Part shown: positions 1-37,503 of the stretch, piece after piece | How the letters are laid out: the number at the start of each line of letters is the position of its first letter | How positions within the stretch are numbered: the stretch's first letter is position 1 | Virus record (IMG/VR): IMGVR_UViG_3300044522_000154 | Coordinates: 1 to 37,503 of that record | From: a virus | Length of the DNA: 37,503 nt | Reading direction: 5' to 3' (one strand) | Notes under the pieces: generated by a model | Told to the model about the DNA's origin: nothing | Seen by the model: only the letters and a program-made list of their open reading frames with translations | Databases searched by the model: none | Position numbers and translations under genes: made by a program

Positions 1-609
1 TAGTTGAGTATTAGCAGGATTGTTAGAAAAAGCACTTGTAGCAGCACCACTACCAGTATTCCCATACAAAGAAGAAGCCTGTGATGCCATCTGCCCTAAT
101 CCAGCTACGCTAGATGCTATTCCTGCATAGGCTCTCATCTTAGCTGCCTCTGCATTTGCTGCTGCTGTCTGTGCACCAATAGCACGCTCCTGATTCATCT
201 TAGCTATCTGGTCCCTGTTCGCCATCTTCTCTTTCATCTGGGCAGACTCTAATGAGAACAAATCCTGTCTCATCTGTTCTGTTATTCCAGTCTGAGCCTC
301 TGTGGCTGCTGCCTGAACCTTACCAACACCAGCAGCAAGTGACCGTGTGTCGGCCTCCTGTAGTGCTTGTAGTGATTGCATCTGCTGTGCAGTTCCCTCT
401 CTTCCAGCCTGCTGGTAGGCCTCCATAGGTAGCTGTACGCCACCTGCAAACTCCTTCTGGTACTCTGCCTCTGCCTTTGCTGCAGCTTCACCAGCTGCCT
501 GCTCTGCCGCAGACTGAGCCTTTGATTGCTTGGCCGCTGCCGATAGGTTCATCCCTATTGAGGCTAATGTTCCTGCTGCTGCTATAGCTACTCCTGTTAC
601 TAATGCCAT
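1..609 (-). CDS. Internal virion (ejection-type) protein, partial
   Basis: The frame is open from an ATG at 609 to the left edge (203 codons seen), so the C-terminus is missing. It begins with a hydrophobic Ala/Gly-rich segment (MALVTGVAIAAAGTLASIG), followed by a long Ala/Gln/Glu/Lys-rich region that should form helices or coiled coil (about residues 24-165), then a Ser/Ala/Gly-rich stretch. An N-terminal membrane-active helix plus an Ala/Gln-rich helical body at the end of the structural module is typical of podovirus internal virion proteins of the T7 gp14 kind, which help move DNA through the cell envelope. The start lies one base from the stop of the upstream GNAT gene, so the two are probably translationally coupled. 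The role is inferred from composition and position only. Confidence 0.7.
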   Translation of the reverse strand, partial: MALVTGVAIAAAGTLASIGMNLSAAAKQSKAQSAAEQAAGEAAAKAEAEYQKEFAGGVQLPMEAYQQAGREGTAQQMQSLQALQEADTRSLAAGVGKVQAAATEAQTGITEQMRQDLFSLESAQMKEKMANRDQIAKMNQERAIGAQTAAANAEAAKMRAYAGIASSVAGLGQMASQASSLYGNTGSGAATSAFSNNPANTQL

Positions 610-610
610 T

Positions 611-1015
611 CTATAATTGTTTTATCATTTCTAAACATCCCTGGGATCCCTTTACGTACCCAAGTTCCTCGTATATTTTTATTAGACTCTCGTTCTTTAG
701 AGACACGTACGTGTACTTTGCCCCTACGTTCTTTAGTATATTTCCTAGTGAGTTAATAAGAGTTGACAGGTACAACTTCCTGTTCTCTTTATTTCTGTAC
801 TCTATATTTGAAACCACGAACTCAACCCATCCAACCTTAGAGTTTGTCATGTAGACAAATCCAGCGCAAACTGGAACCTCTTCGTCGTATATAATTAGAC
901 CACCTGTTGCGTCCTCTGGAAGGAAGTCCCTTGGAGGTGCAGACCATCTCCAGTCCTTCCACCACTTTGTAAGTATCTCGTCGTAGTCGCTATGCTCTAA
1001 CTTTCGTATATACAT
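611..1015 (-). CDS. GNAT-family N-acetyltransferase-like protein
   Basis: A 134-residue protein with the GNAT layout: an N-terminal beta strand and helix (IRKLEHSDYDEI), a middle strand pair around GGLIIYDEEVPVCAGFVY and VGWVEFVVSN, and a C-terminal part (YVSLKNESLIKIYEELGYV) that matches the usual end of the fold, where N-x-[SA]-x2-x-[YF]-x-x-x-G-[YF] is common. GNAT enzymes transfer acetyl groups from acetyl-CoA. The substrate is unknown; phage copies near virion genes may modify a virion or host protein. A TAnnTTTG box lies just upstream (1020-1027), so this gene and the internal virion protein may have their own promoter. The CoA-binding R/Q-x-x-G-x-G/A loop is not clear, so activity is uncertain. 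Confidence 0.65.
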   Translation of the reverse strand: MYIRKLEHSDYDEILTKWWKDWRWSAPPRDFLPEDATGGLIIYDEEVPVCAGFVYMTNSKVGWVEFVVSNIEYRNKENRKLYLSTLINSLGNILKNVGAKYTYVSLKNESLIKIYEELGYVKGSQGCLEMIKQL

Positions 1016-1019
1016 ACTG

Positions 1020-1027
1020 CAAAGGTA
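1020..1027 (-). promoter_or_regulatory. -7 box (TACCTTTG) for GNAT and internal virion protein
   Basis: TACCTTTG on the minus strand in the 20-bp gap, 5 bases before the GNAT ATG. It fits TAnnTTTG and again gives a very short leader. Confidence 0.6.
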
Positions 1028-1035
1028 GTGAATTT

Positions 1036-1791
1036 TTAAGGATTACTTTTGAAAATACTTGACTGCACATTGTACAACTGCACCCTACTAGTTGCGGTAT
1101 TCTCCAACTCAAACTGCATATAGTAACCCCTAAGCCCATAAGACTCCACGCTCATGTCCTTCATGTATAAAAACATATCTGTAACTAGAGGAATACTCCC
1201 TCCAGTAGTATCTATAGTTATAGACTTACTTGTTCTAGAGACTACAAGACCAGCCTTCTGTATTGATGAAACAGCTCCAGATGTTATAGTTCCATACATT
1301 ATAGTATCTCCTGTACTTATAATACTACCTATGTCTCTGCCAAATGTTACAACGACTGCTGTTGGATTAGTAGATTCCATGTGCAATGGAACACCTATAC
1401 CCTGTGACGACCTAAGTTTAAGGTCGTTACTGTTTGATGAACTTCTTATGTGCGCAAAGTATCCACCCTCCTTCTCAACAAATTGTGAAGAGAGGATGTA
1501 CCCCTTAGAAAGGTCCGTATAAAACGTACAGTTCCAAGGGTTATCATCATTAGTTACAAATGTGTTAAAGTTCTTCACAGCGTTTGGATCTACGTTGAAT
1601 ACACCTACTACCTTTGATGTGAACTGCTCATCATAAAAGTTATTCCTTTTTTCATTGGTGTTGTGTCTCCACAAGTTACCATTCTTAAAAGAATAGAAGT
1701 AGCTATTCATACCAATCATCTTCTCAGGCTTGTAAGAGAAGAATGATGTCCACCCCTGTGACGCATCACTATACGCTAGTGTTTTACTCAT
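1036..1791 (-). CDS. Tail structural protein, probable split-off C-terminal part of the long tail protein
   Basis: A 251-residue protein without signal peptide. The N-terminal half (residues about 4-60) has the sequence style WTSFFSYKPEKMIGMN followed by FYSFKNGNLWRHN. In related phages I associate this with the C-terminal region of the long neck/tail protein, directly after a G-Y-D-P-Y-x-K-E-Y motif. Here that motif is in the 1534-residue protein at 4042-8646, and a 740-residue adhesin gene sits between. The parsimonious reading is that one ancestral gene was split by inserted adhesin modules. The rest is beta-rich with no recognised domain. It starts 9 bases after the adhesin's stop. Confidence 0.6.
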   Translation of the reverse strand: MSKTLAYSDASQGWTSFFSYKPEKMIGMNSYFYSFKNGNLWRHNTNEKRNNFYDEQFTSKVVGVFNVDPNAVKNFNTFVTNDDNPWNCTFYTDLSKGYILSSQFVEKEGGYFAHIRSSSNSNDLKLRSSQGIGVPLHMESTNPTAVVVTFGRDIGSIISTGDTIMYGTITSGAVSSIQKAGLVVSRTSKSITIDTTGGSIPLVTDMFLYMKDMSVESYGLRGYYMQFELENTATSRVQLYNVQSSIFKSNP

Positions 1792-1800
1792 AACTTATTA

Positions 1801-4023
1801 TTAAAAAGATCTAACAGCACGAGCCGAAAGATCTGTATTACCCCAATAGAAAAAATCTGTAGCTCCAGCACCTTGAAAATCAATAACCCATTCCTGTTTG
1901 TTTCCCAAAGATTCTTTAGAAGTAGAACTCCAATAGAATCTGTTATAAAATACGTCACCTGGACCACTAGTATCAGTTATAAAATTTCCAATAGCATTTC
2001 TATTCAAATAAAGTTTTTGTAACTCATTCAAACTTGGTAAATACCAATCTGTGTAGCCTCCATCTTGTAAATCACTACATAGTTTAGCAGTAAAATTAGT
2101 TTGAAATCCAGCAAAAAACTGCATTATAGCATCTGTATTTGCTTGACCTGTTCCTATAGATGAGCTTGTTGTTATGTCATAACCTCCAGAAACATAATCT
2201 GGTTCGAAAGTACTTGTAGGAACGTCATTTATTGCTGCAACAAGTCCGTGTTGTCTGTTTGGATCGTAACCAATATCTCCACTCGCTAGAATATACGCTA
2301 TTATACCTCCTTCTACAGCTTGACCTACTGTATAAGGTATATTTGTAGTTGTAAACTGAAGCGTGTTAGTTGCGTACCCTATTCCTTGACTATTAGTTGC
2401 GTAGGCTCTAACATTATAAGTTATCCCAGGCTCTAATAATGTAATAAAACTCGTATAATCTCCTGACCCTGATCCATCTGTAGTCTTAGAATCATCAATA
2501 GTTGGTTGCGCAGTAAATTCACTCCAGCACACCCCTTTTTGAGTTATTGCAGCACCTCCAGTATTTGTTATATCACCTCCAGATCTTGCACTAGTATTAT
2601 TTAAATCAGTTATAGCATACGTTGACACAGTAGGTACAGAAATACCAGCTGCAGTTGTAAACGGAACATTGCTTCCGTACACTGTTTGTCCAAGACTGTT
2701 TGTAGCATATGCTCTAATGTTATACCCTGTTGAAGCTGTCAGTCCTGTTATGCTACTGGTAAATGTTCCTGCTCCTGATCCGTTATTAATACTAGAATCG
2801 GCAATAGTTGGATTAGAATTCAAGCTCCAGCACACCCCTTTTTGAGTTATTGTAGCTCCATTTGCTGTTACAGTACCACCAGATGTTGCTGCAGTACTAG
2901 TTATTGCAGTTGTAGCTGCTGTTGTTACAGTTTGTGCAGCAGCTCCAGCTGTAGCTGTAAACGTAACGTTGCTTCCGTACACAGTTACACTAGTATCAGT
3001 TATAGCGTATGCTCTGACATTGTACACCTGTCCAGCTGTCAGCCCTGCTATATTACTCGTAAAGGTTCCTCCTCCTGATCCATCTGTAGTAGTAGAATCG
3101 CCAATAGTTGGATTAGTGCTTGTACCCCAGCATACACCTCTCATAGTTACTGTAGCTCCATTTGTTGTTACAGTACCACCAGATGTTGCTGTAGTACCAG
3201 TAGTATTGTTAGATATAGCTGCTGTTGACACAGTAGGAGTGGCAGATCCAGCTGTAGCTGTAAACGTAACGTTACTTCCGTATACTGTTTGTCCAAGACT
3301 GTTTGTAGCATATGCTCTAACATTATACACCTGTCCAGCTGTCAGCCCTGCTATATTACTCGTAAATATTCCTCCTCCTGATCCATCTGTAGTCTTAGAA
3401 TCAGCAATAGTAGGATTAGAACTTGTACTCCAGCACACACCCTTCATGCTTATCGTAGTTCCGTTAAGCGTTACATTACCACCAGATGTTGCTGTAGTAC
3501 TAGTTATTGCAGTTATACCTGCAGTTGTTACAGTTTGTGCAGCAGCTCCAGCTGTAGCTGTAAACGTAACGTTACTTCCGTATACTGTTGTCCCAGTACT
3601 AGTTGTAGCATATGCTCTAACATTATATACCTGTCCAGCTGTCAGCCCTGCTATATTACTCGTAAAGGTTCCTCCTCCTGATCCGTTTTCAGTCTTAGTA
3701 GTTAAAGAAATAGTAGGATTAGTGCTTGTACCCCAGCACACACCCTTCATACTTATTGTAGCTCCGTTGTCTGTTACAGTACCACCAGACGTTGCTGAAG
3801 TGCCAGTAGTGTTGTTAGATATAGCTGCTGTTGACACAGTAGGTGTAGGAGTTCCAGGTGTAGTATTGCTACACAAAACTACGTCCTGTAACATTCCGTC
3901 TTGCTGTCTTCTATAATATGTGTTATCAGAATAGAAGCCATCTGGAGATTTAACTGTCAGTGACTCGTCTTCGAATACTGCAGTTGCTGTTGAAAAAATT
4001 GCTGAGTTGATGTAAACATCCAT
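1801..4023 (-). CDS. Tail adhesin: five fibronectin-III-like repeats plus DUF1566-type lectin-like domain
   Basis: 740 residues. Residues 1-58 form a short head (FYSDNTYYRRQQDGMLQDVV) that probably attaches to the virion. Residues about 60-558 are five fibronectin-III-like repeats of about 98 residues, each with a GVCW motif, a TTDGSGGG-like loop and a YNVRAYATNS strand. Repeats 1 and 3 start TPTVSTAAISNN, repeats 2 and 4 start AQTVTTA, so the order is A-B-A-B-C. The last 180 residues match the DUF1566 (Lcl C-terminal) type: GYTDWYLPSLNEL, YWSST, and a final ARAVR. This is a C-type-lectin-like fold often found in bacterial and phage surface binding proteins. It is most likely a receptor-binding tail protein. 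It is AT-rich compared with TerL and portal, which fits a module acquired by recombination. Confidence 0.8.
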   Translation of the reverse strand: MDVYINSAIFSTATAVFEDESLTVKSPDGFYSDNTYYRRQQDGMLQDVVLCSNTTPGTPTPTVSTAAISNNTTGTSATSGGTVTDNGATISMKGVCWGTSTNPTISLTTKTENGSGGGTFTSNIAGLTAGQVYNVRAYATTSTGTTVYGSNVTFTATAGAAAQTVTTAGITAITSTTATSGGNVTLNGTTISMKGVCWSTSSNPTIADSKTTDGSGGGIFTSNIAGLTAGQVYNVRAYATNSLGQTVYGSNVTFTATAGSATPTVSTAAISNNTTGTTATSGGTVTTNGATVTMRGVCWGTSTNPTIGDSTTTDGSGGGTFTSNIAGLTAGQVYNVRAYAITDTSVTVYGSNVTFTATAGAAAQTVTTAATTAITSTAATSGGTVTANGATITQKGVCWSLNSNPTIADSSINNGSGAGTFTSSITGLTASTGYNIRAYATNSLGQTVYGSNVPFTTAAGISVPTVSTYAITDLNNTSARSGGDITNTGGAAITQKGVCWSEFTAQPTIDDSKTTDGSGSGDYTSFITLLEPGITYNVRAYATNSQGIGYATNTLQFTTTNIPYTVGQAVEGGIIAYILASGDIGYDPNRQHGLVAAINDVPTSTFEPDYVSGGYDITTSSSIGTGQANTDAIMQFFAGFQTNFTAKLCSDLQDGGYTDWYLPSLNELQKLYLNRNAIGNFITDTSGPGDVFYNRFYWSSTSKESLGNKQEWVIDFQGAGATDFFYWGNTDLSARAVRSF
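2345..3850 (-). repeat. Tandem array of five domain-size repeats, about 295 nt each
   Basis: Nucleotide copies of the fibronectin-like repeat follow one another with a period near 295 nt; for example the GTAAACGTAACGTT block recurs at about 2957, 3259 and 3556. The first four units alternate between two types, so a two-domain unit of about 590 nt was probably duplicated. Such near-identical DNA is prone to recombination that changes repeat number. Confidence 0.85.
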
Positions 4024-4041
4024 AATTTATTTGTTTTTATG

Positions 4042-7000
4042 TTAATCTTTTATTAATCTTATTGAAGCGCCATAGTTCTTATAAAAATAACTTTTGGTAA
4101 ATGTTCCGTCTGTATTTTTTAAAGCCCAATGATTTGCAAGGTAATTAAACGATGCATTAAGACTAGTACTCCAAAAAATTCCTCTAGATCCAGTGCCAGA
4201 AAAATAACCAGGAGTAGAGCTTGCTCCAGTACGATAACCTCCTGGAATACCTGTGAAACCACTGCTATTAGTAGCATCTACATTGGTAGGTCTCCAAAGC
4301 TCCGTGCCTGTTGACTTCATTTTACCTCCTGCAACGCTTTCTCCATCTAAATTAGTTCTCAAAGCCTCCCATTCTGTGTCTGATGGAACGTGGTATCCTA
4401 ATGGTGCTATTCCTCCATTGTCTATGTTATTAACCGCATACCAATTATATATTTTACCATAAATAGGACCATTAGCTTGGTTATTATCCTGATAACACCA
4501 AGCTCCATAAGTAGCGTCTCTCCAAGCAGCCCCATCTGTAATTTGTGGAATAGTTGTACCATCTCTATACCTTTCAACATCTAGATTTTTAGTTGTCCAT
4601 ATTTGGTTTCCAATAGATATTTCAAACAATGTAGTAAAACTTACTTCATTTCCATAAGCCGTTCCAGCATTATTGGTTGCGTAAGCTCTAACGTGGTATT
4701 GTATTCCAGGGCTTAATCCTGTAATATTAGCTGAGAAAGATCCTGTTCCTTCACCGCTAGGGACTTTATTATCATCTATATCAGGATTTCCTGCGGTATT
4801 CCAACATACCCCTTTTGTAATTATAACAGAACCACCATCACTTGAAATACTACCTCCAGATGTTGCAGAAGAATTACTTAGAGAAGATATAGCTGCTGTT
4901 GACACAGTAGGAGTATCATTACAATAAGAACAAGCGTTATAAGCAGATACCTCACTATAACAAAGACTTATAGGTGTAGCGTTGCAAGAAAGACAAGCGT
5001 AATCAGAAGATATATCGCTATAGCAAAGGCTTATAGGCGTAGCTCTACAAGCAAAACAAGCGTAATCAGAGGATGTCTCACTATAGCAAAGATCTATATA
5101 TTTGCTTGCAGGACTAAGAGATAAAACATACTCCTTCATGTATGGGTCGTATCCTGCAATATTATTAAATCCAACCCTATCTTTGAATTCATTTCTAAAC
5201 CAGTTACTCATACCTGTATTAGATATAGGAATTAAATCATTTCCTTTTAGATTTAATACTACATTTCTCTTAGTATCAGTGAAGTATGAGTCATATCCGT
5301 ATACAACAAAGCTCTCTGGATTATCGCTTATTCCGTACTCCTCTATTCTAGCTATCTGAGTTCCAAGCACCTCTGGAATAGATGTTATAGCTCCACCTCC
5401 AGCAGCATCAGATAGTAAGTTCTTTCCAACAAGCACATTTGAAATCTTGTCCTCTTGTAGAACAAGCATGTCAGTCTGTCTTCCGTGTAGAACATTAATT
5501 GGACCGAAAGATTTTTCACAGTCCTTCCAATTTACAAGAGATAAGTTAAATTCGTTAAGTTTATTTAGGTTTGTTTCTGAATTATATACTCCGCTGTATG
5601 TAATTCCAGCGTATCTATGAGACTCCTTGAACTCTTCCTGTGAAACAGCAGTTACCCTACTACCTAAGTATAAAGAGGCTCCTGTTAACGAGTCTTTAAT
5701 CTTATAACTCTCTACTCCGTTTCCAAATGAGAAGCAGTTGAAGAAATCTAGATCAATTATAGCGTCTTGAGTACCTGTCTGATTCTGATCATTAGTTTCG
5801 TTTCCACTCATATGGTATCCATCAACTATGTCAAAGCTCTGGCTATTCTCAAAGTATATCTCGTCATTACTTTGCTCTGGATTTGTCTCAAATACCAATA
5901 CACCAGATGATAGCTGTACAGTTATATCTAGAGTCACCCTAGATTTTGTACTACCACAGTGAGGGTATCCAGATGTCCCTACAAATCTAAGCCTACCTTG
6001 TTCATAATCTTTTCCATATTTATCTATAGAGTTACTTCCGTCTACTGCATTCTCAGATTGAAAGAAAAAATTATTTACAAACTCTCCATAAAGAGGAGCC
6101 ATATTTATATTGTAACCTTTAAACGTAGTTGATACAGTAGCAGGAGGTTCAATAGGTCCTTCATTTCCTCCTTGCTTTCCATTGTTCAAGTCAGGTCCTT
6201 CAGCCACAAACCAATCGTACATATTATTGTAGTTGTTTGCGGATGTGAATGACTGTTTAAAGTCATAAGAATAAGAATCACAATCATTACCTCTACGCCT
6301 CCTATATATTGTAACCTTAAATGTTATCTGAGTTCCCTCTGGAATAGCAAACGGCCTGTACTTTCTATTTGATGTGGTCTCTGCTGATCCATCAACATAC
6401 TCAGGATTTAATTCGTCAAAATAGTAACGTGCATATCCTTCTTCTGTTACAGAACCATTCCACTTAAACGAATCAGGATCGTAACCAGCTGAAAATCCAG
6501 AAGGCCTTAGTTTCATGTACAGGCCAGATGGTTCTACTATAGGCTCGTTACTGCTATTTTCATTTCCTCCTATAAACCCTTCGTTCTGTGTACTTAGTTC
6601 AAGAACTGTAGCCTCTACTAAATTAGAAACAACTCCATTTTTGTCTGCTTTAACTATAAGTTTTTGATTTTCAACTAATTTCTGTCTATTTTCTCCCTCT
6701 AGTTTAAACCATATGTTGTTTGAACTATCTTGAAAAGATAGGTTTGTATATATGGTCTCATAATTTGATGTAGACTGCTTTAAAACAAATTTGTATTTAG
6801 TAGCCCACACAGGAGGCAAGCTCTTTAATGTAACACTAATTCTATTTGATGTGCTTGAAAACTCAGGGCCTATGAACACAGTATTTAGCGTGTCTACAAG
6901 TGCTGTAGAGCTCCTTAAATATTCATCCATATAAACTATAGCAACCTCATAATCTCTGTTGCTATGTAAACTTCTTTTACCTCCTAACTCACTAAAATAA

Positions 7001-8646
7001 GCCTTAGTAATTGAATTTCTAAAGTATTGATAAGCATATAATAATGTTCCCTCTGGATATTCTGTACTAAACTTAACAGCAGGACACTGTATTCCAAGTA
7101 TGTTACTACCTAATTCAGCACTAATTAAAAAAGCACTACTAGATATATCTTTCCACTCTCCATATTGTCCATCAGATTCTTTTGAAACTATGTCATTATT
7201 AAATATATCTGTAAGAGAGTCCCCTTCACTTGCTTGATAGTATGGCTTATGATTAGATACAGCATTTATAAACTCTTGACTACTAGCTAAATGCCATATA
7301 GAGTCATAATCTTTCTCTAATAAAAAATAAAATCTATACGAAAAATTATTTATATATCCAGGACCTGGAGAGTCTGGTGTGTTGTCAAACCCACTGTTTC
7401 CAGAATATGAATCATGTGTAAGATTAAAATCTATTTTAAATACAAATCCTTTCTTTAATTGAATATCAGTAAAGTCTATATTTATTTTTGAATTATTTAT
7501 ATTTTTAGTCGTTGTAGGATCTATTGTATAAGAAATTCCATTAGCATATGTAACTGTAAGAGGATTGCTATCTATAGTCTTATTTATAACTTTTAGTGAG
7601 TAGTCAACATCTCCAACATTATATCCGTCTACATAGTTACCATATACTATTCTATTTCCAATAGATGTCTGAGCTTTTGCTAATCTAGGAACATTATCAT
7701 ACAGTCTAAGTAATTCACTTTCTTGTAATGTTGTATATATCTTTTTATTTGTAAATACAAGAGATTTATTTGGATCATTATTAGACCATCCCTCTTTTTT
7801 CTTATTAAACTTCTCTATTACATTTATAATATTTGAGTTAGATGTCTTAAAGCATATATCTATTCCTACAACCTGTTTTGGCCCAGTATTAAATTTTATT
7901 AATAAAGAATTAAACAAGTTTGTCATAGCTGCATTTGAAAAACTACCATAATCCATATAAAAATCATCTGGCTCAAACGCTATATCTGAAAACTGAGACA
8001 GTGCGCTATATTCACCGTTATCATATTTATATCTATATGCAAATGATATAAACTTATCTATTATGTAGTTCTCTTCTCCAGCAGAATTATAAATAGAAAC
8101 TAAAGGAGAACTCATTGGAGGTGCAACTATAACAGATATATCACTCTCATCAAATGATGTATATTTACTGGTTACATTAATTCTCCTTGGAGGATTTAAG
8201 TTGTCCGTCCAAAATAATAAGTCGTCAATCTTATTTATGCTATTTATAAGGTACTTACTATTAAAATTAAGTATAGGATTTGATGACAAAGATACTAGAT
8301 GATAAGATGTAGCACTAGTATTTGCATTATACGACAGAACAAGGTCTGCGCTTGTAGATGTAACAAACCAATATATAGTTTCATTAGCACTATCTTCATA
8401 CGCTCCAATACACTTAGCGTCAGAACTAACATGCTGTATATTAGTTAATAAAGTATTTCCTTTAGAGTTTTCTATAGATCCAGAACTTCCTAAGTCTAAA
8501 TTAGTAGACCCACCAAGCTCTGAAGATCCTATCCTTATATTTAATGCATCAACATATTCACCTGGCTTAATAAATCTCTCATCAAGATCCTTATTCATTT
8601 TTCCAACGTAAAATAATGCCTCAGCTGTATCTAGTGTATTTGCCAT
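4042..8646 (-). CDS. Long neck/tail (stabilisation-type) protein with C-terminal Cys repeats, FN3-like and FISUMP domains
   Basis: 1534 residues, the largest protein here. Residues 1 to about 1180 look like the very long tail protein of crAss-like and related podoviruses: it opens with MNKDLDERFIKPGEYVDALN and ends with NIAGYDPYMKEYVLSLSP. Then come three 21-residue repeats of the form LCYSxxSxxxACxxC (about residues 1185-1245; C-x9-C-x2-C), one fibronectin-III-like repeat with GVCWNTAGNPD (to about 1335), and a FISUMP domain (IWTTKNLDVERYRDGTTIP, AWCYQDN, YGKIYNWYAV, GYHVPSDTEWEAL, ending GASIRLIKD). The C-terminal modules look like surface-binding domains fused to a core tail protein. The part expected downstream in relatives is encoded separately at 1036-1791. 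It starts 2 bases after the stop of the preceding gene. Confidence 0.8.
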   Translation of the reverse strand: MANTLDTAEALFYVGKMNKDLDERFIKPGEYVDALNIRIGSSELGGSTNLDLGSSGSIENSKGNTLLTNIQHVSSDAKCIGAYEDSANETIYWFVTSTSADLVLSYNANTSATSYHLVSLSSNPILNFNSKYLINSINKIDDLLFWTDNLNPPRRINVTSKYTSFDESDISVIVAPPMSSPLVSIYNSAGEENYIIDKFISFAYRYKYDNGEYSALSQFSDIAFEPDDFYMDYGSFSNAAMTNLFNSLLIKFNTGPKQVVGIDICFKTSNSNIINVIEKFNKKKEGWSNNDPNKSLVFTNKKIYTTLQESELLRLYDNVPRLAKAQTSIGNRIVYGNYVDGYNVGDVDYSLKVINKTIDSNPLTVTYANGISYTIDPTTTKNINNSKINIDFTDIQLKKGFVFKIDFNLTHDSYSGNSGFDNTPDSPGPGYINNFSYRFYFLLEKDYDSIWHLASSQEFINAVSNHKPYYQASEGDSLTDIFNNDIVSKESDGQYGEWKDISSSAFLISAELGSNILGIQCPAVKFSTEYPEGTLLYAYQYFRNSITKAYFSELGGKRSLHSNRDYEVAIVYMDEYLRSSTALVDTLNTVFIGPEFSSTSNRISVTLKSLPPVWATKYKFVLKQSTSNYETIYTNLSFQDSSNNIWFKLEGENRQKLVENQKLIVKADKNGVVSNLVEATVLELSTQNEGFIGGNENSSNEPIVEPSGLYMKLRPSGFSAGYDPDSFKWNGSVTEEGYARYYFDELNPEYVDGSAETTSNRKYRPFAIPEGTQITFKVTIYRRRRGNDCDSYSYDFKQSFTSANNYNNMYDWFVAEGPDLNNGKQGGNEGPIEPPATVSTTFKGYNINMAPLYGEFVNNFFFQSENAVDGSNSIDKYGKDYEQGRLRFVGTSGYPHCGSTKSRVTLDITVQLSSGVLVFETNPEQSNDEIYFENSQSFDIVDGYHMSGNETNDQNQTGTQDAIIDLDFFNCFSFGNGVESYKIKDSLTGASLYLGSRVTAVSQEEFKESHRYAGITYSGVYNSETNLNKLNEFNLSLVNWKDCEKSFGPINVLHGRQTDMLVLQEDKISNVLVGKNLLSDAAGGGAITSIPEVLGTQIARIEEYGISDNPESFVVYGYDSYFTDTKRNVVLNLKGNDLIPISNTGMSNWFRNEFKDRVGFNNIAGYDPYMKEYVLSLSPASKYIDLCYSETSSDYACFACRATPISLCYSDISSDYACLSCNATPISLCYSEVSAYNACSYCNDTPTVSTAAISSLSNSSATSGGSISSDGGSVIITKGVCWNTAGNPDIDDNKVPSGEGTGSFSANITGLSPGIQYHVRAYATNNAGTAYGNEVSFTTLFEISIGNQIWTTKNLDVERYRDGTTIPQITDGAAWRDATYGAWCYQDNNQANGPIYGKIYNWYAVNNIDNGGIAPLGYHVPSDTEWEALRTNLDGESVAGGKMKSTGTELWRPTNVDATNSSGFTGIPGGYRTGASSTPGYFSGTGSRGIFWSTSLNASFNYLANHWALKNTDGTFTKSYFYKNYGASIRLIKD
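4912..5097 (-). repeat. Three 63-nt direct repeats encoding a 21-residue Cys motif
   Basis: Three in-frame units of 63 nt encode LCYSxxSxxxACxxCxxTP. The same unit occurs once in the next gene upstream (about 9570-9637), where the DNA block TCGCTATAGCAAAG (9619-9632) is identical to 5015-5028. Three cysteines per unit (C-x9-C-x2-C) could form disulfides or bind metal; this is inference. Confidence 0.85.
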
Positions 8647-8648
8647 AC

Positions 8649-9665
8649 CTATTTAATCCATTTATCTTTACCCCTCATATTCATAAGAAGTCTACCTGGG
8701 TGAATATTCCCTAATCTAATTCTAGTATTCCTTAGTATAGCTGTTCTTTCTTTCTTTGCTCTCTGTATTACGTATTCCTGCACTCCTAACTTAGATGAAA
8801 GTATCTGGTACTTTATGTGAGCATATAGAAACTCTTCAGCCATCTTGTTTATACTTATCCTAGAATCGTCTCCATCTTCCATTCCATCAGAAACATACTC
8901 AAGTATACACAACTCTCCAGCCATTCCAGAACCAAAGTTTATAACTCCAGACTTCTTATCAATCCTATATGTAGGGTTTATATTAGAAGTCTCAGTATTC
9001 ATTCCAAATCTATTTCCTACAGGGTAGTCGAAGTACCACATCCCATTATAGTTAAATCCTTCTCTTCCACTGAAAGGTCCATCTCCAGGATACATTGTTT
9101 TCTGTTGATTTGAAATCCTATCGTTATCCAATAAAGATGTTCCCTCTAAAATATTACCATTCTGGTCAAATAAAACCCTACAGTTGTTGTCCTGTAGATA
9201 ACTATTACTATAGTTTGTCTGAATATTTTCTGTTAACGGACGAAGTATTCCATCCTTGTATAAAGATATTCTTACGTAGTTTACATAGTTGTTTGGAAGT
9301 ATAAACTTAAGGTCATCACATATACTTATCTCTAGAACCTTAATCTCCTTGAGAGCGTCGTAGTTAACCTCCTGTATTCCTCTCTTTGCGTGAAATAAAA
9401 CATTGTACCTAGATACGTTATTAATTAACTTGTCGTTTCCAACATACATAAGCATAAAGTTGTTCACAACATCATCCAGTGAAACATACTGATATGATCC
9501 CCAGTTTTTATCCTCTGGATTTTCACCAGAATTCTCATAGTATTGATAACCAGTTAAATAAGTATCGTTACTTATAGGAGTAGCTATACAAGAAATACAA
9601 GAGTCGTAAGGAGACGTTTCGCTATAGCAAAGACTTACATACATACTTTGTGCACCATCTGCCAT
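8649..9665 (-). CDS. Neck/ring-type structural protein with an N-terminal Cys repeat
   Basis: 338 residues. Residues 1-33 contain one copy of the LCYSxxSxxxxCxxC module that also occurs three times in the following gene. After this comes a conserved body starting WGSYQYVSLDDVVNNFMLMYVG and ending with a basic segment (RAKKERTAILRNTRIRLGNIHP then GKDKWIK). The sequence style and position after the capsid gene fit the ring or stabilisation proteins that connect portal and tail in crAss-like podoviruses. The Cys module looks added, because the likely body starts after it. Two bases separate it from the next gene and two from the previous one, so all three should be co-translated. Confidence 0.65.
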   Translation of the reverse strand: MADGAQSMYVSLCYSETSPYDSCISCIATPISNDTYLTGYQYYENSGENPEDKNWGSYQYVSLDDVVNNFMLMYVGNDKLINNVSRYNVLFHAKRGIQEVNYDALKEIKVLEISICDDLKFILPNNYVNYVRISLYKDGILRPLTENIQTNYSNSYLQDNNCRVLFDQNGNILEGTSLLDNDRISNQQKTMYPGDGPFSGREGFNYNGMWYFDYPVGNRFGMNTETSNINPTYRIDKKSGVINFGSGMAGELCILEYVSDGMEDGDDSRISINKMAEEFLYAHIKYQILSSKLGVQEYVIQRAKKERTAILRNTRIRLGNIHPGRLLMNMRGKDKWIK

Positions 9666-9667
9666 TA

Positions 9668-10348
9668 TTATCCTTGTGTTTGTTTATTATTAGTCTGTTC
9701 TAAATTTCCAAATTGATACACGTCTCCCTCTCTTATTGATAGACCAGCATACTTAAGTATCTTAGCAACAAGCAACGGCTCGTCTGTAAGTGGCAATTCA
9801 AAGTCTTGATAGTCATTATTTGGATTAAATATAGGAGCCCCATTCACCATTATATAAGTCCACTTAGGATCCTTTGGAATCCTTATATACTGAGGCTTAA
9901 TAGATGTTATTGAGTCAGGATATACAGTTACAAAATCTCCCTCCTGTGTATATACTGGATAAAGTGTAGACGGTGACGTTAGGTTTGAAGATAATAAGTT
10001 TAGTATCTTATCTTGAGACACCCTATCTATTTCTTTTGATCCGTATCTAATTGTGTTTATATAGTAGTAATTAGAAGGAAGAAGAAATTTTCCTGAACTA
10101 ACACTAAGTGTAGTTGTAGACGATAAACTATCTATAACCTCCTCAGCAAGTTTAACCATGTCTGCATATCCAGTCCCAGACTGTCTATTGTTCATCTTAT
10201 TTATCCAGGTGTTGTACTGGTAAAAATAATCTTCAAATATATCTATCTGTGCCTGCTTAGCGAATAAATTAAAGTCATCTGGTGTTATATACCCAAAATT
10301 ATTTTTATTTACGGCAGAGAGTACCGTATTTCTTACCGAATCTATCAT
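9668..10348 (-). CDS. Head-to-tail connector-type structural protein
   Basis: 226 residues, soluble, mixed alpha/beta. It begins MIDSVRNTVLSAVNKNNFGYITPDDFNLFAKQAQ-like, with a helical N-terminal half and a beta-rich second half (YPVYTQEGDFVTVYPDSI, YIRIPKDPKWTYIMVNG). This helix-then-strand plan, with a final helix near EPLLVAKILKYAGLSIREGDV, is usual for adaptor proteins that dock under the portal. It has its own TAnnTTTG box (10364-10371), just after a strong terminator, so a new transcript for neck and tail genes seems to start here. The exact role (adaptor or ring) cannot be told from the sequence. Confidence 0.6.
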   Translation of the reverse strand: MIDSVRNTVLSAVNKNNFGYITPDDFNLFAKQAQIDIFEDYFYQYNTWINKMNNRQSGTGYADMVKLAEEVIDSLSSTTTLSVSSGKFLLPSNYYYINTIRYGSKEIDRVSQDKILNLLSSNLTSPSTLYPVYTQEGDFVTVYPDSITSIKPQYIRIPKDPKWTYIMVNGAPIFNPNNDYQDFELPLTDEPLLVAKILKYAGLSIREGDVYQFGNLEQTNNKQTQG

Positions 10349-10363
10349 GCTAAAAACTTTTTA

Positions 10364-10371
10364 CAAAGATA
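10364..10371 (-). promoter_or_regulatory. Bacteroidota -7 box (TATCTTTG) for the neck/tail unit
   Basis: On the minus strand the octamer TATCTTTG fits TAnnTTTG. It lies 16 bases before the ATG at 10348 and directly after the terminator at 10374-10402. No convincing -33 TTG element is seen at the usual distance. Confidence 0.65.
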
Positions 10372-10373
10372 AC

Positions 10374-10402
10374 AAAAAAAACACCCCTTATTTTGGAGTG
10401 TT
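10374..10402 (-). terminator. Rho-independent terminator after the post-capsid gene
   Basis: On the minus strand AACACTCC pairs with GGGGTGTT (8 bp, one G-U pair; arms at 10395-10402 and 10380-10387) around a 7-nt AT loop, followed directly by a run of T. It lies 9 bases beyond the stop of the gene at 10411-11151. Confidence 0.85.
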
Positions 10403-10410
10403 TAGTTTAA

Positions 10411-11151
10411 TTATTTTATGTTATTCTCTAACAATTTCAATACCTCAATCCCTTCATCTGTCTGAAGGTATGATGCTAATATATAGTTCTTATCCTCTCC
10501 GTATGGAACGGTAAGTATCTTCTTCTTGTTTTGTGGTAAGTTAAAGTAGATGTCTCTGTCCTTATTCTTCATAACGATCACATTATACTCAAAAAACTTA
10601 GCGCAGGTGTTCTGTAGCTTTAACATTGGATCGTTAAGCATATTTAAAAAATCTGTTGGATACGACTTGGCGTAAACAAATACGTCCCTCTTAAGCTCTG
10701 CCGTAGACATCTTCTCAATGTTTGCTCCTAATAAAACTCTAGCCACAGCCTCTAACATCTCCACGTTTAATTCTCTAGCTGCCAACTGAGCATCTAGTTC
10801 TGCATTAAACTCTTCAATATCAATAACTGCATTCTTCTCATTGTTTACCTCCTCAAATATGTCTCCATAACCTGGGTGTAAAGATAAGAACTCCTGTAAC
10901 ACAGGATTGTTTTTAGGAACAATTAGTGCCCCATCAACAAAGACAATTGGCTCTAGTATAGAGTTTCCGTCCTGTTCTTCTTCAAATGGTGTCTTCTGAT
11001 TTATAGCATATCGTAATGCTCTGTTTGATTTTCCGTCAAAGTGAAGTAGAGGTGCTCTACGTGTGTTTCTTGACGACAACATGTAAGTAAGTGGAGTTGA
11101 GTCTCCCTTTAAAATGTAGATCTTATCTACTGGTACTGCTTGATTTTTCAT
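10411..11151 (-). CDS. Conserved structural-module protein downstream of the capsid gene
   Basis: 246 residues. A Lys-rich start (MKNQAVPVDKIYILKGDSTPL) is followed by RRAPLLHFDGKSNRALRYA, then EPIVFVDGALIVPKNNPVLQEFLSLHPGYG, a helical acidic middle (about 110-150) and a mixed C-terminal part. I recognise the PKNNPVLQxFLSLHP pattern as conserved in proteins next to capsid genes in Bacteroidota phages, but no function is established to my knowledge. The gene is bracketed by two terminators (11178-11208 and 10374-10402), so it may be expressed by read-through from the capsid transcript. The start is supported by the ATCAAATG leader shared with several other genes. Confidence 0.7.
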   Translation of the reverse strand: MKNQAVPVDKIYILKGDSTPLTYMLSSRNTRRAPLLHFDGKSNRALRYAINQKTPFEEEQDGNSILEPIVFVDGALIVPKNNPVLQEFLSLHPGYGDIFEEVNNEKNAVIDIEEFNAELDAQLAARELNVEMLEAVARVLLGANIEKMSTAELKRDVFVYAKSYPTDFLNMLNDPMLKLQNTCAKFFEYNVIVMKNKDRDIYFNLPQNKKKILTVPYGEDKNYILASYLQTDEGIEVLKLLENNIK

Positions 11152-11177
11152 TTGATATGATTTAATTTATTAAAATA

Positions 11178-11208
11178 AGAGGATGCGGTGATAATCGCCG
11201 CATCCTCT
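11178..11208 (-). terminator. Strong hairpin (terminator) directly after the capsid gene
   Basis: AGAGGATGCGG (11178-11188) and CCGCATCCTCT (11198-11208) form a perfect 11-bp stem with a 9-nt loop, 11 bases after the capsid stop. The tail on the minus strand (TTATTTTAATAAATT) is only partly T-rich, so it may be a partial terminator or an mRNA 3'-end stabiliser. Confidence 0.75.
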
Positions 11209-11219
11209 ATTAAGGTATT

Positions 11220-12641
11220 CTAGTTTGTGAACAAGAAGAAGTTATTTGCTCCTAATGTACATAAAGCTCTTTCAGATAAGAAGTGAACTTCCATTGCATC
11301 TAAGCTAGAGTTTTGTGCTCCACCTGCAGAACCTGTGATCCAAGTCTTGTAACGTCTATCTTCTGTTTCAGAAGCTCTGTAACGTACGTGTAAGAATGGA
11401 CGTTTAGCGTTTTTACCAAGAACTTGATCGTATACTGTAGTAGATCCAGCTGGAACCAATACACCGTTGATAGCTCCACCAACGATACCACCTCTTAATG
11501 AAGCGTCGTTTAAGTACTTCCAGTCAGTTTTATAGAAGTCATAACCTCTACGGAAACCTGTGAACCCTAAGTTCAATGCCATCTCTTTATCGTTATCAAA
11601 CAAACCATAAGATGTACCACCTGCTCCATAAGAATTTTGTTGAGCCAACATATCGTCAATATCAAAAGAGAACTGACGGTTGATAAACAACACATTCTCT
11701 TCGATAGCACCTTGCTTGTCAAGTCTCTTGATGATCTCATCAAAATCAGATAATGCAGTTGGGTTACCACCACTGAATACGTTACCTCTATTTCCGATAA
11801 CATAGAACATACCTTCAGAACCTTTGTTTCCTACAGATGCAGTAGCAATAGCTCCAGAAGCTGCCTCAGCAGGAACTGCCTCGATCATAGACATCTCTAA
11901 GTAGTCCTCAAAACGTAGACGAGTTTCGTGCTCTGATTTGATATACCATAAGAAACCTGAAGCTCCGTTCTCAGTTGTAACTTCAACCCATCCAATTTGA
12001 GCCATGTCAGATCCAGTAACAGAGTACTTCTCTTTGATGATAATTGGGTTGTTAGAGAAGATAGAGTCAGAAGCCTCAACAGACTCAGCAACTCCATTTG
12101 TTCCTTTTCTGAACTCAGAACCGTATACAAAACAACTTACAGTATCTGTAGCTGCAAATGTTTGTCCTGCAGCTGCATAATATGCAACATCAAATGTGTT
12201 AGCTCCAGAAGCTACAGCTGTGATGATACCCTTGTTAGATTTTGAAGATGCGTTGTCAGAGATCAATACTGTTTGACCAACTTTAAATGCAATTCTAGCA
12301 GTACCAGAAAGGTTAGAAGATGGAATTAATGTATCAGATACTGTAATAGTTGCAGTATCAGATCCCGCTGCTGCTGCAGAAGCACAGTTTACGTACTTAG
12401 TGTGTAGACGCCCTTGTTCAGCCCATTTGATAAGGTCTGATGTAGATGGCATCTCAGCTCCAACAGCTCTTAAGAAAGATGCTACTGAGCGATTTCCATA
12501 TCGTTCGAACTCTTTCTCGTATGTATCAGGAAGATACTGGTTCAAGAAGTTGAAGTCCGTGATGTAATTTGTTGCAAGAGTTTGTCTCGTTGCGCTTGGT
12601 TGTAATGCGAACCCTGGGGTGCTTGCTACTTGTGCTGGCAT
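11220..12641 (-). CDS. Major capsid protein
   Basis: 473 residues. N-terminal part: TNYITDFNFLNQYLPDTYEKEFERYGNRSVASFL, then GAEMPSTSDLIKWAEQGRLH. This arrangement (a helical lead followed by a short motif with W-x-E-Q-G-[RK]-L-H) resembles HK97-fold capsid proteins of crAss-like and related Bacteroidota phages. A beta-rich inserted region (about residues 85-170, rich in Ala/Ser/Thr) and a C-terminal region with HVRYRASETEDRRYKTW follow. It comes after the portal and scaffold genes and is followed by a strong hairpin terminator. Codons are clearly more G/C-ending and regular than in neighbouring tail genes, as expected for the most abundant virion protein. Assembly would need the scaffold encoded upstream. 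Confidence 0.88.
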   Translation of the reverse strand: MPAQVASTPGFALQPSATRQTLATNYITDFNFLNQYLPDTYEKEFERYGNRSVASFLRAVGAEMPSTSDLIKWAEQGRLHTKYVNCASAAAAGSDTATITVSDTLIPSSNLSGTARIAFKVGQTVLISDNASSKSNKGIITAVASGANTFDVAYYAAAGQTFAATDTVSCFVYGSEFRKGTNGVAESVEASDSIFSNNPIIIKEKYSVTGSDMAQIGWVEVTTENGASGFLWYIKSEHETRLRFEDYLEMSMIEAVPAEAASGAIATASVGNKGSEGMFYVIGNRGNVFSGGNPTALSDFDEIIKRLDKQGAIEENVLFINRQFSFDIDDMLAQQNSYGAGGTSYGLFDNDKEMALNLGFTGFRRGYDFYKTDWKYLNDASLRGGIVGGAINGVLVPAGSTTVYDQVLGKNAKRPFLHVRYRASETEDRRYKTWITGSAGGAQNSSLDAMEVHFLSERALCTLGANNFFLFTN

Positions 12642-12652
12642 GTTTTTGTGTT

Positions 12653-13732
12653 TTAAATGTTTCTATTACTTTTTATTTTTAGCCCTCTTCCGCTATCACT
12701 TTCAGTAGCTACAACTTTAAATCCTGATTGGCTGATTGATTGTGGTACATTTCTAGTATCCATGTCAATATTCTTAATTTTTCTTGCATTATCTAATAAC
12801 GCTTCAGCCTTGCCTTGTTCATAAAAGAACGTGGCCATCTTCTCTGGGTTCATAGCAGCTGCTAATGATCTGTGGTAACCAACAGGATCAGATATCATTC
12901 CATTTGCATCTATATACTTAGATATAAAGTTTGAAACATCTGATTGAATTTTCTTAGTCTCCTTAACATCTCCAGGTGAAAACTTAACTGTCTTATCTCC
13001 TATAACGAAATCAAAACCTTTGAAATCATCAGAGAAAAGCTCCTCCGTCTTCTTTTGAAAATACTCAGATTTTCTGTAATTTTCTTCTTGTTGACTCTGC
13101 GAATCTTGAACATATTTCTTGTAGGCGTTGTAAGTCTCCTTCTCATCTTCAGAGACAAGACCTCCAGCTGACTCAACTGGTATCTTATATGCCTCCTTTG
13201 AATCCTCAAAGTACTTCTTGGCCTTAGCAAGCTCTTTCTTCTTGGCGAGTTCCTTCTTCTTGATATCCTTTGGATCGTCTAAATCCTCGTCGTACGAGAA
13301 CTTGTCCTCAATCATATAAGCGATATCCTCCTCGTCCAGATCTTCATCTGTCTGTGAGTAGTACTCTGCCAACAATGAGTCTGAATCCATTGAGCTGTAG
13401 TCCCTGTTTAACTTAACAAAGTCTTCTATCCCACGTCCAGTCTCTTTTTTATATTTGAAGTATGCAGATACGTCGCCTGGCAACTCCTCTGTTTCCTCCC
13501 TCTTTTGAAATAACTCATCAATTGATGTTACCTCCTTATTGTATCTGTTCTTAATGTACGACAGTACATCCTCGTCCTTTAATCCTGTCTCTTCAACTTG
13601 TTCAGTTGCAATTAACGGCTCCTCTTTCTCCTGACTAAACTTCTCCTCGTGTTGATCTAATAACTGTTGTTCTACCTCTTGAATAGACTTTTGCTCAGAG
13701 ACTCCTAGGTCTCTAACTGTAAAATTTTCCAT
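12653..13732 (-). CDS. Scaffold-type protein
   Basis: 359 residues, highly charged (Glu, Asp, Lys), with long predicted helices and low-complexity stretches such as KKKELAKKKELAKAKKYFED. No membrane or catalytic motif is visible. Its position between portal and major capsid, its length and its coiled, acidic nature match phage scaffolding proteins, which guide procapsid assembly and are then removed or degraded. The C-terminus is basic (GRGLKIKSNRN), consistent with the capsid-binding end of many scaffolds. A TAnnTTTG box at 13749-13756 and an AAATCAAATG start leader precede it, so scaffold and capsid probably form an extra-strong transcript. No protease is found nearby. Confidence 0.7.
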   Translation of the reverse strand: MENFTVRDLGVSEQKSIQEVEQQLLDQHEEKFSQEKEEPLIATEQVEETGLKDEDVLSYIKNRYNKEVTSIDELFQKREETEELPGDVSAYFKYKKETGRGIEDFVKLNRDYSSMDSDSLLAEYYSQTDEDLDEEDIAYMIEDKFSYDEDLDDPKDIKKKELAKKKELAKAKKYFEDSKEAYKIPVESAGGLVSEDEKETYNAYKKYVQDSQSQQEENYRKSEYFQKKTEELFSDDFKGFDFVIGDKTVKFSPGDVKETKKIQSDVSNFISKYIDANGMISDPVGYHRSLAAAMNPEKMATFFYEQGKAEALLDNARKIKNIDMDTRNVPQSISQSGFKVVATESDSGRGLKIKSNRNI

Positions 13733-13748
13733 TTGATTTAATTTTTTG

Positions 13749-13756
13749 CAAAGTTA
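13749..13756 (-). promoter_or_regulatory. -7 box (TAACTTTG) for scaffold and capsid
   Basis: TAACTTTG on the minus strand, 17 bases before the ATG at 13732, in the 29-bp gap after the portal gene. It fits TAnnTTTG. Confidence 0.65.
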
Positions 13757-13761
13757 CTTAT

Positions 13762-16197
13762 TTATCTTGGTTCAAATTCAGCCATATCGAATCCGTCCAA
13801 GCTATCCTCATTTGATTCAAAATTAACTGGTGGAAGATTATTCTTACGCTGATCAATTAACTTTGATTGTTGTGTATTCTGTATGCTTATTCTCTTATCC
13901 TTAGCCTTCTCTTTAAGCGTGTCCTTCTGACTCATCTGCTCTGTTTCAATGCCTTTTAACTGCATATTCAGATCAAACTCCATCCTCATAAGCTCCATCT
14001 TAAGTTGGGCCTCTTGCTTAAGTTTCTCAATATCAAATCCTACCTCTGCCTGCTTGATCTGCATCTTAGACTGTGTCTCTGCCTGTATGGCTTGTAACGC
14101 GTTCTGAGCTGCGGCCTGTTGTGACTGCTGCTGAATCTTACCCTGCATCTGCTGCTGAGCCTGCTGATTCTTCTGTATTGTCTCCTCCTTCTTCTTTCTC
14201 TGAAGTTTAAGGTACTGGTTAGCCAGCTTAAGGTTTCTGATCTCTCTGATGTCTATCGCATCCTCTAGATAAATAGCATCCCTAGATAGAGCCATCTGAA
14301 TATTAGCCTCTAGCTGAGCCTTCTCCTCCTCGTCTGGTGCAACCTCTATAAATATACCAAAGTCGTGTATATGCAAGTCCTTTATATCCTCTAGTATACT
14401 CACGTTGTATTTACCTATCTGAAGGATGAACTCCTCCTTAAAGTCTGAGTACTCTAGTATGTCAGCAACCCTACAAGATATAGCCTCAGATAGAGTCTTT
14501 GTTATATATAGACTAGACTCAAGTATGTGTCTTGTAGCTGTATTCGAATTAAGTGCCGCTAGTTTCTGTACTCCAACCAAAGAGTTTGGATCTGGCATAG
14601 AGCCGTCCCTTGCCTCGTTAAGACCAGTTACATCCCTAATCATTCCTAGGTAGTGGTTGTAGCTTCCTACAAGGCTAGATATCTTGGCCTGTCCACTATT
14701 AGAGTTAAGCTCCTGGATAGGAACCCTTGCGTTGTTAAACTCACCGTCTCCTGTGTAGCTCCTACCAATAACACTACCAGTCTGGAAGTACAGTCTAAGA
14801 GCGTCCTCTGGAGAGTATGCAGAACCGTTTCCTAAGTCTACCTCGTTAATACCGTCAGCGTCAATGAATACACCATCAGGTACAACCTTAGATATAACCT
14901 GCTGTAACTTTAGGTGTACAACCTGTATAAGGTCAGCAAATGGTATCATCCTCTTTACTAATGACTCTATAGCTCCCTTGTACATCCTTGGAGCAACAGC
15001 CACGTAGTTTGGAATTGCATGCTGAGATGCAGACTTAGGTCTTACCATATTACGAGATAATTCCCACTTAAGCATTATGTTAGTTCCCATAACCATAACA
15101 CCATCGTACCAAACGTCTATAGTCTTCTCTATTTTTTCAAAGTTACCCTCGTCCATCATCTCCTGTGGAGGATTGAACGTGTCTTCCTTGTCAATTATCT
15201 TGAAGTTTCCATTGTCTAGATTCTTCTTCTTGTATACTATCTTCTTGGTAGTCTTATAGTTAAAATATAACAGTGTAGCAGAGTCCTTACTAAAGAGGCT
15301 GTTGTTATAAAACTGGGATGAATTATTATAGTTGTACCAAGACTGACTATACTTAGAAATCTCTTCAAGTTGTTCATTAGTTAAGGTAGTGTCTATCTTT
15401 ACAAGCTCTGTTATTGGAACTGTCTTTATCTCTCCCCAGTAGAAGCAGTCCTTAAAGTTTGGATCTTCTGTGTAGCTGTATACTATGTTTGCTGGATCTA
15501 CGTACTCAATCTTAACCCCTGCTCCTGGAAGGAACATGTGCTTTGCAACACCAATTCCTAGCGTGGCAATGTCGTAGTCTATTCTTTTTCTTGTCTCGTT
15601 GTATTTATTCTGATCTAGAATTGTATTTATGGCCTCCTCCTCAGCAATCTCTATCGCTGGCTTGTACTTAAGCTCCATATAAAGAGCAAGCTCCTCGTCG
15701 TTCTCTGGAAGCTCCTCTGGGTTTGTATCAAACGCGTCAACACCTAGATTGTTCTTGATATCTGTAAGAATATCCTTTGACAGCATGTCTGCCTGAATCA
15801 TGTCCTGATACTTGGTCTTCTTCTGTAGTGATATCGAGTCCTGTGCGTATGCCTTAACCTTAAACAGTCTGTCGTTCATTCCGTTAACAACAACGTCAAC
15901 AAACTTTGGTATGATAGGTACTGGAGTCCAGTCTAGGTTCAGGTGACTAAGGTCACCGTCAACAGCCATCTCGTTCTTGTACTTGGCCACCGACTGCTCA
16001 CCCCTTGCGTATAGTCTTAATCTATGGAAGTCTCCCCACTGATTATAAAATCTTGAGTTAGTGTTATCCTTTCTAAACCACTCGTACTGAATGGATTGCC
16101 CAATCTGTAGTCCATACTCATATGTCTCCTTTTCTCTATCTGACGCGAACTGGTCAGGAAAGCTGGCAGGATTTATTTTAATAGTTACTTCCTTCAT
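13762..16197 (-). CDS. Portal protein
   Basis: 811 residues. The N-terminal 200 residues include RLYARGEQSVAKYKNE, WTPVPIIPKFVDVVVNGMNDRLFKV and a helical stretch, typical of portals of crAss-like podoviruses. The middle contains MIPFADLIQVVHLKLQQVISK and GMIRDVTGLNEARDGSMPDPN, the region usually lining the channel. The last 150 residues (about 660-811) are an extreme Gln/Lys/Glu-rich coiled coil (QQAQQQMQGKIQQQSQQ), like the barrel extension of long portals. The start ATG overlaps the TerL stop (ATGA), so translation is coupled. Portals form a dodecameric ring at one capsid vertex, bind terminase during packaging and later the tail adaptors. Confidence 0.88.
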   Translation of the reverse strand: MKEVTIKINPASFPDQFASDREKETYEYGLQIGQSIQYEWFRKDNTNSRFYNQWGDFHRLRLYARGEQSVAKYKNEMAVDGDLSHLNLDWTPVPIIPKFVDVVVNGMNDRLFKVKAYAQDSISLQKKTKYQDMIQADMLSKDILTDIKNNLGVDAFDTNPEELPENDEELALYMELKYKPAIEIAEEEAINTILDQNKYNETRKRIDYDIATLGIGVAKHMFLPGAGVKIEYVDPANIVYSYTEDPNFKDCFYWGEIKTVPITELVKIDTTLTNEQLEEISKYSQSWYNYNNSSQFYNNSLFSKDSATLLYFNYKTTKKIVYKKKNLDNGNFKIIDKEDTFNPPQEMMDEGNFEKIEKTIDVWYDGVMVMGTNIMLKWELSRNMVRPKSASQHAIPNYVAVAPRMYKGAIESLVKRMIPFADLIQVVHLKLQQVISKVVPDGVFIDADGINEVDLGNGSAYSPEDALRLYFQTGSVIGRSYTGDGEFNNARVPIQELNSNSGQAKISSLVGSYNHYLGMIRDVTGLNEARDGSMPDPNSLVGVQKLAALNSNTATRHILESSLYITKTLSEAISCRVADILEYSDFKEEFILQIGKYNVSILEDIKDLHIHDFGIFIEVAPDEEEKAQLEANIQMALSRDAIYLEDAIDIREIRNLKLANQYLKLQRKKKEETIQKNQQAQQQMQGKIQQQSQQAAAQNALQAIQAETQSKMQIKQAEVGFDIEKLKQEAQLKMELMRMEFDLNMQLKGIETEQMSQKDTLKEKAKDKRISIQNTQQSKLIDQRKNNLPPVNFESNEDSLDGFDMAEFEPR

Positions 16198-18440
16198 CTT
16201 ATAATTTCACTATATCTTCCGTTGTTATTATATTTCGCAAAGGTAATGCTTAATTTCGATTCTTTTTTTGCCGTAAGGTACACATTCTTTTGGTTAGCCA
16301 TTATAGCTAGTCCAGAGCTGATTGCAGCGTCAAACTTTGTCCTGTTGTTTATATCAAACTTAGCCCACTCCTCGATTGTTCTTGTGAAGTACATGTCACC
16401 CATCTCGTCAGAGTCCCTGTATGTTCCCTCCATGTCCAGTCCAACGTACTTCTCTATGTACGACTCAATTGCAGCCGCGTGAGACTGCTTAACGTCCTCA
16501 GATGAGTTGGGTATACCCCCTAGCTCCTTCTCTGTCTTAGAGAGATTTGTTACGTGCTTGTCTGGCCTGTTCATGGAGAAGCCCCTATAACCCCTATTCT
16601 TTAGGTGGTACAGCAGCCTAGGCTTATTGTTCTCTACAAGTATAGGCATCCCATAGAACACACAAGCCATAAGGACCTCCTCAAAGAATATCTCTGCTGT
16701 CTGTGGCCTTGCTATGTACTCAAGGAAGAAGTGGTTGCTAGGTGCGTCGTCCATATTGAACTTGGTCAGACCGTGAAGTGATCCATTAGATCCACCACCA
16801 CCAACTGTACCAGATATGTCGTACGGGTCACAACCAAACGCACCGATGTGGTCGTTACCTGGGTACCTCATTCCGTTCTTGTTTATGACGTTGTTCTGCA
16901 TCTGGTTGCTAGGTATCCATGACACTAGGAACCTTCCCCTTGAGTCTGGAGTCCACACAACCCTTGTGTCCTTATTTCCTTCGTACCAGCTGAACGATCC
17001 ACGAGTCAGAACCCTGTCCTTTATAAGTGAGTCGTTGTAGTCTATCTGCTGGTATATCTTTGTAAGGTTGAATATGGATGACTTACTCTCGTCCCTGAAC
17101 GCATGAGACTCAGTCCTAGAGAACTGCCTGTAGAACTCGTTAAGCGCATCAGCGTCTCCCTTAAGAGACTCCACCTCGTTCTCCCAGTAGTCAACTGCAC
17201 CAGTCCTTATCATAGACTTGTCCATACTCTGAACTGGTTTCTCTGGTTCTCTGAACACTGGCATACCGTAGATGTCTATGTAACCCTCAAAGTTCCACTC
17301 CATAGGTATATACAGAGAGTACATACCAGACTTAGTCTGTCCGTTGTTGTTTCTTGTCTTTATATTAGAGTCCTCGTACAGCCTCTTGAAGTTAGATCCA
17401 CCCTTTGCAAGCGCGTTAGGTGTTGATCCCATGAGGCACTTTCCAATGATCCTGCTACCCAATCGTAGACAGGTCTTGGTAACCCTCCAGTTGTTCAGGA
17501 TGTTATCTGGTGCAAGCCATTTTCCCGATTCGTCGTGTATTAGTAGCTGTAGCTTCTGACCATCGTACGAGTTATCTCCTGTGTTCTTCCAGTCGATTGT
17601 GGTATCAAGACCCTCGATCTCAACATCTCCGTCCTCGTACATGTTCTTCTTGGTTATCTTTGATGCAGGAACCCTGAAAGCAAGCTCTGTCTTTGGCTTG
17701 TCCATACCATCCTGTATCGGCTTGAAAAAGAACGGGTAGTTGTTCACGATAGGCACAACCTTGTCCGTAAACATTGTCTTGGCATCGTTACCAGTCTTGG
17801 ACAGTATCCCAAGTCTTGAGTCCTTTGCAAGGGTTCCTATGTTGGCCAGCTCGCTTGATCCCATAAAAGAGAACCCAGAACGTCTGATCTTCAGGTATGT
17901 CATACCGAAGCACCTGTCGTCAGCCTTGCATGCCTCCCAGAATATAAAGAACACCCTGTTAGCCTCCCTGAAGTCTGGAAGTCCAACGTCAATCTTTGTC
18001 CACTGCAGGTACATGTACTGAGATCCAGTTATGTACGTATCAACACCGTTGTTCTTGAAGAAGAACCCATTCTCTCTACGATCAAACTCACCCTCTATGT
18101 AGTCAACCCACTTAGCCTTGAACTCCTTAGACATCGTGTGCCACTGGAATATAGACTTTATATTTGACAACTCCCTTGGGTAGTCAGCTGGTTCCCAGTA
18201 CTGGTTCTCCTTCTTCTCGTCCCTTTTATACACGTTTTTTGGGACGGATGGTAGCGCTATATTGAGACCATTTATCTCGTATATGTCACCGATGGTTCCG
18301 TCCTTAGATATTACAACCAGGTCGTGCTTCTCGTCATAACCATAGGCCCAAGACTTTGCCTTGTTCTTCATATGTATGGTGTTAGCAGGAAGAAACTCGC
18401 TAAGCCTTGTGTATAGATTATTTTGATCTTTTTTCTGCAA
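16194..18440 (-). CDS. terL: Terminase large subunit
   Basis: 748 residues. ATPase part: a diverged Walker A near residues 185-196 (RRSGFSFMGSSE), Walker B with catalytic Glu near 303 (LQLLIHDESG), and a coupling motif near 337 (MGSTPN). Nuclease part: a first acidic residue near 538 (FGCDPYDISG) and a later conserved EEVLMACVFYGMPILVENN stretch. The diverged P-loop of the RxSGxS form is usual in terminases of crAss-like and related phages. The enzyme packs DNA into proheads and cuts concatemers. The first 23 bases overlap the preceding gene, which is a small-subunit candidate. Codons here are noticeably richer in G and C than in the adhesin genes. Confidence 0.92.
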   Translation of the reverse strand: MQKKDQNNLYTRLSEFLPANTIHMKNKAKSWAYGYDEKHDLVVISKDGTIGDIYEINGLNIALPSVPKNVYKRDEKKENQYWEPADYPRELSNIKSIFQWHTMSKEFKAKWVDYIEGEFDRRENGFFFKNNGVDTYITGSQYMYLQWTKIDVGLPDFREANRVFFIFWEACKADDRCFGMTYLKIRRSGFSFMGSSELANIGTLAKDSRLGILSKTGNDAKTMFTDKVVPIVNNYPFFFKPIQDGMDKPKTELAFRVPASKITKKNMYEDGDVEIEGLDTTIDWKNTGDNSYDGQKLQLLIHDESGKWLAPDNILNNWRVTKTCLRLGSRIIGKCLMGSTPNALAKGGSNFKRLYEDSNIKTRNNNGQTKSGMYSLYIPMEWNFEGYIDIYGMPVFREPEKPVQSMDKSMIRTGAVDYWENEVESLKGDADALNEFYRQFSRTESHAFRDESKSSIFNLTKIYQQIDYNDSLIKDRVLTRGSFSWYEGNKDTRVVWTPDSRGRFLVSWIPSNQMQNNVINKNGMRYPGNDHIGAFGCDPYDISGTVGGGGSNGSLHGLTKFNMDDAPSNHFFLEYIARPQTAEIFFEEVLMACVFYGMPILVENNKPRLLYHLKNRGYRGFSMNRPDKHVTNLSKTEKELGGIPNSSEDVKQSHAAAIESYIEKYVGLDMEGTYRDSDEMGDMYFTRTIEEWAKFDINNRTKFDAAISSGLAIMANQKNVYLTAKKESKLSITFAKYNNNGRYSEIIR
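16238..16245 (-). promoter_or_regulatory. -7 box (TACCTTTG) inside the end of terL, for portal
   Basis: TACCTTTG on the minus strand, 40 bases before the portal ATG and inside the terL 3' end. It fits TAnnTTTG and could give the portal an independent transcript. Confidence 0.5.
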
Positions 18441-18690
18441 ATCCCTGTATTTTAGGTTCTGATACCTTAACCTCCTCGGTTAGTTTGTCGTTCTCTTGCT
18501 CTATCCTATTAAGTATCTGGAAGGCATCTTCTATAGCCAATCTTTTTGTAGCTGCTGCGTTCTTTAGCTTGTCAGCAGATAGGTCTGTTTCCATTCCAGT
18601 TATAATCTCGTCCTCTGCAACCTTTATCAACTCATTAACTGCCTTGTACCCAGCAGCAATGATCTTCTGTTTTATTATGTTGTGGTCCAT
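18418..18690 (-). CDS. Small conserved protein before terL; terminase small subunit candidate
   Basis: 90 residues, all helical: KIIAAGYKAVNELIKVAEDEI, then ADKLKNAAATKRLAIEDAFQILNRIEQENDKL, then a short flexible tail (GFAEKRSK). The AADKLKNAAATKxLAIxDAFxILxRI signature is conserved next to terL in many environmental and Bacteroidota phages. I know no proven function. Size, helicity and overlap with terL suggest a small terminase subunit, but no DNA-binding helix-turn-helix is clear, so this is inference. The start has the AATCAAATG leader; the start also lies inside the end of the upstream gene. Confidence 0.6.
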   Translation of the reverse strand: MDHNIIKQKIIAAGYKAVNELIKVAEDEIITGMETDLSADKLKNAAATKRLAIEDAFQILNRIEQENDKLTEEVKVSEPKIQGFAEKRSK

Positions 18691-19247
18691 TTGATTGTAA
18701 TGTTTTTGGTGGTCATCCTGTACAACTTCTCGTCGTTTATATAGAATGGGTACTCACTGTCTGGCTCAAACGAGATCTCATCTCCAATGCTCAGACCAAG
18801 GTCTAGCAACTCTTGATTTATATAGACAATGGTACCCATCAGTGGCTCCTCCTTGCTGTTCTTGTTTATAATAGACTCTATTTGTTTTAATGGCTTGATA
18901 AAGCAGTACTTGGAGTGTGTGTTCCACTCACCGTTCTGGTTGTACATGAAGTACTGCTCGTCGTCTATAAAGAACAGGTCGTCCTTAAAGAAGCTGGCTC
19001 CGCTCTTCTCTCTACCCTTCATGTCGTAGTAGACCTTGAACACGTTGTGGTGAACTAAAAGTATATCGCTAACTTTTACATTTCCGTCGTAAGTTATAGG
19101 TATACTTACAACTTCTGCAAGCCTATTAGATACCGTGTGATCCTCCTTAGATGTGCTGGTTATAAAGTCAACTCCTCCAATACTTTTTATATTATCGTAT
19201 CGCCTACCATCTAATGGTCTGACGACAAACATATCTGGGGATCTCAT
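18675..19247 (-). CDS. Conserved phage protein with possible GroES-like fold
   Basis: 190 residues with the start taken at 19247 because this ATG overlaps the upstream stop (TGATG); a longer frame reads back into the preceding gene and is unlikely. The segment from MFVVRPLDGRRYDNIKSIGG through NRLAEVVSIPITYDGNVKVSDILLVHHNVF to FFIDDEQYFMY follows the order of GroES elements: first strand, mobile loop, G-x-V-hydrophobic strand, V-x-x-G/S-D-x-[IV]-x strand, and a closing D-E-x-Y-x-x-x motif. The similarity is weak and seen by eye only. A second, clearer GroES is encoded at 30326-30583. Otherwise function unknown. Confidence 0.45.
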   Translation of the reverse strand: MRSPDMFVVRPLDGRRYDNIKSIGGVDFITSTSKEDHTVSNRLAEVVSIPITYDGNVKVSDILLVHHNVFKVYYDMKGREKSGASFFKDDLFFIDDEQYFMYNQNGEWNTHSKYCFIKPLKQIESIINKNSKEEPLMGTIVYINQELLDLGLSIGDEISFEPDSEYPFYINDEKLYRMTTKNITIKWTTT

Positions 19248-19474
19248 CAGAAGTTTATATTGTACTCTAGAGAGACTGGCATGTTGATGTTGAACTCCTT
19301 CCAGCAGAACACCTCTGAGTTCTTCTCTATCCACACCTTTATACCTCCAGACTTGTCGTCTAGAAGTATAGAGTGTATGGTGTAGCTTTTATCTAGGACC
19401 TCCTGACCGACGATGAAGTGCATAGCGTCGCTTTTATAGTTAGGCCCTATAGATATCTTTCTAATATCATTCAT
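19247..19474 (-). CDS. Conserved small phage protein, unknown function
   Basis: 75 residues beginning MNDIRKISIGPNYKSDAMHFIVGQ, followed by a beta-rich body (IHSILLDDKSGGIKVWIEKN) and WKEFNINMPVSLEYN. This pattern recurs in Bacteroidota phages ahead of terminase genes, always as a small stand-alone protein. No catalytic or binding motif is visible. It has the AATCAAATG leader and overlaps the next gene by one start/stop (TGATG), so the two are coupled. Confidence 0.7.
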   Translation of the reverse strand: MNDIRKISIGPNYKSDAMHFIVGQEVLDKSYTIHSILLDDKSGGIKVWIEKNSEVFCWKEFNINMPVSLEYNINF

Positions 19475-19478
19475 TTGA

Positions 19479-19730
19479 TTAGATATTCTCGCTGTCTATG
19501 ATCTCTCCTGTTTGTAGGTTTATATTTACACTTCCATAAACTTCTACTAGTTTATTTTGTTGATCTGAAAAATCTTTATACGTTGTTTTTATTTTAGAAA
19601 AAAGATCTTCTTTAAAAGAATTTAATCTTTTAATTTCAATTTCTACATCAGCAAGTTTTTCTTTTGATAAATTTATCTCTAAACGTATTCTTCTTAAATC
19701 CTCTAACTCTTGTTCTGTTATTGTTTTCAT
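19479..19730 (-). CDS. Small coiled-coil protein, unknown function
   Basis: 83 residues from the ATG at 19730. A longer frame begins at 19778 but its extra residues (YYYYLCKKKQ) are simply the translated promoter box and poly-A leader, so the shorter start is right. Residues 4-60 are a Leu/Lys/Glu-rich heptad helix (LEDLRRIRLEINLSKEKLADV), and the last 20 are VYGSVNINLQTGEIID, a strand-loop end seen in other phage proteins of this kind. Function unknown. Confidence 0.7.
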   Translation of the reverse strand: MKTITEQELEDLRRIRLEINLSKEKLADVEIEIKRLNSFKEDLFSKIKTTYKDFSDQQNKLVEVYGSVNINLQTGEIIDSENI

Positions 19731-19740
19731 TTGTTTTTTT

Positions 19741-20013
19741 TTACAAAGATAGTAATAATATTGTTCCAATAATTGCACCTAACGAGGTAAAATAAATATC
19801 TATTTTATCAAATGGAGCCTCATGATATTTACCGAAGTACCACTCCCAACAAAATCCTATAATATAACCAAATATACCAGCTATAATAATCTGACCTGTC
19901 TTTCCTATATCAAAAGAATGATCAAATTTAATCAACAACCAAAATAATGGTGTTACTACGACAGCCCCACCTATTAGGTGTAAGTGCCATCTTTGTTTTA
20001 TAAATTTATTCAT
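19741..20013 (-). CDS. Small membrane protein with three predicted spans
   Basis: 90 residues. Hydrophobic segments at about 12-28 (LHLIGGAVVVTPLFWLL), 40-57 (GQIIIAGIFGYIIGFCWE) and 76-90 (LGAIIGTILLLSL), separated by short polar loops. No motif identifies it. The start overlaps the upstream stop (ATGA). A role in superinfection exclusion or lysis timing would be guesses; it lies apart from the lysis cluster. Confidence 0.65.
   Translation of the reverse strand: MNKFIKQRWHLHLIGGAVVVTPLFWLLIKFDHSFDIGKTGQIIIAGIFGYIIGFCWEWYFGKYHEAPFDKIDIYFTSLGAIIGTILLLSL
19744..19751 (-). promoter_or_regulatory. -7 box (TATCTTTG) for the pre-terminase genes
   Basis: TATCTTTG on the minus strand, 13 bases before the ATG at 19730, at the end of the upstream membrane-protein gene. 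It would drive the coiled-coil gene, its two neighbours and terL. Confidence 0.6.
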
Positions 20014-20183
20014 AGTACTTCGTCTAATCTATCGGCTTGTAAAAACCAATAATCCTCTCCTATTTGTATATCTGTCCAAGTCAGACAGTCATCACCGCAG
20101 GGCAATCCAAAATAAGCATTTACTGTATCTAATGATGCTTGTGCTTCCTCGTAGGTGTTGTATTTATATACTATATTATTCAT
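20010..20183 (-). CDS. Short acidic protein, unknown
   Basis: 57 residues: MNNIVYKYNTYEEAQASLD, then NAYFGLPCGDDCLTWTD and YWFLQADRLDEVL. One CGDDC pair may coordinate metal or form a disulfide. The start lies inside the end of the preceding gene and its stop overlaps the next start (ATGA), both signs of a real, coupled gene. The sequence resembles small chaperone-like or fibre-associated proteins downstream of tail fibre genes, but I do not recognise a family. Confidence 0.6.
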   Translation of the reverse strand: MNNIVYKYNTYEEAQASLDTVNAYFGLPCGDDCLTWTDIQIGEDYWFLQADRLDEVL

Positions 20184-20340
20184 AAATCAAATATTGATGT
20201 ATTTCTGGAATGTCATCTTCTGAAATTTCAAATAAAGTTGGATTATCAACTATTGATAAATGTTCTTCTAATGGTTCATTTGCTTCCACTACTGTATAGC
20301 TTTCTGTACCTACTGTGTTTATTTGTCTAATATGTCTCAT
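20176..20340 (-). CDS. Short acidic protein directly after the tail fibre gene
   Basis: 54 residues, Glu/Asp-rich (VVEANEPLEEHLSIVDN, EISEDDIPEIH). The ATG at 20340 overlaps the tail fibre stop as TAATG, so it is translated by coupling. Fibre genes are often followed by small assembly chaperones; that would fit but no motif supports it. Confidence 0.6.
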   Translation of the reverse strand: MRHIRQINTVGTESYTVVEANEPLEEHLSIVDNPTLFEISEDDIPEIHQYLIYE

Positions 20341-23300
20341 TATGTTGTATAATATTGAATGTATGCAGTTCCGACGAGTGCGTTGACTGTGTTTCTAATA
20401 ATTAATAAATCGTAAGGAAGTGCTCCTGTCCCAGATGTATTTCTACGTATGGCAGATACTCCAACTCCAATAGTAGTAAATGAGGGGGCTGTTTTAGCGG
20501 TATTAATTAAACCAGTCCCAAAACAGAATGTCTCTCCATTTGCTATAAATCCAGTTACTGTTGCAGGAACAGGTAAATCGCTCATATTATCAAAAGGTAT
20601 GGATACCATAGTTACTCCATTTGCAGCTGTTGTATAAATTAAATTTACTCTTAAAGTTACTAATCTACCAACTTGGGACCATCTATAAGTATGATTCGAA
20701 GTTCCACTTGGGGCAGTTGTCCCAGTCCAAACTATATTTGTATTTGATAATGTTTTTTCCGTTATATCTTTAAAAACTTGTTCTGTTGGAACTGCACTTG
20801 CATTTGTGTTATTAGCTAATATTTTATAAGCTCCTATTGAAGTATTAACTGTACTAATTGTATTACTTGTTATATCTATACCATTCCCTGCTGTTAAAGT
20901 TGGTTGCTTACCATTTAATTGTGTTTGGACACTACTTGTAATACCTTTTACATATTGCATTTCTAACGCTGTTGGGCCTATTGAGTCAAATCCAATAAAC
21001 AACTCTCCAGTAGATGGACTTCCATAAACTACAGTAGCAGAAGTATTTGCGAGTGATACAGGTAGTCTAATATTAGAAGTAAAAGTTTTTAATCCTGCTA
21101 TAGTTTGCAGCCCTGTTGAAACCAATCCTTTTTGAGTAGCACTTGCATCTGGAACTAAATTTTCAACAAGTGAATGCTCCCATAGTGAGGCAGGGTCATT
21201 CCAATACAGTACCTCGTTATTTAGCGCATCTATTTTCTCAACATCGGCTAAATCTCTTAAATAAAGGTTAGGTATTATTGCAGAAGATATGGCAGCTGTA
21301 CCCCTTACTGGGTCAGCGCCTCCAAATAGAAACTCATAAGTAGCCCCGCTACCTGTACCTGATTTAATTCCATAGAATTTTAAGACCACCCTGTCCGTAC
21401 TTAAAAAGATACCGTTATTCCATAGTGCTATTGAAATATACTCAACATAAATTCCTCCGTTAGCAGGTACAACAACTGGAGAACTATCTGCTATTAATGT
21501 TTCAACTCCTGATATATCTCTCTTATAAATACTGAAGAAGAAGTCTGCCCCGCTAGATGTAGAGCCACCTGTTCTTCTTATCTTACCAATTACTGAAAAG
21601 TTAAATACACCTGGATTACCTAGCAAGATACTAGGGTCACTAATTACCGCTCCACAAAACGTAGGAGATGCTAAAGTACCAGTAATTGTAGGAGTTGGTA
21701 CATTAACTGCAGTTGTGTTATATCTCGAATCAGCTATGTTTCTAACTAAAGCCGTGTAACCTGCTATAACTGGGTCTGGTGATGTGGTAGCATATAGATC
21801 TAATGTAGATGGTAAATCAGCAGAGGTTAAGTATGTGTTATTATCAACTGAACCATCGGCCTTTAAAAATTGAAAATCAAATCCTCCTTCTTTTATAAAT
21901 GAATTAGCAGTTATATCATTCAATCCTAAATCAACATCAGTTGTAGCACCTGTATATGGAACAAATACCGTTTGACTGTTACTTAAATATTCTTTAGTAA
22001 CTACTGCTTTTCCACTTGCATCTCCATTTATTAATGTGTTTGTTTGTGCAGGTACTGTTGTTAATCCTGTATCAGTAGATTGGAATCTAATCGCTCCTAA
22101 ACCATTTGCTAATATTACATTACTTGTTAATCCTGTGGCAAATGTATTATCAAAACACCCTATAATTGTATTATTAGAACCTGTTGTTACACCCGATTTT
22201 TGCTTTGGATTTAATATAATATTATAACTACCTGAAGTTATAGTGCCACCACTTTGATTTTCTATTAATAAATTATTTCTTCCTGAACTAATAGAAGAAC
22301 CTGATTGATAACCTACAAGTATATTTTCAGTACCTGTTGATGACACACCACCTCCAGCATAACTACCGATTGCAGTATTATAAGAAGCTGTATTTTGGTT
22401 TAATGCACAAAGTCCTATTGCAGTATTATTTTGCCCTGATATACTATTTTGTAGAGCATATTGTCCAACAGCTGTATTTTGTGTAGCGGTTGTTGAATTT
22501 GCCATTGCTGAATTACCAACAGCTAAATTAAGTGTTCCAGTTTCACAAAGTCTTAAAGCAAATTGTCCAAAAGCGTCATTTAAATAACCAGTTGTTAATG
22601 TTTTTAATGCTCCACTTCCAAAAGCAGTATTAAAACGACCTTCATTTCCAGTAGTGTTTATAATTGATTGTAATGCTTGAAATCCTACTACTGTATTTGA
22701 TGTAGAAATAACATTTCCTCTACCAACTGTTACACCATTAATTGTAGAATCAATAGTTGTAGTTATAGAATTTGAAGTTATAGAATTTGTAGTGATTGCA
22801 CCAATATCAGTTACAGATTGTAAATTTTGGTCACCCGTATTAGTTCCTGTTATTGTAGGTTTATTTAATATTTGTGCATCCCCACTAACTGCATTCCAAT
22901 CAGCGTTTACATTTACTTCAGCCCCTGTTGCAATATCAGCTAACTTAGATTTTTCAGCACTAGTGTAATCTTCTGTGCTTAATCCTTTGCCTATTATTTT
23001 ATCTACTTTTAAAGAATCTTGTGCATCTACATAAGTAACGGTAGCTAGTCCACTGATTGAAGGAATTGTTGGTTTGTTTAATATCTGTGCATCTCCAGTT
23101 GTAGCATTCCAATCTGCATTTACATTAACTTCTGCTCCTGTAGCAATACCAGCTAACTTAGATTTTTCTGTAGCGGAAAATAGGCCAGCATTTAAAGCAT
23201 CAGCAAGCGGTATTGTTGCATCATTTCCAGTGTCTGAATTTATAGTTCCATTAGATACTCCTGGTGTGTACGAAAGATTTGTAACCCCAGATGCTATCTC

Positions 23301-23540
23301 AAGATATACGCTACCTGTCCACCTGTACACCTTGTTTGTATCCAGTGTTATATATATAACCCCAGTCGCCCCTGGTATTGGAAGCGCCGCATAGTTTGCA
23401 ACCTCTATAACGTCATCTACAAATGACGGTAGTTGATTTGCTGGAACTTTACCACCTACCAAGTCCGCTTTTAAATTTAAAGAACTTTGGGTAGAGTCGG
23501 ATATGTAGTCCTCAATCTGGTATTTTTTTATTTTTATCAT
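20340..23540 (-). CDS. Trimeric tail fibre protein
   Basis: 1066 residues. N-terminal anchor MIKIKKYQIEDYISDSTQ, then two repeats containing EKSKLAxIATGAEVNVNADWN and DAQILNKPTI, a common phage fibre shaft repeat. Residues about 260-430 carry NTAVGQYALQNSISGQNNTAIG-type short repeats, the stacked beta pattern of trimeric fibre and YadA-like head segments. Later segments are beta-rich knobs, including ATQKGLVSTGLQTIAGLKTFT and a final globular part (APSGTSNHTYRWSQVGRL to the end) that probably binds the host surface. AT-rich codons contrast with terL. It sits between two other fibre genes and small coupled genes. Confidence 0.8.
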   Translation of the reverse strand: MIKIKKYQIEDYISDSTQSSLNLKADLVGGKVPANQLPSFVDDVIEVANYAALPIPGATGVIYITLDTNKVYRWTGSVYLEIASGVTNLSYTPGVSNGTINSDTGNDATIPLADALNAGLFSATEKSKLAGIATGAEVNVNADWNATTGDAQILNKPTIPSISGLATVTYVDAQDSLKVDKIIGKGLSTEDYTSAEKSKLADIATGAEVNVNADWNAVSGDAQILNKPTITGTNTGDQNLQSVTDIGAITTNSITSNSITTTIDSTINGVTVGRGNVISTSNTVVGFQALQSIINTTGNEGRFNTAFGSGALKTLTTGYLNDAFGQFALRLCETGTLNLAVGNSAMANSTTATQNTAVGQYALQNSISGQNNTAIGLCALNQNTASYNTAIGSYAGGGVSSTGTENILVGYQSGSSISSGRNNLLIENQSGGTITSGSYNIILNPKQKSGVTTGSNNTIIGCFDNTFATGLTSNVILANGLGAIRFQSTDTGLTTVPAQTNTLINGDASGKAVVTKEYLSNSQTVFVPYTGATTDVDLGLNDITANSFIKEGGFDFQFLKADGSVDNNTYLTSADLPSTLDLYATTSPDPVIAGYTALVRNIADSRYNTTAVNVPTPTITGTLASPTFCGAVISDPSILLGNPGVFNFSVIGKIRRTGGSTSSGADFFFSIYKRDISGVETLIADSSPVVVPANGGIYVEYISIALWNNGIFLSTDRVVLKFYGIKSGTGSGATYEFLFGGADPVRGTAAISSAIIPNLYLRDLADVEKIDALNNEVLYWNDPASLWEHSLVENLVPDASATQKGLVSTGLQTIAGLKTFTSNIRLPVSLANTSATVVYGSPSTGELFIGFDSIGPTALEMQYVKGITSSVQTQLNGKQPTLTAGNGIDITSNTISTVNTSIGAYKILANNTNASAVPTEQVFKDITEKTLSNTNIVWTGTTAPSGTSNHTYRWSQVGRLVTLRVNLIYTTAANGVTMVSIPFDNMSDLPVPATVTGFIANGETFCFGTGLINTAKTAPSFTTIGVGVSAIRRNTSGTGALPYDLLIIRNTVNALVGTAYIQYYTT

Positions 23541-23557
23541 ATTTATTTTTTATATAT

Positions 23558-25699
23558 TTACCACACTGAATAATATGTATTAATATACGATTCTATACTT
23601 ACTCTATTTGGGTTATCTGGAAATGACATTATTTCAGAAATATGCCCATCTGTATAGCCATAGAATGCCGTAGCACCAGTCCTTCCAATCACTATATCAG
23701 AGTTTGTAGTTGTTAATGAAGTTACTGAAGCTGGAGATAATAGTACTCCATTTGACCAAGCACTTGTTGTTGATGAACCTGCTACTAATTCATATAATCT
23801 ATTAACACCTGCTATATTTGTATATCCAGTAAATGTACCCGAAGTTCCATAACTTATACTATTTCCACTTGGTACATAAAATCTTTGACTAGAAGCAAGT
23901 GAAAAAAGTAAACACGTACTAGTTGGAGCTAATCCATTCCCTAAAGTATAAGTAGAAACATTATTAAGTGAAACTGATGTATCACTTACACTTAAACGAT
24001 TTATATTCAATTGTACAAATCTAACAGCAACTTTACCATTAGAAGTTTCTAACTCACCTGAATAAACTAATCTTGGTTGGCCACTAAGACTTGCTTGTGT
24101 TGTATTTTTATCATTTCCACTTTGGTCAAACCACGTAACAACAAATATATCACAAGTATCATATCCATCAATATTTATATATCCAGTTGAAGCGGCAAAC
24201 TCACCTAATGTTGTTGCATTTGTATAAGTTCCAGATACATAAGTAACAGTACTATCTAATCCTATTGTATCACTTGAATTGAAATATACGTTTACTACTG
24301 TTGTAGTGACGCTTGGGGTTAAAGTTGTTCTTCTTACTCTCAAACATTTATAAGTAAAAGTACTACTTAATCTTCTTAATGAATAAGCATGATACGCTGG
24401 ATATAATCCATTTATAAGGTTTAAACTAGGGACAGCTAATGCTGTAAATGTTACCTCTTCGCCATAAGTAGTTCCTATACTATTTGTTACATAAGACCTA
24501 ACCTTATACGTAACTCCAGGAGTTAGTCCAGTAATATCACTAACAAATATCCCAACTCCAGATCCATTGATTGTTCTTGGATTTGATACTATATTAGGAT
24601 TTCCTGCGGTATTCCAACATACCCCTTTTGCTGAAACACTATAACCTCCGTCATTCGTAACTTCTCCTCCACAAGTAGCAATTTTTGTTGAGATCTCAGT
24701 AACGATGTCTGTAGTTACAGTTCCCACACCAAGTGTAGTAGTTGCCTGTATATTATTAGCGTATGCAACAACTCCATATATCAGTGCATAAGCTCTAATA
24801 TAATAAGTCGTATTAGGATTTAACGCAACTATATCAACAGTGTACGACCCAGTTCCATTACCATCTATTACTCTACCTGTTGCTAATGTTGGATTTATAG
24901 ATTTACTATATACCACGCCTCGTTCACTTACTGGCTCAAGATAACCCGTTGGTATGTACCCCCCCGTTCCGAAAAGTTCTTTCCCTTCTATTTGTGATGG
25001 GTATGTAGTTGTAAACCCTGGCACTATAAGATTATCTTTTATAAGCCTTATTGATGCGCCCCTATTAAGGGTAATTGTTGAAGGGTAATAATTTTGGAAT
25101 CTATTTGATGCACTTTCTAAACTAACATTAAGTGTAAATGGCATATCTTTTGTCCACCAATACCCAAAATCTCCTAAATCATCGAATGTTAGGCTAGTTG
25201 TTCCTAGTTTAGCTCCTCCTGGTAATGCGGTAAAGGTACTAGTATTAGTTCCAGTATTTCCAATACTCCAATGAGTAGTACCGCTTTCTTTTAATTTAGC
25301 GCCAGATACTGCATTTCCGCCTAAAGATAATGATAAGTTTGTCCAATCAGTATACAATGCTACAGTCCAACCTACTGGAGCTATTACTTTTCTATTTGCT
25401 ATTTGTTGAAGTGTTGGTGGAACTGATTCTTCCACGTGTATTCCCATTAATGCGTACCAATTATACAGTCTTCCATATACTGTTCCATTTGCTCTATTAT
25501 CTTCATAATAACGCCATGCTCCAGTTTTCAATGAAGCCCATCCAACCTTTACCTCTGGGATAATAGTTCCATCTGTGTACCTATCTGTATTTAAGTTCTT
25601 TTGATCCCATATTCTATAATCAGCCATAACAATAGTTTCCGTAGGAATATACGGACCACTATCTGATAAACCTGCCATGTAATATATTGCTGGAATCAT
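23558..25699 (-). CDS. Tail adhesin: FISUMP, FN3-like repeats and arabinofuranosidase-B-like lectin domain
   Basis: 713 residues. Residues about 25-225 are a FISUMP domain (IWDQKNLNTDRYTDGTIIP, AWRYYEDN, YGRLYNWYALMG, ending GASIRLIKD). Two fibronectin-III-like repeats follow (about 226-420), with GVVYSKSINPTLATG and GVCWNTAGNPN. The last 290 residues (AYSLRRLSSTFTYKCLRVRR, VVTWFDQSGNDKNTTQ, IGRTGATAFYGYTDGHISEIMSF) match the concanavalin-like domain of alpha-L-arabinofuranosidase B and LamG-type lectins. In phages it likely binds, and possibly cuts, host surface polysaccharide; catalytic residues cannot be assigned. It overlaps the upstream fibre gene by one base. Confidence 0.78.
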   Translation of the reverse strand: MIPAIYYMAGLSDSGPYIPTETIVMADYRIWDQKNLNTDRYTDGTIIPEVKVGWASLKTGAWRYYEDNRANGTVYGRLYNWYALMGIHVEESVPPTLQQIANRKVIAPVGWTVALYTDWTNLSLSLGGNAVSGAKLKESGTTHWSIGNTGTNTSTFTALPGGAKLGTTSLTFDDLGDFGYWWTKDMPFTLNVSLESASNRFQNYYPSTITLNRGASIRLIKDNLIVPGFTTTYPSQIEGKELFGTGGYIPTGYLEPVSERGVVYSKSINPTLATGRVIDGNGTGSYTVDIVALNPNTTYYIRAYALIYGVVAYANNIQATTTLGVGTVTTDIVTEISTKIATCGGEVTNDGGYSVSAKGVCWNTAGNPNIVSNPRTINGSGVGIFVSDITGLTPGVTYKVRSYVTNSIGTTYGEEVTFTALAVPSLNLINGLYPAYHAYSLRRLSSTFTYKCLRVRRTTLTPSVTTTVVNVYFNSSDTIGLDSTVTYVSGTYTNATTLGEFAASTGYINIDGYDTCDIFVVTWFDQSGNDKNTTQASLSGQPRLVYSGELETSNGKVAVRFVQLNINRLSVSDTSVSLNNVSTYTLGNGLAPTSTCLLFSLASSQRFYVPSGNSISYGTSGTFTGYTNIAGVNRLYELVAGSSTTSAWSNGVLLSPASVTSLTTTNSDIVIGRTGATAFYGYTDGHISEIMSFPDNPNRVSIESYINTYYSVW

Positions 25700-27228
25700 T
25701 ATATATTATTTACTAATAAATAAATTTTACTTCCGCTCCTTGTTAATAAAGCTGTACTTCCTTCTGTTCCGTTTAATATCGCTCCATTAGGTGCTACCAA
25801 TATAGCGCCAGTTCCAGTAAATGTAAATGTTATATTAGCAGTTCCAAGTTTTGTGTAACTAGCTATGAAATCTGTAGCAGTGTCGGATATTGTTGCAGCA
25901 ACTTCAATTGCAGTAGTTGAATTATTAATCATTACATTTCTTCCGTTTTGCGAATAATTATTTCCTCCTGATACTCCCTGCGTTTCTGTAGTTATATTTG
26001 ACGTTGACTGAATTGTTATATTATATACAAAAGTAGTAACTATATCTGCAGTTGTCGCTATTGTATATGAACCTGCAGTTTTATTTGGATACTGTAATAC
26101 AATATCTGAAGTTATGTTATCAATTTTTAAACTACCAATTAGATCATTTCTTTCTATATTTACAGATGGGTTATTTGAATTATTTCCAGCAGATATTGTA
26201 ACTGCATTGTATTTACCTGTATTTGTATATGAAGTCTGTATATTACCTTCCGCAATAATCATCTCCTTACTTTCTGTTGTGGAGTGTATCTCATTAATAG
26301 ACATCTCATATCCTGCATATACAGACTGATAATCAATATCTACTAAACTTGTATAAGACTGGAATGTACCTAGATCATTTAATGTATTTATAACATTATA
26401 ATCTCCATGTTCATCAATGGTATTATTTAATATAATATCATTTGTTATGTGATTATTAACATTTGTAACTCTTTGTAAATCTGGAACGTCTAAGAACTCC
26501 TCTATATAGTTATATACAATAGTAACAACATCACCAGGATATAGTTCATTTAGTATAGTTACAGTTTTTGGAAATGTATAAAAGTATCCTTCTGGATGTA
26601 GTGAAGTTGAATTTATAATTACCTGAAGAACATTAGTTATTGAATTTTGCAAAATAAAATAACTATTTGAAGTGTAGTTAAATGTTTCCTTAGATAATTG
26701 TGCAACGGGTATTTTTTTATCAGAATCAACTATTGATATCATGTAGTCCTCGTCCTCCTCTATAAATCCGTTGCCGTCTATAAATTCTACGTTTACTACA
26801 TAAAAATTAGGATTTAATAAGTATTCATTTATAGATAATATATTATAGTATCCGAATAAGTTTATGTTCTTAGATTTATATATTAAACTCTTTGATCCTA
26901 TTAAAAAATTAAGGAACTCTACTACATCATTTCCCTTTAGTGTTGTCTTACTTAATAAAAATGTGCTTATTGCAGAGAAATTAACTGTAGGTCCTATCTC
27001 CGTCTCAAATGATAGTGTTCCAGTAGGCCTTGTCTCTGAAGGAGATATTGTGAAGTACTTATATAATAAATCTACCCCAGTATTAATTACCTGACTACCA
27101 TTAAAGTAGTTTGATAATTTTCTAGCAGTAAAGTTCTTTGTTCTATTGTACGTGTTTACGTCCGTTCCTATCCACTTGTCATCTGCCGTTACATTTTCAT
27201 CTATATTATAAACACTTATCTTTGTCAT
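25699..27228 (-). CDS. Tail fibre or baseplate-type protein
   Basis: 509 residues, beta-rich. It starts MTKISVYNIDENVTADDKWIGTD, followed by NFTARKLSNYFNG, an opening common in flavophage fibre genes where it probably anchors the protein to the tail. A second part (INSTSLHPEGYFYTF, VVTIVYNYIEEFLDVPDLQ) and a C-terminal domain with NGAILNGTEGSTALLTRSGSKIYLLVNN follow. The end is like the head-binding caps of fibre proteins. The start overlaps the stop of the preceding 44-residue gene (ATGA). Confidence 0.7.
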   Translation of the reverse strand: MTKISVYNIDENVTADDKWIGTDVNTYNRTKNFTARKLSNYFNGSQVINTGVDLLYKYFTISPSETRPTGTLSFETEIGPTVNFSAISTFLLSKTTLKGNDVVEFLNFLIGSKSLIYKSKNINLFGYYNILSINEYLLNPNFYVVNVEFIDGNGFIEEDEDYMISIVDSDKKIPVAQLSKETFNYTSNSYFILQNSITNVLQVIINSTSLHPEGYFYTFPKTVTILNELYPGDVVTIVYNYIEEFLDVPDLQRVTNVNNHITNDIILNNTIDEHGDYNVINTLNDLGTFQSYTSLVDIDYQSVYAGYEMSINEIHSTTESKEMIIAEGNIQTSYTNTGKYNAVTISAGNNSNNPSVNIERNDLIGSLKIDNITSDIVLQYPNKTAGSYTIATTADIVTTFVYNITIQSTSNITTETQGVSGGNNYSQNGRNVMINNSTTAIEVAATISDTATDFIASYTKLGTANITFTFTGTGAILVAPNGAILNGTEGSTALLTRSGSKIYLLVNNI

Positions 27229-27359
27229 CTTCCTTGTCCTTTATAGGATTTTTTATAGTTCTTGCTCTGTTTTAGAGATGATGTCTTTGACTTGGAGTGA
27301 ATTCCAGGTCTGTTTACACTCTTCTTAACAGACTTAACAGATACTGTTTGTTTAGCCAT
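27225..27359 (-). CDS. Tiny basic protein (RPGIHSKSKTSS type)
   Basis: 44 residues with 13 Lys/Arg: MAKQTVSVKSVKKSVNRPGI, then HSKSKTSSLKQSKNYKKSYKG and a final QGR. The pattern RPGxHxKxKxSxxKxSKNYKKxYxGQGR is a familiar small protein of Bacteroidota phages. Its charge suggests nucleic-acid binding, possibly inside the virion; function is not known. The start lies within the end of the spanin gene and the stop overlaps the fibre gene start (ATGA). Confidence 0.7.
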   Translation of the reverse strand: MAKQTVSVKSVKKSVNRPGIHSKSKTSSLKQSKNYKKSYKGQGR

Positions 27360-27805
27360 AATACTATTATAAGTGATATTATTATTATCCAGAGAATGTT
27401 GAAAGATTTTCTCTCAATTTCTTTTTTTTTTATTTTCTCAATAGTCTTCGTAGATTGTTGTTTTTCTTCGATCTTAGACTCTATCTTTTTCTCAGTATAT
27501 ATTGTCTTGTCTTTTGTCTTTTTATAGTTAATAGTAACGTTTCTGTACGTTTTACCATCAATAACAATATCCTTACACGTGTCTAGTGGAGTTATAGTGA
27601 TTTCATCAGTTATGATATCGTTTTTAGTCTCTACATTAGAGACTATATCTGTCGCAATTTTAGTATATATTTGCGACACAGAATCCTTCCTAACCTCATC
27701 TATCACTACCTTCCTGGAAGAACAAGATGATAACATTGTAATCACAATAGTTGATATTAACACGAATATCCAAAAGTATATGTAGTTCCTGTTGTGGCTT
27801 GTCAT
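27314..27805 (-). CDS. Unimolecular spanin (u-spanin) candidate
   Basis: 163 residues. An N-terminal signal with a lipobox (hydrophobic 10-24, then L25-S26-S27-C28) predicts a lipoprotein. The middle is charged, with a Lys/Glu-rich coiled part (about 95-133). Residues 135-151 (FNILWIIIISLIIVLWL) form a C-terminal transmembrane segment, followed by a basic tail. An outer-membrane lipid anchor plus an inner-membrane span in one chain is the defining layout of u-spanins such as T1 gp11, which fuse the two membranes at the end of lysis. It follows the DUF5675 endolysin candidate with a 4-base overlap, the expected place. Confidence 0.75.
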   Translation of the reverse strand: MTSHNRNYIYFWIFVLISTIVITMLSSCSSRKVVIDEVRKDSVSQIYTKIATDIVSNVETKNDIITDEITITPLDTCKDIVIDGKTYRNVTINYKKTKDKTIYTEKKIESKIEEKQQSTKTIEKIKKKEIERKSFNILWIIIISLIIVLWLNKQYLLSLLRRV

Positions 27806-28185
27806 GATATGGTTATGGTTATATTCTTAGCGCCTTGCATCTTTTTAAATAAAGAGTCGAACGCCTTACGTGATTGCCCTATAAAATCGTTTGAACGTGT
27901 TCTGCCAACAAGTATACAACCCTCTGTGTCATGGTTCGAGTTACCTGAATGGATACGCACGCCCTCAAAGTTTGGCACGTTTAATAGCAATGGCAATAAT
28001 CTTTTAAATCTATTAGACTGGTTAATTATAACCTTGTATGTGCCCTTAGCAATAGCGGTTTCAGACTTAATTTTAACCTCTCTTTCAATATCCTCTAGGG
28101 TGTAGCACTCAAACTTACCGTCAATGGTTAGCTCACCTATCGTCGATTTGCTTGTCTTGTGTAGTCTCTTTACTTCTATCTTCAT
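27802..28185 (-). CDS. DUF5675-family protein, endolysin candidate
   Basis: 127 residues. MKIEVKRLHKTSKSTIGELTI, then CYTLEDIEREVK, a KGTYKVIINQSNRFKRLLPLL stretch, GVRIHSGNSNHDTEGCILVG and a C-terminal helix. The HSGN...DTEGCILVG block is the hallmark of DUF5675 and resembles the H-x-G...S/T-x-G-C active site of L,D-transpeptidase-like folds. Phage members lie in lysis modules and are thought to act on peptidoglycan. The conserved His and Cys are both present. The spanin candidate follows it and two small membrane proteins precede it. Confidence 0.75.
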   Translation of the reverse strand: MKIEVKRLHKTSKSTIGELTIDGKFECYTLEDIEREVKIKSETAIAKGTYKVIINQSNRFKRLLPLLLNVPNFEGVRIHSGNSNHDTEGCILVGRTRSNDFIGQSRKAFDSLFKKMQGAKNITITIS

Positions 28186-28327
28186 TTCTCTTAAATATTT
28201 CGTAAATTTTAACTGATGTATATACTATAGATAGAATAAGTAGCAGTATCTTTAATGTATTCTCAATGTTTGTAAATGTCATAAAGAATGTTAACGAGTT
28301 TATTATGTACAGTTTAGTTGACTCCAT
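28133..28327 (-). CDS. Small membrane protein in the lysis cluster
   Basis: 64 residues. One hydrophobic segment spans about 8-20 and a stronger one 26-41 (LKILLLILSIVYTSVK); the C-terminus is very polar (RNEDRSKETTQDKQIDDR). It overlaps both neighbours: the upstream stop as TAATG, and the first 53 bases of the DUF5675 gene. Size, spans and location suggest a holin or antiholin, but sequence alone cannot separate these. Confidence 0.6.
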   Translation of the reverse strand: MESTKLYIINSLTFFMTFTNIENTLKILLLILSIVYTSVKIYEIFKRNEDRSKETTQDKQIDDR

Positions 28328-28509
28328 TAGCTCTTCAGTGACTTTACTATATCCGTAAATCCTTGAATACTAACATATGCAGTAGCTAAAACAACCCAGT
28401 CCTGAGACGTTAGGTCACCTGCAAATAAAGCAAAACAAGCAATAATAAAAACCAGTAACTTTCTACTGATAAACTTGTTTAGTATAGAATCTAACTGCTC
28501 CCTGCTCAT
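28327..28509 (-). CDS. Small holin-like membrane protein
   Basis: 60 residues with the start taken at 28509 (MSREQLDSILNKF), one base after the stop of the preceding gene; an upstream ATG would overlap that gene's end. Residues 13-31 (RKLLVFIIACFALFAGDL) and 35-50 (DWVVLATAYVSIQGF) form two membrane segments, ending in IVKSLKS. Two short spans with a charged N-terminus and a Lys-rich end fit class II-type holins. Confidence 0.6.
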   Translation of the reverse strand: MSREQLDSILNKFISRKLLVFIIACFALFAGDLTSQDWVVLATAYVSIQGFTDIVKSLKS

Positions 28510-28510
28510 C

Positions 28511-28777
28511 TTACCATAGAGCAACCATACCAGTTGCGTTTGTTGTTGCTGAAAATACTCTAACTATCTGTATTGGTAGAACAACTCCTGATGGAACTGA
28601 AACCAGTGTTACGTCATCTCCACCTGCTGTTAGCACACGAATAGTACCGCCTGATCCTGTGTATAATACACAAGGCTCTACCGATAGTCCGTCTTCTGAG
28701 CTTGGGGTTGTTATGTCTACTGTGTCAGACTTTACTACTGCAACAGCTCTAGTCTGCTGTAATTTTTGATATGCCAT
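28511..28777 (-). CDS. Small conserved structural-type protein (MAYQKLQ type)
   Basis: 88 residues from the ATG at 28777; the longer frame to 28840 overlaps the upstream gene and lacks the family start. MAYQKLQQTRAVAVVKSDTVDI, then EPCVLYTGSGGTIRVLTAGG and VPSGVVLPIQIVRVFSATTNATG. This beta-rich pattern, ending in a hydrophobic G-x-V-A-L-W, is common in many phages and is usually annotated as a spike base or small structural protein. The start overlaps the previous stop as TAATG. Confidence 0.75.
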   Translation of the reverse strand: MAYQKLQQTRAVAVVKSDTVDITTPSSEDGLSVEPCVLYTGSGGTIRVLTAGGDDVTLVSVPSGVVLPIQIVRVFSATTNATGMVALW

Positions 28778-28935
28778 TATTTCAATATTTTGTTTATTAA
28801 TAGATCTGGATTGTTTAGTGCTTCCTTTCTCTTTGAGCATCCACAGTCCTTGTTTGCTGCCTTGGCAACCTTCTCTACAACCTTCTTAACTCCAGTTGCA
28901 GTTGTTATCTGTTCTATTCTGTCTCCTAGTAGCAT
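28777..28935 (-). CDS. Small protein with a DCGC-KRKE motif
   Basis: 52 residues from the ATG at 28935. MLLGDRIEQITTATGVKKVV, then KAANKDCGCSKRKEALNN. The form LGDxIExxTxATGxKKVVE...DCGCxKRKxxLN is widespread in Bacteroidota phages and in some bacterial proteins. The two cysteines in CGC may bind metal. A longer frame to 29010 runs into the preceding gene and is not supported. Confidence 0.7.
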   Translation of the reverse strand: MLLGDRIEQITTATGVKKVVEKVAKAANKDCGCSKRKEALNNPDLLINKILK

Positions 28936-28939
28936 AAAA

Positions 28940-29212
28940 TTATTTTTTAGTTCCTCTTGCTCTCTTATCTCCAGGCATAGCGCTCTTTGATCCTCGGTTA
29001 GATGATGCACTCTTCATAACTATACCATCCTTAGTGTGGCTAGCGTCTAGTCCGTCTCCGTTACCGTAGGTCCCACGCTTCCTGTTCACAGCGTTAAGCT
29101 CTACACGCTTCTTTACCTGATCTGGAGACTTATTGTACTCCTTCTGGTAGTCGTTGTGCCTCTTCTTAGCCTCTGGGTTAGCTGCGTAGTATTTAGCGGT
29201 TCTTCCTGGCAT
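28940..29212 (-). CDS. Conserved basic protein (YYAANPEAKKRH type)
   Basis: 90 residues, strongly basic. [20 protein letters not shown], then VELNAVNRKRGTYGNGDGLD and ASHTKDGIVMKSASSNRGSK. The SRSAKYYAxNPxAxxKK ... ELNxxNRKxGTYGNxDGxDxSH pattern occurs in many phages of marine and gut samples. It looks like a DNA-binding or HNH-related small protein, but lacks a full HNH set. The start overlaps the stop of the preceding tiny gene. Confidence 0.7.
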   Translation of the reverse strand: MPGRTAKYYAANPEAKKRHNDYQKEYNKSPDQVKKRVELNAVNRKRGTYGNGDGLDASHTKDGIVMKSASSNRGSKSAMPGDKRARGTKK

Positions 29213-29316
29213 TACTTCTTCATCATCTTCATGAAGTCAAACTTCTCTTTCTTCTGAGCTGGTTTTACTTCTTTTTTAGTCATCTTAGACGAACACTTTG
29301 CTGCTACTTTTTTCAT
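29212..29316 (-). CDS. Tiny Lys-rich protein
   Basis: 34 residues, 14 of them Lys: [20 protein letters not shown] followed by [14 protein letters not shown]. Start and stop both overlap neighbours (ATGA with the preceding gene, TAATG with the next), which supports it as a gene. No family recognised. The charge suggests nucleic-acid binding. Confidence 0.55.
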
Positions 29317-29441
29317 TTTTTCTTTGTTTTACCAGCCTTAGATAAGGCAATTGCTATTGCTTGTTTTTGTGGACGTCCACTCTTAATCTCTGTTCTTATG
29401 TTAGAAGATATTATCTTCTGACTACTTCCCTTTTTTAACAT
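29313..29441 (-). CDS. Tiny basic protein, DUF6496-like
   Basis: 42 residues. [20 protein letters not shown] then [20 protein letters not shown]. The end, P[12 protein letters not shown], is the core of DUF6496-type proteins found in phages and bacteria. Function unknown. The stop overlaps the next start (ATGA). Confidence 0.6.
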
Positions 29442-29562
29442 TTCCTTTTAAATATGACATCTTCCCGTTCAACGACTTCGCTGACTCGTACTGACTTGCT
29501 TTATTCTTGATCTTCTTCTCTTGCTCTAACATAGCCTTTGTAGGCTTCTTTAACAGTTCCAT
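29422..29562 (-). CDS. Tiny basic protein, unknown
   Basis: 46 residues with a helix [20 protein letters not shown], then [19 protein letters not shown] and a Lys-rich end. It overlaps 13 bases of the preceding gene and 20 bases of the next. No family recognised; it belongs with its tiny basic neighbours. Confidence 0.5.
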
Positions 29563-29822
29563 TTGTCTAGTGCTAGTTTCTTTCTTGTTGGCTCCCCGTT
29601 CGGCTTCTTCATCGGTCCTGGCATCCCTGACATGCGTGCACAGAATGACTTGCGTCTCATCGCATCCTTGCTACCAGCCTTCAACTCTGATGGCTTCTTT
29701 GTTACTGCCATCTTCAACTTACTTCCTGGGTTCTCCTTCCTGTATGAGGCCACGCCCTTCTCGTTAAGTCCACCCGATGCTGACTTTCCTTCCTTGCGTG
29801 TCCATGCAGCTGTTTTTGCCAT
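29550..29822 (-). CDS. DUF6321-type small basic protein
   Basis: 90 residues from the ATG at 29822. The longer frame adds residues that translate the promoter palindrome, so it is rejected. MAKTAAWTRKEGKSASGGLN, then EKGVASYRKENPGSKLK, FCARMSGMPGPMKKPNGEPT and [11 protein letters not shown]. The blocks W-x-RKEGKxxxGGLNxKGxxSYxRE and FxARMxxMPGPM...GEPTRxxLAL define DUF6321, a small family common in phages and Bacteroidota. Role unknown. The first gene after the divergent promoter. Confidence 0.8.
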   Translation of the reverse strand: MAKTAAWTRKEGKSASGGLNEKGVASYRKENPGSKLKMAVTKKPSELKAGSKDAMRRKSFCARMSGMPGPMKKPNGEPTRKKLALDKWNC

Positions 29823-29833
29823 CATAAATGTTT

Positions 29834-29849
29834 TATCTTTGCAAAGATA
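29834..29849. promoter_or_regulatory. Palindromic divergent promoter: two abutting -7 boxes
   Basis: TATCTTTGCAAAGATA is a perfect 16-bp palindrome in the 42-bp gap between two divergent genes. Each half reads TATCTTTG on its own strand, so it contains two complete TAnnTTTG boxes: one for the minus-strand genes (ATG at 29822) and one for the plus-strand gene (ATG at 29865). Bound polymerases would block each other, so the promoters are probably mutually exclusive. Confidence 0.75.
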
Positions 29850-29864
29850 ATAATAATAAATCAA

Positions 29865-30329
29865 ATGAAATACAAGCCATACGCAGACTACCTCAAGTAC
29901 TGGAGGGCAATAAAGACGCTCATTCGTCACAAGTACAACCTAAGCAGCTCCGACATCGACATACTACTTTTCGTCTACAGCGAGCAGTACTTCCGTCACA
30001 GACAGTTCTGGGAGTTCGAGTCTGGACTAACCTGGGAGAAGGACCGATTCAAGCGCATGATAGCCGACGGGTGGATCAGCCTCTGGAGGCCTAACAAGAA
30101 CGGTGAGGCTGCACTGTACGAGGCATCCTACAAGACTCGCAGGGTTATAACCGACATATACGAGAAGATCGAGCTCAAGGTTCACGTGTCAGAGAACCCA
30201 GTATCTAACCCAATGTTCAGGACAGACGCCTCCTATACCGAGAGAGCCACCAGGCCCATTATTCGTAAGATGAATCGTACGCGTAAGGAGCTCAAGAGGC
30301 TCAGGGATATAGAGGATCAGAAGATCTAG
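29865..30329 (+). CDS. Winged-helix (MarR-like) DNA-binding protein candidate
   Basis: 154 residues, the only plus-strand gene among minus-strand late genes. LKYWRAIKTLIRHKYNLSSSDIDILLFVYS is a dimerisation/first-helix type start; then FEFESGLTWEKDRFKRMIADGWISLWR looks like helix-turn-helix and wing, followed by AALYEASYKTRRVITDIYEKI. Winged-helix proteins of this form occur in many phages; a role as late-gene regulator is plausible because the gene shares a palindromic promoter with the minus-strand unit. The end converges with groES, with the stop codons overlapping in CTAG. Its codons are rich in C and G, unlike the adhesin genes. Confidence 0.6.
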   Translation: MKYKPYADYLKYWRAIKTLIRHKYNLSSSDIDILLFVYSEQYFRHRQFWEFESGLTWEKDRFKRMIADGWISLWRPNKNGEAALYEASYKTRRVITDIYEKIELKVHVSENPVSNPMFRTDASYTERATRPIIRKMNRTRKELKRLRDIEDQKI

Positions 30330-30583
30330 AGGACAACCACTATGTCTCTCTCCATTATCACTGTGTACTTGATGTCGTTTACCAGCATCGTGTACCCAGC
30401 GTTCTTGTCGTAGTAGATTACGTCTCCCTCCTTCACGCAGTCCACGTTGGTTCCAGGCTTCACAACCTCTCCCTTCTTGTACCTGAACTGTTCCGTCTCG
30501 TTACCAGTGAGCAGCAGACCCGACTGGGTCCTCATCTGCTCTTCTATTGTGTTGATTACTAGGTATTTATTGATTGGCTGCAT
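30326..30583 (-). CDS. groES: GroES-like co-chaperonin
   Basis: 85 residues (bacterial GroES is about 97). MQPINKYLVINTIEEQMRTQ, then SGLLLTGNETEQFRYKKGEV VKPG: this contains the mobile-loop pattern G-[IL]-[VL]-L that docks into GroEL, then the G-x-V-V-x-x-G strand. The end, VKEGDVIYYDKNAGYTMLVN and YTVIMERDIVVVL, matches the closing GroES strands (V-x-x-G-D-x-V...x-I-x-E-x-D-I-x-x-V-x). Together with the phage groEL two genes upstream this gives a full chaperonin pair. It may assist folding of the large capsid or fibre proteins. Confidence 0.85.
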   Translation of the reverse strand: MQPINKYLVINTIEEQMRTQSGLLLTGNETEQFRYKKGEVVKPGTNVDCVKEGDVIYYDKNAGYTMLVNDIKYTVIMERDIVVVL

Positions 30584-30584
30584 A

Positions 30585-30905
30585 CTATATTGTTATTGAT
30601 AATACCTCTCTTATAATCTTAACGTCTGGATCTATTACGTACCCTAGCTGCTTCATTGTGGCAGCCTCTAGCGATACCCCTTTCTTTTGACAAACCCATA
30701 CCTCCTGGTCAAATGTAGAGTCTATTATATCGTAATTTTCATCCCTTGTTACGTTGAATATCGCAACCTTTACTTGTTTCATTTTTGGTTTTTCTATTGT
30801 GTTAAATCCAGTTAGCGTTGAACCTGTACCGTTCATATATAACCCTGCTGTTGTACCTGTGCCATTACCATAAAGTAATGATCCGTTGCTGATTGTTGTT
30901 CCCAT
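30585..30905 (-). CDS. Small protein between groEL and groES
   Basis: 106 residues. A Gly/Thr/Asn-rich head (residues 1-40: GSLLYGNGTGTTAGLYMNGT) is followed by MKQVKVAIFNVTRDENYDII, QEVWVCQKKGVSLEAATMKQ and a final strand. The ATG at 30905 overlaps the groEL stop as TAATG, so the full-length start is favoured; an internal ATG at residue 42 is the alternative. No family recognised. Placement between chaperonin genes suggests a substrate or cofactor, but this is inference. One base separates it from groES. Confidence 0.6.
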   Translation of the reverse strand: MGTTISNGSLLYGNGTGTTAGLYMNGTGSTLTGFNTIEKPKMKQVKVAIFNVTRDENYDIIDSTFDQEVWVCQKKGVSLEAATMKQLGYVIDPDVKIIREVLSITI

Positions 30906-32512
30906 TATGCTCGTGTCATTGTTATAATTGCGTTAGTACTAAGTATTGTTGTGGCCACACTGACAGCATTCTTCAGCGCGTTCTTCGTAACCTTCAGCGG
31001 GTCTATGATACCCATATCATACATGTTACCGTATACGTCATTCTTGACGTCGTATCCCGTGTTGGTGTCTGACGCGCACTGCTCCATGATGTCATACCCG
31101 TCATTCCCAGCGTTCTCGTGGATCTGCAACAGCGGAGCCTGTATCGCTCTGGCCATGATCTGCATCGCCACGTACTTCTCTGCACTGATGTCCTCTATCA
31201 GTTCATCCGCATCAGCTATGATCCTATAAGACTCGTTGAACAGTGCAAGTCCTCCACCTGGTAGAATTCCCTCCTCCAGCGCAGACCTCACAGCGCATAC
31301 CGCGTCGTCTACCCTGTCCTTTCTCTCCTTCTGCTCCAGGTCTGAGTTACCTCCCACGTATATAACAGCGATGCTACCCGTAAGGCTGGCGATCCTGCTC
31401 TTTATGAACTCCTTGTCCTGCTTCTTCTGCGCAGCCTCGTGAGCTACCCAAAGCTGACTGACTCTGTCGTCTACGTCCTGCTGCTTGCTCTCTGGCTTGA
31501 TGATGGATGACGAGTCCCTTCCTATGATGATCCTCTCTGCCCTACCTAAATCCTCGATTGATATCAGACTCAAGTCATCTCCTGTGCTCTCCGAGAAGTA
31601 CTTCGCACCCAATGACAGTGCGATGTCGCTCATAAGCTCGTTCATCTTGTAACCGAACTCTGGCGGTGCAATGTTACAGAACTTCAGCTTGTTCTTCACC
31701 ACGTTGACTGCCAGTGTGTTGATTACGTTCTGGTTGCACGGCCCGATTATGAGCAGCTTCTTGTTCTCCTGTATCACTGTCTTCAACACGTTCTCAATCG
31801 ACAGGATGTTGGAGATCTCCTGGTCTGTAACAAGTACTAGCACATCGTCCATGATGCACTCGTCGTTCTTGAAGTCGTTCACGAACATGTTCGAGGTGTA
31901 ACCCCTTCCGATCTTGATGCCATTGGTGAACTCTGAGTAGGTCTCAGCCGTCTGTGAGTTCTCAATCGTTACGATCCCATTCTTACCAACCTTAGTGTAG
32001 GCATTCGATATGATCTTACCGATCTCGTTGTCGTTGTTAGCCGAGATGGATGCCACGTTGTGAAGAGTCTTACCGCTCACTTTTTTAGAGGATCGCTCCA
32101 GGCTGTGGATGATACCGTTAGAGACGCTGTTGATGTTCTTGATCACCTCTGTCACGTTGTGCTTCTCGTTCAAGAGCTCCTGACCCTGTCTCACGATTGC
32201 CTCTGTTAGAACGATTGCTGTTGTGGTTCCGTCACCAGCACTGGTAGCTGTCCTGTCTGCAGCTTCTTTCATCATCTTCACCGCCAGGTTCTCCACTGGG
32301 TCAAGCAAGAATATTGACTTCGCAACCGTTACCCCATCCTTTGTTACTGTGATACCATGTGTATGGTTCGGTGACTCGATTAGAACCGTACGACCCCTTG
32401 GTCCTAGCGTGCTCTTAACCGCCTTGGCAATTGTAGTTATGCCTGTAATTAGTTTTGCTCTTCCTTCCTCGTCGAACAGTAGTTCCTTGGGACTGTATCC
32501 AAATTCTTCCAT
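30905..32512 (-). CDS. groEL: Phage chaperonin GroEL
   Basis: 535 residues, close to bacterial GroEL (about 545). ATP-binding residues are kept: TVTKDGVTVA with Asp59, GDGTTT at 93-98, and GYDVKNDVYGNMYDMGIIDP near the end with the catalytic Asp region. The apical-domain segment is diverged and the Gly-Gly-Met tail is absent. Chaperonins form a double ring and fold proteins in ATP-driven cycles. Phage versions are known from large myo- and podoviruses. The TATATTTG box at 32533-32540 and a terminator before it suggest a separate groEL-x-groES transcript, with groES two genes downstream. The overall divergence argues for long residence in the phage lineage and not a recent pick-up from the host. 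Confidence 0.95.
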   Translation of the reverse strand: MEEFGYSPKELLFDEEGRAKLITGITTIAKAVKSTLGPRGRTVLIESPNHTHGITVTKDGVTVAKSIFLLDPVENLAVKMMKEAADRTATSAGDGTTTAIVLTEAIVRQGQELLNEKHNVTEVIKNINSVSNGIIHSLERSSKKVSGKTLHNVASISANNDNEIGKIISNAYTKVGKNGIVTIENSQTAETYSEFTNGIKIGRGYTSNMFVNDFKNDECIMDDVLVLVTDQEISNILSIENVLKTVIQENKKLLIIGPCNQNVINTLAVNVVKNKLKFCNIAPPEFGYKMNELMSDIALSLGAKYFSESTGDDLSLISIEDLGRAERIIIGRDSSSIIKPESKQQDVDDRVSQLWVAHEAAQKKQDKEFIKSRIASLTGSIAVIYVGGNSDLEQKERKDRVDDAVCAVRSALEEGILPGGGLALFNESYRIIADADELIEDISAEKYVAMQIMARAIQAPLLQIHENAGNDGYDIMEQCASDTNTGYDVKNDVYGNMYDMGIIDPLKVTKNALKNAVSVATTILSTNAIITMTRA

Positions 32513-32532
32513 GATTTAATTAAATTTATTGG

Positions 32533-32540
32533 CAAATATA
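32533..32540 (-). promoter_or_regulatory. -7 box (TATATTTG) for groEL
   Basis: TATATTTG on the minus strand, 21 bases before the groEL ATG, just past the T-run of the terminator at 32544-32571. Confidence 0.6.
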
Positions 32541-32543
32541 CAT

Positions 32544-32571
32544 AAAAAAAGCCAAACAAATATGCATGGCT
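32544..32571 (-). terminator. Terminator between the tiny gene cluster and groEL
   Basis: On the minus strand AGCCA (32567-32571) pairs with TGGCT (32550-32554) across a 12-nt loop and is followed by seven T. The stem is short (5 bp), so it is a moderate terminator for the three genes at 32595-33036. Confidence 0.6.
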
Positions 32572-32594
32572 AGTTTATTAAATTCGTGTTGTAA

Positions 32595-32729
32595 CTACTT
32601 CTTCTTCTTCATTTTAGCAAGATTTGCTTTATCTGCCTTAGCCTTTAGCACTCCTGGATTAGTTTTAGCTGGACCCGTATATATATTTCCAAGGGATCCA
32701 CCTGTCTGAGGTTTTTTCTTTTCTATCAT
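32595..32729 (-). CDS. Tiny basic protein, unknown
   Basis: 44 residues: MIEKKKPQTGGSLGNIYTGP then AKTNPGVLKAKADKANLAKM and four Lys. 14 of 44 are Lys. The ATG overlaps the preceding stop (ATGA), so translation is coupled. No family recognised. Confidence 0.55.
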   Translation of the reverse strand: MIEKKKPQTGGSLGNIYTGPAKTNPGVLKAKADKANLAKMKKKK

Positions 32730-32908
32730 TTCTTCTTCTTCATTATGATGTTGTGCATAGGAGCCTTCATCTCCTTTGACATTGCCATGGCGCTAGCCAT
32801 CATCATAGACTCTTCTACAATCTCTTTTCTCTCGTGCATGGCCTTTTTCTCTTTTGCCATCCTGTACAAGCCAATCTCTTGAACTGGCATCTTCTTGTTT
32901 ATACCCAT
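32726..32908 (-). CDS. Small Met/Lys-rich protein, unknown
   Basis: 60 residues with unusual Met content (13 Met): MGINKKMPVQEIGLYRMAKE, then IVEESMMMASAMAMSKEMKA and PMHNIIMKKKK. It should be largely helical. It overlaps the preceding gene by 10 bases and the next by ATGA. Met-rich segments can bind hydrophobic partners or metal; there is no evidence for either. Confidence 0.6.
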   Translation of the reverse strand: MGINKKMPVQEIGLYRMAKEKKAMHERKEIVEESMMMASAMAMSKEMKAPMHNIIMKKKK

Positions 32909-33036
32909 CTGAAATGTATACTTATAAATGTTAAATAAATGATCAACTCGTTGTCGTCATAATCTTCGTCTATCGGATAGAATCCCCACCCTATAGATGG
33001 ACCGATGTTAAATCTGTTTTGAATTTCTATTTCCAT
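32899..33036 (-). CDS. Small protein at the head of the minus-strand unit
   Basis: 45 residues: MEIEIQNRFNIGPSIGWGFY then PIDEDYDDNELIIYLTFISI and HFRWV. It starts 5 bases after a TAnnTTTG box (33041-33048), which gives a very short leader, so transcript and translation starts nearly coincide. Beta-rich with an acidic middle; no family recognised. Confidence 0.6.
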   Translation of the reverse strand: MEIEIQNRFNIGPSIGWGFYPIDEDYDDNELIIYLTFISIHFRWV

Positions 33037-33040
33037 GGTA

Positions 33041-33048
33041 CAAAGATA
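33041..33048 (-). promoter_or_regulatory. -7 box (TATCTTTG), first promoter of the minus-strand unit
   Basis: TATCTTTG on the minus strand, 5 bases before the ATG at 33036. It implies a nearly leaderless mRNA. Confidence 0.65.
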
Positions 33049-33288
33049 TAAAAAAATATTATAAATTTTTAGGTGTTGGGTTATATATTGAGTTTGCGTG
33101 AACCGTCCAAAATGGAAACCGATTCTTTTTCGAGGGGTGGGGTACCAAAAGCAGGATTTCCCTCCAGATTTCTAGGCTTTTCCTGGGGGTGCCATGTGGG
33201 TACCTCTCCAGACCACACGTGAACCTGGTGGGTATTCCGCCACGTTGCCCCATGTTTACGGACGACGACGCGCTCCGATGTAGAATAA

Positions 33289-33604
33289 ATGTAAGCGAAT
33301 GTAACACAAATGTAATGTATTTGGAACCGTTACATCGTGTGAAGCCTTGGTATCACTACGATTACGTAGTAAAATGTAGAAATGCGGGTTTATACCCTAT
33401 ATACAGCCTATATATAATTATTATAATATATATATTTTTTTCGCTACGAAGAAGGGAGTAAAGTTTACATTCTTACATTTTTTAGGCTTAGACCAATGAT
33501 ACCAAGGGCTAGCGCGATGTAAAACTTTTTTGAACTTTACATCGCAAAACATTCTAGGGGGCTCCCGAGGTTTTGCTTACATTCCACCGACGTTTTGCTT
33601 ACAT
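33289..33604. repeat. Cluster of ten TTACAT/ATGTAA hexamers flanking an AT-rich block
   Basis: Exact copies start at 33289, 33299, 33310 (ATGTAA), 33330, 33465, 33473 (TTACAT), 33517 (ATGTAA), 33537, 33577 and 33599 (TTACAT); near-copies ATGTAG lie at 33278 and 33374. The first three are spaced 10 and 11 bp, about one helical turn. GTTTTGCTTACATTC occurs twice 22 bp apart (33570 and 33592), and GCGATGTAAA/TTTACATCGC forms an inverted repeat at 33514-33545. The pattern looks like iterons or operator sites. Confidence 0.75.
33405..33441. other. AT-rich block between hexamer groups (possible unwinding element)
   Basis: A run of about 37 bases, almost only A and T, ends in a T-run before TCGCTACG. 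It lies between the two hexamer groups, as unwinding elements do in iteron origins. Confidence 0.45.
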
Positions 33605-33918
33605 TCTAGTGGCTTGAGAGAGCATAATCTTGCGTACAGGTCGAAATAGTGCTTATCTGGTGAGCATGTTTTTGAATCCAAGTATAAACCCAGGGAACAC
33701 CTACTATGTTATGCATAGTACTATTTTGTGTTCAGATACCCTCACACGGGCAATAACAAACCCATCCTCACGCGCGTGTACTTATTATTAAAAAATAGAG
33801 AAATCTCGTAACTCACACGTTATCAATCAATTAGTATAAATACAAAAAAACTTTAGCTTGGGAAGTCCCGTAAACACTAGGAAAATGAAAATAATTTAAA
33901 AATAATTAAAAAAAGTCA

Positions 33919-33948
33919 TTGCCATTCCAAAACTTATTATAATATTTG
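33919..33948 (+). promoter_or_regulatory. Candidate promoter of the plus-strand early unit
   Basis: TTG at 33919-33921 and TAATATTTG at 33940-33948 are 18 bp apart, close to the Bacteroidota TTG / TAnnTTTG arrangement, but with three instead of two bases between TA and TTTG. Transcription would start near 33955 and include both ribozymes. Confidence 0.45.
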
Positions 33949-33949
33949 C

Positions 33950-34092
33950 AGTGTTGAAAGGGTAGAAAATTTGTAAAGACTCTGGATGCAAGTCGACATG
34001 ACTATAACTGCGGGTAAGTCTACTCTGGAATAAGCGATATAGATTTCGTGAAGTCCGAAGACCATGGGGGTATCCAAATAGGAACGAGCATG
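33950..34092 (+). other. Untranslated leader before the first ribozyme
   Basis: No credible gene. CTCTGGA occurs twice (33980-33986 and 34025-34031), AAGTC three times (33990-33994, 34016-34020, 34050-34054), and GTC-CGAA-GAC (34052-34061) can form a small tetraloop hairpin. A 15-codon frame starts at 33986. The leader would be released by ribozyme cleavage at 34099; any function is unknown. Confidence 0.35.
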
Positions 34093-34146
34093 AAACGTAT
34101 AAGGATGTGTATCCTTACTGATGAGCCACAGAATGGCGAAACGTTT
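34093..34146 (+). ncRNA. Hammerhead ribozyme, type III
   Basis: All conserved positions are present. Core CTGATGA at 34118-34124 and GAA plus A15.1 at 34138-34141. Stem I: UAAGGAU (34100-34106) with AUCCUUA (34111-34117), loop GUGU. Stem II: GCCA (34125-34128) with UGGC (34134-34137), loop CAGAA. Stem III, the open one: AAACG (34093-34097) with CGUUU (34142-34146). U34098 pairs A34141, A34099 is the residue before the cut, so cleavage is expected between 34099 and 34100 (triplet GUA). The 3' strand of stem III runs directly into the leader of the gene at 34160. Confidence 0.93.
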
Positions 34147-34159
34147 AAAACTATTTACC

Positions 34160-34351
34160 ATGGAAGAATTAGTAAGAATTGAGGACGTGAAGAAGGGAGA
34201 CTTCTTCAGATTACCAAAGGGCAAGGAGACTTACCAAAAAGATGGCTACTGCCGTATAAACAAGAAGTACGTTGGTCAGGCTTGGAGCGACATATCCAAG
34301 TGGACGTTGAAGAAAAAAGGAACACTAGTATTAATCGGATTTGAATTTTAA
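34160..34351 (+). CDS. Small basic protein, first gene of the plus-strand unit
   Basis: 63 residues from the ATG at 34160. A frame from 34121 would begin inside the ribozyme core and lacks a leader; 34160 instead has AAACTATTTACC before it, nearly the same as at the next gene. MEELVRIEDVKKGDFFRLPK, then GYCRINKKYVGQAWSDISKW and a beta end KKGTLVLIGFEF. The VKKGDFFRL...Y...YVG start is common in small phage proteins with an SH3-like barrel. It has no known function. It is the main gene within the ribozyme-bounded RNA. Confidence 0.65.
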   Translation: MEELVRIEDVKKGDFFRLPKGKETYQKDGYCRINKKYVGQAWSDISKWTLKKKGTLVLIGFEF

Positions 34352-34363
34352 TATCATATAATC

Positions 34364-34384
34364 ATTTAAAAACTATTTAACATG
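34364..34384 (+). promoter_or_regulatory. Repeated translation leader AAACTATTTAAC-ATG
   Basis: TTTAAAAACTATTTAACATG at 34365-34384 is almost the same as TTTAAAACTATTTACCATG at 34144-34162. No Shine-Dalgarno is present; A/T-rich leaders are usual in Bacteroidota. The repeat fixes both start codons. Confidence 0.6.
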
Positions 34385-34465
34385 AAAAAATCAATCTTAT
34401 TTTGGACGACGATAACTATAGTTATTGTAACAATTCATTTACTAACCCCTAACCACTACAGATAA
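34382..34465 (+). CDS. Micro-protein with one membrane span
   Basis: 27 residues: MKKSILFWTTITIVIVTIHL then LTPNHYR. A Lys-Lys N-terminus and one span (about 5-21). The leader repeat supports translation. Its start, MKKSI, recurs in the gene at 34686. Function unknown. Confidence 0.5.
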   Translation: MKKSILFWTTITIVIVTIHLLTPNHYR

Positions 34466-34466
34466 C

Positions 34467-34544
34467 ATGGGACAGAACCTAAAAGACATCGGACTTGCCT
34501 TCATACTATGGGCAGTATTTATAATAGTAGTATCAATAATCTAG
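34467..34544 (+). CDS. Micro-protein with one membrane span
   Basis: 25 residues: MGQNLKDIGLAFILWAVFII then VVSII. It starts one base after the preceding stop; its own stop codon supplies the first base of the second ribozyme (G34544). Its core ILWAVFII resembles IVWAVLIL of the micro-protein at 34612, and 13 bases (TATGGGCAGTATT) are identical, so the two are probably paralogues on either side of the ribozyme. Confidence 0.5.
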   Translation: MGQNLKDIGLAFILWAVFIIVVSII

Positions 34545-34595
34545 GTTAACTGACGAGTCCTGATTGGACGAAACCATCTTCGGATGGTATTAACC
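34544..34595 (+). ncRNA. Hammerhead ribozyme, type I
   Basis: Core CTGACGA at 34550-34556 and GAA plus A15.1 at 34570-34573. Stem I, the open one: GGUUAA (34544-34549) with UUAACC (34590-34595). Stem II: GUCC (34557-34560) with GGAC (34566-34569), loop UGAUU. Stem III: CCAUC (34574-34578) with GAUGG (34583-34587), closed by a UUCG tetraloop. U34588 pairs A34573; A34589 precedes the cut, so cleavage is expected between 34589 and 34590 (GUA). All core bases fit. It fills the gap between two micro-genes exactly. Confidence 0.93.
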
Positions 34596-34611
34596 ATTAA
34601 ATATATTTATT

Positions 34612-34689
34612 ATGAAAGGAATTGTATGGGCAGTATTAATATTAATCTGCATATCAGTATGGGTACTAATTATAAAATCAATACTATGA
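34612..34689 (+). CDS. Micro-protein with one membrane span
   Basis: 25 residues: MKGIVWAVLILICISVWVLI then IKSIL, nearly all hydrophobic. It starts 22 bases after the predicted cut of the second ribozyme, so the processed mRNA would have a short leader. The stop overlaps the next start (ATGA). Similar to the micro-protein at 34467. Confidence 0.5.
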   Translation: MKGIVWAVLILICISVWVLIIKSIL

Positions 34690-34868
34690 AAAAGTCAATC
34701 TATCAGCACATCAACGAGGCATACAAGGACGAGGTTCCTACACTAGAACAAGTGACCGCCATCATTAAGGAGCATGCTCCAAACATCTATCAACCTGACT
34801 GCACGTTTGAGCAGACAGTGTTTTATATTTATAACGACTATAAAAACTTTATCGCATCATGGAAATAA
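34686..34868 (+). CDS. Small helical protein, unknown
   Basis: 60 residues from the ATG at 34686, which overlaps the previous stop (ATGA); a longer frame runs upstream through the ribozyme region and is not used. MKKSIYQHINEAYKDEVPTL, then EQVTAIIKEHAPNIYQPDCT and an aromatic helix FYIYNDYKNFIASW. The stop overlaps the next gene by 10 bases. No family recognised. Confidence 0.65.
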   Translation: MKKSIYQHINEAYKDEVPTLEQVTAIIKEHAPNIYQPDCTFEQTVFYIYNDYKNFIASWK

Positions 34869-35227
34869 AATTCACAGAACAAGAGGCTCAGGGTATATTC
34901 CTTGACGCATTGTGTAACGGACTAGGTTACTTAAGCGGGTACGGACTCGATATAATTTACGAGCCTGAAGACTACAAGAAAGCCAAGCGCAAAGGCTCAT
35001 GCTACGAGGACGTGCTACTGCAGATACTATTGGACGGAAATAGCCTGACAATGATAGACGAAGAGGATGAAGACAACGTGAACATCATCACGATTCAGGA
35101 CGTGTACGATAGGATATCATCGACGCCATTCGACCACCTATCGGACATGATTAACGGGAACGACGATGCGACCACGGCAGACGCGATACTGCAAACAATA
35201 TTCTTTAACGAAATAATATACGGATAA
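34859..35227 (+). CDS. Conserved phage protein, unknown function
   Basis: 122 residues, acidic. MEIKFTEQEAQGIFLDALCN, then GLGYLSGYGLDIIYEPEDYK, CYEDVLLQILLDGNSLTMID and ADAILQTIFFNEIIYG. The pattern FTEQEAxGIxLDALCNGxxYLSGYGL ... CYEDVLxQILxDGxxLTxID ... DAxLQTxFFxEIIxG is shared by many phages of diverse hosts. It is placed with early genes everywhere I recall it, but no function is established. The stop overlaps the next start (TAATG). Confidence 0.75.
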   Translation: MEIKFTEQEAQGIFLDALCNGLGYLSGYGLDIIYEPEDYKKAKRKGSCYEDVLLQILLDGNSLTMIDEEDEDNVNIITIQDVYDRISSTPFDHLSDMINGNDDATTADAILQTIFFNEIIYG

Positions 35228-35451
35228 TGGTTTTACAAAAATATAGAAGGCAGTTTAGCGACAAGGCAATAGCGGTTGACCACGGAGGTCAGCCTTTCTT
35301 CATACCGAACACGTTCGAGCACTACATACTAGAGAACGACCTAGTAGAGATAGACATACCGAATTGGTTCCTAGACAAGCACAGAGACGCGCTCCAACAA
35401 ATAGAGCGCAATACTAACCTACTAATAAAAAGACTATGCGACCAAGGATAA
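35227..35451 (+). CDS. Small protein, unknown
   Basis: 74 residues: MVLQKYRRQFSDKAIAVDHG, then QPFFIPNTFEHYILENDLVE, a NWFLDKHRDALQQIERNTN helix and KRLCDQG. The start overlaps the previous stop (TAATG) and 16 bases of its end overlap the next gene. No family recognised. Confidence 0.65.
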   Translation: MVLQKYRRQFSDKAIAVDHGGQPFFIPNTFEHYILENDLVEIDIPNWFLDKHRDALQQIERNTNLLIKRLCDQG

Positions 35452-35624
35452 CACTAATAGATAAGACCATACGGTCAATCAGAGAGCGTGAGCAGAAGTT
35501 CACGGCGCTTGTAAAGTACGAGTGCAAGGATAACCCACAACTGACGTGGCACGAGGCCAAGCAGTCAGTAAAGAACTCAATCAGGTTCGGACTAATGAGG
35601 AGGGAGTTGTCATGGATACAGTAG
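35436..35624 (+). CDS. Small basic helical protein, unknown
   Basis: 62 residues, 18 basic: MRPRITLIDKTIRSIREREQ, then CKDNPQLTWHEAKQSVKNSI and RFGLMRRELSWIQ. Probably a helical DNA- or RNA-binding protein by charge. It overlaps both neighbours by 13-16 bases. Confidence 0.6.
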   Translation: MRPRITLIDKTIRSIREREQKFTALVKYECKDNPQLTWHEAKQSVKNSIRFGLMRRELSWIQ

Positions 35625-35812
35625 TAGAGAGAGCCTTCGTGAAGGCAATGGTCAAGGTCATGAGCCTAGAGGACGAGTTACAACAGATGGGCAATAAGAT
35701 GTATGACGAGGGTCACCTTGAAATAATCAGGACAAGTATAGAGCGCGACCTAGAGGCGTGGAAATTAATCTTAAAACTAATAGAGAATGAAAGCAAAGGT
35801 AATAGTAACTAG
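35612..35812 (+). CDS. Small acidic helical protein, unknown
   Basis: 66 residues from the ATG at 35612: MDTVVERAFVKAMVKVMSLE, then ELQQMGNKMYDEGHLEIIRT and SIERDLEAWKLILKLIENES. All helical, with a net negative charge. A longer frame from 35546 runs inside the previous gene. It overlaps the next gene by 26 bases. Confidence 0.6.
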   Translation: MDTVVERAFVKAMVKVMSLEDELQQMGNKMYDEGHLEIIRTSIERDLEAWKLILKLIENESKGNSN

Positions 35813-36077
35813 AGGAAGTTACGGGTTCGGACACGATTGGTGTCTAGTCCTAGAGACAAAGAAGCACCACCAAAGGTTCTATTTGGGTCAGGACGGAAAG
35901 TTCTGCAAGAGGGTGCTCGGCATGGATCCGTCAGAGGTGGTGTTCAGGATAGGCACCCGAGAGATAGACAACGACACGAAGGGCAACCGCATATTGGCGA
36001 GGTTCATATGCAAACAACTAAACATTAACGGACACAACTTCAAGCGCATCGAGGCGTGGGGGTTGTGTGCACAATAA
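35787..36077 (+). CDS. Small protein, unknown
   Basis: 96 residues, mixed alpha/beta: MKAKVIVTRGSYGFGHDWCL, then LETKKHHQRFYLGQDGKFCK and RVLGMDPSEVVFRIGTREID, ending GHNFKRIEAWGLCAQ. The start of beta strand, loop with GxGHDW, and strand FYLGQDxKF is seen in other phage early proteins. Four Cys are scattered and do not form a clear metal site. Confidence 0.65.
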   Translation: MKAKVIVTRGSYGFGHDWCLVLETKKHHQRFYLGQDGKFCKRVLGMDPSEVVFRIGTREIDNDTKGNRILARFICKQLNINGHNFKRIEAWGLCAQ

Positions 36078-36085
36078 CTAAAGAC

Positions 36086-36358
36086 ATGACACATTTTAAA
36101 GCAAACGAATTAGAATACTTCAATGAGTTCACAGACAAGTGGGTTACACTAGGTCTACCTTGTACAAAAATAAGAGTCAAGCCAAGGGAGACACAACTAG
36201 ACCTTCAGATTGAGGTGGCTAAAAAGACAGGTATTAACATAGTAACATGTGGAGACTGCGGGAGCACACTACTACACAGAATAGCAGACGAGACCATAAC
36301 GTGTCCTGACTGCGGATTCAGTAGTGAGCCTTGCGACTTCCCTGACTTAAATTATTAG
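36086..36358 (+). CDS. Small zinc-ribbon protein
   Basis: 90 residues from the ATG at 36086, 8 bases after the preceding stop. The N-terminal half is MTHFKANELEYFNEFTDKWV-like and helical. The C-terminal half has two knuckles, C-G-D-C-G and C-P-D-C-G, about 21 residues apart, which is a classic four-Cys zinc ribbon, and ends in CDFPDLNY. Similar small ribbon proteins are common in phage early regions and may bind nucleic acid or host RNA polymerase; no specific role is known. Confidence 0.7.
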   Translation: MTHFKANELEYFNEFTDKWVTLGLPCTKIRVKPRETQLDLQIEVAKKTGINIVTCGDCGSTLLHRIADETITCPDCGFSSEPCDFPDLNY

Positions 36359-36360
36359 AC

Positions 36361-36582
36361 ATGATACAAGAGTATATCAGAATGCGTAACAGTGGGCAGT
36401 ACAAGATAGAGTGGTTCCACAAGTACTACAGAAGCAAGGGGGGTAGAGACATCCCGCTTCAGGACTTCCACATGGTGTTTCAGACGGCTAACCTGGACCA
36501 GGTCCTAGAACGGATAGATAAGGAATTTGAACTAACATCATTGTTTGATGTAAATAATAAACTAATAAAGACATGGCAATAA
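36361..36582 (+). CDS. Small helical protein, unknown
   Basis: 73 residues: MIQEYIRMRNSGQYKIEWFH, then SKGGRDIPLQDFHMVFQTAN and LDQVLERIDKEFELTSLFDV. Helical with aromatic residues in the first part. It lies 2 bases after the zinc-ribbon gene and overlaps the ferredoxin start by 10 bases, so it is coupled to it. Confidence 0.65.
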   Translation: MIQEYIRMRNSGQYKIEWFHKYYRSKGGRDIPLQDFHMVFQTANLDQVLERIDKEFELTSLFDVNNKLIKTWQ

Positions 36583-36875
36583 AGATAACAGACGACTGCA
36601 TCAACTGTGGACTGTGTGAGCCCGTGTGTCCGAACAACGCGATATACGAGCCTGACACGGATTGGAGATGGAGCGACGGCACTAGCCTGACGGACAACAC
36701 ACCACAGGCACCACGTTCAAGCGACGTGTTCTACATAGTGGAGGAGAAGTGCACAGAGTGTGTCGGATTCTACGGTGCACCACAGTGTGCGGCAGTCTGC
36801 CCATCGGACTGCTGTGTGCCTAGCACGTACGAGACAGATTTACTAACTAAAAAGCATAGACTACATGGAAATTAA
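36573..36875 (+). CDS. 2x[4Fe-4S] ferredoxin (Alvin/YfhL type)
   Basis: 100 residues. Cluster I: C9-x2-C12-x2-C15-x3-C19-P. Cluster II: C60-x2-C63-x8-C72-x3-C76-P; the eight-residue spacing between the second and third Cys is the mark of the Alvin/YfhL group. CC at 80-81 is also typical of that group. The first part (MAIKITDDCINCG) is very close to ferredoxins of Bacteroidota bacteria. Such proteins carry single electrons at low potential. The gene overlaps the genes before and after it by 10-11 bases, so it is part of the phage operon, not an assembly artefact. The residues after 82 differ from bacterial versions. Electron donors and acceptors cannot be told. Confidence 0.9.
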   Translation: MAIKITDDCINCGLCEPVCPNNAIYEPDTDWRWSDGTSLTDNTPQAPRSSDVFYIVEEKCTECVGFYGAPQCAAVCPSDCCVPSTYETDLLTKKHRLHGN

Positions 36876-37095
36876 AAACGGGAGGTGGACGCGCAATGGA
36901 GACGCGCTCACGGTGGCGGACAACCAAGACTTCACAGACAGACTGATGAGAGTGAAAGAGTTTGCACGTGGACGCGAGTTGACGCATAGCAAGGTTCAGG
37001 TACTGTTCAGAATATTGGACACGGACGAGTTGGTTGACGACGCGCTGAACTGTGTGTTGGGTATGAGTAACAGACAGATATCACAGTTGTTCTGA
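36865..37095 (+). CDS. Small protein, unknown
   Basis: 76 residues: MEIKNGRWTRNGDALTVADN, then RLMRVKEFARGRELTHSKVQ and LVDDALNCVLGMSNRQISQL. Its start lies inside the ferredoxin end, its stop overlaps the next start (TGATGG). No family recognised. Confidence 0.6.
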   Translation: MEIKNGRWTRNGDALTVADNQDFTDRLMRVKEFARGRELTHSKVQVLFRILDTDELVDDALNCVLGMSNRQISQLF

Positions 37096-37385
37096 TGGAG
37101 GTCGGAGAGAGAGTTGTGTGCGTTGATTCTAGTAAATTGCCACACACGTGCGACGAGTTGTCGGTAGATGTACCCAATTGGGTGGTCGAGGACAGGCAGT
37201 ACACGATAAGAGAGATACGGGAGCACGACTTCGGAGCCGTCGGAGTGCTACTAGAGGAGGTAAGAAACGAGCCTAGGTACTTCAGGCTCATAGACAGAAC
37301 AATAGAGCCGATGTTTAAGATATCGAGGTTCAGAAGACTGAAGCCGAGAGAGGTTCAGGTCTTGGAAGAAATAAATGCCATCTGA
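37095..37385 (+). CDS. Small conserved phage protein
   Basis: 96 residues, beta-rich: MEVGERVVCVDSSKLPHTCD, then YTIREIREHDFGAVGVLLEE, RYFRLIDRTIEPMFKISRFR and a basic end. The GxRVVCVDSSKLP...L..Y.IREI...D.G...GVLLEEV start and F-R-x-x-R-F-R-x-L end is a common small phage family; function unknown. Confidence 0.7.
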   Translation: MEVGERVVCVDSSKLPHTCDELSVDVPNWVVEDRQYTIREIREHDFGAVGVLLEEVRNEPRYFRLIDRTIEPMFKISRFRRLKPREVQVLEEINAI

Positions 37386-37503
37386 TTAAATACAGTCCTT
37401 GTAAAAGATACAATGTAGGCCGTCTGTGTGCGTGAGTCAAAGTAGGAATCAGGTGGCAATATTGTTCATAGTCCTACAAACACAGACATTCTTTGACGGC
37501 TCG
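37386..37503 (+). other. Structured gene-free end of the window
   Basis: No gene in these 118 bases. GTCTGTGT (37422-37429) pairs with ACACAGAC (37480-37487); GTAGGA (37442-37447) with TCCTAC (37472-37477) inside it; GTCAAAG (37436-37442) with CTTTGAC (37491-37497), which crosses the first pair; and GCCGTC (37419-37424) with GACGGC (37495-37500). These could be a pseudoknot or a switch. It may be a leader, a terminator or an RNA; the window ends here. Confidence 0.45.

Follow-up and report, generated by a model that had tools for sequence, protein, structure and literature searches.

Paired type III and type I hammerhead ribozymes as probable processing points in the mosaic early operon of phages related to Flavobacterium isolates

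The window, by which we mean the whole stretch of DNA analysed here, is a 37,503-base IMG/VR virus record that is probably a viral fragment. Its leftward genes encode virion components (the portal and structural proteins) together with a phage GroEL, its rightward small genes start at about 34,100, and a non-coding region lies between these divergent sets, around 33,550-34,160. No tRNA was found in the window. Judging from Elemovirus, the virus probably infects Flavobacterium-type bacteria, and inspection of the sequence against the known Bacteroidetes promoter consensus points to a probable early promoter at 33919-33948 (TTG-N18-TAATATTTG) on the plus strand, where the leader, ribozymes and small ORFs of the window described below also lie; TATGTTTG occupies the same promoter position in relatives. 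The early operon opens with ORF1 (34160-34351, 63 aa), which is an exchangeable first gene when compared with relatives. The start assigned to it mechanically, 34121, falls within the type III ribozyme and is not likely to be the true one. ORF2 (34382-34465, 27 aa, MKKSILFWTTITIVIVTIHLLTPNHYR) and ORF3 (34467-34544, 25 aa, MGQNLKDIGLAFILWAVFIIVVSII) follow, two hydrophobic microproteins kept in relatives, where at least seven contigs conserve them upstream of the type I ribozyme. The first ORF of the predicted downstream product (34612-34689) encodes another hydrophobic microprotein of 25 aa. All three microproteins are of the single-span kind, with 25-27 aa, and ORF2 and ORF3 directly precede the type I ribozyme in relatives.

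Two hammerhead ribozymes of different type are embedded in this region. The type III copy (34093-34146, predicted cut 34099/34100) has the CUGANGA and GAAA core, three stems (8/4/6) with stem III open, and an NUH site at which the cut follows GUA. It was identified by Rfam, descriptor scan, shuffles and homologues, and with relaxed thresholds it matches RF00008 over the full length of the model (E=1.3e-7, 43.2 bits). The gathering score of 48.5 is slightly higher than this, and for that reason the copy was missed by a default-threshold Rfam scan of the window, a scan that came back empty for both hammerheads. The type I copy (34544-34595, predicted cut 34589/34590) shares its first base with the stop codon of ORF3 and is a marginal match to RF00163 (18.7 bits, E=0.39, relaxed thresholds). 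Its assignment draws on the descriptor, the fold, the shuffles and the covarying copies in relatives: the CUGACGA...GAAA core is intact, the stems have 6/4/6 bp with stem I open, the NUH site carries a UA cleavage dinucleotide, and the MFE fold is the hammerhead fold. When we scanned 100 dinucleotide shuffles of the window (3.75 Mb) with a descriptor requiring an intact core and stems, no site matched either hammerhead in quality. Both ribozymes thus stand at the positions and on the strand given by an earlier, sequence-only reading of this DNA, and the predicted cuts enclose, as it had proposed, a segment of exactly 490 nt (34100-34589) with three small ORFs, two of which recur in relatives. 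Excision of this segment is the expected outcome of the predicted cleavage.

DNA similarity between the window and isolated phages is confined to the type III ribozyme. It is found at about 91% identity in 68 Elemovirus isolates of Flavobacterium sp. BAL314, and in the isolates that we looked at it directly precedes the first rightward gene, as it does in the window. Using the GroEL of the window as a query in IMG/VR we obtained 80 related loci, and stems I and III were also present in 75 of 81 matches found in GroEL-related loci by the core alone. Across 30 copies of type I and 35 of type III, stem sequences differ with pairing retained, a count biased towards pairing by the fact that the copies had been located by their stems. 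Free of this bias is the case of type I stem II in Elemovirus, which is GACU/AGUC in elemoA and elemoE and GGUU/AACC in elemoB and elemoC, that is, two compensatory changes between isolates on one host. In elemoF, one of the five isolates sampled, this stem is mismatched (L003:7819-7880, GACU/AACC) and joins one strand of the elemoA/E version to the other strand of the elemoB/C version. The elemoF ribozyme is in effect a natural near-knockout. Because of this mismatch, and because some relatives have no second ribozyme within the stretch examined, the type I ribozyme may be dispensable.

Elements follow one another in the close group as promoter, leader, type III ribozyme, one to few small genes, type I ribozyme and often a second type I. 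Wherever both types occur among the closely related early operons that we examined, III comes before I; in two more distant loci (L085, L104) it is I that comes before III. The paired arrangement that the sequence-only reading had suggested looking for in related phages is therefore conserved in close relatives, and together with the anatomy of the locus this backs its idea of a ribozyme-excised mRNA, as a prediction. Copies of type I take up the space between the stop codon of one gene and the start codon of the next, beginning at the stop or a few bases from it, with that next gene about 11-20 nt beyond. The distance from the type III cut to the first type I cut ranges from 237 to 637 nt in metagenomic relatives and is 1836 nt in Elemovirus. 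The sequence of the type III ribozyme is 100% identical in seven contigs (the window, L043, L044, L046, L023, L047 and L051) that carry three types of leader and six unrelated first genes, L023 and L047 being nearly the same sequence and hence not independent. These leader types are about 60% identical in global alignments, which is near the level of unrelated sequences here. The 490-nt unit is therefore not conserved as a unit, since leaders and first genes vary around an identical ribozyme, and recombination at the ribozyme could be part of the reason for this identity.

The leader of the window (33965-34099) is predicted to be a structured RNA, which we call class A, with its 3' end at the type III cut. 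A covariance model (R1) built without the sequence of the window matches exactly this interval at E=5e-7, and every strong match to the class A model ends at the ribozyme cut. Among eight members, 11 of 24 pairs changed on both sides (score 0.382, versus 0.149 in shuffles and at most 0.158 when slid); with 21 distinct matches, in an alignment fitted to the model and so biased towards it, double-sided changes reach 22 of 24 pairs (0.445, versus 0.148 in shuffles and at most 0.131 slid). The claim of a structured leader comes from covariation, because single-sequence folding energies are not significant (the leader of the window folds with an ordinary energy, z -0.65). A type III ribozyme comes after each of the 16 leaders that were picked out by motif, a linkage that is partly expected since many loci were retrieved through the ribozyme or the GroEL gene. 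A scan of IMG/VR that did not use the ribozyme gave convincing leaders only alongside a type III ribozyme and added about ten leader-plus-ribozyme loci, although its motif (GGGTAAGNCNACTCNGG) is too loose and most of the matches arise by chance. No Rfam family matched the class A leader, nor did its model match any of 400 genomes of the Flavobacteriaceae-type family, in a search run without a positive control. Taken together, this looks like a new covarying RNA of about 135 nt, absent from Rfam, whose 3' end would be set by a ribozyme. Besides the window, class A leaders are found at L064:3666-3782 (minus strand) and in about 20 more loci, and a pseudoknot is possible in their segment GGGUA...UACUC, whose loop AGUC faces a GAC further downstream. 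Several close relatives have unrelated or extended sequence in place of this leader. Type B (L049, L051, L057, L059) and type D leaders (L033, L035) have the same position upstream of the type III ribozyme and look unrelated to class A, and type C leaders (L013, L043, L062) have a part in common with class A plus a 3' domain. The type B leader matched neither Rfam (searched with L057) nor the class A model.

We also looked at the ends that cleavage would produce. The last 40 nt of the upstream product fold with a median MFE of -12.5 kcal/mol at type I sites and of -18.3 kcal/mol at the type III sites of distant relatives, compared with -4.0 kcal/mol for random 40-mers. In the distant relatives (L068-L119) a nearly fixed hairpin, GTGTCTTCAAAGACAC, stands just upstream of the type III ribozyme in 14 of 21 intergenic cases. 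Most predicted cuts would therefore leave a hairpin at the 3' end of the upstream product: type I leaves its own, and intergenic type III a separate one. On the downstream side, the first 40 nt form a hairpin after type III (-10 to -14 kcal/mol) and are unstructured after type I (-0.1 kcal/mol).

The explanation that we favor, and that we regard as quite probable, is that these hammerheads are processing points that punctuate the mRNA of a mosaic early operon and insulate its parts, releasing a structured leader on the way. Transcription would begin near 33950 and run through the structured leader of about 135 nt, which the type III ribozyme would detach at 34099/34100. The first message would thereby receive the same 5'-OH hairpin just upstream of its start codon, whichever leader is present. 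The type I ribozyme, filling the gap between the ORF3 stop and the next gene, would then cut at 34589/34590. The upstream message would end in the stem II and stem III hairpins of this ribozyme, and the downstream one would begin unstructured. With III preceding I, the middle message would be capped by hairpins on both ends, and the leader, the cassette genes and the genes that follow could be expressed and decay independently of one another in a place where leaders and genes are often exchanged. That the type III ribozyme stays in place amid exchanged leaders and first genes is what leads us to see it as a probable insulator. Cleavage in infected cells, as well as its effects on stability, translation and insulation, are what we infer from this architecture.

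Other readings give the same elements a different purpose. One that we consider possible, if not the likeliest, is that the type III ribozyme serves mainly to release the leader as a trans-acting phage small RNA with a defined 3' end, its targets being for example host transcription, translation or defence. The covariation of the leader, its lack of an Rfam family, the strong class A matches that all stop at the cut and the motif leaders that all precede a type III ribozyme are what one would expect from such an RNA. However, several close relatives do without this leader, its folding energy is ordinary, and a structured leader may equally act in cis, through attenuation or antitermination. 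A role for the ribozyme sequences as short homology for the recombination of leader and gene cassettes, with cleavage a secondary matter, seems unlikely to us. It would fit the identical type III ribozyme between unrelated flanks in seven contigs, the GGTTAA/TTAACC stem I of most type I copies and the mixed strands of elemoF stem II, yet covarying stems show selection for a folded RNA, and the copies are in sense orientation where genes meet, with hairpins at the product ends. The patchy occurrence of hammerheads in distant relatives, their rapid turnover and the mismatched elemoF copy could also be read as the mark of selfish or neutral passengers with no function for the phage. Compensatory changes, a fixed position and order, and arrays of up to nine copies in other phages speak against this, and we find it very unlikely.

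The sequence-only reading had also raised the possibility that the 490-nt segment becomes a circular RNA. Its predicted ends, a 5'-OH and a 2',3'-cyclic phosphate, have a chemistry suited to ligation, and RtcB is present in 64 of 301 sampled genomes of the probable host family (that of a Flavobacteriaceae MAG), so that a circle is possible in some RtcB-positive hosts. Nothing in the sequence asks for one, though. The content of the segment is not conserved and the length between cuts goes from 237 to 1836 nt. A search of 17 phage records gave no RtcB, its control being positive for 9 of 14 genomes, and 13 phage records gave no match to the PF09414 RNA ligase, while the search for the PF09511 ligase was uninformative, its control having remained silent. 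RtcB-based circle designs use a shared closing stem, unlike the segment, whose first and last 20 nt have a pairing of 0.000 in the window and form separate hairpins instead; the ends are also unpaired in six of seven relatives, the exception being L064 (0.47). Moreover, a search for circular products of comparable phage clusters detected none (PMC3088659). We consequently hold the joining of this segment into a circle by RtcB or a similar ligase to be highly improbable. Self-ligation by the ribozymes themselves was rejected as a route, since the 5' end of the segment (UAAGGA) cannot substitute for the UUAACC strand of stem I.

Phages with paired ribozymes are as such already known, and the suggestion that an arrangement of this sort is undescribed in phages does not hold. 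Perreault et al. (2011; PMC3088659) described prophages in which multiple hammerheads flank individual genes or small groups of genes, and showed that these hammerheads cleave in vitro and in E. coli; they proposed that transcripts are cut into gene-length mRNAs, and considered spliced or circular products without detecting any. The window belongs to this kind, as the genes of its operon are flanked by several hammerheads that share a strand. It differs in being related to phages isolated on Flavobacterium, in the fixed III-then-I order at the head of an early operon, in the covarying leader that ends at the cut, and in having leaders and first genes that are exchanged while the type III ribozyme between them stays identical. 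Retrozymes and viroid-like RNAs (PMC4918200, PMC7761336) also enclose a short RNA segment between two hammerheads, but theirs are copies of the same type in direct repeats that give circles of a set length, whereas here a type III and a type I without direct repeats enclose a segment of variable length (237 to 1836 nt) and identity (unrelated first genes) that codes for proteins and has no sign of RNA replication. The theta ribozymes of gut phages are likewise small self-cleaving ribozymes in phage genomes, and their description (PMC10879173) gives them an HDV-like fold and a link to tRNA-based recoding; the window has no tRNA.

The closest parallel in layout is synthetic. RiboJ is an insulator made of the sTRSV hammerhead plus a hairpin, which leaves a hairpin-bearing 5' end and increases transcript abundance about twofold on average (PMC6206723). 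In both cases a self-cleaving ribozyme sits between a variable leader and a gene and gives a uniform 5' hairpin. The one in the window is natural and phage-borne, the leader that it would remove has a conserved RNA structure of its own, a second ribozyme would make the 3' end, and insulation is here a predicted property. A stronger version of this parallel, which we put forward very tentatively, is that of a natural RiboJ that frees a family of trans-acting leaders and standardises the 5' end of the cassette, with the second ribozyme replacing a terminator. Among the open-licence literature, the type III ribozyme as a fixed joint between exchangeable leaders and first genes in a RiboJ-like layout looks new, as do the predicted 3' hairpins left on the upstream product by most cuts. 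The presence of the same type III ribozyme in 68 Elemovirus isolates, with compensatory type I changes between isolates, looks new as well. The role of phage hammerheads has been open since 2011, and a testable answer can now be offered: they would form 3' ends and insulate exchangeable early genes, and would set a structured leader free. If true, phages would possess a natural counterpart of a widely used synthetic insulator. The sequenced Elemovirus isolates, all on one Flavobacterium host, make the purpose of the ribozymes amenable to experiment, and ordinary RNA sequencing would suffice to read the predicted product ends.

Hammerheads are also found in larger numbers elsewhere. Phage-like contigs (L021/L034, L018, L030 and L264) carry arrays of four to nine of them between successive genes, and BLAST against isolated phages gave no isolate for two of three such loci and a weak match for the third. 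A scan of genomes with GGTTAACTGANGAGTC returned mostly chance matches in bacteria, together with one Aliivibrio-binned contig that carries a real array, and the L264 array sits in a contig binned as Aliivibrio.
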